Positions 1 through 64,000 of a DNA stretch of 64,000 nucleotides are shown piece after piece (the stretch's first letter is position 1; every line of letters begins with the position of its first letter). The translations under genes were made by a program, and so were the position numbers. The stretch covers positions 1 through 64,000 of the forward strand of contig NZ_LT906662.1 in NCBI RefSeq assembly GCF_900205865.1, in the 5' to 3' direction. Under the pieces are notes generated by a model. That model was not told the DNA's origin and searched no databases. It worked only from the letters and a program-made list of their open reading frames with translations. This stretch comes from Thermoanaerobacterium sp. RBIITD. Its GTDB lineage: Bacteria; Bacillota; Thermoanaerobacteria; Thermoanaerobacterales; Thermoanaerobacteraceae.

Positions 1-1593
1 GAAATAAAGGTAAAAATTATAAACTTCTTTTATCAAGTAATGCAAACTATCCGAGAATATATCTTACAGATGAAAATAAAGAAAACCCAACTGTGCCTCC
101 TATGTTTTGCATGTTATTGCGCAAATATCTCCAAGGTGGAAAATTATTAGATATTTATCAGATCCGATTTGATAGAATTGCTTTAATTGATATTGAAAGT
201 CGTGATGAGTTTGAGACATGGTAATAAAAACATTGGTCATAGAAATTATGGGCAGACACAGCAATATTGTATTGATTGATAAAAACAGTAGAGTTATTGT
301 TGATAGTATTAAGCGTGTATACCATGACATGAGTAAAGTACGCGAAATTTTACCAGGCTTAAAATATGACTTACCACCATCACAAAATAAAATAAATATA
401 ACTAATATTTCTAAGGATGTATTTTTTGAATCATTAAAATTACTAAAGGGTAAGAAAATCGAAAAAGCCATTTTGACTTTATTTGAAGGATTTAGCCCCG
501 TTCTATCGAGGGAAATGACTTTTAGAAGTCAAGTAAATGACAAATATGTAGAAGAACTTACAAATAATGAAATTGAAAACTTATATTTTAATTTATCAGA
601 GTTTAAGTTGACAATAACAAGCAATAATTTCAAGCCTTGTACCGCTTACATCGATAATAATCCTATTGAGTTTTCTTGTATAGATCTTAAACAGTATATT
701 AATTTAAAATTTCATAAAAATGTTAATGAAGCTGCATTGACATTTTATAAAGAAAAAGCAAATGTTGAAAACATAAAAACCCGTTCGCATGATTTAAAAA
801 AATTGATCGAAGTACATCTTGAAAGACTATACACTAAACTTGATAAACAAATGGATGAACTAAATAATGCAGAAAAAATCTGATATTTATAGATTATATG
901 GAGAACTTATAACTGCTAATTTATATAAGCTAGATAAAAAAATTAATGAATTTAAAACAATAAATTATTATACAGGAGAGGAAATCCAAATACCTCTTGA
1001 TGTTAAATACACACCTGCAGAAAACGCGCAAAGATATTTTAAAAAAATATACAAAAGCCAAAAATGCTGTTAGAATTTTAACTAAACAAATCGACGATAC
1101 TAAAGAAGAAATAGAATATTTGGAGGGTCAGCTTATAAATTTAGAGCAATGTACATTGCCAACCGAAATAGATGAAATAAGGGAAGAGCTATCTGATATG
1201 GGTTATATCAGAAAAAAAGATAAAAATAAAAAGCAAAAAAAGGTTGTTTCACAGCCAATCCATGTTGTATCGTCTGATAATTTTGATATTTACATCGGCA
1301 AAAATAACGTACAAAATGATTATCTTACTTTAAGATTTGCATCTGCAAATGATATATGGCTACACACTAAAAATATTCCAGGATCACATGTAATAATTAA
1401 AAATAAAGATAGTAATATACCATATACAACTATACTTGAGGCAGCAAAACTGGCTGCCGCACACAGCAAGGCAAAGAATTCGTCAAATGTCCCTGTCGAC
1501 TATACGTTTAAAAAATATGTTAAAAAACCATCTGGAGCAAAGCCAGGATTTGTAATCTATACAAATCAAAAAACATTATATGTTACACCATAA
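1..1593 (+). pseudogene. rqcH: RqcH / NFACT-family ribosome quality control protein, frameshifted, 5' end outside window
   Basis: The family binds the obstructed 50S subunit and adds alanine tails to stalled nascent chains; older annotations call it fibronectin-binding protein A. The reading frame starts before the window. It continues through the core 'EIMGRHSNIVLID' (near 250), a coiled-coil middle and the NFACT-R domain near the end ('DIWLHTKNIPGSHVI', then 'AAAHSKAKNSS'). Three single-base shifts break it. Near 214 'GTTTGAGAC' lacks a G compared with the expected DEFGDMV coding. Near 872 an A-run has one extra A. Near 1040 another A-run has one extra A. Correcting all three gives a continuous family-like protein. 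The conserved residues are otherwise intact, so this is either a very recent pseudogene or sequence error. Identification is confident; functional status is not. Confidence 0.85.
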
Positions 1594-1637
1594 ATTTTGG
1601 GGATAATTTTTTGAATTATCTCTTTTTATATATTTAA

Positions 1638-2192
1638 TTATTTTACTTTATTTAGTAAGACATCAAATATGTTTGTATAAATTCTTTTATTATTCTCTAA
1701 TTTGCTTTCCATCAAATAAATATTAGATACCATAAAACTATCGGATTTCAATTGAAATATTTTATTTATTTTATTCACATCAATATTTAACGATATATCT
1801 CTCGCTATTGTAATATGTGTCTTAAAATTTCTATCATCTTTTTTAAATCCTATTTTTAATAGATTGTCTTCGATTTTATCATGAAGAATTTTCAGCTCTT
1901 TATCATTGTCAATGCCAACCCATAAAATTCTATAACTTTCTTTACCTTTAAAACAGCCGATTTTATCTATTCTAATATTAAATGGAGAAAAACTTTTCGC
2001 CACATCCTCTGTTGCATCTTTAATTTTGTCTACATCGTCAGTATTTATTTCGCCTAAAAATTTGAGTGTTATATGTAAATTATCTTTTTTTGTCCATCTT
2101 CCCTTTAAAGTATATTTTTTAAGTTCTTCCTGTAAATTTGCAATTTCGTTAACGGCCATATCACTTAATTTAACTGCCAAAAATGCTCTCAT
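1638..2192 (-). CDS. thpR: RNA 2',3'-cyclic phosphodiesterase (2H family)
   Basis: The 184-aa protein belongs to the 2H phosphoesterase (LigT/ThpR) family, which opens 2',3'-cyclic phosphates on RNA ends. Both catalytic HxTx motifs are visible: HITL near residue 40 and HITI near residue 126. The usual N-terminus MRAFLAVKLS is present and the length is normal. The start has an AGGAGGATAA-type ribosome binding site just upstream. It converges with rqcH, with a gap of about 45 bp that has no obvious terminator. Cytoplasmic; the physiological substrate in Firmicutes is not settled. Confidence 0.9.
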   Translation of the reverse strand: MRAFLAVKLSDMAVNEIANLQEELKKYTLKGRWTKKDNLHITLKFLGEINTDDVDKIKDATEDVAKSFSPFNIRIDKIGCFKGKESYRILWVGIDNDKELKILHDKIEDNLLKIGFKKDDRNFKTHITIARDISLNIDVNKINKIFQLKSDSFMVSNIYLMESKLENNKRIYTNIFDVLLNKVK

Positions 2193-2311
2193 ATTATCCT
2201 CCTTTATTATATGTTATTATTTCCCTGGTAATTAATGTTTAATATAATCATCTTCAATTATGCTCATTATATACTCATTTGTGTATTTCCTTTGTTAATA
2301 AACAATTACTC

Positions 2312-2780
2312 TCAATAATCCATCTTTTTAAATCCACATTTTTTATAACACCTTATTACTCTTTCTTTAAAATCATAATCTCTTAATTCTATTCTATGCA
2401 AGTTTAATTCATTAAATATAAAATTAATTAATAATTGCAAAGCTTCTGTGCCATATCCATTATTGCGATATTTTTCTTCATCTATCATTATTTCTATTTC
2501 GCAGTTTCTATTTTTCCAAGCAATATTTCCAATGTATTCAGAAGTTTTATTTATAACAATCGCAAATTCACCTGATTTCTTTGGATTCTTTTTCCCATGT
2601 CTTCTAAAGTAGTATAGTGTCCTTACTCCAAGATTTATTTTACCAACATTTTTTATACCAGGTGCACAAGCAATCTAAGCATTATAATAAAATTGGTCAA
2701 TGAGGTTTTCATCAGTATAGTCGTTAAAAATGCTTAATATACTCCAAAGACAAAAGTATGTTAGCTGGAAAATTGGGCGT
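2312..2780 (-). pseudogene. GNAT-family N-acetyltransferase remnant
   Basis: Reading the minus strand gives a continuous RimJ/RimL-type acetyltransferase C-terminal half. It includes 'YIGNIAW', the acetyl-CoA binding segment 'EEKYRNNGYGTEAL' and the typical ending 'RCYKKCGFKKMDY' before TGA at 2312. An in-frame TAG at about 2678, just after 'LIDQFYYNA', interrupts the frame, and the N-terminal part beyond about 2750 no longer looks coding. I therefore call it a pseudogene. The substrate cannot be inferred. Confidence 0.7.
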
Positions 2781-3059
2781 TCCTATGTTTTGTGTATAAA
2801 AGGTCGCAAAAAGTTTCTCACTAATTTTACAAAATACATGTTTAAAATACAGTGGTGTCCAACTGTTCGAAATCTCTACCGTATACGTTCATCCATCCAA
2901 AATTAACTGGTAAACATCTTTTGCTGTAAATGATCTTTATTCTCTCTAAACATATCTTTAACCCCTTACTGCAATGTATTATATTCTAATTATACCCCTT
3001 AATGTTTTGAAATTCTATATTTTTCGACTTTTTGCAGTAGAATCATATGATGATCGACT
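2781..3059. other. Non-coding gap with nothing recognised
   Basis: This stretch between two gene remnants has no ORF above background, no convincing hairpin with a T-run and no similarity that I can see to other parts of the window. Confidence 0.4.
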
Positions 3060-3290
3060 GAAAGACTATTTTAACACATTAATTTTTCAGATGTTACCAG
3101 CTTAAAAATTGAAGATTGCGATACAAATGCAAAATGTATGGTTATGAAAAAGAAAGAGCAATCTGAAATATACGGAGAAGATCATCATTGTGAATTATTT
3201 AAGATTGGTATTGCGTTGCAACACCTATCTTTAATTATCACAATAAAGAAACAATTGCATAACTTGATTTGTCAACAAAAAGCTGTAAAA
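3060..3290 (+). pseudogene. Decayed copy of the GAF-like/HTH cassette regulator
   Basis: The + strand from about 3093 reads 'LKIEDCDTNAKC', then 'SEIYGEDHHCELFK', and after a frameshift 'NYHNKETIA'. These align with 'LRLEDSGTNAVD', 'AQLYGKDHYCDLFK' and 'DHYSKEIVAYLDIS' in the middle of the regulators at 15973 and 24850. No start, no HTH end and several shifts remain. This is the only copy on the plus strand. It shows that the regulator family once extended to this side of the IS21 element. Confidence 0.65.
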
Positions 3291-3431
3291 TACTAAAATA
3301 AAATTGAGCCAAATAAAGCATAAGTAATGATAAAAAAGTAATTCACATTAATCAAAAATCCTGTATGCATTTGTCAAGTGAAAGATGCGCCAAATTTCAA
3401 TCGAATTTTCCTCCACTTAGTGTGTAAAAAA

Positions 3432-4202
3432 TTAAGCAATATTCTGACTCTTTATCCATTCCTCCGTTTCTTTAAGTCTATATGAATTTCCATTCATATT
3501 TACTAAATAGGCTTTATGTGTTAGTCTATCTACCATCGCTGCTGTCATCACTGGATCTTGAAATATTTCAGCCCACCTTTCAAATGATAAGTTTGTTGTT
3601 ATTATCGTTGATTTTCTTCCTGCTCTTAATGATAAGTTTGTAAATAAAAGCTCAGATCCCTCTTTGTCAAAAGAGATATAGCCAAGTTCGTCTGCTATTA
3701 CTAGATCGTATTTCGCAAATTTGTTTTCAAAAGTGTGTAATGTTCTTTCTGATCTACTTTCTTTTAATTGATTTATTAAAGTTGGAATTGTTGTGAATAG
3801 TACTCTATATCCTGCCAAACAAGCTTTTATGCCTAGTCCTATTGCTATATGTGTTTTGCCTGTACCTGGATTTCCTGCAAGTATTACATTTTGTCCATTC
3901 TTAATAAATTCAAGTGAACTTAATATCTTTAATTTTCTATTCGCATCATCTGGTAGATACTCTACTTTTAGGTCTTCTAGATATTTTTTGTATGGAAAAT
4001 TAGCTAGTCTTATACGATTTTCTTTCGCATGTTCCTGTCTTAGATCATATTCTTTCTGGAGCAATCCGTATAAGTATTCTTCATAGCTTATATCTCTTGC
4101 TGCAGCATCTTTTGTATCTTCTCTAAAATATTTCTTTATCCCTGGTAGTTTTAAGCTTGTTGCAAATTGTTCTATTTCTTTTGATATTTCTTTTTTATTC
4201 AT
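3432..4202 (-). CDS. istB: IS21 helper ATPase IstB
   Basis: This 256-aa AAA+ ATPase loads onto target DNA and stimulates the IstA transposase. Walker A is GNPGTGKT near residue 110, Walker B is in 'YDLVIADELGY' near 168, and sensor 1 is 'STIITTNLSFERW'. The length is normal for the family. Its start lies one base beyond the istA stop, which suggests translational coupling. The protein looks intact. Confidence 0.95.
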   Translation of the reverse strand: MNKKEISKEIEQFATSLKLPGIKKYFREDTKDAAARDISYEEYLYGLLQKEYDLRQEHAKENRIRLANFPYKKYLEDLKVEYLPDDANRKLKILSSLEFIKNGQNVILAGNPGTGKTHIAIGLGIKACLAGYRVLFTTIPTLINQLKESRSERTLHTFENKFAKYDLVIADELGYISFDKEGSELLFTNLSLRAGRKSTIITTNLSFERWAEIFQDPVMTAAMVDRLTHKAYLVNMNGNSYRLKETEEWIKSQNIA

Positions 4203-4203
4203 T

Positions 4204-5805
4204 TTAAATGACGGCCTCCTCTTTGAAATTTTCGGCCTCTTTAGGTATTAAATTGCCGAATTCTTTCAGCATTTCTTTTGATTTATCTTCTATTTCATTA
4301 TTTGTTTTTGTCTTTTCTATATATTCATCAACCTTTCTTTCGCATATTATTTTTATTTTATCTGTTGTAATATCAATTGGATCTATTTTTCTCAATTTCT
4401 CAATAGCATCAAGTATTTTTTGCATACCTACTATACCTACATATTGCAAGAGATCTATGAATTCTTTCTCCCTGGTGGTATAATAGGTATGGTAGATATT
4501 TTGCAACCTTGGGTCTGCCTGTTTAAGCGCTGTGCTTGAAGGCAGGGCCCCAGGTTTTTTCTTTAGTGTATTCAAGTAGTGCTCTATTTTTATTGACCAT
4601 TCGTTAAATCCGTATATTCGCTCATGTTCGGCAATTTTTACATTGTCATAATAGCAAAGTATTTTATGCGAATATATTTTTGTAAATATGATTTTACCGA
4701 CATAAGCATCCGGTACAGAATAATGACATGAGTCTATAACTATTGTTGAATATTTATCTGCCCGCAAGTCTTCACATCTTGCTGCATCAAATGGTGGTAA
4801 TTGCGGCAGCAAATACGGTCTCTCTTCTTCAAGTATCTCTGCAGGTGACTTATTGTCTTTTAAATGATTTTTTGTATTATTCAGCTTTTTACATACTTCA
4901 TAAAGATAGTTATTAGCTTCTTCCAATGAGTCAAAGTAGTCTTTATTAGAAAATGCCTTTCTTCTTATAAATTCTACGCTTCTTTCAACGTGTCCTTTTT
5001 CATTGCCTCGATATGTATTGCAAAATCTAAATTTAAAGCAGTAATATATTGATAGTTTTAAAAGTCCTTTTGTTGGTTCTTTTTCACTCCTTCCTACAAA
5101 TTTTTTAACCATAACTTTTGCATTGTCATATACTACAGTATGATAAACGCCTTTTATATCTTCAAAGAATGATACATGTGCTTCTTGAAAGCATGAAGTA
5201 TCTTGTTTTGGAAAAAGTTTTGCAAATCTGTAATTGCCTTTGGCACTTGTAAATACCGCCATCTGAAATGTTTTTAACTCGCTTTTTATAAATAATTTGA
5301 CTTCACCCCAGTCGAATTCACACACATCTCCAAGTTGATATTCCGCCTTTATATATGCTTCTTTTTGCTCATTTAATATCTTATTTATTGCTTGGCAAAC
5401 GGATGTATAACCTATGTCATAGCCTTCTTCTCTTAAGGCATTATATATATCAATTTTCTTTTTTTGTTGTTTGGACTGTCCTAAATACCTTTTTTGCTCA
5501 TTTTCTCTAAGATAAAATTTTATGCGATTTATCACTTCCTCAGTTAACTTTATCTTATGCCTGTTTTCAATGTTGTACTTAGGTTTTTCAACTATATCAT
5601 CAATAATCTCTTGAATATCTGTATTTACATCTATTTTCCATTCATTTATCAAGTCCCTTCTCTTTTCTTCATATTTTTTAATATATTTTCTAATAACTTT
5701 TCTATCAATACCAGTTTCTCTAGATATCTGTCTTTGAGATTTACCATCTCTTATATATGATAATATTATTTCCTGTTTGTCTTTCAAAGAAATCAACTCC
5801 ATCAC
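4204..5805 (-). CDS. istA: IS21 transposase IstA
   Basis: The 533-aa DDE transposase has an N-terminal HTH ('GKSQRQISRETGIDRKVIRKY', about residues 17-37). The integrase core begins near residue 160 ('GDVCEFDWGEVKL' supplies the first Asp) and includes 'VVYDNAKVMV' (second Asp) and 'RGNEKGHVERSVEFIRR' (Glu region). A Mu-transposase-like C-terminal region follows. The given start is GTG; an ATG follows directly and a TTG four codons in gives better spacing from GAGGGAG, so the exact start is uncertain. It is followed immediately by istB. Confidence 0.93.
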   Translation of the reverse strand: MMELISLKDKQEIILSYIRDGKSQRQISRETGIDRKVIRKYIKKYEEKRRDLINEWKIDVNTDIQEIIDDIVEKPKYNIENRHKIKLTEEVINRIKFYLRENEQKRYLGQSKQQKKKIDIYNALREEGYDIGYTSVCQAINKILNEQKEAYIKAEYQLGDVCEFDWGEVKLFIKSELKTFQMAVFTSAKGNYRFAKLFPKQDTSCFQEAHVSFFEDIKGVYHTVVYDNAKVMVKKFVGRSEKEPTKGLLKLSIYYCFKFRFCNTYRGNEKGHVERSVEFIRRKAFSNKDYFDSLEEANNYLYEVCKKLNNTKNHLKDNKSPAEILEEERPYLLPQLPPFDAARCEDLRADKYSTIVIDSCHYSVPDAYVGKIIFTKIYSHKILCYYDNVKIAEHERIYGFNEWSIKIEHYLNTLKKKPGALPSSTALKQADPRLQNIYHTYYTTREKEFIDLLQYVGIVGMQKILDAIEKLRKIDPIDITTDKIKIICERKVDEYIEKTKTNNEIEDKSKEMLKEFGNLIPKEAENFKEEAVI

Positions 5806-5939
5806 TCCCTCATGTATTTTATTACATGAGAGAAATTTTATCTTAAAGTGGGGGATTTTTCAACTGAAATACTGGGGTACTTTTAGTGTAACATAGACAC
5901 TGTATTATAGAATTGGAAAAAATATGATACAGGATGTTG

Positions 5940-6480
5940 AAAGGAATGATTGATGTGGACCAATATCAGTATATCAGATAGAAGAATATGACTTTAAAGG
6001 AGGAGAATCTACCATAAGACAACTAGTACGTGAAATCAAAAACAAGAAAAAGAAGCATATAGTCCAGAGTTGATTACGAAAAAGCAATGCAGGTAGATTT
6101 GGGACAAGTAGTTTTTAAAATAAACAGGAAAGAAATAAAAGCCCATCTATTCTGTGCTAGACTATCTGCTAGTTGTGCTCCATTTGTAATAGCATATCCG
6201 ATGAAAAGAAAAGATGCTTTTTTAGACGGTCATATAAAGGAATTTGAGTTTTTTGGGCAGAATGCCAAAAAGGCTGATATACGACAATCTCAAAACAGCT
6301 TTAAAAGATAGCTGGGAAAATACGTAAGTGATGAACAAACAGATTTCAAAGCATTAAAAACCTATTATGCTTTTGAAAGTATATACTGTAATAGAGGTCA
6401 ATGCCATGAAAAGGGCCTTGTAAAAGGATTAGTAAGATTTATGCGGAGAAACGTAAAATATCAAGAACTCCTGAAAGATA
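5940..6480 (+). pseudogene. Second, unrelated IS21-family IstA transposase remnant
   Basis: Across three frames the + strand reads 'IRQLVREIKNKKK', 'MQVDLGQVVFKIN', 'AHLFCARLSASCAPFVIAYP', 'AFLDGHIKEFEFFG', 'IYDNLKTALKDSWGKYV' and 'CHEKGLVKGLVRFMRRNV'. This is the integrase core of a typical IS21 transposase, with shifts near 6080 and 6300 and no C-terminus. It differs from the adjacent intact istA and lies on the opposite strand, so it is the relic of another insertion. The open segment 6087-6311 is part of it and not a gene. Confidence 0.75.
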
Positions 6481-6482
6481 CA

Positions 6483-6717
6483 TTTGGTGTAGGCATAACA
6501 ATCATCTCCTATTACGTAAAATCCCTTTTTTGCTTCACTTTCAAATAAAATAACAGTACTATTTTCTAAATTTCTAATGGCTTAATATTATTGTTATTAA
6601 TAAAATTTTTATCTGAATCTCTTATAGAGGTTTAGTTGATAAAATACGTCTTGAGCATCTCGTAAACATAAATATTAACAATATCAAAACTATCATTGTT
6701 CTGAAATATTTATACAT
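6483..6717 (-). pseudogene. Truncated, frameshifted lipoprotein gene
   Basis: A strong GGAGG eight bases upstream precedes an ATG at 6717. The first 31 codons encode a lipoprotein-type signal (hydrophobic run ending 'FMFTRCSRR'). The frame then closes. With one shift near 6625 and another near 6565 it continues as '...NLENSTVILFESEAKKG' and 'FYVIGDDCYAYT', until it meets the IS21 remnant at about 6480. The pattern of short 'xNxVILFxSE' segments recalls the lipoprotein at 34410. Function is unknown. Confidence 0.5.
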
Positions 6718-6800
6718 ACTTAACCTCCATAATTATATACAGCAAATGAAATTGTTTTGTAATTAATAACATAGCATCGCTTTTTTCGGAAATGCTGGTG

Positions 6801-7187
6801 CTACACTTTAGTAAAAGCAAATAAAACTCCTAAAGCAGCAAATAAAATTGAATACATGGGCTTTAGAAAAATAAAATGAATGGACAAAATTCCTGTTATA
6901 TTCAAAAATATAAATATAGCATATATTATGAAAGCAAATATGATAGGATAATTAAGTATTTGCACTATTCTTTTAGGTAAGTTAATTTTAAATAAATAAA
7001 TAAGTAGTATAGTAATAAAAGCCGCCGTAAAAAAATAAAAAAAAGGAATTGAAATATATTCATACATTATATCAAAAAATCGATTTATAGTTTTATAATA
7101 TAATGTTTTCTCATAATATCTCATGTATACTAAACTCAGCAAAGCTATTAGAGCAAAAACTCCTTCATGTGACACTCTTCTTTGCAT
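6801..7187 (-). CDS. Hypothetical four-helix membrane protein
   Basis: This 128-aa protein has about four hydrophobic segments: residues 8-24, 47-66, 78-96 and 104-124. A GGGGGAT ribosome binding site lies about nine bases before the ATG, so it is probably translated. I recognise no family. It stands alone between gene remnants and the cassette array; the flanking 500 bp upstream (7188-7703) shows no other gene. Confidence 0.6.
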   Translation of the reverse strand: MQRRVSHEGVFALIALLSLVYMRYYEKTLYYKTINRFFDIMYEYISIPFFYFFTAAFITILLIYLFKINLPKRIVQILNYPIIFAFIIYAIFIFLNITGILSIHFIFLKPMYSILFAALGVLFAFTKV

Positions 7188-7703
7188 ACTTTAAATCCCC
7201 CTTTTAATTATTTAGATAAATTTATATTATATATTATTATCGCTGGCAATATTTAAGATATAAAATGCAGCTACGAGGAGTAAATAATCCATAATATATG
7301 CTTCATAGGTTAAGTGTGAACTTCATATTTTAAATATTTTTATACCAAGTAATTCATATTTTCCTACTTTTAGTTTAGCAATCCTTTATTTTTCTTTGCT
7401 AAATTTTTATTTTCTGTTGACATTTTATACCAGAATTTTTACTCCTCATAGTTTATGGAATTGTTTCTCTTAACTAATTGTCAACATTTTTTATCTCACT
7501 GAATCTACATAATATTTAGTATATAGTAAATTCTTGTATTATCGGCTTTCTTCATATGACTTTTAATTCATTAAAACATTAATACCTGAGTAATTTCCTT
7601 ATTACATTGCGGACGTTTGTTATAGCTAAATCTTCAAGTTGTGATATTTTTTATAAATATTGGACATAGTTTTTTAGTTTGAAACTTTGACAACTATATA
7701 CTT
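7188..7703. other. AT-rich intergenic stretch
   Basis: I see no gene, RNA or repeat here beyond general AT-richness. It lies downstream of the secreted-protein gene at 7704 and upstream of the membrane protein at 6801, and presumably holds the promoter of the latter. Confidence 0.4.
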
Positions 7704-8357
7704 CTAAGGATTAGTAAGGTCAAATTCAACGCTCACATCCCTGTATGCTGTCATACCATAAACGTAAATTCTACAGTCTAATATTGAATATGGTGGTACA
7801 TCAGATCTATAAGCTCCCGGGGTCGAATCTGTTGAATAATGCCATGAATCAGAAGTAGGATAAAACTTACCACCTAGCCCTGCTCCAGGATTGCGCCAAT
7901 ATACTACTCTATTTCCTGCATAGTACATACCTTGAGGTGTAGTAGAACCAAATACAGCATATATAGAAACAGTATTGTTTAACGCATTTGCTGAATATGA
8001 TAATCCAGTGGTTAAAATAATATCATCATTTTTTGTAGTAGATCCATCAATTATACTAGAAAGCGTCTGATTCAAATATTTTCCTAAATGTATATTTGCT
8101 GATTTTTGTACTATTTCCCCATTCATATTATTTAAACTAGAACTAAAAGCTGATATTTTTGAATTGTCAATCTTTGATGTAGTTAGTTTAATTTCTGATT
8201 CTGGGATTTCCCATTTCCAAACATGACCTGTTTCTGAATCAGAAATTTTAACGATTATTTTATTATTATCTGAATTATTTGCTGCAAAGGCAAAACTGAA
8301 TGATGAAACTGAAAGAAGCGCTACAACAAGAACCAATGAAACAACCTTTTTTAACAT
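7704..8357 (-). CDS. Cassette-variable secreted protein V1
   Basis: The 217-aa product begins with a clear Sec signal peptide (MLKKVVSLVLVVALL, cleavage after 'FAFAA'). The mature part is rich in Ser, Thr, Asn, Tyr and Gly and has no domain that I recognise; its C-terminal half looks like a beta-rich secreted protein. I place the start at 8357 because GGGAG lies eight bases upstream; the longer frame would translate the conserved leader. It follows the leader described at 8358-8509 and is the intact representative closest to the left edge. No catalytic motif is visible. Confidence 0.75.
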   Translation of the reverse strand: MLKKVVSLVLVVALLSVSSFSFAFAANNSDNNKIIVKISDSETGHVWKWEIPESEIKLTTSKIDNSKISAFSSSLNNMNGEIVQKSANIHLGKYLNQTLSSIIDGSTTKNDDIILTTGLSYSANALNNTVSIYAVFGSTTPQGMYYAGNRVVYWRNPGAGLGGKFYPTSDSWHYSTDSTPGAYRSDVPPYSILDCRIYVYGMTAYRDVSVEFDLTNP

Positions 8358-8509
8358 TTCTAAACATCTCCCTTTTATAGTTAGTAACACTATCTCGGTA
8401 CCAAAACAGCATACTAACTACATTTTTATTAAACATCGAATGGCCATTCATCTGTTTGACTACATTATAAACTATATTCCATCTTTTGGGAAGTTCCGAA
8501 ATTCGGCAC
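8358..8509 (-). promoter_or_regulatory. Cassette promoter, dyad box A and conserved leader (copy 1)
   Basis: Box A is GTTCCGAAATTCGGCAC (plus strand, 8493-8509). Read toward the gene it abuts a -35-like TTCCCA, a 17-bp spacer and TATAAT. The leader of about 105 nt holds the palindrome GAATGGCCATTC, a stem TAGTTAGTA/TACTAACTA enclosing a hairpin, and AAAAGGGAGATG. Box B and the regulator gene are missing here. The sequence above box A joins directly to a copy of the upstream region of the 144-aa secreted gene, which indicates a deletion. Confidence 0.7.
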
Positions 8510-8736
8510 ATTTTTGAAGTTATTCACCTCACTAATTTACTCCTCATAAATATATAACACATTAAAATTGAATTTGTTACAGATTTCTATAAATTTTTTA
8601 TTTTTTCATTAAAATAAAAATCGTAAATTCAATTTATGCCAAATTTAAGCACATACGCCCATTTTGGATCTGCAGATTAGAGAACGAAAAAGCATTTTTT
8701 AGCTTCTAATTTTCTCTCATTGCAAAATAAAAAAAA

Positions 8737-8768
8737 TAAGGACAGATTATTTTCTGTCCTTATTTTGT
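8737..8768 (-). terminator. Rho-independent terminator of the stalk-protein fragment
   Basis: The inverted repeat AAGGACAGA/TCTGTCCTT is followed, on the minus strand, by a T-run. The same hairpin lies behind the intact stalk genes at 17157 and 26360. Confidence 0.75.
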
Positions 8769-8810
8769 AAGTTACATTTGTCAACAGCTTATTATAGATA
8801 TGCACTATAT

Positions 8811-8899
8811 CTAATTACCTTGAGCAGCATCTACTGTTATAACACCATCTTTATAATCGACTTTATATCCAAACGCTTCACTTATAAACCTTAGGTGTA
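8811..8899 (-). pseudogene. C-terminal stub of a stalk-domain secreted protein
   Basis: Only the last ~29 codons remain ('...EAFGYKVDYKDGVITVD'), ending in TAG at 8811. The sequence matches the 3' ends of the genes at 17237 and 26439 almost base for base up to about 8899, where the IS3-type element begins. The insertion therefore destroyed a fourth copy of this gene. Confidence 0.75.
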
Positions 8900-9146
8900 T
8901 TATAATGCCCCCATCTGTCAAGACAATTTTTTTAAAAATCTAAGTTAGATTTTCTTACCTCCTTTATTTAGATAATTTTATATAAAATGTAAGTTAGATA
9001 CATAAACTGAAGTTGTTCGAGTCTATAGCCTTATTACAATAGATGCATACCATGTTAAACAGCTATAAACATATCATAGTAACCACTGATGCACCAAGAC
9101 ATGGAATGAGAAGTTCATCACAGGGAACATGTGATAAATGCTACAG

Positions 9147-9730
9147 ATTTAGCCAGCTTGTACAAGAATATTAGATTTTCCGTAGTAATATTCAGCAGGT
9201 GTTCTATTCCCTAATGACTGATGTGGTCTCCTGTTGTTGTAGTATTCAATATATTCTTGTGTTATTTTTCTTAGCTGATGCCCGGTTTCACAGTCTTCTA
9301 GGTAAAGCTTCTCCCACCTTGATTAGGATGATCAATGTTTAGTCCTTTTAATAAGTATGGATATAGGTATTTGCTATGCAGTCTCTTACTAAGATTTGGT
9401 CCAGGGCAAAATCCGTGTATGCTCATCTCCCGCATGTAACGGCGAGTCCTTTTACGGTTTAATGATTCCATAATCCCTCATTAGTATAGTTGTCATTCTA
9501 CGATAGCCATATTCGGGATGGGCTGTATAGACCTCATCAATGATACGCTTAATCGTGTATTCCTCATCGCTTGTTGGCACAGGCTTGTAATAAAGACTTG
9601 TGCGATTAATGCTTAAGAGCTCAGCCTGTCTGCTAATACTAAGCTTTTTATCACCCCTATCAATCATTTTCATGCGTTCCTCACGAGATTTAGAATTGGC
9701 CAGATTTTTTTTTAAGCCAGGCATTCTCAT
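9147..9730 (-). pseudogene. IS3-family transposase OrfB, broken by internal deletion
   Basis: The N-terminal part is normal ('ISRQAELLSINRTSLYYKP', 'HPEYGYRRMTTILMRDYGI'). The frame shifts near 9452 and reads on as 'SMHGFCPGPNLSKR'-type sequence up to 'IDHP' near 9325. It then jumps directly to the end of the integrase domain ('GHQLRKITQEYIEYYNN', 'RRPHQSLGNRTPAEYYYGK'). Most of the DDE core has thus been deleted and the element cannot transpose by itself. Confidence 0.8.
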
Positions 9731-9983
9731 AAGAGAGTTGCCCTATTTGTTTCAACAATTCCTCCTTCTCCTTTTCATATGATTTTTTGACCTTTTCTAA
9801 CTCGTCGGTTTCTTTGCTAAATACCTTTGCTGCATTATTGACAAATTCTGCTTTCCAGCGACTAATCATATTCGGATGTATTTCATATTCAGCAGCGATT
9901 TCATTAAGCGTTTTTTCTTCTCGCAATACCTCTAATACAATTTTTGCTTTTTGTTCTGGTGTAAAATTTCTTCTCTTATTCAT
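9690..9983 (-). CDS. IS3-family transposase OrfA
   Basis: The 97-aa protein has the IS3 OrfA HTH ('FTPEQKAKIVLEVLREEKTL', then 'EIAAEYEIHPNMISRWK') followed by a leucine-zipper-like coiled coil up to about residue 90. It overlaps orfB by about 40 bp in the arrangement that normally supports -1 frameshifting to OrfAB. OrfA is intact but its partner is not. Confidence 0.88.
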   Translation of the reverse strand: MNKRRNFTPEQKAKIVLEVLREEKTLNEIAAEYEIHPNMISRWKAEFVNNAAKVFSKETDELEKVKKSYEKEKEELLKQIGQLSYENAWLKKKSGQF

Positions 9984-10040
9984 AACTATATTCTAACTTA
10001 TTTTTGACTTTTTGTCTGTCTAGTTTTCTGGTATCATTAT

Positions 10041-10442
10041 ATTATATATATATTATGGTCTATAGTTTTTCAAATTTTCGATAACTTTCATAAAATAATA
10101 TTATTTAAATCCAGCATATAATAATTTTTAAATCATTGTTTGTTGTAACTCAAGATTCAATGATAAGAAGCATAATATACTGGATTTTTCTAGTATATTT
10201 CTCTTATTTTATAATCTATCACACGAGTTAAATTAAGTTTTATTAAAAATAGAATGCCATTATTTATTAATAATTTTATCTGTAAGCTTTGCACATTTAT
10301 TGCCATAAGCTATTTATGTGATCGAATTTCATAATTAACTTTCTTATCAAAATATATCAACATATTGTCGTTTATTTATAGTTATAACACTATATGTTGT
10401 TCAATTGCATTCGATTTTTGAATTATACAATTTCCTCATGTA
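10041..10442. repeat. Intergenic region with a spaced inverted repeat
   Basis: No gene is visible. AAATCCAGCATATAAT (10107-10122) and ATAATATACTGGATTT (10172-10187) form an imperfect inverted repeat around about 50 bp. It could fold into a hairpin downstream of the dapA-like gene but lacks a clear T-run, so I do not call it a terminator. Confidence 0.35.
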
Positions 10443-11354
10443 TTAAAAATCATAAAATTTACGCAACTCTGACTTTATAAGTTCTTTAATGTCATCATTT
10501 ATATCTACTAAGGGCAATCTTACTTTACCTCCTAAATTTAGACCTAATATATCCAATGCTGCTTTGATTGGTGCAGGATTAGGAGCTTTAAACATACTCT
10601 TTTGAAGTGTACATATGTCAAATTGAATTTTTCTTGCACCTATTATATCTCCAGCTTTATATTTATTTATCATCTCTTTTATTTTTTTACCAACAACATG
10701 ACCTGTTGCAGCAACTGCACCATTTCCTCCCAGGCATAGGTTTATAAATATATTAGTATCTTCACCTGTCAAGATAGAAAATTCTTTTTTTAATTCATTC
10801 CGACATATCCTTATCATCTCGGAAGTATTTGTAATGTCGTTAAAACAATCTTTTATACCAATTACATTGTCAATATTTGCTACCTTAATAATTGTATCAA
10901 TACTCATATTAACTGCTGTCCTAGATGGTATATTATAAATCATGATTGGTAAATTTGTATGTTGGGCTACCGCCTTAAAAAATTGATAAATACCTTCCTG
11001 ATCTGGTCTAATATAATATGGAACAACTATTAACAGACCATCGGCTCCAATATTTTCAGCATATTTAGTCAAACTTATTGTTTCATCCAAGTTTGCACCT
11101 CCAGCACCAACAAAAATAGGTACTCTTTTATTAGCTCGTTTTACTGCTCTTTCTATAACTAACTCCTTTTCAAGATGTGATAATGATGTCGATTCCCCAG
11201 TTGTTCCAATTGGAATTATTGCATCTGCGCATTGTTCTTCTATCAAATAATCCACCAATTTATCAAACTTTTCAAAATCAACTTTACTCAAATCATCAGT
11301 AAATGGTGTAATGCATGGAATAACTAAGCCTTCCAACTTATGAGTATTATTCAA
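10443..11354 (-). CDS. dapA: 4-hydroxy-tetrahydrodipicolinate synthase family (DapA-like) aldolase
   Basis: The 303-aa TIM-barrel protein belongs to the DapA/NanA class I aldolase family. 'IPIGTTGES' near residue 44 is the pyruvate-binding motif, 'MIYNIPSRT' near 137 supplies the catalytic Tyr, and 'IGIKD' near 166 carries the Schiff-base Lys. DHDPS condenses pyruvate with aspartate semialdehyde in lysine and diaminopimelate synthesis. The start is TTG at 11354 with GAGGAG about ten bases upstream. The gene stands alone, away from any lysine operon and between mobile elements. It may therefore be a paralogue acting on another 2-oxo acid. Confidence 0.8.
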   Translation of the reverse strand: MNNTHKLEGLVIPCITPFTDDLSKVDFEKFDKLVDYLIEEQCADAIIPIGTTGESTSLSHLEKELVIERAVKRANKRVPIFVGAGGANLDETISLTKYAENIGADGLLIVVPYYIRPDQEGIYQFFKAVAQHTNLPIMIYNIPSRTAVNMSIDTIIKVANIDNVIGIKDCFNDITNTSEMIRICRNELKKEFSILTGEDTNIFINLCLGGNGAVAATGHVVGKKIKEMINKYKAGDIIGARKIQFDICTLQKSMFKAPNPAPIKAALDILGLNLGGKVRLPLVDINDDIKELIKSELRKFYDF

Positions 11355-11641
11355 TTACTACACACTCCTCTTTAATTTTAAGTTAATATATTATTAAAAT
11401 TTAGTTCACCGTTAAAAGAAAAATATTAGTATGTAAACCATCACCCATTTTTTAACATAAAGCATAAATCATAATGGATTACCTTATTAAAATTTAAGAT
11501 CACACTAACTTATTATGCTAAATAAATATAATTTGATCCTATTACAAAGTTTATATTGCTATATTTTAAATTCCTTTTCTTCAATATTAGGAGATTACTC
11601 TATATAAAATATTGTAATGCTTCTCTATACGCAGAATTTAA
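11355..11641. other. AT-rich region upstream of dapA-like gene
   Basis: I see no gene. The first ~40 bp carry the dapA ribosome binding site and presumably its promoter; nothing else is recognisable. Confidence 0.4.
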
Positions 11642-11755
11642 TTAGTATTTTGTAAAGCCGACACAGTTATAGCCTTTCTGTTGTGCCTCAGCATTATAAT
11701 TAACATCATTAATATTTATGCAAACTTCTTTGCATGTACTTACAGTAATATTCAT
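11642..11755 (-). CDS. Possible 37-codon ORF or gene remnant
   Basis: An ATG at 11755 opens a 37-aa frame with three cysteines ('VSTCKEVCININD', 'GYNCVGFTKY'). The compositional look is protein-like, but no ribosome binding site is evident and the frame reads open a little further upstream. It may be the 3' end of a gene cut by the neighbouring IS1182 copy. I do not recognise it. Confidence 0.25.
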   Translation of the reverse strand: MNITVSTCKEVCININDVNYNAEAQQKGYNCVGFTKY

Positions 11756-11781
11756 ATTTTTAGCTATTAATTTTGATTTGA

Positions 11782-13546
11782 GTGTCATAAGAAGCATTTT
11801 TTTAAGCTACTAATGATAACTTTGCCTGATTTTTACCTGATTTTGTAAAAGTAAATCTGATTTTTATATTTTTATACAAAGTTGCAGCCATCTCCGCTGC
11901 CATTTTCAGTATTTTTTTGCATTTATGGCTCCTATTTTGAATGAAAACCAGATTTTTGAGCGCACTAATCCCCTTACAGGTATCACATCTACATAATATT
12001 TGCGCCTTAGTATTGATGGAATACCCTCCACTCCATTTCTTATCTTTTGAAGTACACTGTATTCTTCTGTTGACATCTTTTTCAAATAGCTTGCTCTTTG
12101 TATTGTTTTTGCTGTTATCAGTACATATGCCGATTTCTTTTGTAGCTTCGCTCCACATTTTTCTCTTAGTGGACAATGTTCACATGTTTTTTTATTGAAG
12201 GATGCTCTATATAATCCTGTTTTTTCATAGTATCTTGTTTTGTATGGTTTTTCTCCTCTTGGGCATTTGATTATTTCATGGGTCGTTTCATCTAATTCAA
12301 ATTCGCTTTGTATTTCATCTGGCAATTTCCCTATAAGAGCTGTTGTTATTAGTTCGATATTGTTTTTATCTGCAAGTTCTATGTTTTCAATGCTGCTGTA
12401 AGCTCCATCTGCTATTATTGTTATTTCTTTTTCTTGTTTCCCTAGCTTTTCTATTGTTTCTTTGCAAAAGCTGCTATCGCTGTGTGTGTTTACATCATAG
12501 TCATAGCTGGTTATTATGGAGCCTTTTTCGTCTATTGTTTCTACTATGTTAGCTACATAGCCTTTATGGTCTTTTCCTGCTTTTTTGCGATATGTTGCAT
12601 CTGGGTCGCTTGGGTTTTGAAGACTATCAGGGCTTATTTTTTCTTTTTCTACTGGTACTATCTTGCCTTCTTCTGTTATTTCTGTTTGTTCTTTTAGTAC
12701 ACGCTGTAATAGCTGATATTCTGGTAATTCAGCGTATGCTTCTCCTAATTCTTTTATTAGTGTATAGGCATCTTCAATTATTTCTTGAAGTCTTTTTGTT
12801 ATTTCTTCGTTTTTTCTATGATAGATTGTTTTGTTTCTGTCGTCTTCATCTAGGTAGTGTTCCATGTTTTTGAGGTGTTGATATTCTCCTGTTTTGTATA
12901 CTGCCTTGACCATATTTGCTACGCATGTGTATAGTATTTCTAATCTGGACATTTTTTTGCAACTGGATGATACCATGATGCTGTCCATTCTTTTTACTGA
13001 TGGATTTATATCAAAGTATTTTACAAATACGTTTGCCATGGCTTCCATTTCTTCATGAAGAAGGTCTCTTCCTGTTTCTAGATTGTAAAGATATAGCCTT
13101 TCACGAAAACGGCTAAAAGTCCTATCACTGAAAGGTTGACTTTTGAAGCTTGTAGTGTGAAGAGCGTATTGGAAACGAACATCACATAAGATGCTTGCTA
13201 ATAGTTCATCATCTGTAAGATTAAACATTTCTTTTAGTATTAGGGCTCCGATTATTGCGTTTACAGGACTGTTTGGACGAGAAGCGGGATTGTCACTGTA
13301 CAATACGGAAAAGCGTTTTTCATTGATTGCTGGAAATATGATTTCAGCAAAGCCTTTTGCCCATGAGTTTAAAACAAACTTTCTTGTTCTTTCATCCAAG
13401 TTTAAGAATCTATCATCCATTGTGATTTGTTGATATTCGTTTGATTTGAATGCCATGGCTACGTATCGCTCCTTCTATTTCTTTTTGTTTATATTTCTAT
13501 TTTACCATATTTTTAGTTTATCATGGATGAAAAATACTTTTGACAC
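11782..13546 (-). mobile_element. IS1182-family insertion sequence (copy a)
   Basis: The transposase gene is bounded by short imperfect inverted repeats: GTGTCATAAGAAGCATTTTT at 11782, and on the minus strand GTGTCAAAAGTATTTTTC from 13546. The element is unrelated in sequence to the IS1182 copy at 57083. Confidence 0.75.
11802..13456 (-). pseudogene. IS1182-family transposase with C-terminal frameshift
   Basis: The main frame (13456 to 11906, 516 codons) shows the IS1182 N-terminal domain ('NSPVNAIIGALILKEMFNLT') and the DDE-type catalytic region ('TIIADGAYSS'). It also has the cysteine cluster 'TCEHCPLREKC' and the usual ending 'IPVRGLVRSKIWFSFKIGAIN'. Right there an A-run appears one base short. 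The frame that continues to 11802 supplies a family-like tail ('KMAAEMAATLYKN'). The truncated form lacks only about 40 residues, so loss of activity is likely but not certain. Confidence 0.82.
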
Positions 13547-13624
13547 CTTAATCAATGTTTATATTCACTAATTTAGTTTATTATTACTTTTTTATTAAAC
13601 GAAATTATTATTTGTTGCTAATAT

Positions 13625-13690
13625 CAAAAATAGCCCACCCTTTATACTGCTTGCCTTTTATTTTGCAACATTAAGGGCAGGCTACTCACC
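13625..13690 (-). terminator. Possible terminator after the 134-aa membrane protein gene
   Basis: On the minus strand AGCCTGCCCTTA and TAAAGGGTGGGCT form an imperfect hairpin with a long loop, followed by ATTTTTGAT. It lies a few bases beyond the stop of the gene at 13696. Confidence 0.5.
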
Positions 13691-13695
13691 AACAA

Positions 13696-14100
13696 TCAAT
13701 TTTTAGGGGGCTGTTTAACAAAAAAAGCAAAAACCGTATCAGCTACTAATTTCTCCATTACCAGCAACATAATCATTTGAAAGTATGGGAATGAGCATAT
13801 TCTCGTTTCTTTCAAATAGGATTCCAGTCCAAACACTGAAATACCGATACTAAACATAAGGATTAACTGGATTACATTAAACATCCTCTTATTCATTTTA
13901 TATCTCAAAAGATTAAAAGCACTGGAAGCACTAATACCCACTGTTTCATTATGAAAAGCTACATATACTGACAAGCAAATGACTGAAATCAAAATAGAAT
14001 TTGGAATTTTATACTTAAAGCTTGCAAAAAATAGCGTTATAAGTAAAACAGTATACAATGTTAGAAAAATCTTATACTTCAACATCTTATGATTTAGCAT
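13696..14100 (-). CDS. Hypothetical four-helix membrane protein, partner of the secreted protein at 14122
   Basis: The 134-aa product is mostly hydrophobic with about four helices (residues 8-28, 33-50, 76-94 and 104-127). It lies 21 bp behind the secreted-protein gene, so the two are probably cotranscribed. It lacks the His and Cys active-site pattern expected of AgrB, which I considered because of its size and context. A membrane protein directly downstream of a small secreted hydrophobic protein often gives self-protection or helps export, but this is inference. Confidence 0.6.
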   Translation of the reverse strand: MLNHKMLKYKIFLTLYTVLLITLFFASFKYKIPNSILISVICLSVYVAFHNETVGISASSAFNLLRYKMNKRMFNVIQLILMFSIGISVFGLESYLKETRICSFPYFQMIMLLVMEKLVADTVFAFFVKQPPKN

Positions 14101-14121
14101 TGTTCTTCACCATTTTCATTA

Positions 14122-14829
14122 TTAATATGCCACATCAATCCATCCATTATTAGGTGCAGCATCACGAGAATCGATATAATTAGCTATTGCATCTCCGGGG
14201 TCTATAGCAGCTTGAATAATAGTGGTTGTTATATTATAAGTCAGTGACAACACCAAACTTTTTTCCATTCCCCACCTAATTAGTGTATTTACAATTTTAC
14301 TTACAACTTGCTGTTCAATAATGCTTCTGGCTTCATTATAACCATATTTTGCAATTAGCGTACGAATACAAGCTTCTACGCTCCCTCCTCCATAAAACGA
14401 TAGCACCACCCAAATTACAGCATTAAAAATTGCACCTGCCGTTCCAACACTTATTATGTGGTGAATGGAACTTCCGGAAGTAGCCATGGAATATCCAGAA
14501 GTAGTTACATAACCAGATATTGTTCTTTCCGGTTCATTTTGATTGTCTTTATCTGCCAATATATCTTCTACAATTTTAATGTTTTCGGTAGTATTAAAAG
14601 ATTTTCCACCGCTTTTAATTAACGCTGCTTGAACAACGGAATCGTAATATTTGCGTTCAGCAACAGTCATTTTAGACACATCGAAATTCTTGTTCAAAAT
14701 ACTCTTCTGAAGTGATTCGTAATTTGATGTCAAATCTTTTGAAATAGCTGTAGAAGCAAAAACAGAACTCAAACTTAAAACCGAAAGAAGTGCTAAAACC
14801 AAAAGAAATGAAATAATTTTTTGAAACAT
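14122..14829 (-). CDS. Secreted protein with hydrophobic Gly-rich C-terminal half
   Basis: The 235-aa product starts with a strong Sec signal peptide (MFQKIISFLLVLALL, cleavage near 'VFAS'). A charged pro-region-like segment runs to about residue 105. A hydrophobic region with 'AIFNAVIWVVLSFYGGGS' and 'KYGYNEARSIIEQQVVSK' follows, and the tail is polar. The two-part organisation is reminiscent of secreted antimicrobial or toxin precursors, but I recognise no family. The ribosome binding site AAAGGGAGATG before the ATG resembles that of the cassette genes. The membrane protein at 13696 follows immediately. Confidence 0.65.
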   Translation of the reverse strand: MFQKIISFLLVLALLSVLSLSSVFASTAISKDLTSNYESLQKSILNKNFDVSKMTVAERKYYDSVVQAALIKSGGKSFNTTENIKIVEDILADKDNQNEPERTISGYVTTSGYSMATSGSSIHHIISVGTAGAIFNAVIWVVLSFYGGGSVEACIRTLIAKYGYNEARSIIEQQVVSKIVNTLIRWGMEKSLVLSLTYNITTTIIQAAIDPGDAIANYIDSRDAAPNNGWIDVAY

Positions 14830-14895
14830 TTACCAACATCTCCCTTTATATTATTGAGTATTCTCGGCAACTTCTGTTGCCTGATATAACTGAAT
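14830..14895 (-). promoter_or_regulatory. Hairpin leader related to the cassette leaders
   Basis: In the transcript, GGCAAC-AGAA-GTTGCC forms a six-base-pair stem directly followed by CGAGA and, after about 20 nt, AAAGGGAGATG. The cassette leaders also place a hairpin, then CCGAGA, then the same ribosome binding site. The sequences outside these motifs differ, and no CCGAAATTCGG dyad precedes it. Confidence 0.4.
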
Positions 14896-15115
14896 TTCAG
14901 GAAACATATTTTAAATTTATCCCCCAAAATTTCGTTCTGAAATCATTTTTCGATTTCCAATTCATTTACATCTTTATTTACATTGTGAGAATTTTTTCTT
15001 TGTTTTTCCCTTCATTTAACATATATGGTTGCATTCTATCTTGACTTTTTTAAATCGCCCCAATAACCGAAATGGATGGTGTTTTTAGCATACTACTTGT
15101 TATTGAGGTGATTTT

Positions 15116-15736
15116 ATGTTGGGCGCATGGCGTTCGCATTCTGATTATCAGTCTTTCCTTGTTGAAAATATTCGACCCATTTATGCTTCAGATAAAAATC
15201 GTGTTCTTCAATTTTCTGAAGCTTTATCTAAACTCTATAATTTAGATCTTGATGTTCTTGAACCTGTGTTGTAACCTTATTACTCTAATACTGGTTCTCC
15301 AACCAAAAACCAGCCTAAAGTTTTTCGGTCTTTTGTGCTTATGTCTATGCTTAAGTGCCACAGTATTACTAAATGGGTTTACATGCTTCATCATGATGAT
15401 CTTTTGTGTTACATGATTGGCGTATCCCCTGATAATATTCCTGGTGTTGGCACTCATTATGACTTGATTAACAGGTTTTGGCTTGAGGATCCTGATATTG
15501 AAAAAGACCGACAGGTTTCTCTCCATCCTTTTAAACGTAAACCACGTAAAAAACTTGCTAAAAATCAGAAGCTTCCACCACGCCACCCTGGTATTATACA
15601 GAAATTTGTTGATTTGGCTTTACAGGGTGAAAATTTTGAATCAAGACCTGAGAAGCTTTTTCAACAAATTTTTGCCTATGTTGCTGTTAGGCCTTCCGCC
15701 GAAGCCGGTATCCTCGGTGATACTGAAAAACTTTAA
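15116..15736 (+). pseudogene. Truncated transposase (family not determined)
   Basis: An ATG with GAGGTG upstream opens a frame containing an in-frame TAA at 15272. It then continues with 'SFVLMSMLKCHSITKWVYML', 'NIPGVGTHYDLINRFW', 'SLHPFKRKPRKKLAKNQKLP' and 'PRHPGIIQKFVDLALQG'. It resembles the N-terminal half of large transposases common in Clostridia. The catalytic C-terminal half is missing. The fragment ends about 60 bp from the cassette leader at 15798 and occupies the place where a variable secreted gene would be expected. Confidence 0.65.
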
Positions 15737-15797
15737 TTAATTTCATAGATTAAATTTTCTTTAATTTTTGAATTATCTCCTGAATACTACCGAAACC

Positions 15798-15965
15798 TTT
15801 TAGTTAGTAACACTATCTCGGTACCAAAACAGCATACTAACTACATTTTTATTAAACATCGAATGGCCATTCATCTGTTTGACTACATTATAACTCCAAG
15901 CCCAACATTTGGGAAGTTCCGAAATTCGGCACATTTTTTATAAATTAGGTGCCGAATTCCGGCAC
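15798..15965 (-). promoter_or_regulatory. Cassette promoter, dyad boxes A and B and conserved leader (copy 2)
   Basis: Box A (GTTCCGAAATTCGGCAC) is at 15916-15932 and box B (GTGCCGAATTCCGGCAC) at 15949-15965, with centres 33 bp apart. Read toward lower coordinates, TTCCCA, a 17-bp spacer and TATAAT follow box A, then the leader with its TAGTTAGTA/TACTAACTA stem. The leader breaks off at about 15798 before the ribosome binding site, so this copy no longer drives a secreted gene. Confidence 0.75.
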
Positions 15966-15972
15966 ATCATTA

Positions 15973-16791
15973 CTATAATATATTGCCATGTGTGTCTATG
16001 ATGCCTATGTTTATGGCTGCCATTATTATTTTTATATCATTGTCTGCATCAAATAATATGCCTAATTTATTTAGATGATTTCTCAATGCTCTGTCAGATA
16101 TGCCTACTTCGTCCATTACTGCTTTCCTTACACCATTTCGGACTAATGATGATAGGATAAGTTTATCAGTGTCATTGATCTCTTCTTCTACGAAAGACAT
16201 ATTTTCACATCTATACGATATACATTTTTCAAGGTAAATTGCTATGTTTTTTAGAGTAAAGCTCTGCTCTTTTATGCTGGGAATCTTTATGCGGGATATA
16301 TCAAGGTATGCAACTATTTCTTTGCTATAATGATCTGTAATAGGCATTGCAGTGCAATACCAGTTCTTAAACAAATCGCAATAATGGTCTTTTCCGTATA
16401 ACTGTGCAAGGCTTTTGTATTCCATGGCTATGTCGACTGCATTTGTTCCACTGTCTTCAAGCCTTAAACTTATGCCTTCTCTAAATTGCAGTTTTTTGAA
16501 ATCTTCATTTAATTGGTCATTAGCTATAATTTCAATCACATAACCGTCTTTATCACATAGAATAAAGAAATAGCCTTCTTCAATAAGCACTTTATACCTA
16601 TAGCATTGTTTTAAAAAGTTGTTTAACAGTAATATTAAAAAGTTATTATCTCTTTTCTTTTTTAACAATGCATCATCATCGATTGTTCTATCAAATGAGT
16701 TTTTGTCAGGATTGATATTTAAAAGCAATGATTCCCCATAAGACACAGTCAGCTTACCATTTCCTCTTTTTATAAATGCGTCATTGTTCAT
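15973..16791 (-). CDS. Cassette regulator R1: GAF-like sensor with C-terminal HTH, no AAA+ domain
   Basis: Residues about 60-175 resemble the sensor region of AcoR-type sigma-54 activators ('FFILCDKDGYVIEII', 'LRLEDSGTNAVDIAM', 'KDHYCDLFKNWYCTAMPI', 'EIVAYLDIS'). The C-terminal ~50 residues hold an HTH ('AVMDEVGISDRALRNHLNKL'). The central ATPase of that family is absent, so it should act as an ordinary DNA-binding regulator. I take the ATG at 16791 as start because GGAG lies eight bases upstream. Its stop lies seven bases from dyad box B, so it may autoregulate or activate the adjacent promoter. It is nearly identical to R2 at 24850. Confidence 0.75.
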   Translation of the reverse strand: MNNDAFIKRGNGKLTVSYGESLLLNINPDKNSFDRTIDDDALLKKKRDNNFLILLLNNFLKQCYRYKVLIEEGYFFILCDKDGYVIEIIANDQLNEDFKKLQFREGISLRLEDSGTNAVDIAMEYKSLAQLYGKDHYCDLFKNWYCTAMPITDHYSKEIVAYLDISRIKIPSIKEQSFTLKNIAIYLEKCISYRCENMSFVEEEINDTDKLILSSLVRNGVRKAVMDEVGISDRALRNHLNKLGILFDADNDIKIIMAAINIGIIDTHGNIL

Positions 16792-16848
16792 CAATATCAC
16801 TCCATACTTTTATCTTTCCGTAAATCATTAAGCATAATTTTTATTCTT

Positions 16849-16959
16849 TTAATACCAATGGGCGTCACTCGAAATGCCGTCATCCGCAAAACTAGTGGTT
16901 GAAAGTGATGTCATAATTATTATTATCAGCACAAAAATAGACAAGAATTTTTTAAACAC
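16849..16959 (-). CDS. 36-residue secreted peptide, in-frame deletion form of the 144-aa secreted protein
   Basis: A GTG start at 16959 with GAGGTGAT upstream encodes a signal peptide nearly identical to that of the protein at 25726 (MFKKFLSIFV..., cleavage near 'FADD'). It then jumps in frame to the last six residues (SDAHWY) of the same protein. About 110 codons have been lost and the frame kept. The predicted mature product is only about 11-13 residues. The full-length gene's promoter and ribosome binding site are retained. It is either a harmless deletion or a functional peptide. Confidence 0.5.
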   Translation of the reverse strand: MFKKFLSIFVLIIIIMTSLSTTSFADDGISSDAHWY

Positions 16960-17053
16960 ACTATCACCTCACTAATTTTTTCCTTTCATAAATATAAAAC
17001 AACTTACACTGGATTTCGTTACAGTTTTTTATAAAATTTTTTATCAATTTCAG

Positions 17054-17117
17054 TATATAAAAATTCACTTGAATATTGTCAATTTGAGAACGAAAATATC
17101 ATTTTTAGGAACGAAAA
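17054..17117 (-). promoter_or_regulatory. Promoter of the peptide/R1 operon with 21-bp-spaced direct repeats
   Basis: On the minus strand TTGACA (17077-17082), a 17-bp spacer and TATATA (17054-17059) form a sigma-A-type promoter. Two direct repeats TTTTCGTTC (17109-17117 and 17088-17096) lie upstream exactly 21 bp apart, two helical turns. The arrangement resembles binding sites of LytTR-type response regulators. Confidence 0.6.
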
Positions 17118-17156
17118 AGCATTTTTAGCTCTTAATTTTTCTTCAATTGCAAGACA

Positions 17157-17190
17157 AAAAAATAAGGATAGATTATTTTCTGTCCTTATT
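17157..17190 (-). terminator. Rho-independent terminator after stalk-protein gene 1
   Basis: AAGGACAGA and TCTGTCCTT form the stem, with a T-run on the minus strand (AAAAAAAT on the plus strand just before). It lies about 50 bp past the stop of the gene at 17237. Confidence 0.8.
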
Positions 17191-17236
17191 TTGTAAGTTA
17201 CATTTGTCAACAGCCTATTATAGATATACACTATAT

Positions 17237-17800
17237 TTAATTACCTTGAACAGCATCTACTGTTATAATACCATCCTTAAAATCGACTTTATATCCAAAC
17301 GCTTCACTTATAAACCTTAGTGGAATATATGTGCAATTATCGACTAATCTCACCTTCACCGGAAGTTCATTGATCTTATCATTTATTTTTGCTACCTTTG
17401 ACCCTATTGTCAACTCTACAGTCGTACTGCCTTTTTCTACTGTTATTGTTTGACTGCCATTATGCCAATTCACTGTTGCACCTAATTTTTCAAAAAATTC
17501 ACGGGCCGGTACTAATGTAATGCCGTCTATTAAAGTAAATGGCTCCTTAGTAAATTTTATCTCTTGCCCGTTTATCTTGATTTTCGGAACATAAGGAAAA
17601 TGTATTACAGTGCCTCCACCTGAATCTTTATAAATGATTATGCCATTGTCCATTTCTTGAGAATATCCTGCTGGAAGGACAGTTTCTTTGGTTACAGATT
17701 TTCCATCATCTTGTATGGCATAAGCGATGGAGCCTGTACATACAACAGCAAAAATAGCAACAAACAAAATACGTTTAAGAAAAACAAATTTCATTCTCAC
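17237..17800 (-). CDS. Secreted stalk-domain (copper amine oxidase N-like) protein, copy 1
   Basis: The 187-aa protein has a Sec signal peptide (cleavage near 'SIAYA', residue 27). A linker with 'DNGIIIYKDSGGGTVIHF' follows, then a copper-amine-oxidase-N1-like domain from about residue 72 ('INGQEIKFTKEPFTLIDGI', 'REFFEKLGATVNWHNGSQTI', 'VRLVDNCTYIPLRFISEAFG'). In Clostridia such domains are carried by many cell-surface proteins. It is the last gene of the 4-TM/VanZ/stalk unit, 52 bp behind VanZ. The start may be GTG at 17800 (GAGGAG five bases upstream) or the ATG two codons later. Binding partner unknown. Confidence 0.82.
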   Translation of the reverse strand: MRMKFVFLKRILFVAIFAVVCTGSIAYAIQDDGKSVTKETVLPAGYSQEMDNGIIIYKDSGGGTVIHFPYVPKIKINGQEIKFTKEPFTLIDGITLVPAREFFEKLGATVNWHNGSQTITVEKGSTTVELTIGSKVAKINDKINELPVKVRLVDNCTYIPLRFISEAFGYKVDFKDGIITVDAVQGN

Positions 17801-17852
17801 ACCAACTCCTCTTTAATCACATTATCCAAACCAGCCCATGTAAAGGCAAATA

Positions 17853-18476
17853 TTATATACTTCTAGAATTCTCTCTTATTAAAACTTTATGAATATGATC
17901 CCACACTCCTTTCACCTTTTCATTTGGCGGTATGCTTTTAATATAAAGCCAAGAAAGTATACAAAATAAACAGTAACCTAATAATACTCCTAAGGCATTC
18001 AGTATTACATCGTTAATATCAACCCTTCTGGCAACATAACCAGATAAATAAAATATGTTTTCTAAAAACTGTAAAAGCTCTATCGAAATAGAAAATAAGA
18101 ACCCTTTCCAAATAACTGATTTCAGATCGACATTACTTATAAACGGCAGTACAAAACCAAAAGGAATGGTAATTAGTACATTTCCCCATCCTTGTACTGA
18201 ATTAAGATAAAAATATGTCAATTCACGAAACGGAATAAAGTTTAAACCATTTTTCCAATCAACTCCATCTTTAATCAAGTCATTGTGTTGGAACAATCGA
18301 ATGGGAAATAAAGTATAGTGAGCTACAGAGAGCAAATATATGAAAAATATCGAAAGACATAATATATATCCAATACTGCGTTGTTTCTTTCTCCACATAT
18401 AAAAAATTAGCCATCCATATATTAAAACTATCACCGGCATGATAGTTTTAATGTCTATCATTATACCTAATCCCAA
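17853..18476 (-). CDS. VanZ-family membrane protein, copy 1
   Basis: The 207-aa protein has about five membrane segments and the VanZ signature pattern: 'NFIPFRE' near residue 80, 'GNVLITIPFGFVLPFI' near 98, 'IELLQ' near 132 and 'RRVDINDVILNALGVLLGY' near 150. VanZ was first described for low-level teicoplanin resistance, but most clostridial homologues have no proven role. Start is TTG with GAGGAG nine bases before. It lies between the 4-TM gene and the stalk gene. Copy 2 at 22541 differs at roughly twenty residues. Confidence 0.85.
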   Translation of the reverse strand: MGLGIMIDIKTIMPVIVLIYGWLIFYMWRKKQRSIGYILCLSIFFIYLLSVAHYTLFPIRLFQHNDLIKDGVDWKNGLNFIPFRELTYFYLNSVQGWGNVLITIPFGFVLPFISNVDLKSVIWKGFLFSISIELLQFLENIFYLSGYVARRVDINDVILNALGVLLGYCLFCILSWLYIKSIPPNEKVKGVWDHIHKVLIRENSRSI

Positions 18477-18595
18477 TTACAACAACTCCTCACAATACCT
18501 AAATTAGTCTATTTAAACTGTATAGATACGTCATTGTTCATTGTCACATATTTTGCTAAAATTATTGCAATTTTAGAGTATTAAAAAATATATAA

Positions 18596-18967
18596 TTATT
18601 TAGTAAACTCCGATTTATTCTTCCTGACATAATTAATAATCATATAAAAAACAACCATTACAGCAATACAGTAAAATGCCAAAAAATACTGCTGATTTAT
18701 AATTAAATATGCTATAGCCATTAAATAGTAAATAATCAATATTGCATAAAGATATAATGCTAAAAAATATCCATATTTCCTTTTCTTTAATAGCCCAATT
18801 GAAGATATAATAAATATAGCTCCAAATATAATACCAATAAAATAAAAATTTGTGCTTAGTATGACATTACTGCCAATTTTAAAGTTTGCTCCTTCAAACA
18901 TCCTTATAATTGAGTCTAATATATACAAGGCCCCTTGTAACATAACTAATATTGCCACAACATTCAC
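18596..18967 (-). CDS. Four-helix membrane protein of the VanZ/stalk unit, copy 1
   Basis: The 123-aa protein has four predicted helices (about 3-20, 34-56, 64-84 and 90-113) and a basic tail. The start is GTG at 18967 with GGGTGG upstream. I recognise no named family. It is the first gene of the three-gene unit and has a near-identical copy at 23283. A long gap (about 120 bp) separates it from VanZ. Confidence 0.65.
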   Translation of the reverse strand: MNVVAILVMLQGALYILDSIIRMFEGANFKIGSNVILSTNFYFIGIIFGAIFIISSIGLLKKRKYGYFLALYLYAILIIYYLMAIAYLIINQQYFLAFYCIAVMVVFYMIINYVRKNKSEFTK

Positions 18968-19062
18968 TCTATCGCCACCCGATAATTTATATCTTTAATT
19001 AACAATTTTATTAATAAATAGAAATTTTATATTAAACTGGACATAATCAATTCTTTTTTGCT

Positions 19063-19371
19063 TTATCTTTTTGATAAACCTAAAAAACCTCTAAATTCGT
19101 TTCTTAAATCTTCTTCCTGCATTACTTTAAATTTTAAATTTTTTTCATCATATTCTAATACCATTACCTTGCCAAAAGAGCCCGAATTTATATCAGGATC
19201 CATTATTAATATACGATTATTACCAATATTTACTATGGCAATATTGTGACTTGCATATCCATTATTATTGGGGACATATTGTACGCTACTTGTTCGATTG
19301 CCCAAAACTAATACCAACAATAAAACAATTATTATTAACATAAAAGTATTAGTAATTTTCTTACTTTCCAT
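19063..19371 (-). CDS. Small membrane-anchored hypothetical protein of the ABC exporter operon
   Basis: The 102-aa product has one N-terminal transmembrane segment (about residues 7-24) and an extracytoplasmic domain of about 75 residues with 'NIAIVNIGNNRILIMDPD'. Its start overlaps the end of the preceding gene by 11 bp, so the two are probably translationally coupled. Together with that gene and the ABC exporter it forms an operon read from 21574 downward. No family recognised. Confidence 0.6.
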   Translation of the reverse strand: MESKKITNTFMLIIIVLLLVLVLGNRTSSVQYVPNNNGYASHNIAIVNIGNNRILIMDPDINSGSFGKVMVLEYDEKNLKFKVMQEEDLRNEFRGFLGLSKR

Positions 19372-19867
19372 AGTGTTTTAATACCTCCTCATTGTATTCT
19401 CTATTAATTTGATTTGTAATATCATTCAAGTTATTATCATATAATGTCCAATTCATAGATATCGAATTAGTATTCTCAATCATCTCGTTTAGCTTAAAAT
19501 CTTTTAAATAAAATTCATCACCTCTATTGATATTGACCTCATAATTTCGATTATCATATTTGCCAACAATTTTGGCTATTTCCCCTCTGTAATTTATACC
19601 ATATAAAATCAAATGATTCTCTTTCTCAATTTTGATAATACAATCATTATTAAGATTTGTCCCATACCCAAATGATTCAATTTTATATTTATTGTATATT
19701 CCCTTTTTTAAAATAGCATATCCAGCAAATTTAAATTTAACTTTTGGTATGCTATAAGAGAAAAGTGTGAATTTAACATTATCTATTGTTATAGTTTTTC
19801 CTACATTTATTGAATTCTTTACGATATATTCGGAAGAACTTAAAGTTTCGTGAAAATCATGTTGCAT
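19361..19867 (-). CDS. Hypothetical protein of the ABC exporter operon
   Basis: The 168-aa product is polar and beta-rich and has no signal peptide in the chosen frame. The ATG at 19867 has GGGAAAG about eight bases upstream, and the frame is closed by TGA 11 codons earlier, so no longer N-terminus is available. It lies 87 bp beyond the exporter gene and overlaps the next gene. I recognise no domain. A role accessory to the exporter is an inference from position only. Confidence 0.55.
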   Translation of the reverse strand: MQHDFHETLSSSEYIVKNSINVGKTITIDNVKFTLFSYSIPKVKFKFAGYAILKKGIYNKYKIESFGYGTNLNNDCIIKIEKENHLILYGINYRGEIAKIVGKYDNRNYEVNINRGDEFYLKDFKLNEMIENTNSISMNWTLYDNNLNDITNQINREYNEEVLKHYGK

Positions 19868-19954
19868 CGCAGATCTTTCCCAATTATTGCTATCTTCTCA
19901 GCTTCTGTATTATTGTCAAAGTATAAGTAAAAAAAGTAGAAAAATACAGCACAT

Positions 19955-21574
19955 TTATTTAGCATCCAGATCATACACCTTATTAAATGTCTCAATACCA
20001 ACTTTTTTATGTGTTGCACAAATTACAATGCTATCTTCAAAGTACTCATCCAATATTTGGGCGAAGAGCGTGTCAGTTTGTTTATCTAAAGATGCTGTTA
20101 TTTCATCAAATAAAACAATTGGTGCCTTATTAACAATAGCTCTTGCTATTAATATTTTCTGCTTTTCTCCTCCGGAAAACTTTGCCCCGAAATCTCCCGG
20201 TGTTTTATTTAATAAATCCTCCTCATTAGTTACCAAAGAATTCAAATTTAATTTTTTAACTAATTTTTTTACTTCTTCTATAGGATAACTTTCCTTTGGA
20301 TAAATCATATTTTCATAGATTGAACGGTCAAAGAGATTAGCAGACTGAGAATAATAACGTATTTCGTTAAAATCTAGATTACTTTTCTTATTCCAGATTA
20401 TTTCTCCTTGGTAATTAGTCAAAAGACCTGCTATTAATTTAAGCAATGTTGATTTTCCAGAACCATTCTTTCCTATAATTGCAATCTTATCTTTATTGTT
20501 AATGCTTAGGTTAATATTTTTAATAACAGGTTTATCATTATAAGAAAAAGACAGATTTACCAATTGAATACAAGGTGCTTTATCATCTGATATTTCTTTA
20601 AAATTACGAAAACTTGTTTTGTCACTTTTCCCATACTCTAACATTTCTAAAGCGACTTTGATTCTATCCTTGTATTCAAGTAACGACAAGAATGCTTTTC
20701 CAAAGCTACTCAGATTAAAAGCTGAGTAAATTAGTATTAAAAGAAACGATATATCAGCCACAGAATTTTTTTTGAAATATGCTTTCATAATTAACAGCAT
20801 AAGAGTTATCACTGTCAAAATGACCTGTTGTAATAGATGTGAATTATCAATTTTCTTTTGAAGATTATAATATGATGCTTTTTCATCATCAAGCAATTTA
20901 TCATAAATCGAATTTTCTAGACCAAAAGATTTATTTGTAATAATAGTATCTATATTTTTATAATAATCTATTGTATACGCGTTAATTTTTGAACTTGACC
21001 TTAATACTTCTTTTATGCCCTTTTTATTCTCTTTTGACAGTAAGCATGACATAAGAAAAAATATTAAATAAGACACAGCATACGAAACAGATAAAATTGT
21101 GCTGTAACTATATAATAAAACCGTGTAAATAATGATCATTACAAAAGATTTTATGATAACTTGTATGATTTCATACTGTATATTACGTACTGAGCGCGAT
21201 ATTTCTGATATTAAATTTTGTATATTCCCAACTTCTTTATTAATAAAATATGAATAATTCTTCTCTTTATTCCGTTCCCATATTAATTGTTTCGTATATT
21301 TTCTGATGCACTGTAGGAAATAATTATTTGGATAGTTCATCATCGACGTTGACATAAAGGTTACAAATGTCAACAATAAATATATATAATTTAGTTTATA
21401 TTTACCTTCAACTGTGGATTCATATATCCGTGGCAAAAAATAAGGCTGTAAGGAAAATAGTGAATAGTACAATAACATGACCATGCAATAAAGCAGTATC
21501 TTAATAATTCCAATTTTTTTAAACAAATCTTTTATATATATATTTAGTACATTCATTTTTTTATCATATGACAC
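19955..21574 (-). CDS. ABC exporter, fused permease and ATPase
   Basis: The 539-aa half-transporter has about six membrane helices up to residue ~290 and an ATPase domain from ~335. The ATPase shows Walker A GKNGSGKST, Q-loop 'RYYSQSANLFD', signature FSGGEKQ, Walker B 'IVLFDEITASLD' and switch His 'ICATHK'. All catalytic residues are present. Such proteins export peptides, lipids or drugs as dimers; no peptidase C39 domain is fused here. Start is GTG at 21574 with AAAGGA about 13 bases upstream. It sits between the two duplicated 4-TM/VanZ/stalk units, which suggests but does not prove a shared role. Confidence 0.85.
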   Translation of the reverse strand: MSYDKKMNVLNIYIKDLFKKIGIIKILLYCMVMLLYYSLFSLQPYFLPRIYESTVEGKYKLNYIYLLLTFVTFMSTSMMNYPNNYFLQCIRKYTKQLIWERNKEKNYSYFINKEVGNIQNLISEISRSVRNIQYEIIQVIIKSFVMIIIYTVLLYSYSTILSVSYAVSYLIFFLMSCLLSKENKKGIKEVLRSSSKINAYTIDYYKNIDTIITNKSFGLENSIYDKLLDDEKASYYNLQKKIDNSHLLQQVILTVITLMLLIMKAYFKKNSVADISFLLILIYSAFNLSSFGKAFLSLLEYKDRIKVALEMLEYGKSDKTSFRNFKEISDDKAPCIQLVNLSFSYNDKPVIKNINLSINNKDKIAIIGKNGSGKSTLLKLIAGLLTNYQGEIIWNKKSNLDFNEIRYYSQSANLFDRSIYENMIYPKESYPIEEVKKLVKKLNLNSLVTNEEDLLNKTPGDFGAKFSGGEKQKILIARAIVNKAPIVLFDEITASLDKQTDTLFAQILDEYFEDSIVICATHKKVGIETFNKVYDLDAK

Positions 21575-21662
21575 TTGCCATCATATCCTTTCTGTAATTT
21601 TCCGTATTTTAGAAAGACACTGCAGATTATTGATTTTGCCAATTGAGTGACCAATTTACTAT

Positions 21663-21821
21663 TTATTCCTTTAAATTTAACTCTATGTCCTGATTTAACT
21701 CATATTTCTTGAGTTCTTCCAGGTTCTTCGCAGGACTGCTTAATACCCTCTTAAGAATCAATCTCCATGTTTGAAAATCCGCATCATCCCAACAACTCTT
21801 TTGTTTAACATAATCTATCAT
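21663..21821 (-). CDS. Possible 52-residue small protein upstream of the ABC exporter
   Basis: ATG at 21821 to TAA at 21663 gives a polar, charged peptide starting MIDYVKQKSCWDDADFQ and ending 'ELNQDIELNLKE'. The composition looks like a real soluble protein rather than random AT-rich frame. No good ribosome binding site is visible, so it could be the remnant of a longer gene. It is on the same strand and upstream of the exporter, so a substrate or precursor role is conceivable. Confidence 0.35.
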   Translation of the reverse strand: MIDYVKQKSCWDDADFQTWRLILKRVLSSPAKNLEELKKYELNQDIELNLKE

Positions 21822-21907
21822 TTATATAAAAAAAAATAAATTTTACAGGTTTTTTTTGAATAGTGAATCACTTTTTCGTTAGCACAGAACCACTTTTTGG
21901 CTTACTT

Positions 21908-22486
21908 TTATATTAGCATATACACATTATCTTGAGTAGTATTTATTGTTATAATGCCATCTTTATAATTGACTATATCTTCAAATGCTTCACTTATAAA
22001 CCTCAAAGGAATATATGTACAGTTATTGACTAATCTCACCTTTGCTGGAAGTTCACTGATCTTTTCATTTATTTTTACTGCCTTGGACCCTATTGTCAAC
22101 TCTACAGTCATATTGTCTTTTTTTACTATTATTGTTTGACTACCACTATACCAATTCACTGTTGCACCTAATTTTTCAAAAAACTCACGCACCGGTACTA
22201 ATGTAATTCCGTCTATTAAAGTAAATGACTCCTGAATAAATTTTATCTCTTGCCCGTTTATCTTGATTTTCGGAACATAAGGAAAATGTATTACTGTACC
22301 TCCACCTGAATCTTTATAAATGATCATACCATTGTCCAATTCTTGAGAAAATCCTGCTTGAGCGACAGTTTCTTGGCTTATAGGTTTTGTATCATCTTGT
22401 ACGGCATAAGCGATGGATCCTGTACATACAACAGCAAAAATAGCAACAAACAAAATACGTTTAAGAAAAACAAATTTCATCCTCAC
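21908..22486 (-). CDS. Secreted stalk-domain protein, copy 2
   Basis: The 192-aa copy keeps the same signal peptide and the 'DNGMIIYKDSGGGTVIHF' linker. Its copper-amine-oxidase-N-like domain is more diverged ('FIQESFTLIDGI', 'WYSGSQTIIVKKDN', 'FISEAFEDIVNYKDGIITI'), and the C-terminus is extended by 'VYMLI' after a changed stop. It is the last gene of the second 4-TM/VanZ/stalk unit. Unlike copies 1 and 3, no strong terminator hairpin follows it. It may be drifting towards loss of function. Confidence 0.78.
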   Translation of the reverse strand: MRMKFVFLKRILFVAIFAVVCTGSIAYAVQDDTKPISQETVAQAGFSQELDNGMIIYKDSGGGTVIHFPYVPKIKINGQEIKFIQESFTLIDGITLVPVREFFEKLGATVNWYSGSQTIIVKKDNMTVELTIGSKAVKINEKISELPAKVRLVNNCTYIPLRFISEAFEDIVNYKDGIITINTTQDNVYMLI

Positions 22487-22540
22487 ACCAACTCCTCTCT
22501 TTAATCATTTTATCCAAATTATATCGTGTAAAGGCAAATA

Positions 22541-23164
22541 TTATATACTTCTAGAATTCTCTCTTATTAAAACTTTATGAATATGATCCCACACTCCTTC
22601 CACCTTTTCGTTTGACGGCATGCTTTTAATATAAAGCCAAGAAAGTATACAAAATAAACAGTAACCTAATAATACTCCTAAGGCATTCAGTATAACATCA
22701 TTTATATCAACACTTCTCACGATATAACCAGATAAATAAAATATGTTCTCCAAAAACTGCAAAAATTCTATTGAAATAGAAAATAAGATTCCTTTCCATA
22801 TAATTGATTTCAGATTAACATTTATTATAAAAGGCAATCCAAACCCAAATGGAATAGTAATTAGCACATTCCCCCATCCTTGTATTGAAAGCAAATAAGA
22901 ATATTTCAATTCACGAAATGGAATAAAGTTTAAACCATTTTTCCAATCAACTCCTTCTTTAATTAAGTCATTGTATTGGAATAATCGAATAGGAAATAAT
23001 GTATAATGAGCTACAGAGAGTAAATATATAAAAAATACCGAAAGACATAATATATATCCAATACTGCGTTGTCTCTTTCTCCACATATAAAAAATTAACC
23101 ATCCATATATTAAAACTATCACCGGTATGATAGTTTTAATGTCTATCATTATACCTAATCCCAA
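22541..23164 (-). CDS. VanZ-family membrane protein, copy 2
   Basis: The 207-aa duplicate of the protein at 17853 has the same length and keeps 'NFIPFRE', 'GNVLITIPFGF' and 'VDINDVILNALGVLLGY'. The changes are mostly conservative and scattered (for example VARR to IVRS near residue 148). It is open and has the same TTG start and GAGGAG site. The retained reading frame despite nucleotide divergence suggests that both copies were under selection after duplication. Confidence 0.83.
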   Translation of the reverse strand: MGLGIMIDIKTIIPVIVLIYGWLIFYMWRKRQRSIGYILCLSVFFIYLLSVAHYTLFPIRLFQYNDLIKEGVDWKNGLNFIPFRELKYSYLLSIQGWGNVLITIPFGFGLPFIINVNLKSIIWKGILFSISIEFLQFLENIFYLSGYIVRSVDINDVILNALGVLLGYCLFCILSWLYIKSMPSNEKVEGVWDHIHKVLIRENSRSI

Positions 23165-23282
23165 TTATAACAACTCCTCACAATACCTAAATTAGTCTAT
23201 TTAAACTGTATAGACCGTCATTGTTCATTGTTGCATATTTCGCTAAAATTAATGCAATTTTAGAGTATTAAAAAATATATAA

Positions 23283-23654
23283 TTATTTAGTAAACTCCGA
23301 TTTATTCTTCCTGACATAATTAATAATCATATAAAAAACAACCATTACGACAATACAATAAAATGCCAAAAAATACTGCTGGTTAATAATTAAATATACT
23401 ATAGCCATTAAATAATAAATAATCAATATTGCATAAAGAGATAATGCTAAAAAATATCCATATTTTCTTTTCTTTAATAACCCAATTGAAGATATAATAA
23501 ATATAGCTCCAAATATGATACCAATAAAATAAAAATTTGTACTTAATATGATATTACTGCCAATTTTAAAGTTTGCTCCTTCAAGTATCCTTGTAATTGA
23601 GTCTAATATATACAATGTCCCTTGTAACATAACTAATATTGCCACAAAATTCAC
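23283..23654 (-). CDS. Four-helix membrane protein of the VanZ/stalk unit, copy 2
   Basis: This duplicate of 18596 has only a few substitutions. An ATG ten codons upstream is open here but not conserved in copy 1; I therefore use the shared GTG at 23654, which has GGGTGGT upstream. It is the first gene of the second unit and lies just beyond the terminator of the secreted gene V2. Confidence 0.62.
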   Translation of the reverse strand: MNFVAILVMLQGTLYILDSITRILEGANFKIGSNIILSTNFYFIGIIFGAIFIISSIGLLKKRKYGYFLALSLYAILIIYYLMAIVYLIINQQYFLAFYCIVVMVVFYMIINYVRKNKSEFTK

Positions 23655-23711
23655 TCTATCACCACCCGATAAAATTCTAAACAATTAATTGAAAGAAACA
23701 AAAATAGCATA

Positions 23712-23761
23712 GATATGAATCCCTACATTATTTTAATAAAAATGTAAGGGATTCATATCTT
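23712..23761 (-). terminator. Strong terminator hairpin after secreted gene V2
   Basis: AGATATGAATCCC and GGGATTCATATCT pair around an AT-rich loop. A short T-run follows on the minus strand. It separates V2 from the next unit. Confidence 0.75.
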
Positions 23762-23767
23762 TTGTAT

Positions 23768-24657
23768 TTATTGAATTAATTCTTGATCAGTATCCCAAAA
23801 TAATACAGGAACATTTTTAACTAAAAGTGTATAGCTAACAGTTGCCTCTAAATAATAATTTCCACTTTCATAAGCCCCTTGGCTAATATACCATGTTTGT
23901 ATATTTCGGCTTGGGCAATCAGGTGTACCCCAAAAAATACCATAAGGTTCATTTTCGTTAGCTATCGTAATACCGTCAAAACCTGAAGCCCAATCTATAT
24001 ATCCATAAAGCCTATCAATTAAAATCTCATACCATCAGGTGCATTGCTAATAACAGTATAATATAAAGTACCTTCTACAGTGCCACCACTTAAAATAAAT
24101 GGTATATCTAAAGCACTTTTAAAAATATGAAGCTGCTTATCCTGATAATAAGTATTTGGCGTAATAATTGTTTCTTTATCTAAATCTAAATCGCCATTAG
24201 ATTTCTCGTTGTTTTGAATTGATAAATTTACATTTTTAATATCTTCCTTAATTTCATTTAATTTTTGCTTATCTGATATTATAAAGGCTTTAATAACATC
24301 TTTTTTATTGTTAAAAACTATTCCACTTAAACCGTAATTATTTTTAACAATATTTATATCTAAAGTTTGATCTCCATATTGAGCTTTACCTTTAAAATAA
24401 TCGACATCTTCTTCAGATTTGTATTTATCGACCGAAAAATTTACTCCTTCTATTGATCCATTTATTACTTGGCTATTTTGATCAATATTATAATCGCTAA
24501 ATTCAGATTGAATTTCTATCTGATCGCCTCTAATATTGTAATAGAAGCCCGTATTTTTGTTGCTTGCATTAATATCATGTGTCAAAGCTGCAAAACCAAT
24601 AGCCATCGAAAAAACTAATGCCAAGCACAGTAGAAGTGAAACCAAGAATCTTTTCAT
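23768..24657 (-). pseudogene. Cassette-variable secreted protein V2, one frameshift
   Basis: The ATG at 24657 follows the conserved AAAAGGGAGATG. A Sec signal peptide (MKRFLVSLLLCLALVFSMA) precedes a polar 200-residue region, and the frame closes at 24019 after 'SNAPDGMRF'. One base upstream of that point shifts it into an open frame of 83 codons ('ILIDRLYGYIDWASGFDG', 'NIQTWYISQGAYESGNYY'), ending at 23768. The expected coding of DGYEIL would need one more T, so I read it as a single 290-residue protein broken once. Signal peptide and C-terminal style match V4 at 35082. Function unknown. Confidence 0.65.
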
Positions 24658-24843
24658 TTCTAAACATCTCCCTTTTATAGTTAGTAATACTATCTCGGTA
24701 TTAAAACAGTATACTAACTACATTTTTATTAAACATCGAATGGCCATTCATCTGTTTAACTATATTATAAACCCCATTCCATCTTTTGGGCAGTTCCGAA
24801 ATTCGGCACATTTTTTTATGAAGTAGGTGCCGTTTTTCGGAAC
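24658..24843 (-). promoter_or_regulatory. Cassette promoter, dyad boxes A and B and conserved leader (copy 3)
   Basis: Box A is at 24793-24809 and box B (GTGCCGTTTTTCGGAAC) at 24827-24843, with centres 34 bp apart. In the leader, changes at two stem positions compared with copy 1 keep base pairing (UGCU/AGUG becomes UACU/AGUA), while the inner GGTACC has become AATACC. The ribosome binding site AAAAGGGAGATG precedes the V2 start. Confidence 0.78.
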
Positions 24844-24849
24844 ATCACC

Positions 24850-25668
24850 TTATAATATATTGCCATGTGTGTCTATAATGCCTATGTTTATGGCTGTCAT
24901 AATTATTTTTATGTCATTGTCTGCATCAAATAGTATGCCTAATTTATTTAGATGGTTTCTCAATGCTCTGTCAGATATGCCTACATCGTCCATTACTGCT
25001 TTCCTTACACCGTTTCGGACCAATGATGACAGGATATGCTTATCAGTATCATCGATCTCTTCTTCTATGGCAGACATCTTCTCGCTTCTATACGATATGC
25101 ATTTTTCAAGGTAAATTGCTATGTTTTTTAGAGTAATGCTCTGCTCTTTTATGCTGGGAATCTTTATGCGCGAAACATCAAGATATGCTACTATTTCTTT
25201 GCTATAATGATCTGTAATAGGCATTGCAGTACAATACCAGTTCTTAAACAAGTCGCAATAATGGTCTTTTCCGTATAACTGTGCAAGGCTTTTGTATTCC
25301 ATGGCTATGTTGACTGCATTTGTGCCACTGTCTTCAAGCCTTAGGCTTATGCCTTCTTTAAATTGCAGCTTTTTGAAATCTTCATTTAATTGGGCATTAG
25401 CTATAATTTCAATCACATAACCGTCTTTATCACACAGAATAAAGAAGTAGCCTTCTTCAATAAGTACTCTGTACCTATAACATTGATTTACGAAGTTGTT
25501 TAACAGCAATATTAAAAAGTTATTATCTCTTCTCTTTTTTAACAATGCATTATCATCGATTGTTTTATCAAAGGAGTTTTTGTCAGGATTGATATTTATA
25601 AGCAATGATTCCCCATAAGATACAGTCAGTTTTCCGTTTCCTCTTTTTATAAATGCGTCATTGTTCAT
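24850..25668 (-). CDS. Cassette regulator R2: GAF-like sensor with C-terminal HTH
   Basis: Like R1, this 272-aa protein has an AcoR-like sensor region ('LCDKDGYVIEII', 'LRLEDSGTNAVNIAM', 'DHYCDLFKNWYCTAMPI') and the HTH 'AVMDDVGISDRALRNHLNKL' near the end. It has no AAA+ domain. The ATG at 25668 has GGAG eight bases upstream. It lies 57 bp behind the intact 144-aa secreted gene and stops six bases before dyad box B of the V2 promoter. This is the only cassette in which secreted gene, regulator, both dyads and leader are all complete. Ligand unknown. Confidence 0.78.
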   Translation of the reverse strand: MNNDAFIKRGNGKLTVSYGESLLININPDKNSFDKTIDDNALLKKRRDNNFLILLLNNFVNQCYRYRVLIEEGYFFILCDKDGYVIEIIANAQLNEDFKKLQFKEGISLRLEDSGTNAVNIAMEYKSLAQLYGKDHYCDLFKNWYCTAMPITDHYSKEIVAYLDVSRIKIPSIKEQSITLKNIAIYLEKCISYRSEKMSAIEEEIDDTDKHILSSLVRNGVRKAVMDDVGISDRALRNHLNKLGILFDADNDIKIIMTAINIGIIDTHGNIL

Positions 25669-25725
25669 CAATATCACTCCATCCTTTTATCTTTCCGTAA
25701 ATCATTGAACATAATTCTTATTCTT

Positions 25726-26160
25726 TTAATACCAATGTGCATCGCTTGTATAGTTAGCTTGCTCTAATTGAACTCCATTTCTATAGACTGTACCCTTCGT
25801 GACAAGCCTGTAATAATATCCTTCTTCTACATACCATATTTCACTTATAGAGCAGCTAATATCTGTTGATGTATTGGACCAGCTTTTAATTGTCACCCAA
25901 TTCCCATTTTTAAACTGTTGTAGATACGCATCAATTCTGATTTTGTCAACGCTGAAAGCATATAATACACTGTCGACAGTTGATTTTCCCATCGATGATA
26001 TATCGAATGTGTTAGTGAACTGAGATATGGCTATCCAATTGGGTCTTACTGTATCTGTCACCGATTTCTTTGAAATGTCATCATCCGCAAAACCAGTAAT
26101 TGAAAGTGATGTCACCATTATTATTGTCAACACAAAAATAGACAAAAATTTCTTAAACAC
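25726..26160 (-). CDS. Secreted 144-residue protein, first gene of the regulator operon
   Basis: GTG start at 26160 with GAGGTGAT five to six bases upstream. A Sec signal peptide ends near 'GFADD' (residue 27). The mature part of about 117 residues is beta-rich with 'IRIDAYLQQFKNGNWVTIKS' and 'EEGYYYRLVTKGTVYRNGVQ'. It resembles small secreted proteins of unassigned function found in Firmicutes near regulatory genes (DUF6147-like in style; not verified). Cotranscription with R2 suggests that it provides or senses the signal for this regulator, but that is inference. Two damaged copies exist at 16849 and 29865. Confidence 0.75.
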   Translation of the reverse strand: MFKKFLSIFVLTIIMVTSLSITGFADDDISKKSVTDTVRPNWIAISQFTNTFDISSMGKSTVDSVLYAFSVDKIRIDAYLQQFKNGNWVTIKSWSNTSTDISCSISEIWYVEEGYYYRLVTKGTVYRNGVQLEQANYTSDAHWY

Positions 26161-26256
26161 ACTATCACCTCACTAATTTTTTCCCTTCATAAATATAAAA
26201 CAACTTACACTGGATTTCGTTACAGTTTTTTATAAAAAATTTTTTATCAATTTCAA

Positions 26257-26320
26257 TATAAAAGATTTCATTTAAATATTGTCAATTCAGGAACGAAAAT
26301 ATCATTTTTAGGAACGAAAA
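26257..26320 (-). promoter_or_regulatory. Promoter of the 144-aa gene/R2 operon with 21-bp-spaced repeats
   Basis: TTGACA (26280-26285, minus strand) with a 17-bp spacer and TTTATA. The direct repeats TTTTCGTTC occur at 26312-26320 and 26291-26299, again exactly 21 bp apart and at nearly the same distance from the -35 as at 17054-17117. Confidence 0.6.
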
Positions 26321-26359
26321 GCATTTTTTAGCTTTTAATTTTCTCTCATTGCAAGATAA

Positions 26360-26396
26360 AAAATTAAGGACAGAGCATTTTCTGTCCTTAATTGGT
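26360..26396 (-). terminator. Rho-independent terminator after stalk-protein gene 3
   Basis: AAGGACAGA/TCTGTCCTT hairpin (with GAGCATTT loop variant) and a T-rich tail on the minus strand; third instance of the same terminator. Confidence 0.78.
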
Positions 26397-26438
26397 AAGT
26401 TACATTTGTCAACAACTTATTATAGATATACACTATAT

Positions 26439-27002
26439 TTAATTGCCTTGAGCAGCATCTACTGTTATAACACCATCTTTATAATCGACTTTATATCCAA
26501 ATGCTTCACTTATAACCCTTAGGGGAATATATGTGCAATTATTGACTAATCGCACCTTCGCTGGAAGTTCACTGATCTTTTCATTTATTTCTGCTACCTT
26601 TGTCCCTATTGTCAACTCTACAGTCGTACTACCTTTTTCTACTGTTATTGTTTGACTGTCACTATGCCAATTTACTGTTGCACCTAATTTTTCAAAAAAT
26701 TCACGCGCCGGTACTAATGTAATTCCGTCTATTAAAGTAAATGGCTCCTGAATAAATTTTATCTCTTGCCCATTTATCTTGATTTTCGGAACATAAGGAA
26801 AATGTATTACAGTGCCTCCACCTGAATCTCTATAAATGATTATGCCATTGTCCATTTCTTGAGAATATCCTGCTTGAAGGACAGTTTCTTTGGTTACAGG
26901 TTTTCCATCATCTTGTACGGCGTAAGCGATGGATCCTGTACATACAACAGCAAAAATAGCAACAAACAAAATACGTTTAAGAAAAACAAATTTCATCCTC
27001 AT
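26439..27002 (-). CDS. Secreted stalk-domain protein, copy 3
   Basis: The 187-aa product has the signal peptide, 'DNGIIIYRDSGGGTVIHF' linker and intact copper-amine-oxidase-N-like domain ('LVPAREFFEKLGATVNW', 'NCTYIPLRVISEAFGYKVDY'). The coding sequence is close to copy 1, but the 5' flank is different. Here the gene follows the beta-propeller gene at 27062 and not VanZ, and AAAGGA replaces the GAGGAG site. The homology with the other copies starts abruptly at the start codon, which points to recombination at that position. Confidence 0.82.
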   Translation of the reverse strand: MRMKFVFLKRILFVAIFAVVCTGSIAYAVQDDGKPVTKETVLQAGYSQEMDNGIIIYRDSGGGTVIHFPYVPKIKINGQEIKFIQEPFTLIDGITLVPAREFFEKLGATVNWHSDSQTITVEKGSTTVELTIGTKVAEINEKISELPAKVRLVNNCTYIPLRVISEAFGYKVDYKDGVITVDAAQGN

Positions 27003-27061
27003 TTATCATTCATTCCTTTCTTTTTACTTATGTATCAATTATAATAAATGTTTACTACTTA

Positions 27062-28246
27062 TCAATGCAAATCAGTGAAATTCCACATAATTATACTTCT
27101 TTTATTAAATTTTATTTCATTATCTTTTATGCTTCCAGTTTTCAAATTAACAATATATTGTTTAGCATTTTCTGGGCTGCCTTGCTTGGATACCGAGATA
27201 AATGATATGTTATTATTAGGTAAAGAATGCGGACTTATATTTGTGTAATTCTCTTCTGTTACAGGTACTATTGTTTTAACCTTTATACTTTTCAAATCAA
27301 GGCAATCAAGTCTGCCATTTGATCCGTTTGACCCTCTATACCGATAAAAAACCAGCCGCTTTCCATCAGAACTCCAAGTAACGTGCCCAATAGCACTTCC
27401 ATTTGATACTTCTTGATCGGAGTATATTCTTTTTAAACTGTCATCTTTAAGATCAATCATCCATATACTTGACGCAAGCCAAAGCCTAATAGGATCACCC
27501 TCATCTGCTTGATTACGATACAATGTCGCACTATATACTATTTTACTACCATCAGGAGATATCGAAGGGCTAGAAAATCTCACAAACAACTTAGTTCCAA
27601 CTTTCTCGATTGGAATAGTCTTCGGTCCACCATATTTCATTATTAATTTATTTAATTCTTCCTGCGACATATAATATTTAATTTTATTATCATCAGTTAG
27701 TCCAACGCCATCCCATTCACCTCCACTTACCAAATGTTTTAGCTTATTGTTTTTAATATTAAGTATACATATTTCTTGATTGCTATTCAAATCTTTATTA
27801 CGCGTCATACGTACTAGTAACAAATTTTGATTATCAGGAAACCAAGATAAATAAAATACAGCTTGCATTCCATATACATCATCAAGGTACTTTTTTATAT
27901 AATTTTTTTTATTTAAGTCCATAATATTGATATAAGTTATCCCTTTTTTCTGATCTACTTGTGTGTATGCTGCATACTTACCATTTGGACTAACTGCTCC
28001 AAATTGATCTGGAGCTATATCCGGTAATGTCAATATTTTCTTTACATCATGACTTATTGGGTTAACTACTATAAGGTCCGAGCCCTTCTTGTCAGGTATA
28101 AGGCCTGTTAACCATCCATTATATTGATTTTTATATGAATAGTTAAATAAACAAATGATAAAACTAATAAAAACTACAATTATAATTATGACTAAACTTG
28201 TAAATTTTTTCCCATGGTTATTTTTTAATTGTTCGCCTGCACTCAT
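27062..28246 (-). CDS. Membrane-anchored TolB/WD40-like beta-propeller protein
   Basis: The 394-aa protein has one N-terminal transmembrane helix (about residues 15-34) and an extracytoplasmic domain with PD40/TolB-type blades: 'FGAVSPNGKYAAYTQ' near 83, 'LSWFPDNQNLLLVR' near 133, 'PSISPDGSKIVYSA' near 231 and 'VTWSSDGKRLVFYRY' near 290. Such propellers bind proteins or ligands and have no enzymatic motif. The start has GGGGAG five bases upstream. It lies 59 bp upstream of stalk gene 3, where the other units have VanZ. The shared position suggests exchangeable partners of the stalk protein. Confidence 0.78.
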   Translation of the reverse strand: MSAGEQLKNNHGKKFTSLVIIIIVVFISFIICLFNYSYKNQYNGWLTGLIPDKKGSDLIVVNPISHDVKKILTLPDIAPDQFGAVSPNGKYAAYTQVDQKKGITYINIMDLNKKNYIKKYLDDVYGMQAVFYLSWFPDNQNLLLVRMTRNKDLNSNQEICILNIKNNKLKHLVSGGEWDGVGLTDDNKIKYYMSQEELNKLIMKYGGPKTIPIEKVGTKLFVRFSSPSISPDGSKIVYSATLYRNQADEGDPIRLWLASSIWMIDLKDDSLKRIYSDQEVSNGSAIGHVTWSSDGKRLVFYRYRGSNGSNGRLDCLDLKSIKVKTIVPVTEENYTNISPHSLPNNNISFISVSKQGSPENAKQYIVNLKTGSIKDNEIKFNKRSIIMWNFTDLH

Positions 28247-28342
28247 AAAAACTCCCCTATATTAATCTTAAGATATAATTATAACTTATTTTCGTTTTGT
28301 CAAAATTTATTAAAAATATACTTTATATTTATTAAAGATCAT

Positions 28343-28424
28343 AAACTTCGTGTCTAAGCTAAGTTAACATAAACCCATCTCGAATTTTCATTATCCTTTC
28401 ACATAAAATTTAGACACGAAGTTT
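28343..28424. repeat. Perfect 15-bp inverted repeat bounding an 82-bp segment
   Basis: AAACTTCGTGTCTAA (28343-28357) and TTAGACACGAAGTTT (28410-28424) are exact inverted copies 52 bp apart in an otherwise gene-free stretch (28247-28615). It may be a MITE, the joined ends of an excised IS, or a hairpin. No coding sequence lies within. Confidence 0.6.
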
Positions 28425-28615
28425 GGTCAAATAAGAAAAATACTAGCAATTTTACAATTTCGTATTCATATTTAAACAAATATAAACATTCTTGAAAATA
28501 AGTTTAACAAATCTTTCTATTAATTTTTTAAATGTACATCATACTATATACTGTTTATAACTAAATATAATCATTAATTTTTAAATTATGCTACTTAATC
28601 TTTAATAATAATTCA

Positions 28616-29395
28616 TCATGGTTCTGGATTATAATTAGTTAGCGGTACAAATGTACGACTATAAAAAACGCCATCACTAGTATTCCCATGCAAATCATTA
28701 AAAATATATTTATCAAGATCAGCAATTCTTCTTGTTGCAATGCCAACTTGGTTAGGTCCAAAATCATTTCGAGTTATCTCTTTTGCTCTATTTGTTCCTA
28801 AATCTCTAATATTAAAAAGTACCGGTTGAGCCACATCAACAACTTTCTGATTTGGAACAGTTGCATTTCCATTTCTATATGGTAATGCATTATATCCACT
28901 CGTATTATACCATGTAACATCACCATAGGATGTCAAATAATCCTGACCATTATATGTTGATCTAGTACCTATTGTATGTCTAGCATAAACATCTACATTA
29001 CCCCAAGTTCCAATATAAATTGGATAATACTCAATATCATAATAGTTTCCAGAAATCATTGTATAGTTGTCAGGATTATTTTTTCTGACCTCTAAATCTT
29101 TTTCCATTGCACTTTTTTCAGTGTCCTGGTTTTCTAGAATCTTTTTCCCTTTATCTACTTCCTCTTTAGTAATTTCTTTCGTTCCCGCAAAATGTAATAC
29201 TATTCCTCCCAACGTATCTGTATAAACTTTTATCCCATCTTCAAGTTCTCTATAACTACCAGCATCTATATTAATTTTAGAATGTGTATCATTTAATGCC
29301 ATTGATTCTTTCTGAAATGCCTTCGCTGAAATTCCAATTGATAAAGCTAACATTGTGCTGATTATATACACAATTAACATACGTCTTTTTAACAT
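28616..29395 (-). CDS. Cassette-variable secreted protein V3
   Basis: The ATG at 29395 follows GGGAGATGTATAGAA. The 259-aa product has a signal peptide (cleavage near 'ISAKA', residue 24). An N-terminal stretch 'EDGIKVYTDTLGGIVLHF' closely matches the 'DNGIIIYKDSGGGTVIHF' linker of the stalk proteins. A charged helix (about residues 75-105) and a Tyr/Asn/Gly-rich beta-type domain follow. No catalytic motif is evident. It is open and follows a complete dyad pair, but its own regulator R3 is truncated, so R1 or R2 would have to act in trans. Confidence 0.75.
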   Translation of the reverse strand: MLKRRMLIVYIISTMLALSIGISAKAFQKESMALNDTHSKINIDAGSYRELEDGIKVYTDTLGGIVLHFAGTKEITKEEVDKGKKILENQDTEKSAMEKDLEVRKNNPDNYTMISGNYYDIEYYPIYIGTWGNVDVYARHTIGTRSTYNGQDYLTSYGDVTWYNTSGYNALPYRNGNATVPNQKVVDVAQPVLFNIRDLGTNRAKEITRNDFGPNQVGIATRRIADLDKYIFNDLHGNTSDGVFYSRTFVPLTNYNPEP

Positions 29396-29580
29396 TTCTA
29401 TACATCTCCCTTTTATAGTTAGTAACACTATCTCGGTACCAAAACAGCATACTAACTACTTTTTTATCAAACATCGAATGGCCATTCATCTGTTTGACTA
29501 CATTATAACTCCAAGTCCAACATTTGGAAAGTTACGAAATTCGGCACATTTTTTATGAATTAGGTGCCGAATTCCGGCAC
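29396..29580 (-). promoter_or_regulatory. Cassette promoter, dyad boxes A and B and conserved leader (copy 4)
   Basis: Box A (GTTACGAAATTCGGCAC, one change) is at 29531-29547 and box B (GTGCCGAATTCCGGCAC) at 29564-29580, with centres 33 bp apart. The promoter TTCCAA-type/TATAAT and the leader stem match copies 1 and 2. Confidence 0.75.
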
Positions 29581-29586
29581 ATCATT

Positions 29587-29860
29587 CTATAATATATTGC
29601 CATGTGTGTCTATAATACCTAAGTTTATGGCTGTCATTATTATTTTTATGTCATTGTCTGCGTCAAATAGTATGCCTATTTTATTTAGATGGTTTCTCAA
29701 GGTTCTGTCAGATATGCCTACTTCGTCCATTACTGCTTTCCTTACACCATTTCGGACCAATGATGATAGGATAAGCTTATCAGTGTCATTGATCTCTTCT
29801 TCTATGGCAGACATCTTATCGCTTCTATACGATATGCAATTTTCAAGGTAGATTGCTATA
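29587..29860 (-). pseudogene. Cassette regulator R3, only the C-terminal HTH part
   Basis: About 91 codons of the regulator C-terminus remain, including 'AVMDEVGISDRTLRNHLNKI'. The sequence upstream joins directly to the stop codon of the preceding secreted-protein pseudogene, so a deletion removed the sensor region and start. An internal ATG at 29814 could yield a 75-aa HTH-only protein, but I see no ribosome binding site for it. Confidence 0.7.
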
Positions 29861-29864
29861 TATT

Positions 29865-30299
29865 TTAATACCAGTGTGCATCGCTTGTATAGCTAGCTTG
29901 CTCTAATTGAACTCCATTTCTATAGACTGTACCCTTCGTGACAAGCCTGTAATAATAACCCTCATCAACATACCATATTTCACTTATAGAGCAGCTAATA
30001 TCTGTTGATGTATTGGACCAGCTTTTGATAGTCACCCAGTTTCCGTTCTTGTACTGTTGAATATATACATCAATTCTGATTTTGTCAACGCTGAATGCAT
30101 ATAATGCACTGTCGACAGTTGATTTTCCCATCGATTATATATCGAATGTATTAGTAAACTGGGATATAGCTATCCAATTAGGTCTTACTGTATCTGTCAT
30201 CAATTTCTTTGAAATACCATCATCTGCAAAACCAGTGGTTGAAAGTAATGTCATCATCATTATTGTCAACACAAAAATAGGCAAAAATTTTTTAAACAT
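29865..30299 (-). pseudogene. 144-residue secreted protein gene with nonsense mutation
   Basis: The frame from ATG 30299 encodes the family signal peptide and N-terminus, then stops at TAA after 'FDI' (near 30138). The intact gene at 26160 has TCA there ('FDISSMGKS'). After the stop the frame is open and family-like up to 'SDAHWY' at 29865. It is thus a single C-to-A nonsense change in an otherwise well conserved gene. Confidence 0.78.
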
Positions 30300-30677
30300 A
30301 CTATCACCTCACTAATTTTTCCTTTCGTAAATATATAACAAAATTACCTTTGGATTTGTTACAGTTTTTTAAAATTTTTTTATTTTTTCATTAAAGTAAA
30401 AATCATAGGTTTTAAAAAATTGAAATTCTGGAATTCGAAACATTAAAATTTGGAATTATCAATTTACTTTAATAACATTTAAGCATATACACCACATTTA
30501 GGATAAACAAAATCTTTCTAACTTAAAATGCTTAAAAAATTTTTACAATTGGAGCTTACAGATTAGAAAACTAAAACGCATTTTAGCTCTGCATTTTTCC
30601 TTCAATTGCCCTATAAAAAATAAAGGGCAGATTATTTTCTGTCCTTATAAAAAAATTTTGATGGTTAGCTGTATAAT
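30300..30677. other. Degenerate cassette-operon upstream region
   Basis: The sequence resembles the regions upstream of 16959 and 26160, but the TTTTCGTTC repeats and TTGACA are mutated. A degraded version of the AAGGACAGA/TCTGTCCTT terminator remains at about 30620-30648. No gene is visible. Confidence 0.5.
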
Positions 30678-31972
<1,295 letters not shown>

Positions 31973-31982
31973 ATATTGCAAT

Positions 31983-32435
31983 TTGCATAAATTACCAAAT
32001 CATAAAAATGGACAAATAACTATAGATTTAGACGAATTCAAATATGAATATCAAGCTATAGTTACTAATATTGAATATATGACACCAACAGAGATATTTC
32101 ATGAATATAATCAACGATGCGATATAGAAAACAAAATTGATGAACTAAAAGAAGGAATTGCTTTTTAAAAAACAGTCAGAGAAACAAACTATGCAATGAA
32201 ATATTTTTACTCATTAAGATGATAGCATAAATCTGCATAATTGGTTTAAGCAAGCTATCTTACCAGAGTTCATGAGACATCATGAAATACCAACATTAAG
32301 GCGTATACTCTACAATATAGCTAGCAATATAGTCGGGAATGGATGGTATAAGCATATACGCTATCCTAATGTTCCTTTGTTAAAGACTATAATACCACGA
32401 ATAAGAAAGGCACTGATGTCATTTTCAATAGTATA
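31983..32435 (+). pseudogene. IS1380-family transposase, C-terminal remnant
   Basis: The remnant reads 'IFHEYNQRCDIENKIDELKE', then after shifts 'NWFKQAILPEFMRHHEIPT' and 'YKHIRYPNVPLLKTIIPRI'. This is the end of an IS1380 transposase. The N-terminal two thirds is missing and the fragment abuts the IS30 right end. Confidence 0.7.
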
Positions 32436-32810
32436 ATATAAATTAAGCATAATACCTATTGAAAAACCCTAATAAAAGGATTAGCTTTGCTATACTCATA
32501 AACAGAAAAAATAGATAAACTTAAGACAATATTATATACTGTTTTATATAAGTATTCATTTTTCAATGGGTCATGATCTTACTATCACAACCAGGGATGA
32601 AAATGGGTTAAGTACTTGCATAATTTCAACTATGTGCTAAATTCAAAGTAGGACAGGAACAGAGTTTGGTCGAACATCGGAGGAATAGTACCCCGTTTTT
32701 CAACGTAAACTGATTGCCTTCGAGCACAACCAATTGTGGACCTATAGGCAGCACGAGTAGTAAAGTTCATATAATCTCGGGCAATCATTCCTGTCAAAAT
32801 ATTTAAAGGA
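32436..32810. other. Gene-free region left of the IS110 transposase
   Basis: No coding signal is apparent. In IS110 elements the non-coding part beside the transposase specifies the bridge RNA that directs target choice, so 32580-32810 would be the place to look. I cannot confirm a fold by eye. Confidence 0.3.
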
Positions 32811-34055
32811 GTTGATTTATATACAAGACATTTTGAATGCTGCTGCAGACTTGATATCCACAAAGAATCCGTAGTTGCATGTCTTCTCAAAGGACCGATT
32901 AACAAGCAACCCACCTCTGAAATCAGAATATTTTCAACACTGCTTTCAGACCTTGATTCTCTAAAAGCATGGCTTGTTGAAGAAAGCTGCATGCATATGG
33001 CTATGGAAAGTACAGGTATATATTGGGTGTCTGTCTATGAAACTCTTGAAACAGCATTTGATGGACGTATGTTTCTAATTGTTGCCAATGCAAGGCATAT
33101 GAAGAACGTACCCGGCAAGAAGACTGATATGAAAGATGCGGAATGGATTGCTACTCTTCTAAGAGCTGGTCTTCTCAACAGAAGTTTTATTCCGAAAAAA
33201 GATATCCGAGAGGTCAGGGACCTCACAAGATATCGTATAAGCGTTATATCAGATATAACTTCACAAAAGAATCGTATTGAGAAGTTTTTACAAAGCTGTG
33301 GTTTCAGGCTTTCATCTTTCATATCAGATATATTTGGTGCTTCTGGCAGTGCAATAATAAAGCATCTTTACACTCACGGCAGCATTACTATCAAGGATCT
33401 TGATAGTTGTCTTAAAACCAAAACCCGCAGAAGGATAAATGAAATAATGCAGGCTATAAATGGCAGACTGGACAAACACCAGATGCAGTTTCTTAAAATG
33501 ATGTTTAGTCATCTCGAGAATCTTAAAGCCCATCTTTCAGAGGTAGAGAGCCAGATTAATTCATTTATTCAAAAGTATGACCATCAAATAGAGCTAATAG
33601 ATGGTATACCAGGTATAGATAAAATAGCTGCACCTACAATACTTGCAGAAATCGGCACTAATAAGAGTAAATTCAAAACTGCTGAACATATTTGTTCCTG
33701 GGCTGGGTTAAGTCCAGGTAACAATGAAAGCGCAGGTAAAAAAAACGAGCAAACATCAATAAAGGTAACCCATATATAAAATGCATCCTTTGTGAAGTGG
33801 CCTGGATAATAAGGCCAGAGGAAATCATATTTGTGCGCATGGTATTGGAAGATGAAACAGCGTAAAGGTGCTAAAAAAGCAATTGTAGCTTTTGCCAGGA
33901 AACTGCTTGTAATCATCTATACTATACTTAAAACAGATACCAAGTATAACGAAAACTGTTTTGAATCACGCAGGCTTCAAACCGAGAAAAAACGAGTTGT
34001 AAGAATGGTTTATGAACTTCAAAAACTCGGTTTTGAGGTAAAGCAGCCCGCATAA
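32811..34055 (+). pseudogene. IS110-family transposase, frameshifted
   Basis: The frame opens upstream of the ATG at 32991 with the family N-terminus 'CCCRLDIHKESVVACLL', which contains the first catalytic Asp, but no standard start codon is seen there. It continues with 'AMESTGIYWVSVY', 'KTDMKDAEWIATLLRAGLL' and the transposase-20 domain ('LIDGIPGIDKIAAPTILAEI', 'CSWAGLSPGNNESAGK'). A shift near 33765 in an A-rich run moves it to the frame ending 'RMVYELQKLGFEVKQPA'. The start and the shift both argue for inactivity. Confidence 0.82.
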
Positions 34056-34409
34056 ATGGGATATTTTCATTACACTGGATATGTATGAGGTAAGTATAGA
34101 CGATTATACTCGCATAGGGTAGTATTAGCCTTTTTAGGGCTAGTATATAAAGTTGCCAACGTGCGAGCCTTCGCAAGTACCTTTGAGGTCTTGAAAGAAA
34201 TTATCCCATTTTCGTAGTAAGGTTCCAAAAAATACTACTTGACATTACATCGCTTGTCTTAAGCACAGATAACTTCTGACAATATCGTATTAATTCATTT
34301 TATAACTTAAATCTTTTATATTTTTCCCATTTAATCTCTTAGAGCTATCTATTTTTATTGTAAAATATATCATATCATGAAATAGAAGATAATTATAATA
34401 AACTGTTTA
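34056..34409. other. Gene-free region right of the IS110 transposase
   Basis: It contains a short GC-richer segment (about 34110-34215) that probably belongs to the IS110 right end. Nothing else is recognised. Confidence 0.35.
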
Positions 34410-34962
34410 TTAAGGTAACTTGTATAATAAATTATTATTTTTATCTAAAAAATCAATTTCTTTTGTCCCTGATAGTTGACCTTTGCCGTCTCTTATTATT
34501 AAATACCCTTTGTCACCTTTTTTCATTTCTTCTGATTTAAATGCCCCATCCGTGTAATAAACTATTATTGTTTTTATCCTTTCATCATCTGCTTTGCCAT
34601 AATCTATATGTAAAGAATCGCCGTTCGCTTCAATTGAATCACTCATATCCCATGGGTGACAATTCTATTTTCAATATTAAAATTACTGCTTCCTCCAAGT
34701 AATCGAATATTTCTGCCATTTATCTCATAATAATTATAATCAATATGATTTACATCAGCTAAATCGTATGAAAACAAAACAATATTTTTGTTTTTAAAAC
34801 TTTTTTTGCATAATATAACAATATTTTCCCTTCCTATCGCTTCATTAGATATTAGTTCAAATAATTTTTTATTTATTTCAATATCAGTTAGCTTCGGTAT
34901 ATTGCAACCAACTAAATACACTAAACACAACATTATAAACCCCAAAATTGCGACTCTTTCAT
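34410..34962 (-). pseudogene. Small lipoprotein gene broken by two single-base losses
   Basis: GAAGG nine bases upstream of the ATG at 34962 starts the gene, but 'ATGAAAGAG' needs one more A to read MKRVAILGFIMLCLVYLVGC, a perfect lipoprotein signal with lipobox LVGC. The open part to 34643 ('ELISNEAIGRENIVIL', 'NIVLFSYDLADVNHIDYNYY') then ends. One missing G near 34645 separates it from the frame down to 34410 ('MSDSIEANGDSLHIDYGK', 'KGYLIIRDGKGQLSGTKEI'). Alternatively the second part could start at its own ATGA overlap. I favour one broken gene because both ends look like one domain family. Confidence 0.6.
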
Positions 34963-35081
34963 ACTTTATAACCTTCTTTCAAGAAAATTATGGCCTATGA
35001 AATCTTATGTTTATCGTCTATTATTATACAAATTTAATTTAGATTTCATAGGTCCAATCATAACAAGTCTTATTGTTCTGG

Positions 35082-35868
35082 CTAAGAATATAAAGTAACT
35101 TGATCAGTTAGTTTGAAATTTGATGGAATATTATTAAATTCTAAATTAACTACTGGAGCACTACCAGGTTGCCAACTTAAACCGAGTGATTTTAAAGTTA
35201 CGTCTTGCCATGTATGTTCTAAGCTCATCGCTATATATAAAGGTAATTCCGTTGGAGTTTATCTAGCCAAAACCATATCTGCCCTTGATATCCAATATAT
35301 TTCGCATCATTTAGGCTAGAACGTACCCACGCATCTTGAAATGTATACACAATACCAGATTTGCTAATTGTTGAAACACCTCCAGCATCTGGCCAATATG
35401 TTCCGTTTTGGTCATATACTGCAATACCAGCAGGATTACTAGAAAGAACATATCCAGTCGCTGGATTAAAATTTGTATTTGTAAGCGCTATTGAAACTCC
35501 ATCTACTGCACCACTATTTGAATCAACAGAATAAATACTTTTCCAAGTCCACCAACCATTTATAAATATTTACCTGAAAGCCTATCACGATACCCACTCA
35601 TATTAATAAATTTTACACTTCCATTGCTACTATCTGGTGTTATTATAGAAAAGCTTTTTATGTTATTAGCTTTTTCAAAACCGTTCTTTGTTAAAAAGTC
35701 ATCAACACTTTGATAACCATTTTCCCCTAACTTAATCATATTTTTTTCTATAAATGCCCTTCTTATTTCCCAATTTTCGTCTTTTTTATTTTCATTTGCT
35801 GCAAAACCTACAGTCGTCGAAAAAACTAATGTCAAGCACAGTAGAGGTGAAACCAAGAATCTTTTCAT
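35082..35868 (-). pseudogene. Cassette-variable secreted protein V4, two frameshifts
   Basis: The ATG at 35868 follows AAAAGGGAGATG. The signal peptide (MKRFLVSPLLCLTLVFSTT) matches V2. The first frame ends at 35560 after 'YRDRLSGKYL'. One lost T there returns it to 'FINGWWTWKSIYSVDSN' and 'SSNPAGIAVYDQNGTYWP', and a lost A near 35262 leads to 'LYIAMSLEHTWQDVTLKSLG' and the end 'NFKLTDQVTLYS' at 35082. The repaired protein would have about 260 residues with a beta-rich secreted domain. Both lesions are in A/T runs. Function unknown. Confidence 0.62.
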
Positions 35869-36063
35869 TTCTAAACATCTCCCTTTTATAGTTAGTAATA
35901 CTATCTCGGTACCAAAACAGTATACTAACTACATTTTTATTAAACATTGAATGGCCATTCATCTGTTTGACTATATTATAAACTCCATCCCAACTTTTGG
36001 GAAGTTCCGAAATTCGACACATTTTTTCGCTAATATACTAAAATAGGTGCTGCTTTTCGGCAC
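35869..36063 (-). promoter_or_regulatory. Cassette promoter, dyad boxes A and B and conserved leader (copy 5)
   Basis: Box A (GTTCCGAAATTCGACAC) is at 36004-36020 and box B (GTGCTGCTTTTCGGCAC) at 36047-36063. The centres are 43 bp apart, ten more than in other copies, so they stay on the same face of the helix. The leader has the UACU/AGUA variant of the stem seen in copy 3, with GGTACC retained. Confidence 0.72.
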
Positions 36064-36090
36064 ATCAAAATTTTAATAGTTACAACAATT

Positions 36091-36890
36091 TTATAATATA
36101 GTCCCATTGAGATCTATAAATCCGGCTTTTATGGCGGCTAAAACTATTTCAATGTCATTATTTGCTTTAAATAAAGTGCCAAGCTTATTTAGATGATTTC
36201 TCAATGCCCTATCAGATATGCCGACATCGTCCATTACCACTTTCCTTGCGCCATTACGGGCTAACGATGATAGAATTAATATATCAGTATCATAAAGTTC
36301 TGGTCCTATAAAAGACATTTTTTGCTCTTGTATGATATACATTCTTCAAGATAAATTACTATGTTTTTTAGTATAATACTCTGTTCTTTAATGCTTGAGA
36401 TATTAATACGTGACATATCAAGATATGCAATTATTTTCTATTGTAATTATCCATTATTGGCATTGCAGTACAGTACCAGTCCTTGAATAAATCGCAATAA
36501 TGATCCTTACCGCACAATTCATCCAAGTTTTTGTATTCCATATCCACACTAACCGCATTTGTACCGAAATCTTCAAACCTTAGACTATTACCTTCTGCAA
36601 AATGCAATTTGTTGAAGCAATTATTTAGCTTATCTTCATATATATAAGCTTGATTATATAGCCATTTCTGTTGTACAAAATGAAGAAATATTCTCCCTTG
36701 AAAAGTAGTTTGTACCTAAAGCTTTGATTGATAAGGTTATCAAGCAATGATAATAAAAAAACTGTTTTCATTATTCTCACTTATCAGTTTTTCATTAACG
36801 ATTGCCTTATTGAAAACTTCCTTATTTGAATTGACATTTATAAACAATGATTCCCCATATGATTCAACAAGTTCTTTTTTAATAGCTATA
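36091..36890 (-). pseudogene. Cassette regulator R4, degraded
   Basis: The HTH end is intact over 83 codons ('VVMDDVGISDRALRNHLNKL', 'GFIDLNGTIL'). Further upstream all landmarks of R1 and R2 can be followed ('SYGESLFINVNS' near 36860, 'DLRFEDFGTNAVSVDMEYK'-like sequence near 36550, 'KDHYCDLFKDWYC' near 36490), but several shifts and stops interrupt them. It is the most diverged copy, so this end of the array is probably the oldest. Confidence 0.7.
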
Positions 36891-37474
36891 GTGAACCAAC
36901 CTTCTTAAGTTTATGGTTTTCTATTACTACTATATACTATAGAAAGTGAGTTTCACGTATATTTTACTTATCTAGACTTTGGGGTTGTATTTTTAAAATT
37001 TTTTTCACAACCTTTAAAAAAGCATTATACTGTTAGAATTTGTATCACAATTTATTGATATGCCTAGGTTTCAGAGCATCGCAAATTTACTCTATTAGGA
37101 AATATAATTTGGGAAAATATGGTATTTTAAACTAATTTAATTTGATAAATGACACTAAAGCCTTAAAATTTATCTCATTTTCATTTAAACTTTATTCGAA
37201 CATATAATCATCCTCTCAATGATTTTATTTTTTCAATTAAACATTATAGTGGATGTTTCATGTGAATGGAAGGTATTTTTTGTACCTTATATTCTATTTT
37301 TTTATCACATACAAAAATTATACACTAAAATTATATAGTTGTAATTATTAAATTTTATATACTATCTATTTATGGACATTACAATCCCCATTTGAATAAT
37401 ATGATTTATAATCACAATCAAGAAAACTATTCATTTCAAAAAATAAGCCGATACAAAATTGTCCGGCAAATGAT
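36891..37474. other. AT-rich intergenic region between cassette array and mannoside locus
   Basis: I find no gene, terminator or repeat that I would defend. It may contain the promoter of the degraded regulator operon. Confidence 0.4.
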
Positions 37475-38467
37475 TTATACAATATTTTCCAAAAGGAGAT
37501 CTAACAATTCTCTATCAACTTTAAACCCGTGATAATATTCATACTTAGCACCCGAACGGCCATGTTCTACAACTCCAAAAGGACCTTTAAAATTCCACAA
37601 TGAATAACCCCACTTAAATTCTTTGTACAAGCTTAAAAGATCTTTAAACCATCTAATAGCAACGTCGTTAGGAGTTTCATTATAGCATCCAAATTCGCCT
37701 ATGTGCACTTCAACATTTTTATCCTCTAACTCTCGCCAGGGTCTGTAATACTCACGTATTGCCTCCTTATTCCATATTTTATCATTCCAAACTAAATCAG
37801 GATATTTAGGGTCAAGTAAACCCTTATAACCATTCCACCATGTGGCTTGATAATGTGTTAAAGCCATAGGCTGATAACCTCTGCCGCTCTGTATAACATC
37901 AATATCGGATAATTCAGGTATAGGAATATTTCCCCCACCTAACCCATCTATGACAATTTCACGATTAGGGTCTATATGCCGTATTGCATTTACTGTACGG
38001 ATTATTAAAGAAGCGTGGTTTTCACGAGTCAGTCCATACTGTCCAACGTCCGGCGGTTCATTTACAAGGTCAAAACTTAAAAATTTATTAGAGACCCCCT
38101 TGTATCGTTTTGCAAAGAGCTCCCATTGATAGACAAAACCATCCTGTGCTATTTTATCCAGCCATAAGTTATCACGCTCTATATCGTTTCGATTTATACA
38201 ATACCCCGGAGCCCTATGCAAATTCAAACACATATGAATATTTCTTTTACTGCATTCGTGTAAATATGAATCAATAAACTCAAATATTCTTTCATTGGGA
38301 TTAAAATAATTAAAATTGTTTATCCAAAATCGGTAATCAGCTGGTATTCTAACAAAGTTAAATCCCAGTTTCGCCAAAAAATCCAAAGCTTTCTGATCAG
38401 GCAATTCTGGAGTCCTTCCTTCATCCCACACATATATCCATTGAAAATTAAAACCATATTTTCTCAT
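37475..38467 (-). CDS. Glycoside hydrolase family 5 (cellulase/mannanase-like), intracellular
   Basis: The 330-aa TIM-barrel enzyme shows the GH5 acid/base Glu in 'FDLVNEPPDVG' near residue 133 and the nucleophile Glu in 'VHIGEFGCYNE' near 256. Conserved 'FNFVRIPADYRFW' and 'MCLNLHRAPGYC' segments precede them. There is no signal peptide, so it should act on imported oligosaccharides. AGGAGAG precedes the ATG. It lies next to GH130 genes, which degrade beta-1,4-mannosyl-glucose and manno-oligosaccharides, so a beta-mannosidic or glucomannan fragment is the likely substrate. Exact specificity cannot be read from sequence. Confidence 0.85.
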   Translation of the reverse strand: MRKYGFNFQWIYVWDEGRTPELPDQKALDFLAKLGFNFVRIPADYRFWINNFNYFNPNERIFEFIDSYLHECSKRNIHMCLNLHRAPGYCINRNDIERDNLWLDKIAQDGFVYQWELFAKRYKGVSNKFLSFDLVNEPPDVGQYGLTRENHASLIIRTVNAIRHIDPNREIVIDGLGGGNIPIPELSDIDVIQSGRGYQPMALTHYQATWWNGYKGLLDPKYPDLVWNDKIWNKEAIREYYRPWRELEDKNVEVHIGEFGCYNETPNDVAIRWFKDLLSLYKEFKWGYSLWNFKGPFGVVEHGRSGAKYEYYHGFKVDRELLDLLLENIV

Positions 38468-38575
38468 CGGCTTTCTCTCCTATTTTTAACATTCTATAAA
38501 TTCCTCGCAATAATCATGCCTTTTTCCGTACTATCTATTTTCATTATTGTAAAACTGATATTAAAAAATATTTAA

Positions 38576-39070
38576 TTATCTATATTCAATATTATCACCA
38601 TCTACGAGTTCAGAATTTTCTTTTATGTATTCTATCAGTTCATAAACTTTAGTGTATGCAACAGCTACATAAGTATCTGCCGCACCGTAATAAATTGTAA
38701 TTCTTCCTGTTTCAGAATCTTGCAATATAGCGCATGGGAATACAACATTTGCTACAAAGCCTTGAGTTTCGTATTGCATCTCCGGCGTCAGCAAGTAGTC
38801 CCTCGTCCTATAAAAAACCTTACACGGATTATCTTTGTCTAAAATAGCAGCTCCCATTGAATATACAAAACCATTGCATGTTCCTGTTACACCGTGGTAA
38901 AACAACAACCAGCCTCCTGTTATTTCTATTGGAATTGGACCCGCACTTATTTTTATAGACTGCCACCATCCAGAGTCTCCCTTAGACATAACTCTTCTAT
39001 GTTTTCCCCAGTATACTAGATTTGTACTATTAAAGTATAAATTGTATACTTCTATGGAATTATCATGATA
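38576..39070 (-). pseudogene. GH130 phosphorylase, C-terminal fragment
   Basis: The open part (38576-38989) has GH130 subfamily-2-like sequence: 'SIKISAGPIPIEITGGWLLF', 'YHGVTGTCNGFVYSMGAAIL' and 'GFVANVVFPCAILQ'. About 25 further codons ('TNLVYWGKHRRV') can be followed upstream to about 39070. The first ~170 residues with the catalytic Asp region are gone. The gene is therefore a relic of a second mannoside phosphorylase. Confidence 0.75.
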
Positions 39071-39234
39071 ATCTATTTTATCCAGTTTAACGTTTAGATC
39101 AATTTAATTTGCTTCTTTTATGGCATTATCCCAGTATTTATCTATATGGGGCGAGCATGTATTTTTATCCATATACTTTTTAAGCTCTTATACTCTTATA
39201 AAGGAAAATCATAAAACATAAACAACACCCCAAT

Positions 39235-40416
39235 TTATTTTTCACTTAGTTTTAGTTCGAGGTTTTTTTTGATGAGCTCTTTTCTTTGCTTTACGCAGTC
39301 CAAAGACCTTAAGGCATCCTGGGGAGTATTAAATGCATAATCTAAAAGTCTATCAACAGTTGTAGTGGCAACATGTACCCTTGTATCAGAAGACGCATAA
39401 TAAATATATACATCGCCATTTTCTCTTGCAATTGCTCCATTTGTAAACACAACGTTAGATACATCCCCGACTCTCTCTTCTCCTCTTGGTGCAATTAAAT
39501 AACCTCCGGGCGTTGCTATAACCTTACTCGGATCTTTTAAATCAGTTACAAATAAGTATATTACATATCTTAATCCAGCAGCGGTATTTCTAACTCCATG
39601 CGCAATATGTATCCATCCTTTTTCCGTTTTTATTGGAACACATCCTGCACCATTTTTAACTTCGGTTATTGTATGATAAATTCTGGGGCTTACTAATTTT
39701 TCTTCTACTACTTCCGGGTTCTCTATATCATCGCACAATCCAAAGCATATTCCACTACCGCTCCCTGCTTCTATAAAACCATCTTGTGGTCTAGTATAAA
39801 AAGCATATTTATCGTCTACATACTCCGGATGTAAAACCACATTTCTCTGCTGAGGTGACTTAGTCTTTAGATTGGGTAACCTTTCCCAGTTAATTAAATC
39901 TTTCGTTCTGACGATCCCTGCATTTGCTATAGCAGATGACAGATCTCCCTCCTGAGCATCTGGATCTTTACTTTCAGAACAAAATATTCCATAGATCCAT
40001 CCATCTTCATGTTTCGTCAATCTCATATCATAAATATTGGTTTCCTCCGGGTAAATATCTGGAAATTCTATTGGATAATCCCAAAACTTAAAATTATCTA
40101 TTCCACTGTCGCTTTCGGCTACTGCAAAAAATGATTTTCTATCATACCCTTCTACACGAGCTACCAAATAAAATTTACCGTTAAGTTCTATTGCTCCCGG
40201 ATTGAATACCGCATTGATTCCCAATCGCTCCATAAAATACGGATTTGTTTTTTCATTTAAATCATACCTCCAGAACAGTGGGGTATGGTCTCTTGTTAAA
40301 ACCGGATATTTATATCTGTCAAATATTCCATTATACTCATCTAGCTTTACATTTTTTCTGTTTATTAAATTATTATATTTTCTCAACTCTATTTCGTATT
40401 TTTCCCTAAATGTCAT
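39235..40416 (-). CDS. 4-O-beta-D-mannosyl-D-glucose phosphorylase (GH130 subfamily 1)
   Basis: The 393-aa enzyme belongs to GH130, which phosphorolyses beta-1,4-mannosyl-glucose to alpha-mannose 1-phosphate and glucose. Typical segments are '[20 protein letters not shown]', '[18 protein letters not shown]' with the catalytic Asp, '[20 protein letters not shown]' and '[20 protein letters not shown]'. The length is normal and there is no signal peptide. The ATG overlaps the stop of the upstream LacI fragment (TAATG), and AGGTGAG is five bases upstream. Together with GH5 it would let the cell use glucomannan or mannan oligosaccharides. Confidence 0.88.
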
Positions 40417-40788
40417 TATTTCTCACCTATTATTCCTTTTGTTGTTTCTTTGATAATAGTTTGAGGCATATTTAAATTTTCTTCACCCTTCACGTCAACA
40501 GCAGTAATACTTAATTTTAAATTATTGTTTCTAGTTGACTTTTCGATACCAAATAAAACATTTGACCAAAAAGTTGATTCCACAAGAAAGTCTTCACAGC
40601 ACAATACTGGTACATTAATAATTTTATTGGATAAATCTTTTATTTTTTTATATCCCATTCTAATTGATGTATCCAATATTTTATTTTTTACTTTCACACT
40701 TATTCCAGAGTCACGCAAAGCTTTTGATACCGTATTTTTTGATACATTGATTACTTCTGCAATATTTTGTAAGGTTACTTTTTTTCAT
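40416..40788 (-). pseudogene. LacI-family regulator, N-terminal part only, frameshifted
   Basis: An ATG at 40788 followed by seven A's shifts the frame. With six A's it reads MKKVTLQNIAEVINVSK and 'NTVSKALRDSGISVKVK', a classic LacI HTH and hinge. The start of the sugar-binding domain ('FWSNVLFGIEKSTRNNNLKL') follows, and the frame ends at 40416 after about 124 codons instead of about 335, fused directly to the GH130 start. It presumably once controlled the mannoside genes, which may now be unregulated. Confidence 0.72.
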
Positions 40789-41170
40789 TTTATCACCATT
40801 TTCGTTTATTTTTTTGTTTTATTTTTAACTTTATTTAAGTATAAAGTAACTATTATTAAATGTCAATATCAAATTAAAATTTTCATTTATTTACATTATA
40901 CTTTTGCTATTTAACGTATATATAACCATTCTTTGATTAATTCATTATATTTTTAGTTTAACTTAAAGTTATAATATTGAATTTTGTAATCTTAAGTAAA
41001 AATATTTTTTCAAAAAACAATACTAAATATGAGTTTATTTAACCTTAACCTATATGTAAATATTTTTTATCTTTTTATTTAGATTGTCCTTATACCATTT
41101 TTAGGTATATATAATAATAAGAATATGTAGATTTTTGTGATCCACCACCACACCTGCCCTGTTATAAAAT
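40789..41170. other. Intergenic region, likely promoter of the mannoside locus
   Basis: This very AT-rich stretch has no gene and no clear operator. It separates the mannoside locus from the end of the rRNA operon; both read away on the minus strand. Confidence 0.35.
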
Positions 41171-41198
41171 AAAAAAGATTCCATAATCTCTGGAACCT
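41171..41198 (-). terminator. Terminator of the rRNA operon
   Basis: On the minus strand GGTTCC and GGAATC pair (one G-U) around AGAGATTAT and are followed by TTTTTTATTTT. Confidence 0.7.
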
Positions 41199-41211
41199 CT
41201 GATTTCACTAA

Positions 41212-41261
41212 AGCGGATGATAGGATTCGAAACCGATACTCTACAACTAAGCCACATCCGC
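41212..41261 (-). pseudogene. tRNA-like remnant lacking the anticodon arm
   Basis: The minus strand has an acceptor stem GCGGATG/CATCCGC, a D-arm-like GCTTAGTTGTAGAGTA and a T-loop GGTTTCGAATCC, but the anticodon arm is deleted. The total is about 50 nt. Acceptor and T-arm suggest descent from tRNA-Gly. It follows tRNA-Asn in the rRNA operon. It cannot decode. Confidence 0.6.
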
Positions 41262-41284
41262 AAATATTTTTTTATATAATAAAA

Positions 41285-41359
41285 TGGCTCCTCAGGTAGG
41301 GCTCGAACCTACAGCCTACCGGTTAACAGCCGGTTGCTCCACCATTGAGCTACTGAGGA
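41285..41359 (-). tRNA. tRNA-Asn (GTT)
   Basis: The cloverleaf has acceptor TCCTCAG/CTGAGGA, anticodon stem CCGGC with loop TGTTAAC (anticodon GTT), T-arm GTAGG-TTCGAGC-CCTAC and an encoded CCA. It lies 11 bp beyond the 5S gene and is part of the rRNA operon. Confidence 0.95.
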
Positions 41360-41370
41360 CTATTTTTAAT

Positions 41371-41477
41371 CCGGCAGCGACCTACTCTCCCGCAATAGCA
41401 GTACCATCGGCGCTGGAGGGCTTCACTTCCGTGTTCGGTATGGGAACGGGTTTTTAACCTCCGCTATTGCCACCGGA
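41371..41477 (-). rRNA. rrf: 5S ribosomal RNA
   Basis: The sequence contains the conserved CCGAACACGGAAGT and GATGGTACTGC elements and ends that pair (TCCGGTGGC / GTCGCTGCCGGA). It is the third gene of the rRNA operon. Confidence 0.95.
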
Positions 41478-41536
41478 TATCTTTTGTTCATTTGTCCTTG
41501 TACATCAAAAAATCTTATCTGATAAACACTTTTTTC

Positions 41537-41708
41537 GAAAAATATTATCACAAGTGAACTATTAATTGCGTTTTCGTTATATACTCGGCGAACGCAGTGC
41601 GGTGAGGCTATAAAAGCCGTCACAACGCATAGACGGCTTTAGCCGAACTAACGTAGTGAGGCGTTAGTATATAGAAAACACAATTTGTGAACGGTGATAA
41701 TATTTTTC
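41537..41708 (-). repeat. Long imperfect palindrome in the 23S-5S spacer (S1)
   Basis: The outer ends GAAAAATATTATCAC and GTGATAATATTTTTC are exact inverted copies. The arms of about 67 nt remain largely complementary inward, to a central GCCGTC/GACGGC stem with loop ACAACGCATA. The centre is the reverse complement of the centres of S2 and S3. In the precursor RNA it would form a long hairpin. Confidence 0.7.
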
Positions 41709-42059
41709 TTAATATACTATCTTTTTAATTATCTTTCTGCTTTATTAAATGAACCTTGAATACTGCACAATGCTTCTCTTGGTCAAGTCCTCGACTTATT
41801 AGTACCGGTCAGCTCAAAGTATTTCTACTCTTACACCTCCGGCCTATCTACCTCGTCTTCTTCAAGGTGTCTTACTCCCTTTCGGTTTGGGAAATCTTAT
41901 CTTGAGGTGGGTTTCACGCTTAGATGCTTTCAGCGTTTATCCCTTCCGAACTTGGCTACCCAGCTGTGCGTACGGCTACGCAACTGGTACACCATCGGTT
42001 CGTCCACCCCGGTCCTCTCGTACTAAGGGCAGCCCCTCTCAAATTTCCTACGCCCGCGA

Positions 42060-42203
<144 letters not shown>

Positions 42204-42414
42204 GACTCTTGGGGGAGATCAGCCTGTTATCCCCAGGGTAGCTTTTATCCGTTGAGCGACGGCAATCCCATTCTCTACCGCCGGATCACTAAGCCCGACT
42301 TTCGTCCCTGCTCGAATTGTTTTTCTCACAGTTAGGCTACCTTCTGCCTTTGCACTCTTACGCGCGATTTCCTTCCGCGCTGAGGTAACCTTTGGACGCC
42401 TCCGTTACTTTTTT

Positions 42415-42447
<33 letters not shown>

Positions 42448-42698
42448 TCAGTGTCCATATGCCGGCTTACGGCTCCTATGTTAGAATTTCGGTAATCTCA
42501 GGGTGGTATCCCAACGTCGGCTCCAGATAGGCTTGCGCCCATCTTTCTCTGCCTCCCACCTATCCTGTACAGGGATTACTAAAATCCAGTGACAAGCTGC
42601 AGTAAAGCTCCATGGGGTCTTTCTGTCCTGTCGCGGGTAACTCGCATCTTCACGAGTACTACAATTTCACCGGGTCCCCCATCTAGACAGCGCCCAAG

Positions 42699-42793
<95 letters not shown>

Positions 42794-42806
42794 GTTCTAT
42801 GCTTCT

Positions 42807-43113
42807 CCGGCACTCAACTCTATCTACTAAGAGTTTTTACTTTTGGCTATTCTTTCTTTTAACCATCTTCTTGCGTTATGAGATTCTTTTAATTGTTTTT
42901 CTCTTTTTATTGCATCTTCTTTCGCTTTGTATGCTTCATAATAAATTATTTCCCATTTATGCCCTTTTGTGTACTTGTTTAATCCTTTATTATGTGCCTC
43001 TACTCTTTTTCGTAGATTCTCTGAATAGCCTGTATATATGCCTCCTTTTTCATTCTTTATTACATAGACATAATACATCTTTTTCACTCCTAATAGGTAT
43101 AGTTGAGTGCCGG
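42807..43113 (-). mobile_element. Intervening sequence in 23S helix 68 carrying a nuclease gene
   Basis: The 307-nt insert interrupts the 23S region where other bacteria have a short loop between GGGGCTT... and ...AACCCC (E. coli near position 1870-1900, helix 68). Its ends CCGGCACTCAACT and AGTTGAGTGCCGG are perfect 13-bp inverted repeats. No group I or II intron core is recognisable in so short an insert. The nuclease frame fills most of it. Confidence 0.8.
42827..43078 (-). CDS. GIY-YIG family nuclease encoded inside 23S rRNA
   Basis: The 83-aa protein has the GIY-YIG fold in the short form: 'YYVYVIKNEKGGIYTGYSEN' supplies the two Tyr-containing strands, followed by 'LRKRVEAHNKG' (catalytic Arg), 'WEIIYYEAYKAKEDAIKREK' (catalytic Glu) and a basic end. 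AGGAG seven bases before the ATG at 43078 suggests that it can be translated, perhaps from the excised piece or a separate transcript. Short GIY-YIG proteins are usually stand-alone DNA-repair-like or homing nucleases. The location inside an rRNA insert suggests a role in spreading the insert. Confidence 0.85.
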   Translation of the reverse strand: MYYVYVIKNEKGGIYTGYSENLRKRVEAHNKGLNKYTKGHKWEIIYYEAYKAKEDAIKREKQLKESHNARRWLKERIAKSKNS

Positions 43114-43814
43114 ATAACATTTCCCCTTAACCTTCCAGCACCGGGCAGGCGTCAGCTCCTATACTTCGTCTTTCGACTTAGCAGAAACCTGTGTTTTTGG
43201 TAAACAGTCGCTTGGGCCTCTTCTCTGCGGCCTTTCGGCACTCCTTCTCCCGAAGTTACGGAGTCTTTTTGCCGAGTTCCTTAATGAGGGTTCTCCCGCT
43301 CGTCTTTGGATTCTCTCCTCGCCTACCTGTGTCGGTTTGCGGTACGGGCACCTTTATCCTCGATAGCAATTTTTCTCGGCAGCCCCTTTGAAACTTCGCC
43401 TTTCGGCTCCCCGTTACAGCTCTTATGGTATGTGGTACTTCACTCACATCCCTTTTCGTCGCTGCTTGGACGTGCTCTACCAACCGCACGCTTTTCTTAT
43501 CTCGCTGCGTCCTTGCTTCTCTTTTATCGGATATTGGTGGTACCGGACTCATTACCGGTTGTCCATCGCCTACGCTTTCGCCTCGGCTTAGGTCCCGACT
43601 TACCCTGGGCGGATTATCCTTCCCCAGGAATCCTTAGGCTTTCGACGGTAAGGTTTCTCGCCTTACTCTCGTTACTTATACCGGCATTCTCTCTACTGTA
43701 TTGTCCAGATTCGCTTCCGCTTATCCTTCCCCCTATACAGTACGCTCCCCTACCATTTTTCATCCGAAGCTTCGGTGTCATGTTTTAGCCCCGTTTATTT
43801 TCGGCGCAGGATTT

Positions 43815-43846
<32 letters not shown>

Positions 43847-44367
43847 TGTATGGCTGCTTCTAAGCCAACATCCTGGTTGTCTTGGAAGTCCTACTTCCTT
43901 TCCCACTTAACATGCTCTTTGGGACCTTAGCTGTCGGTCTGGGCTCTTTCCCTTTTGACCACGGATCTTATCACTCGTAGTCTGACTCCCAGGTATCAAT
44001 ATGGCATTCGGAGTTTGATAGGGTTCGGTAGCCTTTTTGGCCCCTAGCCCATTCAGTGCTCTACCTCCATATTTACTCCCTGAGGCTAGCCCTAAAGCTA
44101 TTTCGGGGAGAACCAGCTATCTCCGAGCTCGATTGGAATTTCTCCTCTACCCACAATTCATCCCATGACTTTTCAACGTCAACGTGGTTCGGGCCTCCAC
44201 CAGATCTTACTCCGGCTTCACCCTGATCATGGGTAGGTCGCACGGTTTCGGGTCTATGATATGCAACTTCCGCCCTCTTTAGACTCGCTTTCGCTTCGGC
44301 TCCGCTTTCGCTTAACCTTGCTGCATATCTATAACTCGCCGGTCCGTTCTACAAAAAGTACGTGGTC

Positions 44368-44435
44368 GTCTGGCACTCAACCGGACACGCTAGTTCTTTT
44401 TTCTCCTCCCTAACATGTTCAGTTGAGTGCCAGAC
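44368..44435 (-). mobile_element. Short intervening sequence in 23S helix 25
   Basis: A 68-nt insert lies at the classical intervening-sequence site (E. coli near 545). GTCTGGCACTCAAC and GTTGAGTGCCAGAC form a 14-bp stem around 40 nt of pyrimidine-rich sequence. The core GGCACTCAAC/GTTGAGTGCC is identical to the ends of the nuclease-bearing insert at 42807. It has no ORF. Confidence 0.78.
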
Positions 44436-44485
44436 TTCCACTGCTTGTGGACATATGGTTTCAGGTTCTTTTTCACTCCCCTCCC

Positions 44486-44517
<32 letters not shown>

Positions 44518-45033
44518 TGCGCTATCGGTCACTTAGTAGTATTTAGCCTTGGGAGATGGTCCTCCCGTCTTCCCACCGGGTTGCCTATCCTGTGGTACTC
44601 TGGATCCCACTTTGGTATCTTTCTTTCGCCTACTGGGCTTTCACCGTCTTTGGCCGGCCTTTCCAGGTCCGTTCGGCTTCGTCTGATACTCCTTTTGCGT
44701 GGTCCTAAACCCCATCACCATAGGTGATGGTTTGGGCTCTTTCCTGTTCGCTCGCCGCTACTTGGGAAATCGATTTTTCTTTCTTTTCCTCGCGCTACTT
44801 AGATGTTTCAGTTCGCGCGGTCTCCCTTCCTCATGGCTATGTGTTCACCATGGGATGCTTAAGTATTACCTTAAGCGGGTTTCCCCATTCGGATATCTCC
44901 GGATCTCTGCCTGCTTGCGGCTCCCCGGAGCGTTTCGCCGCTCGCTGCGTCCTTCTTCGGCTCTAAGTGCCTGGGCATCCACCATACGCCCTTTGTAACT
45001 TGACCTTCTCTTTTTTATACATCGCTTTTCTTT

Positions 45034-45220
45034 GGAAAATTATTATTAACGCTCACAAATTCCGCTTATCTAATATATCATCGGTTCTCTTCGCTTGTTT
45101 GGCTAACGCCGTCTATGCGTTGTGACGGCTTTCGCTTTCGCTCATACGCCAAACTGCGCTACGTTCATCGTGATATATTACGAAAGCTTCATTAATCGTT
45201 CGCTTTTAATAATATTTTCC
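45034..45220 (-). repeat. Long imperfect palindrome upstream of 23S (S2)
   Basis: The ends GGAAAATTATTATTAA and TTAATAATATTTTCC are near-exact inverted copies. The centre GCCGTC-TATGCGTTGT-GACGGC and the adjoining TTTCGCTTTCGCTCATACGCC are shared with S3. It lies in the 16S-23S spacer next to the 23S 5' end. Confidence 0.68.
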
Positions 45221-45341
45221 GGACAATGTATATCGGTTCTCATTGTAACTCGTTTTTCTCGTTACCCTTTTTTTGCATTGTGCAGTTTTCAAGGTTCACT
45301 TTGAGGGTTTAACCCTCAAAACTGAACAGTGAGATATGCTC

Positions 45342-45524
45342 ATTGTAATTATTATCGTTCGACAAATTGTGCTTTCTATATACTTTAGGCTCCTTACGCT
45401 TGTTCGGCTAACGCCGTCTATGCGTTGTGACGGCTTTCGCTTTCGCTCATACGCCTCACTGCGCTTCACTCGCCTAGTATATTACGAAAGCGCAATTAAT
45501 CGTCTCTCTCTTAATAATTACAAT
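45342..45524 (-). repeat. Long imperfect palindrome downstream of 16S (S3)
   Basis: The ends ATTGTAATTATTAT and TAATAATTACAAT are inverted copies. The central 60 bp are almost identical to S2. Together S1, S2 and S3 place a long hairpin at each internal boundary of the rRNA precursor. The spacer contains no tRNA gene. Confidence 0.68.
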
Positions 45525-45551
45525 TCGCCTTTTAATACTTTTTGTAGGATT

Positions 45552-47073
<1,522 letters not shown>

Positions 47074-47162
47074 TTTAAATCCTTACCTCTTTTTTATTCT
47101 CTGGCTTTTTCTCTCACTGTTCGGTTTTCAAGGTTCAACCTGTCGCATTGGCGACATTGTCT

Positions 47163-47191
47163 ATATTATCATATTTCATTTTTTATGTCAA
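47163..47191 (-). promoter_or_regulatory. Promoter of the rRNA operon
   Basis: On the minus strand TTGACA (47186-47191), 17 bp and TAATAT (47163-47168) lie about 90 bp upstream of the 16S 5' end. The rest of 47200-47520 holds no gene. It includes several short GC-richer inverted repeats (for example around 47240-47310) that may be older promoter or processing elements. Confidence 0.7.
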
Positions 47192-47523
47192 CTATTTTTT
47201 TGCTGTCATATTTCTTTGGACTACTTCTTTCGGATCCTAAGATCCTTCGCCTCAGTTCATTCGGCTCAGAATTGCATCGACCTATTGTCCCGCTCTTGAA
47301 GCGACAGGTATTAATATATCATTTTCGAAAAATAATTTCAACTTTAATATTTTAACAATATGTCGATTTATGAGCAATTATGTCTATCAAGTTTTATTAT
47401 ACTCTTTTATATTGCTTTTTATTACATTATACATAATTATTAAATAATATAATATCTTTATTGAATACTTTTTCCTAATATGATATAAATTATTTAATAC
47501 ATAAAATTTTTAGGAGCGATATT

Positions 47524-48699
47524 ATGACAGATGTTATATTAAGAAATGAAAATATAAAGAGAATATTAAATGGACATCCGTGGGTATATAAGACAGAAAT
47601 TGATCATATAGAAGGTGAATATGAGCCAGGTGGGATAGTAGATGTTTATGACCACAAAAGAGAATTTATCGGAAGAGGATACATTAATCTTAAATCAATG
47701 ATAACAGTTCGATTACTTACACGTGATAAAAATGAAATTATAGATGAGAACTTTTTTAGAAAAAGAATAAAAACCGCATGGGAATATAGAAAAAGAATTA
47801 TGAAGGATTTAAATTCATGTAGGATTGTATTCGGTGAAGCAGATTTTCTGCCTGCTTTAATAGTAGATAAATTTGGTGATTATTTAGTCTTACAAACACT
47901 ATCACTTGGAATGGAACGTTTTAAAGAAACAATAGTTAAACTATTAGTTGAAGTCATTAATCCTAAGGGCATATTTGAAAGGAATGATGTGAAGATTCGT
48001 GAATTAGAGGGATTAAAACAAATAAAGGGCTATCTATATGGTAAATTTGATACCATTCAACAATTTGAAGAAAATGGTATTAAATTCCTTGTCGATCTTG
48101 AAAATGGGCAAAAAACTGGATATTTTTTGGATCAAAAAGAAAATAGAGCAGCTATTCATGATTATGTAAAAGATGCTAATGTACTTGACTGTTTTAGTCA
48201 TACCGGTTCATTTGCACTTCATGCATTACATTATAGTGCTAAATATGTTGAAACAGTAGACATCTCACAGGAAGCAATAGATATTGCTAAAAAAAATGTT
48301 GAACTAAATGGTTATTTAAATAGATGTCACTTTATATGTGATAATGCTTTCAACCTTTTAAGAAGTTATGATGACGAAAATAAAAAATTTGATGTTGTTA
48401 TACTTGACCCGCCTGCATTTACTAAAAGCAAGGAAACAGTTAAAGACGCGATAAGAGGTTATAAGGAAATAAATTTAAGAGCAATGAAAATATTAAAATC
48501 TGGAGGATTTCTTATAACATGTTCATGTTCGCAACATATATATCCAGATAAATTTTTACAAATAATGAAAGATGCAGCTTTTGATACAGGAAAAATCATA
48601 AGGCTTATTGAGCAAAGAACACAAGCTAAGGATCATCCAATTCTTTTAGCCTCTGAAGAAACGCAGTATTTAAAATGTCTGATTTTACAAGTATTTTAA
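47524..48699 (+). CDS. rlmI: Class I SAM-dependent 23S rRNA methyltransferase (RlmI-like)
   Basis: The 391-aa protein has an N-terminal PUA domain ('NGHPWVYKTEIDHIEGEYEP') and a Rossmann methyltransferase domain from about residue 180. 'VLDCFSHTGSFALHAL' is the SAM-binding motif, 'VETVDISQEAIDIAKKNVEL' motif II and 'FDVVILDPPAF' the catalytic loop; 'LITCSCSQHI' carries the Cys. RlmI makes m5C1962 in E. coli 23S rRNA. TAGGAG precedes the ATG. It diverges from the rRNA operon and converges on pyrE through a shared terminator. Confidence 0.9.
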   Translation: MTDVILRNENIKRILNGHPWVYKTEIDHIEGEYEPGGIVDVYDHKREFIGRGYINLKSMITVRLLTRDKNEIIDENFFRKRIKTAWEYRKRIMKDLNSCRIVFGEADFLPALIVDKFGDYLVLQTLSLGMERFKETIVKLLVEVINPKGIFERNDVKIRELEGLKQIKGYLYGKFDTIQQFEENGIKFLVDLENGQKTGYFLDQKENRAAIHDYVKDANVLDCFSHTGSFALHALHYSAKYVETVDISQEAIDIAKKNVELNGYLNRCHFICDNAFNLLRSYDDENKKFDVVILDPPAFTKSKETVKDAIRGYKEINLRAMKILKSGGFLITCSCSQHIYPDKFLQIMKDAAFDTGKIIRLIEQRTQAKDHPILLASEETQYLKCLILQVF

Positions 48700-48800
48700 T
48701 TGACTTTGTAATACGATAAGAAAAATTTTAATTGCATTTAAAATGAAAGATTTTTAAAGAAATAAAGTCAATGGCAAAACAGCTATTTGGATAAAAATAG

Positions 48801-48822
48801 ACCGCTGATTATTAACAGCGGT
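48801..48822. terminator. Bidirectional terminator between rlmI and pyrE
   Basis: ACCGCTG and CAGCGGT form the stem, with AAAATAG on the left and TTTTATTT on the right. It can serve both converging genes. Confidence 0.88.
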
Positions 48823-48836
48823 TTTATTTATCACAC

Positions 48837-49415
48837 TCACTTGCCAATTTGTCTGCTACCGGGTTTTACAAGCGGTATACCTTCTTTACATAATGGGCAA
48901 TTTTCCTTTTCATATGATATTACATCAAGTGTTATGACTGATTCAAATTTTATTCCAAAATCGACTTTACCATTGCTTCTATCAACAACACTGGCAACAC
49001 CTACAACATTTGCACCCATATTTTTTATAAGCTCAATTACTTCTTTCACAGAACCACCTGTCGTTACAACATCTTCTACAACTAAAACAATATCCTCTGG
49101 ATTTATTTCAAATCCCCTTCTTAGTTTCATTATACCTTCTTCTCTTTCAGCGAATAATGCTTTTGCATTTAGTTGCCTTGCAACTTCATAAGCAAATATG
49201 ATTCCACCAATTGCCGGTCCTATGACAATATCAATTTTTACACCATTAAATTTTTTTGCTATTTCTTTTGAAAATATTTCACTAAATTTGGGATATTGAA
49301 ATATTTTAGCACATTGTAAATATGTATCACTATGCCTTCCCGATGTCAATAAAAAATGCCCTTTATTTAATACATTTAATTCTGTTAATATTTTTAATAC
49401 TTCCTGTTTATCCAT
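48837..49415 (-). CDS. pyrE: Orotate phosphoribosyltransferase
   Basis: The 192-aa enzyme transfers ribose phosphate from PRPP to orotate, giving OMP. The PRPP loop is '[14 protein letters not shown]' near residue 112, with '[15 protein letters not shown]' at the N-terminus. It is the longer archaeal/clostridial form with a C-terminal '[15 protein letters not shown]'. AAAGGAG is eight bases before the ATG. It is the last gene of the pyr operon, followed by the terminator at 48801. Confidence 0.96.
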
Positions 49416-49502
49416 TGTTCATTCTCCTTTAATTAAAATTCTTATATTCCATTATTTATTAACATTTTTACAATAAAATTAAAAAGTAGTTTACCATAAA
49501 TT

Positions 49503-50408
49503 TTATATGGTAATTGAGTTAATTAATTTATTTATATCATCAATATCATTTTGTATCATGTATGTTTTAATTCCTTCTAGGATTTCGATAGTACAAGACG
49601 GATTGACAAAATTGTATGTTCCGACAGCAATTGCCGATGCACCTGCAATAATAAACTCTATAGCATCGTCAGCTGATGATATTCCACCCATCCCTATTAT
49701 AGGAATAGAAACAGCTCTTTTAGCTTCATAAACAAGCTTAAGTGCTATTGGTTTAATAGCTGGTCCTGATAAACCTGCGAATATATTTTTAAACACCGGT
49801 TTTCTTGCATTTATGTCAATTGCCATACCTGTTATTGTATTAATTAATGATATTGCGTCTGCACCACCGTCCTCTGCTGCTTTTGCACAGATTTTTATAT
49901 CACCAACATTTGGTGTTAATTTTACTATAACGGGCTTTGTTGTCACGCTTTTTACCTCTTTAGTTATTTTATATATGCTTTCTGGTTTTACACCAAAAGC
50001 CATACCACCTTCTTTAACATTAGGACATGATACATTAAGCTCCAGTGCATGTACACTATCTATATTAAGTTTTTCAGCCATATAGGAAAATTCTTCTATG
50101 GATTCACCAGCTATATTTGCGATTACTTTCGTATTATAATTTTTTAAAAATGGCAGTTCATCTTTTATAAATACTTCTATACCTGGATTTTGAAGTCCTA
50201 CACTATTCAATATGCCTGACGGTGTTTCATATATCCTCGGAGGTGGATTACCTTTTTTTGGCTTTACCGTAAGTCCTTTTACCATTATTCCACCTAAATG
50301 ATTCAAATCAATGTATTCTGAATATTCTTTGCCAAATCCAAATGTGCCAGATGCAACCATAACTGGATTCTTTAACTTTAGTCCACCTATATTAACTTCT
50401 AAATTCAA
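49503..50408 (-). CDS. pyrD: Dihydroorotate dehydrogenase B, catalytic subunit
   Basis: This FMN-containing subunit oxidises dihydroorotate to orotate. '[16 protein letters not shown]' is the N-terminal signature, '[14 protein letters not shown]' contains the catalytic Cys of class 1B, and '[19 protein letters not shown]' is the FMN phosphate site. I choose TTG at 50408 because GGAGG lies seven bases upstream and it overlaps the pyrK stop by four bases (TTGA). The longer frame would begin inside pyrK. Length is then 301 residues, normal for PyrDB. Confidence 0.95.
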
Positions 50409-51136
50409 AACTCTACCTCCTCTGCCCAAAACACAGGACCATCTTTGCATACTTTTTTATAATGATATCCATCTTTACTTTTAGTTTTACATGCACATAC
50501 CATACACGCACCAATACCACAGCCCATCCTTTCTTCTACAGATATCTGGCATGGTATGTTATACTTTAGAGATAGTTCTTTTAATGCAATTAACATAAGT
50601 TTAGGTCCACAACCATATATCATATCTACATTATTTATGATATTACTTATCGCATCTAACACATATCCTTTGATACCGTAATTTCCGCTTTCTGTTGTAA
50701 CAATTACATTTCCATATTTTTTAAACTCATCTATAAGATATGTCTTGTCTCTAAATCCCAGTGCTATATTTATATTTTCTGCATTCAAGGTCCTCGCGAG
50801 ATATAGAAGTGGTGGTATTCCAATTCCGCCACCTACTATTAGAATATTTTTTTTATCTTTAAATACGTCGAAACCATGTCCAAATGGCCCGGTTATATCA
50901 ACCAAATCGCCTGGTTTCATCATTGAGAGATTATAAGTACCTTTTCCTTTAATCTGATAAACAATTTCCATTTCGCCTTTTTCAAAATTACAAATGCTTA
51001 AAGGGCGTTTTAATAGGGTGTCTCCGCCACACCCTATCATAACAAATTGTCCCGGAAGAGCATTCCCTTCCCATTCAAATACCATTTTAAAAATTCCGCT
51101 GCTTATTTCTTTATTAAATATTATTTTACGTCTCAT
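50405..51136 (-). CDS. pyrK: Dihydroorotate dehydrogenase B, electron transfer subunit
   Basis: The 243-aa FAD and [2Fe-2S] subunit passes electrons from PyrD to NAD+. '[11 protein letters not shown]' binds FAD, '[18 protein letters not shown]' is the NAD-binding loop, and the cluster cysteines are in '[15 protein letters not shown]' and '[10 protein letters not shown]'. It lies eight bases behind pyrF and overlaps pyrD, which matches their heterotetramer. Confidence 0.96.
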
Positions 51137-51144
51137 TTTTCACC

Positions 51145-52065
51145 TCAACAGGCTATATATTTTCTCTTCATAAGTGCATTATTGATCATGCCCCTCATTA
51201 AAAGCACTTCGGCTCTTGATGCTTGAGCATACTCATATTCTGAATAAACGTCTTTCCAGTATAAGCTTTTATATGCAAATATTATTTTCCTTGATGAATT
51301 TACTATTGCACCAAATCCATTATCATCAAAGCAACTTACAATATCATCAGCAGAGGCTCCTTGTGCGCCATATCCAGGAACTAAGAAGAATGATCCCGGC
51401 ATCTCTTTTCTTAATATTTTTGCTTCCTCTGGATATGTGGCACCAACAACAGCTCCTATTGAACTATAACCATATTTACCCTTTACTGTCTTTGATATAC
51501 GATTTACCATATTAGCTACATTTTCGTAAACATGTCCATCTGATGTTTCTAAGTCTTGTATTACATATGACCCTTTATTAGATGTTTTAACAAGGATAAA
51601 TAGACCTTTACCGAACTCTATTACATCATGAATATATGGTAGAATAGTATCTTCTCCCATATAAGGATTTACTGTTATTGCATCGATATATTCATTTTGT
51701 AGATATGCTCTTGAATACATCTCTGCAACATCAGCGATATCTCCTCTTTTAACATCTGCTATTACAATGAGCCCCTTTTCCTTTGCGTATTCTGCAGTTT
51801 TAAAAAATACTTTTAATCCTTCTATACCATAAACTTCATAAAAGGCTATTTGAATTTTTACTGCTGGTACCAAATCATAGACCGAATCAATTATTCCTTT
51901 ATTAAATAAGTATAATGCTTCACATATTCCCTTTATATTATTTCCGTTCTTTTTAAATGCAATTTCTTTTATAAATTCAGGTATATTTTCTATTCTTGGA
52001 TCTAATCCTACAACAGTAGGATTATTTTTAATTTTGATATTGTTAATCAATTCATCAGCAAACAT
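51145..52065 (-). CDS. pyrF: Orotidine-5'-phosphate decarboxylase
   Basis: The 306-aa protein is the long subfamily 2 form. It decarboxylates OMP to UMP. The catalytic Lys-Asp tetrad is in '[20 protein letters not shown]' near residue 95, with '[15 protein letters not shown]' at the start and '[17 protein letters not shown]' near 225 for phosphate binding. GAGGTG precedes the ATG. It lies between pyrC and pyrK. Confidence 0.95.
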
Positions 52066-52125
52066 ATTTAAACACCTCTTAATGTAATTTTATTCAAAAT
52101 CGTGCATATTTATTAACTACATATA

Positions 52126-53421
52126 TTATACCTCAATTTTTTCTCTTTGGCTATCTTTTTTATATTTTATTTTTCCATCTACGAGAGTATATTCAACAAT
52201 TCCTGTTAGCCTATCCCCATTAAACGGGGTATTTTTACCCTTTGATTTAAACTTATCGGCATCAACAATATATTCCTTATCAATATCAACAATTGTTATA
52301 TCTGCCGCTTTTCCAACTTTAATACCATATGGTATATTTAATAACTTAGAAGGATTTACTGATATATATTTTACTAAATCATTAAGTCCTATTATACCAG
52401 TTTTTACAAGATACGTATTTATTACGGAAAAAGCTGTCTCAAGACCAGATATACCGAATGCTGCAATATTGTAAGGGACTTTTTTATCATCTTTTGTATG
52501 TGGTGCATGGTCTGTAGCAATAACATCTATTGTACCATCTTTTAAGCCTTCTATAAGTGCTTCAATATCTTCTTCAGCCCTTAAAGGTGGATATGCTTTT
52601 GTATTCGTATCAAATCCGTCAACAATATCTTCTGTAAGGCAAAGATTATGTGGTGTGACTTCCGCTGTTATTTTTACGCCACCAGCTTTTGCTCTTCTTA
52701 TTAGCTCGACACTACCTTTCGTCGAAACATGAGCTATATGGAGCCTTGCACCTGTTGATTTAGCCAATATTATATTTCTTGCGACCATTACTTCTTCCGC
52801 TTCATGTGGTATACCTTTAAGACCTATCATTGTCGATATTAAGCCATTATTCATTACTCCTTCTCCACTTAATGTCTTATCTTCACAGTGTGTAATCATC
52901 ATCAAATCGTACATTTTTCCATACGTCATTATTCTCTTCATTAGACCAGCGTTCATTATCGGAAAACCATCATCAGATAAAGCTGTAACACCTGCATCCT
53001 TTAGCTTCGCCATGTCAGTTATTTCTTCACCCTTCATTTCCTTCGTCATTGCACCAATTGGAATTACTTTTGCATACCCTTCCCTTTTAGCAATACTCTT
53101 TATATACTCTACAACTACATCACTATCTATTGCTGGATTCGTATTAGGCATACATGCAACAGTAGTATATCCACCTGCAACAGCTGCATAGGTACCTGTC
53201 TTTATTGTCTCTTTTTCTTCATAACCCGGTTGTCTTAAATGTGTATGCATATCAACAAATCCTGGCATTATATATTTACCATCTGCATCTATTATGACAC
53301 CATCATCTTCATTTACTTGGCTTTCAATTGCTTTTACAATACCGCAATCAACTAACACATCTGCTTTAGCAATGTTTCCATAGCCGTCAATAACAATACC
53401 ATTTTTTATAACTATCTTCAT
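52126..53421 (-). CDS. pyrC: Dihydroorotase
   Basis: This zinc amidohydrolase closes carbamoyl-aspartate to dihydroorotate. Metal ligands are in '[17 protein letters not shown]' near residue 50, 'MMITHCED' near 175, 'LHIAHVST' and '[14 protein letters not shown]' near 300. I start at ATG 53421 (MKIVIKNG) because AAGGAG lies nine bases before it; two earlier in-frame ATGs overlap or nearly touch the pyrB stop. The length of 431 residues fits the type I (pyrC) family of Gram-positives. Confidence 0.94.
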
Positions 53422-53426
53422 CTCCA

Positions 53427-54338
53427 TTATCTCCTTTCGCATAGTAATTTTAAAAGTGCCATTCTAACAGCGATTCCATTTGTAACTTGCTCTTCAATCA
53501 CTGAATATTCGGCATTTGCGACTTCTGATGTAAGTTCGACATTTCTGTTTATCGGTCCTGGATGCATTAATATAGCATCTGGTTTTGCAAGATTCATCCT
53601 TTCGGCGTTTATTCCAAAATATCTTGCATACTCGTCAATTGATGGAAAAAGACCACTTTTTTGTCTTTCGAGCTGTATCCTTAATCCCATAACGACATCA
53701 ACACCATTTATAGCTTCATTTATATCATAGTATACTTTAGCACCAAGCTTTTCGAAGTAAGTTGGTAGAAGTGTAGATGGTCCAGCAAATCTTACTTCAG
53801 CACCCATCTTTTTTAGTCCCCATAAATTAGACCTTGCAACTCTTGAATGCATTATATCGCCTATTATTGCTACTTTGAGTCCTTCAAATCCGCCTTTTTT
53901 CTCTCTAATCGTCATCATGTCTAACAATGCCTGTGTTGGATGTTCATTTAGCCCATCACCTGCATTTATGACAGATGCATTTAAATATTTTGCCATAAGG
54001 TGTGGTGCTCCAGACATATTGTGTCGTGTAACGATGACGTCAGCTCTCATTCTTTCAACTGTCCTTACTGTGTCTATAAGAGATTCTCCCTTTACAACGC
54101 TGCTTGATTTGGTCTCTATATTTCCAAAATGTGCTCCTAAGTATTTTGTAGCCATTTCGAAGGAAAGTCTTGTTCTCGTGCTCGGTTCAAAAAATATTGT
54201 TATAACAGTCTTACCTTTTAATATTTCTGAGTATTTTTGGCCCATGATAATTTTCTTCATCTCTTCTGCAGTATCTAGGATTTCAATTAGTTCTTCTTTA
54301 GTCAAATCTCGTATACCAAGTACATCTTTTCTATACAT
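53427..54338 (-). CDS. pyrB: Aspartate carbamoyltransferase catalytic subunit
   Basis: The enzyme joins carbamoyl phosphate and aspartate. '[15 protein letters not shown]' near residue 48 is the carbamoyl-phosphate motif, with '[17 protein letters not shown]' and '[13 protein letters not shown]' further on. It is of the PyrI-free type found in PyrR-regulated operons, and no pyrI is present. Two ATGs are possible; the second (54338) has GGG nine bases upstream and I prefer it to 54347. It follows the attenuator region 54465-54651. Confidence 0.94.
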
Positions 54339-54464
54339 ATTTTTCATCCCTTTCTATACTGACTAATTCAAAGTACTTTTAAATATAGCAAACAAGTTAA
54401 TTCAAATTTTAGATACATGTAATACTCATGGCCTTATCTTGCAAATTATAACTTGCTTTAATTA

Positions 54465-54584
54465 TTAAAAAAATAGAGCAGATACCATAATATAAGTAAA
54501 TATAAAATAAATATATAATGGTTCTGCTCGATTTATTGGAATATTATATTTTGAGATAATATTTTTAAACTTATAAAATGTCAT
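54465..54584 (-). CDS. 39-residue leader ORF overlapping the pyrB attenuator
   Basis: ATG at 54584 has GGGAG seven bases upstream. The frame encodes a mostly hydrophobic peptide (MTFYKFKNIISKYNIPINR... ending 'YIMVSALFF') and terminates with TTT TTT TAA exactly in the U-run of the terminator hairpin. A ribosome translating it would cover the terminator stem. This is the arrangement of the E. coli pyrBI leader peptide, although here a PyrR site also exists upstream. It could alternatively be a real small membrane peptide. Confidence 0.55.
   Translation of the reverse strand: MTFYKFKNIISKYNIPINRAEPLYIYFIFTYIMVSALFF
54475..54531 (-). terminator. Attenuator terminator upstream of pyrB
   Basis: On the minus strand GAGCAGAACCATTATAT pairs with ATATTATGGTATCTGCTC (one bulge), followed by TATTTTTTT. 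It lies between pyrR and pyrB, inside the transcribed leader. Confidence 0.82.
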
Positions 54585-54611
54585 AAAAAATCTCCCTTTC
54601 TTTTTAATAAG

Positions 54612-54653
54612 TGGGAGAATATCCATTCTCCCTTATTAGTCTCACTGGACTAA
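54612..54653 (-). promoter_or_regulatory. PyrR-binding loop in the pyrR-pyrB intergenic RNA
   Basis: The RNA AGUCCAGUGAGACU (54638-54651) fits the PyrR-recognition loop pattern ARUCCNGNGAGGYU except for one base, inside a stem ATTAGTC/GACTAAT. It is followed by the hairpin GGGAGAA/TTCTCCC (54612-54632). UMP-loaded PyrR binding here would favour termination at 54475. Confidence 0.78.
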
Positions 54654-54654
54654 T

Positions 54655-55288
<634 letters not shown>

Positions 55289-55308
55289 GACACATCATCT
55301 TTTTTATT

Positions 55309-55337
55309 ATAATATCATATTATCTTATGTTTGTCTA
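55309..55337 (-). promoter_or_regulatory. Promoter of the pyr operon
   Basis: TAGACA (55332-55337, minus strand), a 17-bp spacer and TATTAT (55309-55314) lie about 30 bp upstream of the PyrR loop. Confidence 0.6.
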
Positions 55338-55469
55338 TAGTTTTTTCAAATTTAATAATTTCTATTGAATTTTAAATTTAATTCAACCTTATCAATTTAC
55401 ATTTTATATTTTTATGTTATTATATTTAATATAACATATACAAAAGATTTTACTAAAGGATGTGGCAAA

Positions 55470-56465
55470 ATGAATGAAGGAAAAGTTCCATCAGACATAT
55501 TATCAAAAATCGTATATACAAATCTTGGTGTTAAAAGAGATGAAGTTTTAGTTCATTCAGGTATAGGAGAAGATTGTAGCATCATAGATTTTGGTGAATA
55601 TGTCGCTGTTTTATCAACTGATCCTATAACAGCAGCTAATAATTTAAGTGGATATCTATCTGTAATAATCTCATGTAATGACATAGCATCATGTGGTGCA
55701 AATCCTATTGGCGTTTTAGAAACTATTCTGCTACCTATTAAAACTGAAGAAAAGGTATTACATAATATTATGAATGAGGTAAACAAAGCTGCAAATGAAC
55801 TTAATATAGAAGTTCTTGGCGGTCATAGTGAAGTTACATCTACAGTTAATAAGCCTATTATATGTACAACAGCTATCGGTATTGCTAAAAAGAATGAATA
55901 CATAAAAACAGGAGGCGCTAAAATTAATGATGATGTTATAGTAACTAAAGCCATTGGATTTGAAGGTACTTCTATTATTGCACACGATTTTTTCGATATT
56001 CTTAAAAAACATTATCCTTTAGAATTTATTGATAAGTCTAAAGACTTTATTAAAAAAATTAGTGTTATTGATGACGGTCTTATAGCAGCAAAAAATGGTG
56101 CAAGTGCAATGCATGATATCACCGAAGGCGGTTTACTTGGTGCAGCATTTGAAATTGCTGAGGCATCAAATAAAGGTATAGAAATATATTATAGCACAAT
56201 ACCAATAAAATATGAGACTAAAGAAATTTGCAGATTTTTTAACATTGATCCTTTAAAGCTTATATCAAGTGGTTCTATGCTTATTACTAGTCCGAATGGC
56301 GAAAAAATTGTAAATGCTTTAAAAGAAAATAACATTGAAGCTACTATAATAGGTAAAATAACAGATTGCGGTAATTATTTAATATATGATAATAAAAAAA
56401 TTGAAATAACGCCACCAGAAAGAGATGAAATATATGCAATAACAGATATAAGAAATAATCCTTAA
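55470..56465 (+). CDS. AIR synthase-related (PurM/HypE-like) protein
   Basis: The 331-aa ATP-binding protein belongs to the PurM superfamily (PurM, PurL, SelD, ThiL, HypE). 'GIGEDCSIIDFGEYVAVLST' near residue 28 is the N-terminal ATP/Mg site, with 'CNDIASCGANPIGVLETILL' near 70 and 'MHDITEGGLLGAAFEIAEAS' near 212. It resembles HypE-like 'hydrogenase maturation factor' proteins but lacks the C-terminal Cys of true HypE. I start at ATG 55470 because AAAGGATGTGG lies just upstream; the open frame further upstream looks non-coding. Substrate unknown. It diverges from the pyr operon. Confidence 0.82.
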   Translation: MNEGKVPSDILSKIVYTNLGVKRDEVLVHSGIGEDCSIIDFGEYVAVLSTDPITAANNLSGYLSVIISCNDIASCGANPIGVLETILLPIKTEEKVLHNIMNEVNKAANELNIEVLGGHSEVTSTVNKPIICTTAIGIAKKNEYIKTGGAKINDDVIVTKAIGFEGTSIIAHDFFDILKKHYPLEFIDKSKDFIKKISVIDDGLIAAKNGASAMHDITEGGLLGAAFEIAEASNKGIEIYYSTIPIKYETKEICRFFNIDPLKLISSGSMLITSPNGEKIVNALKENNIEATIIGKITDCGNYLIYDNKKIEITPPERDEIYAITDIRNNP

Positions 56466-57082
56466 TAACTCTATAATGATTTTTTGTAATTGGAACATCA
56501 GAAGCCATTGCTTTCAAATATGGTTATTTATGCCTGGCTAAAACAAAAATCCAATTATAATTTTATTAAAAAATTATGCATAGAATTTAAAGTTGTACAA
56601 TATTGAAATTATAAATGATTAGATATTTATGAACTCTCATAATAAATTTAATCGAAGTCTTTGCCTTAAACGGTATATTTTACTATAAATGATTTTAATA
56701 ATCAACTATCAATCTTTTCATTAATTGTTAACTTTAAAGACTTTTTGATTTTATTAAATGCAATAGGTAATCCAAGTACTATATATCGGCCATTCTATTA
56801 GATATGAATCATATTCTGGCAATATTTTAGATATTTTTATATAAAAAGGTAAGCAGATTGATTTTAAATTTTCATATAATTTGAAGATTTTTTTAAAGGA
56901 AAACATTTCAAATATTATACTCATTGAAGGGAACATAGATAAATACTCCAAAGTTACCGCGATAAGCTCTCTAAATTAAATTTTATTTTACGTGAGTTAA
57001 AATCATAATCATTGAATGTTACACTTCAATTCAAATATAACATATTATTAGATTTTTTTAAATATACATTTATATAAAAAAA
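56466..57082 (+). other. Gene-poor region with a possible decayed gene
   Basis: Between about 56690 and 57000 the + strand contains disconnected protein-like stretches ('LLNAIGNPSTIYRPF', 'NISNIILIEGNIDKYSKVT') in different frames. They suggest the 3' part of a decayed gene that I cannot identify. The small open frame on the other strand (56754-56951) looks like its shadow. Confidence 0.3.
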
Positions 57083-58976
57083 GGGGCTGTTGCACAACTG
57101 ACTGAATAGGTCATAGTGCATCAGTCTCTTTTTATACACAAAAAAGAAATTACAGGTTCCAAAGAACCTGCAATTACTGTATAATTAAGTTATGCAAAAA
57201 AGTAAATTATACAATAAGAATTATACACAATTTAATGGATGTTATCAATTAGTTCTTCCATTAAATTGTGAAATGTTAATACCAGAGGATGATTCGGTTC
57301 GCCTGCTTAGCCAAATATTGGAGGGATTGAATTACGAAAAGTTGTACAAGGCATATTCTTTCACTGGAAGAAAACCTGCAGTAGAGCCAAAAATCCTGTT
57401 TAAGGTATTAACTTATGCTTACATGAATAACATTTATTCCAGCAGAAAGATAGAAAGTGCATGCAAAAGGGATATTAATTTTATGTGGTTGCTTGAAGGA
57501 AGCAAAGCACCTGACCACTCTACTATTGCCAGATTCCGCAAGGAATATCTCGCCGATGCAATGGAAGATTTGTTTTATCAGTTGGTACAGCATCTCCATG
57601 AAATAGGTGAAGTAAAGTTTGAGCATCTCTTCGTAGACGGTACAAAGATTGAAGCCAATGCTAACCGCTATACATTTGTATGGAAAAAGGCTATTAATAA
57701 AAATCAAGCAAAGATGTTTACAAAAATACAATCTTGCATAGAATCAATTAATCTTACGTATATGACTAATTTTACTGTTACTAAAGAAACTTTATTGGAT
57801 GACATAGAAAAGATAATTGACTATCTTAAAAAGAAAAAAGAAGAAGAGCAGATAGAATTTGTTCATGGTATAGGGAAACGCAAGTCAAAACTCCAAAAAT
57901 TTAATGAAGAGCTAGAGAAGTTTTACGAACGTCAAAAGAACTATGATACACACAATCAATTATTGGATGGAAGGAATAGTTATTCTAAAACTGATCCAGA
58001 TGCAACATTTATGCATATGAAAGATGACCACATGAACAACTCTCAATTAAAGCCAGGATACAATGTGCAGATTGGGGTTGAAAGTGAGTATGTCACTGGT
58101 GTTGGTATATTTCAGGACAGGTCTGACAACACTACCCTTATTCCATTTCTAAATGATATGGAATCAAATTTAGGAAACAAATATCAAAATATCATAGCGG
58201 ACTCTGGATATGAGAGTGAAGAAAACTATCTGTATTTGGAAGAAAAAAATCAAAAATACTACATAAAGCCGCAGACATATGAAAAGTGGAAGAAAAAAAG
58301 TTTTAAAAATGATATTAGTAAGCGTGAAAACATGGTTTATGATAAAGATAAAGATGAATATACCTGCCACAATAGAAAACAACTTAGACCAATTGGAATC
58401 ATTTATAGGACTTCAGCAAGTGGCTACCGTTCAGAAATTACTGTATACGAATGTGAAGACTGCAACAATTGTCCATATAAATCAAAATGTACAAAAGCAC
58501 GAGGCAACCGAAAGATGCAAGTATCAAAAACATTTGTAGAGAAGCGACAAATATCTTATGAGAATATCACATCTGAGGAGGGAATTCTCCTGAGAGTTAA
58601 TCGTTCAATACAGGTAGAAGGTGCTTTTGGAGTTCTAAAAAATGATTACCAATTTAATAGATTTTTAACACGTGGGAAAAACAGTGTAAAAACGGAGTTT
58701 ATGCTGTTATGTTTTTCCTACGATGTAAACAAACTGCATGCAAAAATACAGAATGAGAGATGTGAAAAGCACCTTCATGGAATAAAAATAGCCTGAGATT
58801 TGAAGAAAAAAATTACAGAAAGCCCAAGGCTTATTTAAGTGCGCCTAAAACTCAACAATCATAGAAAATCAGATGAATTACATATATTTTCATGATTGTT
58901 TTTTCATTTTTATACAGCCTTTTTACATTAAAAAGGGGTATTGCAAACTACTTTAAAGTAGTTTTGCAACAGCCCC
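57083..58976 (+). mobile_element. IS1182-family insertion sequence (copy b)
   Basis: The ends GGGGCTGTTGCA (57083) and TGCAACAGCCCC (58976) are perfect 12-bp inverted repeats. The single transposase gene between them is open, so the element is probably functional. It lies between the AIR-synthase-like gene and the recJ-relA block. Confidence 0.9.
57192..58796 (+). CDS. IS1182-family transposase
   Basis: The 534-aa protein has the N-terminal domain 'GRKPAVEPKILFKVLTYAYM' with 'HSTIARFRKEYL' and the DDE core ('EHLFVDGTKIEANANRYTF' first Asp, 'NIIADSGYESEENY' second Asp). A cysteine motif 'YECEDCNNCPYKSKC' and the Glu-bearing 'RSIQVEGAFGVLKNDYQFNR' follow. Length and motifs are complete. The protein is only distantly similar to the transposase at 11802. 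Confidence 0.93.
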   Translation: MQKSKLYNKNYTQFNGCYQLVLPLNCEMLIPEDDSVRLLSQILEGLNYEKLYKAYSFTGRKPAVEPKILFKVLTYAYMNNIYSSRKIESACKRDINFMWLLEGSKAPDHSTIARFRKEYLADAMEDLFYQLVQHLHEIGEVKFEHLFVDGTKIEANANRYTFVWKKAINKNQAKMFTKIQSCIESINLTYMTNFTVTKETLLDDIEKIIDYLKKKKEEEQIEFVHGIGKRKSKLQKFNEELEKFYERQKNYDTHNQLLDGRNSYSKTDPDATFMHMKDDHMNNSQLKPGYNVQIGVESEYVTGVGIFQDRSDNTTLIPFLNDMESNLGNKYQNIIADSGYESEENYLYLEEKNQKYYIKPQTYEKWKKKSFKNDISKRENMVYDKDKDEYTCHNRKQLRPIGIIYRTSASGYRSEITVYECEDCNNCPYKSKCTKARGNRKMQVSKTFVEKRQISYENITSEEGILLRVNRSIQVEGAFGVLKNDYQFNRFLTRGKNSVKTEFMLLCFSYDVNKLHAKIQNERCEKHLHGIKIA

Positions 58977-58986
58977 AATTAAATAA

Positions 58987-59616
58987 TTATAAAAATGGAT
59001 TTTCTGTTTTTTCATACCCTATTGTTGATGTTTCACCATGACCTGGACATATTATCACATCATCATTTAATTTAAACAATTTATTTTTTATAGATTCCAT
59101 AATGTCATTATAATTGCCACCAGGAAAATCTGTCCTTCCTATTGAGCCATTAAATAAAGTATCACCTGTAAAACAAACTTCACCTATTCTAAAGCATGAG
59201 CCACCAGGTGTATGACCAGGCGTATGAATCACATTTATTTTCTTATCGCCAAACTTCAAAACGTCTCCATCTTTTAGTAAAATATCTGCCGGTTTAACCA
59301 CAATTCTTTCAAAATCCATCATAGACAAATTAAGATGTGGATCAGATAACATTTTAGAATCATCTTCCGAAATGCACACCTTGACATCGAATCTGTCTCT
59401 CAAAAAGTCTACACCACCTATATGATCAAGATGCCCATGTGTAAGCAAGACGTATTTTGGTTTATATCCGTTTTTTATTATATAATCCGGTATTTCATTA
59501 ATGGGCTCACCTGGATCTATTACAACACATTCTTTTGTATCCGGATCAACTACAACGTAGCAATTTGATTGCAATGGTCCTATAATAAACCTTTGTATTT
59601 TAAGATTATTGTTCAT
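58987..59616 (-). CDS. MBL-fold metallo-hydrolase (glyoxalase II-like)
   Basis: The 209-aa protein has the metallo-beta-lactamase motif 'LLTHGHLDHIGG' near residue 58, 'IHTPGHTPGGSCF' near 130, Asp in 'CFTGDTLFNGSIGRTDFPGG' and a final His in 'VICPGHGETSTIGYEK'. It is the YcbL-like type often found behind relA/dtd in Firmicutes and probably hydrolyses thioesters such as S-lactoylglutathione analogues. TAGGAG precedes the ATG. It is ten bases behind dtd and ends the operon. Confidence 0.88.
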   Translation of the reverse strand: MNNNLKIQRFIIGPLQSNCYVVVDPDTKECVVIDPGEPINEIPDYIIKNGYKPKYVLLTHGHLDHIGGVDFLRDRFDVKVCISEDDSKMLSDPHLNLSMMDFERIVVKPADILLKDGDVLKFGDKKINVIHTPGHTPGGSCFRIGEVCFTGDTLFNGSIGRTDFPGGNYNDIMESIKNKLFKLNDDVIICPGHGETSTIGYEKTENPFL

Positions 59617-59626
59617 AAATACACTC

Positions 59627-60076
59627 CTAAAAATTTCTTTTAGAATCTAATAAAATTGTAACAGGCCCGTCATTTATTAATGACACCTGCATCACTGCAC
59701 GAAATTTTCCCGTTTTCACATCTAGTCCGATTTCCTTCAATTTATTTCTAAGTTTATTAAAATAAAGAAGTGCATCATCCGGTTTTGCAGCATTCATATA
59801 ATTTGGCCTTCTTCCTTTTCTTGCATCACCGAGAAGTGTAAATTGCGATACAAGCAATATTTCACCGTTAACATCTCGTACCGATAGATTCATTTTATCG
59901 TTACTGTCTTCAAATATTCTTAAATTTGCAATCTTATCCGCAATATAATTTACATCCTCGTCACTATCCTCTATTGAAACTCCAACTAATACAACTAGAC
60001 CTTTATTGATGGTACTTATTACCTCCCTATCAACAGTCACCTTGCCACTAACCGCTCTTTGTACAACAGCTCTCAA
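59627..60076 (-). CDS. dtd: D-aminoacyl-tRNA deacylase
   Basis: DTD removes D-amino acids and Gly from mischarged tRNAs. The catalytic motif 'LLVSQFTLLGDARKGRRP' near residue 78 and the cross-subunit Gly-cisPro motif in 'INDGPVTILLDS' near 138 are present. I start at the TTG at 60076 (reading MRAVVQRAVSG, the family N-terminus), because GGAGGAG is five bases upstream. The longer frame from 60103 adds nine unconserved residues. Length 149 is standard. Confidence 0.93.
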   Translation of the reverse strand: MRAVVQRAVSGKVTVDREVISTINKGLVVLVGVSIEDSDEDVNYIADKIANLRIFEDSNDKMNLSVRDVNGEILLVSQFTLLGDARKGRRPNYMNAAKPDDALLYFNKLRNKLKEIGLDVKTGKFRAVMQVSLINDGPVTILLDSKRNF

Positions 60077-60136
60077 AAATACTCCTCCCTTATCATTAAT
60101 CATTTTATGATATTATGCTTATTTGATATAAAAATA

Positions 60137-62293
60137 TTATGCACTTATTCTATATACATCTGTTACACCATCAAGAGCTTTTAATTTATTCATTATCTTC
60201 TCAAGCTGTTCCTTCGATATAATCTCTAGTGTTAAATTTATAATGGCAATATTATCCTTAGTTGTTCTGGCGTTAACTGCTCTTACGGATATCTTTATAT
60301 CTGCTAGGATGCTTGTAACATCTGTTAAAAGACCATACCTATCATTTGCCATAATTTGAATATCTGCTTGATATGCTATATTTTTACCTTGATTCCATTC
60401 CACTTCTATTATTCTATTCTTATCATATACATAATCCTTTATATTAGGGCAATCTTTCCTGTGTATTGATACACCTCTTCCCTTTGTAACATAACCTATT
60501 ATTTCATCTCCTGGAACAGGTGAACAGCATTTAGAAAATCTCACCATAACATTATCTTCGCCCTTAACAATAACGCCCATTCCTCCGATTTTTGAGTGTT
60601 TCTTAGCATCACTTGTGGGTATTTTTTGTTTATTAATTTCACTTTCTATTTGTTTAAGTTCTTCTTTGATGCGGGGTATTATCTGATTGACTGTTAAACC
60701 ACCATACCCAATTGTTGCATACAAATCCTCTTCTGAATGTATATTAAGCTTTTTTAATACAGATTCCATAATATCGTTTTTAAGTTGTGCTTGCTGGATT
60801 CCATGTTTTTTTAATTCTCTATAGAATATTTCTTCACCACGTTCAATATTCTCTTCCCGCTTCTCCTTCTTAAACCACTGTCTTATTTTATTTTTTGCTT
60901 GCGAGCTTTTCGCAATTTGTAACCAGTCTCTACTAGGACCCCTGTCAGTATTTGATATAGTCAAAATCTCTACTATATCTCCATTTTTAAGTTCATAATC
61001 AATAGGTACTATCTTACCATTAACTTTTGCACCATTCAATCTATGGCCTATTTCAGTATGAATACTATATGCGAAATCAATCGGCGTAGATCCAGCGGGA
61101 AGGCTAATTACATCACCTTTTGGTGTAAAAACATAAACCTCGTCTGTAAACAGGTCTATCTTAAGTGTCTCCATGAATTCTTTTGCATCTTTAAGTTCTC
61201 TCTGCCATTCTAAAAGTTGTCTTAACCATGCTAATTTTGCGTCAAACTCGTCTTCTTCAGTTTTACCTTCTTTATATTTCCAATGTGCTGCAATACCGTA
61301 TTCTGCTGTCCTATGCATCTCCCACGTTCTTATCTGTATTTCAAATGGTTCACCATTTGGCCCCATGACAGTTGTATGAAGTGATTGATACATATTTGGC
61401 TTTGGCATTGCTATATAGTCTTTAAATCTTCCAGGCATCGGCTTCCACAATGTATGGACAACCCCAAGTGTGCCATAGCAATCTTTAACAGTATTTACAA
61501 TGACTCTAACTGCCATAAGGTCGTAAATCTGTTCAAAAGTCTTATTTTGTTGTTTCATTTTTTTATAAATGCTATAAAAATGCTTAGGCCTGCCATCAAC
61601 TTCGGCCTTTATGCCGATTTCCTTTAATTTTTCTTTTAACTTATTTATCAGTTCCTGTATAGATTGTTCTCTTTCTTTTCTTTTTCTTGCTACCTTCTCA
61701 ACAAGATTATAATATTCCTCAGGATGAAGATATCTAAGTGACAGATCTTCAAGTTCCCATTTAATTCTTGATATTCCAAGCCTATGTGCTATGGGTGCAT
61801 ATATTTCAAGTGTTTCTTGTGCTTTTTCTTTTTGTTTCTCTTCACTAAGATATTTAAGTGTACGCATATTATGAAGGCGATCAGCAAGCTTTATCATTAT
61901 AACCCTGATATCTTTTGCCATAGCAATAAGCATTTTCCTCATATTCTCAGCTTGTTGCTCAACTTTTGACTTATATTCAATCATACCAAGTTTTGTAACA
62001 CCATCGACTAAATCAGCGATTTCTTGTCCAAACTCACCTTTTAAGTCATCGTATGCAACCGCTGTATCTTCTATAACATCATGAAGAAGCCCACCAGCAA
62101 TCGTTGGAAGGTCCAGTTCAAGTTCTGCCAATATATATGCTACTTCTACAGGATGAACAATGTATGGTTCTCCTGAATTTCTATATTGGCCTTCATGGGC
62201 TTTTAATGCAAAATTATATGCCCTTACTATTAAGTTAACATCAACATCTGATTTGTTATACTCTTTAATTTTGTCTATAACTTTTTCAATCAT
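60137..62293 (-). CDS. relA: Bifunctional (p)ppGpp synthetase/hydrolase (RSH)
   Basis: The 718-aa stringent-response enzyme has an HD hydrolase domain ('AGGLLHDVIEDTAVAY' near residue 67, 'MIKLADRLHNMRTL' near 138). The synthetase domain contains 'GRPKHFYSIYKKMKQQNKTF' and 'AVRVIVNTVKDCYGTLGVVH', the TGS domain 'VFTPKGDVISLPAGSTPIDF', and the C-terminus has a zinc-finger-like 'RFSKCCSPVPGDEIIGY' and an ACT domain. Both catalytic sites look intact, so it should both make and degrade ppGpp. AAAGGTG precedes the ATG. It lies between apt and dtd, the usual Firmicutes order. Confidence 0.96.
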   Translation of the reverse strand: MIEKVIDKIKEYNKSDVDVNLIVRAYNFALKAHEGQYRNSGEPYIVHPVEVAYILAELELDLPTIAGGLLHDVIEDTAVAYDDLKGEFGQEIADLVDGVTKLGMIEYKSKVEQQAENMRKMLIAMAKDIRVIMIKLADRLHNMRTLKYLSEEKQKEKAQETLEIYAPIAHRLGISRIKWELEDLSLRYLHPEEYYNLVEKVARKRKEREQSIQELINKLKEKLKEIGIKAEVDGRPKHFYSIYKKMKQQNKTFEQIYDLMAVRVIVNTVKDCYGTLGVVHTLWKPMPGRFKDYIAMPKPNMYQSLHTTVMGPNGEPFEIQIRTWEMHRTAEYGIAAHWKYKEGKTEEDEFDAKLAWLRQLLEWQRELKDAKEFMETLKIDLFTDEVYVFTPKGDVISLPAGSTPIDFAYSIHTEIGHRLNGAKVNGKIVPIDYELKNGDIVEILTISNTDRGPSRDWLQIAKSSQAKNKIRQWFKKEKREENIERGEEIFYRELKKHGIQQAQLKNDIMESVLKKLNIHSEEDLYATIGYGGLTVNQIIPRIKEELKQIESEINKQKIPTSDAKKHSKIGGMGVIVKGEDNVMVRFSKCCSPVPGDEIIGYVTKGRGVSIHRKDCPNIKDYVYDKNRIIEVEWNQGKNIAYQADIQIMANDRYGLLTDVTSILADIKISVRAVNARTTKDNIAIINLTLEIISKEQLEKIMNKLKALDGVTDVYRISA

Positions 62294-62328
62294 TATAACA
62301 TTTCACCTTTAAATGCAATTATACCACA

Positions 62329-62850
62329 TTAAAACTTAATTAATGAAATTATATCATATCCGTCAAGCTTCTTACGACCATCGAGGAATGTTAATTCCGT
62401 CAAAAATAAAATGCAATCAACGATACCTCCTAATTCTTCTATTAGTTTTGCAGCAGCAAAAATAGTACCACCTGTTGCAAGTAAATCATCGACTATTACA
62501 ACTCTTTTCCCTTTTTTTATAGCATCTTTGTGTATTTCTAATGAATCCATTCCATATTCTAGCTCATACTCATACTTAATTGTTTCCGCAGGAAGTTTTC
62601 CTGGCTTTCTTACAGGTATAAAGCCAATTCCCATTTTATAAGCTAATGGTGCTCCAAATAAAAATCCTCTTGCCTCTGGTCCGGCAATCAAATCAACATT
62701 TCGTCCTTTTAATGCATCTGCAAGCATATTTACTGAATACGAAAATGCATCTTTGTCCTTTAATACAGGTGTTATATCTTTAAAACCTATCCCTTTCCTT
62801 GGAAAATCTGGTATTTCCCTAATTAACGACTTTACATCATCAAGTTTCAT
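62329..62850 (-). CDS. apt: Adenine phosphoribosyltransferase
   Basis: The 173-aa enzyme salvages adenine to AMP. 'IREIPDFPRKGIGFKDITP' is the N-terminal signature, 'AGPEARGFLFGAPLAY' the adenine loop and 'VVIVDDLLATGGTIFAAAKL' the PRPP motif. GGAGG precedes the ATG, which overlaps the recJ stop by four bases (ATGA), so translation is coupled. Confidence 0.96.
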   Translation of the reverse strand: MKLDDVKSLIREIPDFPRKGIGFKDITPVLKDKDAFSYSVNMLADALKGRNVDLIAGPEARGFLFGAPLAYKMGIGFIPVRKPGKLPAETIKYEYELEYGMDSLEIHKDAIKKGKRVVIVDDLLATGGTIFAAAKLIEELGGIVDCILFLTELTFLDGRKKLDGYDIISLIKF

Positions 62851-64000
62851 GCTGTTTCCTCCTTAAATTTTATTTTTAATATTGTATTAGCAAACTTTAA
62901 AAAATTATCTTTAGCAACATATATGCTTTTAAGATTCTCATTTTCTTGTAAGTCTATTTTTTCGTCCATATTATTTCTACCTAACACAAAAATATTATCA
63001 CTTTCTTTAACATTTATCAATCCGGTTTCATTGAGAACTTTTATGCAATATAGCACTTTTACAGTATTAATATTAAATTTGCTATATATTTGATCCTTAA
63101 ATAAAATATCGTTACTGTTTTTACTGATATTTTTATATATTTTGACAAAATCACTCCTTCTCGGCAATATCTCTTTCAAATCTTTAAAATTTGATAACAA
63201 ATCATTATCACCAAAAAGTAAATGGATTTTTACATCTCCATTATTCTGTGCTAATATATTATAAAACATTTTCGCATTAAATGGTATATCATAAAATAAT
63301 ATATTTTTAAACCTATTTATTAAATTAGCATTATTGATGTTCCAAAATATAACTCTTTGTTCATAAATTTCCCCTTGGCTTAATTTATAATCAAAAAAAT
63401 TATTCCTTTTAAGATATTTTAAAAGTTTTTGTAATTGAAATCTTGTGTTTACTATCACCGCTACATCTTCGTCGCTTTTGAAAGTTTTTAGGACATATTC
63501 ATTTTTATCGCTGATTCCCCTCATATCTATCATATTATTACAACATATATCTTTAATTTGTACATCTTGAAGATCCATCATAGTCTTTAAAAGGTTTTTA
63601 AAATATTCGATATTTCTCTCTTTAATCTTTATATCTTTAGCAATTACCTCAATTTGTTCCACATTATTCCATTCATTGATTTTAATATATCCCGCTACAT
63701 CTATGAGATCATTCACTTTTAATTTATTTATTTCGCTTCCCATATCAAACGCTATTATATCATAATCAACACCATCTTTATGCGCGCAAAGTTTTAAATG
63801 TCGATTTCCCTTGACAGTACTTATATTCTTAATAACCAAATTGTCAATACTATAAATCGGAGCAACATTGCCATTGCCAAATGGCTCTAACAGATTAATT
63901 TGTTTAACTGCATCAGCGTTAATTTTTTCATCCTTTATGTGTGACTCTATTTCTATAATCGGTACTAAATCAACATCATTCAGGCAGTCATTTGCATAAT
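62847..64000 (-). CDS. recJ: Single-stranded-DNA-specific exonuclease RecJ, C-terminal part
   Basis: The frame is open to the window edge; the N-terminal DHH catalytic domain lies outside. The start of the visible part has the RecJ motif 'INLLEPFGNGNVAPIY', followed by an OB-fold region ('FDMGSEINKLKVNDLIDVAG') and the long, poorly conserved C-terminal extension found in clostridial RecJ. RecJ degrades 5' single-stranded DNA in repair. It overlaps apt by four bases. The internal TTG at 63839 is not a real start. Confidence 0.85.
   Translation of the reverse strand, partial: YANDCLNDVDLVPIIEIESHIKDEKINADAVKQINLLEPFGNGNVAPIYSIDNLVIKNISTVKGNRHLKLCAHKDGVDYDIIAFDMGSEINKLKVNDLIDVAGYIKINEWNNVEQIEVIAKDIKIKERNIEYFKNLLKTMMDLQDVQIKDICCNNMIDMRGISDKNEYVLKTFKSDEDVAVIVNTRFQLQKLLKYLKRNNFFDYKLSQGEIYEQRVIFWNINNANLINRFKNILFYDIPFNAKMFYNILAQNNGDVKIHLLFGDNDLLSNFKDLKEILPRRSDFVKIYKNISKNSNDILFKDQIYSKFNINTVKVLYCIKVLNETGLINVKESDNIFVLGRNNMDEKIDLQENENLKSIYVAKDNFLKFANTILKIKFKEETA

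Follow-up and report, generated by a model that had tools for sequence, protein, structure and literature searches.

The short stretch that separates the promoter from the start codon of a gene for a secreted-type protein is found several times in the window (the whole 64-kb stretch of DNA analysed here). The question that this locus raises is whether the repeated stretch is kept as a structured RNA, as a DNA site or as a coding sequence, and what it could do for the genes that follow it.

Leader copies in the window

The exact palindrome GAATGGCCATTC was found at five sites of the window (8438, 15861, 24738, 29476 and 35949) and nowhere else in it; its context is the same at all five, and no shuffle contained as many near-matches. 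A preliminary description of this DNA had seen this palindrome in five leaders, together with an outer stem TAGTTAGTA/TACTAACTA and an inner hairpin with CCGAGA, and all these elements were indeed present in the five copies. The same description placed AAAAGGGAGATG before the start codon in all leaders, which does not apply to copy 2 (about 15.8 kb). There, hairpin B runs directly into unrelated sequence, with neither a Shine-Dalgarno (SD) sequence nor a signal-peptide gene, and the open frame on the opposite strand after this stem is probably a transposase.

The sorting of copies 1, 2 and 4 (UGCU/AGUG) from copies 3 and 5 (UACU/AGUA) was also correct, but the differences between both types had been called compensatory and they are two one-sided steps from wobble to Watson-Crick pairs (U.G to U-A and G.U to A-U). 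Such exchanges agree with an RNA fold but do not amount to double compensation, and true double changes were seen only after adding the copies from the rest of this genome and from other genomes.

The candidate leader peptide was rejected. As had been pointed out, the frame MNGHSMFNK... is broken by TAA in copy 3; in addition, indels in A-runs shift the frame in other genomes and subfamily II has no ATG. A conserved frame with a ribosome binding site (RBS) running through the leader was found neither in the copies of the window nor in those of other genomes.

Distribution among genomes

Two covariance models were used, R2 for the whole leader, starting at TATAAT, and R1 for hairpin B. The search of related genomes with such a model, which the preliminary description had proposed, gave 43 R2 sites, all within Thermoanaerobacterium, in eight of the nine genomes of this genus (13 sites in the genome of the window), and no match in 15 other genomes of the order. 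A DNA search gave 12 copies in the 3.40-Mb genome of the window and further ones in genomes of the same genus, and the distribution obtained with R1 showed the same picture as that of R2. The R1 matches in Thermoanaerobacter (E about 0.03) were judged to be due to chance, since the two inspected (L170 and L172) sit within an exonuclease-like coding frame. In Thermosediminibacter (L195) the regulator and the operator-like dyads are present and the leader is absent.

No Rfam family matched the leader at gathering or relaxed thresholds. Plasmid and phage collections gave no match to the query, viral contigs gave none for the exact pattern, and no description of the leader was found in the literature searched. 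This is a real, structured RNA leader, which in the set of genomes searched occurs only in Thermoanaerobacterium; Rfam does not contain it, and its general kind is known.

The module: regulator, operator, promoter and cargo

The order of the elements is a GAF-LuxR regulator gene, CCGAATTTCGG operator dyads, TATAAT, dyad A, hairpin B, SD and a signal-peptide gene (Table 1). All the inspected R2 matches have a promoter on one side and an RBS on the other, except that copy 2 and its relatives are interrupted after hairpin B, and neither R1 nor R2 searches found the leader away from the module. Most leader copies have a regulator gene, complete or fragmentary, upstream of them.

Table 1. Positions of the leader copies, of the parts of the module and of associated loci in the window or, for L numbers, elsewhere.
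Feature	Position	Strand	Remarks
Leader copy 1, including -10 box	8360..8469	-	UGCU/AGUG type; R2 E 3.3e-18; gene 7704-8390 downstream
Leader copy 2	15791..15892	-	UGCU/AGUG type; regulator 15973-16800 upstream; insertion after hairpin B replaces SD and gene
Leader copy 3	24658-24780	-	UACU/AGUA type; R2 match 24660-24769; interval also includes the -10 box
Leader copy 4	29398..29507	-	UGCU/AGUG type; R2 E 4.6e-18; gene 28616-29392 starts at ATG right after SD
Leader copy 5	35871..35980	-	UACU/AGUA type; R2 E 3.5e-18; gene 35560-35868 downstream
Secreted-type protein, 212 aa	24019..24657	-	shared signal peptide MKRFLVSLLLCLALVFS..; no family above cut-off
SD region GGGAGATG	24665..24672	-	about 5 nt after hairpin B
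Hairpin B	24677..24721	-	about 20 bp, sense strand; conserved tip UUUUGGUACCGAGA (here UUUUAAUACCGAGA)
Hairpin/dyad A	24729..24759	-	palindrome GAAUGGCCAUUC inside the outer arms UUAAACA/UGUUUAA; dyad centre about 20 nt past the -10 box
-10 box TATAAT of the leader promoter	24764..24769	-	invariant in 15 aligned leaders; transcription start predicted
Operator-like dyad GTGCCGAATTTCGGAAC, proximal	24793..24809	-	from sequence; kept in nearly all subfamily I copies
Operator-like dyad (GTTCCGAAAAACGGCAC), distal	24827..24843	-	from sequence
GAF-LuxR type regulator gene P0001, 275 aa	24850..25677	-	upstream of leader; DhaR-like GAF part
Regulator paralogues in the window	24850-25677, 15973-16800; fragments 29590-29886, 36094-36874		
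Genes after leaders with the shared signal-peptide types	e.g. 24019-24657, 28616-29392, 7704-8390, 35560-35868		
Insertions after hairpin B	15.0-15.83 kb; L113, L109, L111, L116, L118		
ACTATACtttTGTATAGT-type loci	L143-L156, L126, L127, L152, L160		

The regulator P0001 gave no Pfam match above cut-offs. A match to the GAF region of DhaR (NF008485, E 9e-12) covers its middle part, and its homologues bear Pfam GAF and/or GerE (LuxR) domains, the named relatives belonging to Thermoanaerobacterium saccharolyticum NTOU1 and T. butyriciformans. GAF-LuxR regulators form a large paralogous family with 31 matches in this genome, many of them truncated or broken; as a rule, each paralogue directly precedes an operator, a promoter and a secreted-protein gene of its own.

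Among the 14 copies of subfamily I, identity reached 93% in A and 90% in B, and was 84% in the operator stretch, 69% in that of the signal peptide and 56% in the mature one; the corresponding values for the 13 copies of subfamily II were 96, 93, 89, 83 and 59%. Random sequences give 52%, so the mature parts are near random. This profile therefore describes a module made of constant control parts and a variable cargo. A few signal-peptide types (MKRFLVSLLLC.., MLKKVVSLVLVV.. and MLKRRMLI..) are fused to unrelated mature proteins, a mixture which looks like modular exchange of cargo behind a constant promoter and leader.

Other features were observed as well. At least two different insertions start immediately downstream of the TACTAACTA end of hairpin B, deleting SD and gene, and the edge of this hairpin may attract insertions. 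The module region is flanked by two related proteins (21908-22486 and 26439-27002), both with a domain of the copper amine oxidase N-terminal type (PF07833). The transposase-like gene at 30747-31850 lies in at least two frames (30747-31307 and 31449-31706) and is probably a decayed insertion sequence. Finally, distant relatives of the regulator, both in Thermoanaerobacter and at a number of loci in this genome, have downstream of them the terminator-like ACTATACtttTGTATAGT with its T-run, a second copy of the dyad, a promoter TAGACA-N17-TTGTAAAAT and small or radical-SAM-like genes, which look like peptide modification clusters.

Hairpin B

Three forms of hairpin B were distinguished: GUAGUUAGUA-UGCUGUUUUG-GUAC-CGAGAUAGUG-U-UACUAACUA in subfamily I, GUAGUUAAUAUGCUUUUUG-GUAC-CGAGAAGCAUAUUGACUAC in subfamily II and GUAAUAUUGUUUAGGUACUGAAACAGUAUUAC in the single copy L200. 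In 22 distinct rows, pairing is kept in 95.3% of the cells, and it falls to 30-61% when the partner is slid by 1-3 columns. Changes on both sides of the stem were found in 18 cells against a shuffle mean of 4.5, a count reached by none of 500 shuffles, although double changes affect three pairs, a number that is not above that of shuffles, 70 of 500 reaching it. In addition, a G.U pair of subfamily I is absent on both sides in subfamily II, that is, as a paired deletion.

The imperfect pairs are informative about the strand on which the fold is kept. On the sense strand there are 95 G.U cells against 8 A.C cells; when each combination of subfamily, position and pair type is counted a single time, this becomes 14:4 (p about 0.03), a value uncorrected for the ancestry shared between subfamilies. 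Because a dyad kept as a DNA site for a protein should drift equally to G.T and A.C, this bias argues for an RNA fold. Folding energies of most subfamily I copies are about -18 to -24 kcal/mol for the sense strand against about -6 to -10 for the antisense strand; a sense value near -19 was usual among the copies, that of the antisense in subfamily I being about -7.

Hairpin B thus keeps its fold on the transcribed strand with paired changes, which is what a structured cis-acting leader requires, and from its sequence it is very probably an RNA hairpin maintained on the sense strand. The preference of the preliminary description for an RNA over a peptide is strongly sustained for this hairpin by wobble bias, paired changes and paired deletion, whereas for hairpin A an RNA stem and a DNA dyad are not separated. 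Much of the identity of the stem within each subfamily is explained by duplication or gene conversion. Hairpin B is absent from some modules that bear A (L100, L120, L121 and L132) and is therefore not essential to the module; for the same reason, A is the older or more general part.

Dyad A

Dyad A starts 4 nt downstream of TATAAT, close to where transcription is predicted to begin. It was studied by means of a table of pairs from 25 variants and of folding energies on both strands. Covariation between distant modules was seen in its outer arms and in its inner palindrome: A-U, C-G and G-C alternate at outer pair 5, A-U, G-C and C-G at outer pair 7, and U.G, U-A and C-G at the inner pair. In L107 a C-G pair has become A-U, L118 showing the half-way form, and in L121 an A-U pair has become G-C. 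However, over all variants there are 22 G.U against 23 A.C cells, thus no sense bias, and the fold is weak, subfamily II included. Dyad A is a conserved dyad with compensatory changes which fits a stem at the 5' end of the mRNA and a DNA operator alike.

Under the second of these readings, a serious though tentative alternative, dyad A would not be an RNA stem but a DNA operator, located at about +1 to +30, to which a dimeric repressor binds. This reading would account for a centre that is self-complementary in most variants (GGCC, GGCGCC or ACGT), for the distance of about 17-21 nt between TATAAT and this centre in most copies, and for antisense folds as good as the sense ones in many copies, with G.U equalling A.C. 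It is harder to reconcile with the outer arms of subfamily I, which are offset asymmetrically from the centre and yet covary (L107/L118 and L121), and with the exchanges of the inner pair and the two G.U pairs of L200, which preserve RNA pairing and break the DNA palindrome.

Another leader motif, UUGAC..AAACGGCCGUUU-GGA-GUCAG, was observed just before the SD at L129-L131, and a similar form, GAUGAAAAUCGGCCGAUUUGAAUC, in Thermoanaerobacter (L143 and L144). Its architecture is like that of dyad A, but it is distant from the promoter.

Possible role of the leader

The most economical reading, whose chances we hold to be about even, is that of a protective, translation-permissive leader which stabilises the mRNA. 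The transcription start would fall within the 5' arm of dyad A or immediately ahead of it, giving an mRNA with a paired 5' end, and A and B together would impede 5'-end-dependent decay. The SD after B would be single-stranded and loaded with ribosomes, and hairpin and bound ribosome would give rise to long-lived, well translated mRNAs for the secreted products, the genes of which would be switched on by the GAF-LuxR regulator. The conserved tip of B suggests that it could be recognised by a protein too. That a 5' hairpin, together with an SD or a bound ribosome, stabilises mRNAs is well established for Bacilli, the aprE leader included (PMC3997798). In the protective leader the hairpins would precede a ribosome-loaded SD, as in those long-lived Bacillus mRNAs. 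Against it stand the lack of sense bias in hairpin A and its weakness in subfamily II, and an SD partly paired in the MKRF-type copies.

It is possible, but rather unlikely, that hairpin B serves as the site of a trans-acting RNA-binding protein, or of RNase III, reading the tip UUUUGGUACCGAGA and exerting a common post-transcriptional control over the dispersed modules. The tip, including its U.G wobbles, is the same in subfamilies I and II despite the paired substitutions by which their lower stems differ, and it is common to all copies in a genome. However, the module does not encode any RNA-binding protein, the tip deviates in w1 (AAUACC), c6 (CCAAAA), L117 and L200, and its conservation could reflect a recent common origin. 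The wider proposal that a genus-specific two-hairpin RNA, read at the tip of B by a trans-acting factor, jointly controls regulator-linked, cargo-swapping secreted-protein modules post-transcriptionally is unlikely.

The preliminary description had also considered a translational switch. In the form examined here, hairpin A would compete with the pairing of its arms to the SD or to the start codon. SD openness was evaluated by partition-function folding at 37, 55 and 60 C, with shuffled-A and synonymous-recoding controls. In subfamily I copies with MLKK/MLKR-type signal peptides the SD was predicted to be mostly unpaired (0.7-0.97), with the exception of L117 (0.29 at 37 C). It was open in w3, w4, L103, L108, L112 and L200, remaining so at 60 C, and partly paired at 37 C in the MKRF-type w1, w2, L105 and L107. 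Shuffling of hairpin A reduced the openness of the SD in most of the former copies. In w3, w4, L103 and L112 it was as open as with a shuffled hairpin A or more so; synonymous recoding of the gene start changed it little, and no covariation between A and SD was seen. Pairing of the 5' arm of A of subfamily I with the SD-to-start stretch (AUGUUUA) was rejected as well, being not conserved (w4, L104 and L112 are without it). What speaks for a switch comes from subfamily II, where pairing is possible between CAUUUCC, located in the 3' arm of A, and the GGAGAUG of the SD; in most of these copies the predicted unpaired SD fraction is 0.00-0.1, and in four copies it is lower than with shuffled A (0 of 60 trials). 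The folding predictions suggest that this pairing may be a local switch not shared by the other subfamilies. SD sequestration as a general mechanism was rejected on the basis of the shuffle tests, and the switch as an explanation of the leader is improbable.

Still less probable is that the leader is a recently copied stretch (a MITE or a product of promoter gene conversion) without function as RNA. The copies are very highly identical and many regulator fragments lie upstream, but the leader is never found outside the module, for which reason a MITE was rejected; moreover, it is conserved more than promoter and operator, and where the subfamilies differ, the fold of B is preserved on just one strand. 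An attenuator, terminator or T-box-like element is scarcely credible: the tip UGGUACCGAG resembles the T-box UGGUACCGCG in sequence only and a T-run follows the dyad on the antisense strand, but that fold is weak, B is followed on the sense strand by UAAAAGGGAG or CAAAAAGGAG instead of the U-tract of an intrinsic terminator, and Rfam gave no T-box match even at E 5. Nor did the suggestion of a riboswitch-like motif prosper, as the leader has no Rfam match, no junction and no U-tract terminator.

The interest of the protective leader and of its alternatives is that a structured RNA absent from Rfam is tied to an apparently undescribed multi-copy system leading from a regulator to a secreted protein, in a thermophile used in biofuel work. 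A leader that stabilises mRNA at 55-60 C would offer thermophilic hosts a natural element for high expression, whereas one that binds a factor would be a shared control point for a whole secretome.

Comparison with known systems

The T-box antiterminator motif has a counterpart in the UGGUACCG at the tip of B. Nevertheless, a T-box was rejected, as the leader has no stem I, no terminator and no Rfam match, and it does not lie upstream of tRNA-synthetase or amino-acid genes. The regulator recalls the AcoR/DhaR-type GAF activators and the LuxR family, its GAF part matching DhaR and its relatives having GAF and/or GerE domains; unlike AcoR and DhaR, regulators of the P0001 type lack the sigma-54 AAA+ domain, and P0001 itself stays below Pfam cut-offs.

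In variable surface-protein families, such as S-layer type genes, a constant promoter, leader and signal peptide precede variable protein bodies. The Thermoanaerobacterium modules differ from these in that they often own a regulator gene and in that their proteins are unrelated and unnamed. Finally, the leaders of the aprE/ermC/cryIIIA type of Bacilli do not have the two hairpins, the many paralogous copies and the dedicated GAF-LuxR module seen here. They resemble the present leader in architecture, with a 5'-proximal hairpin (a predicted position in the present case) followed by an SD, a length of roughly 60-100 nt and, in the case of aprE, a gene for a secreted product.
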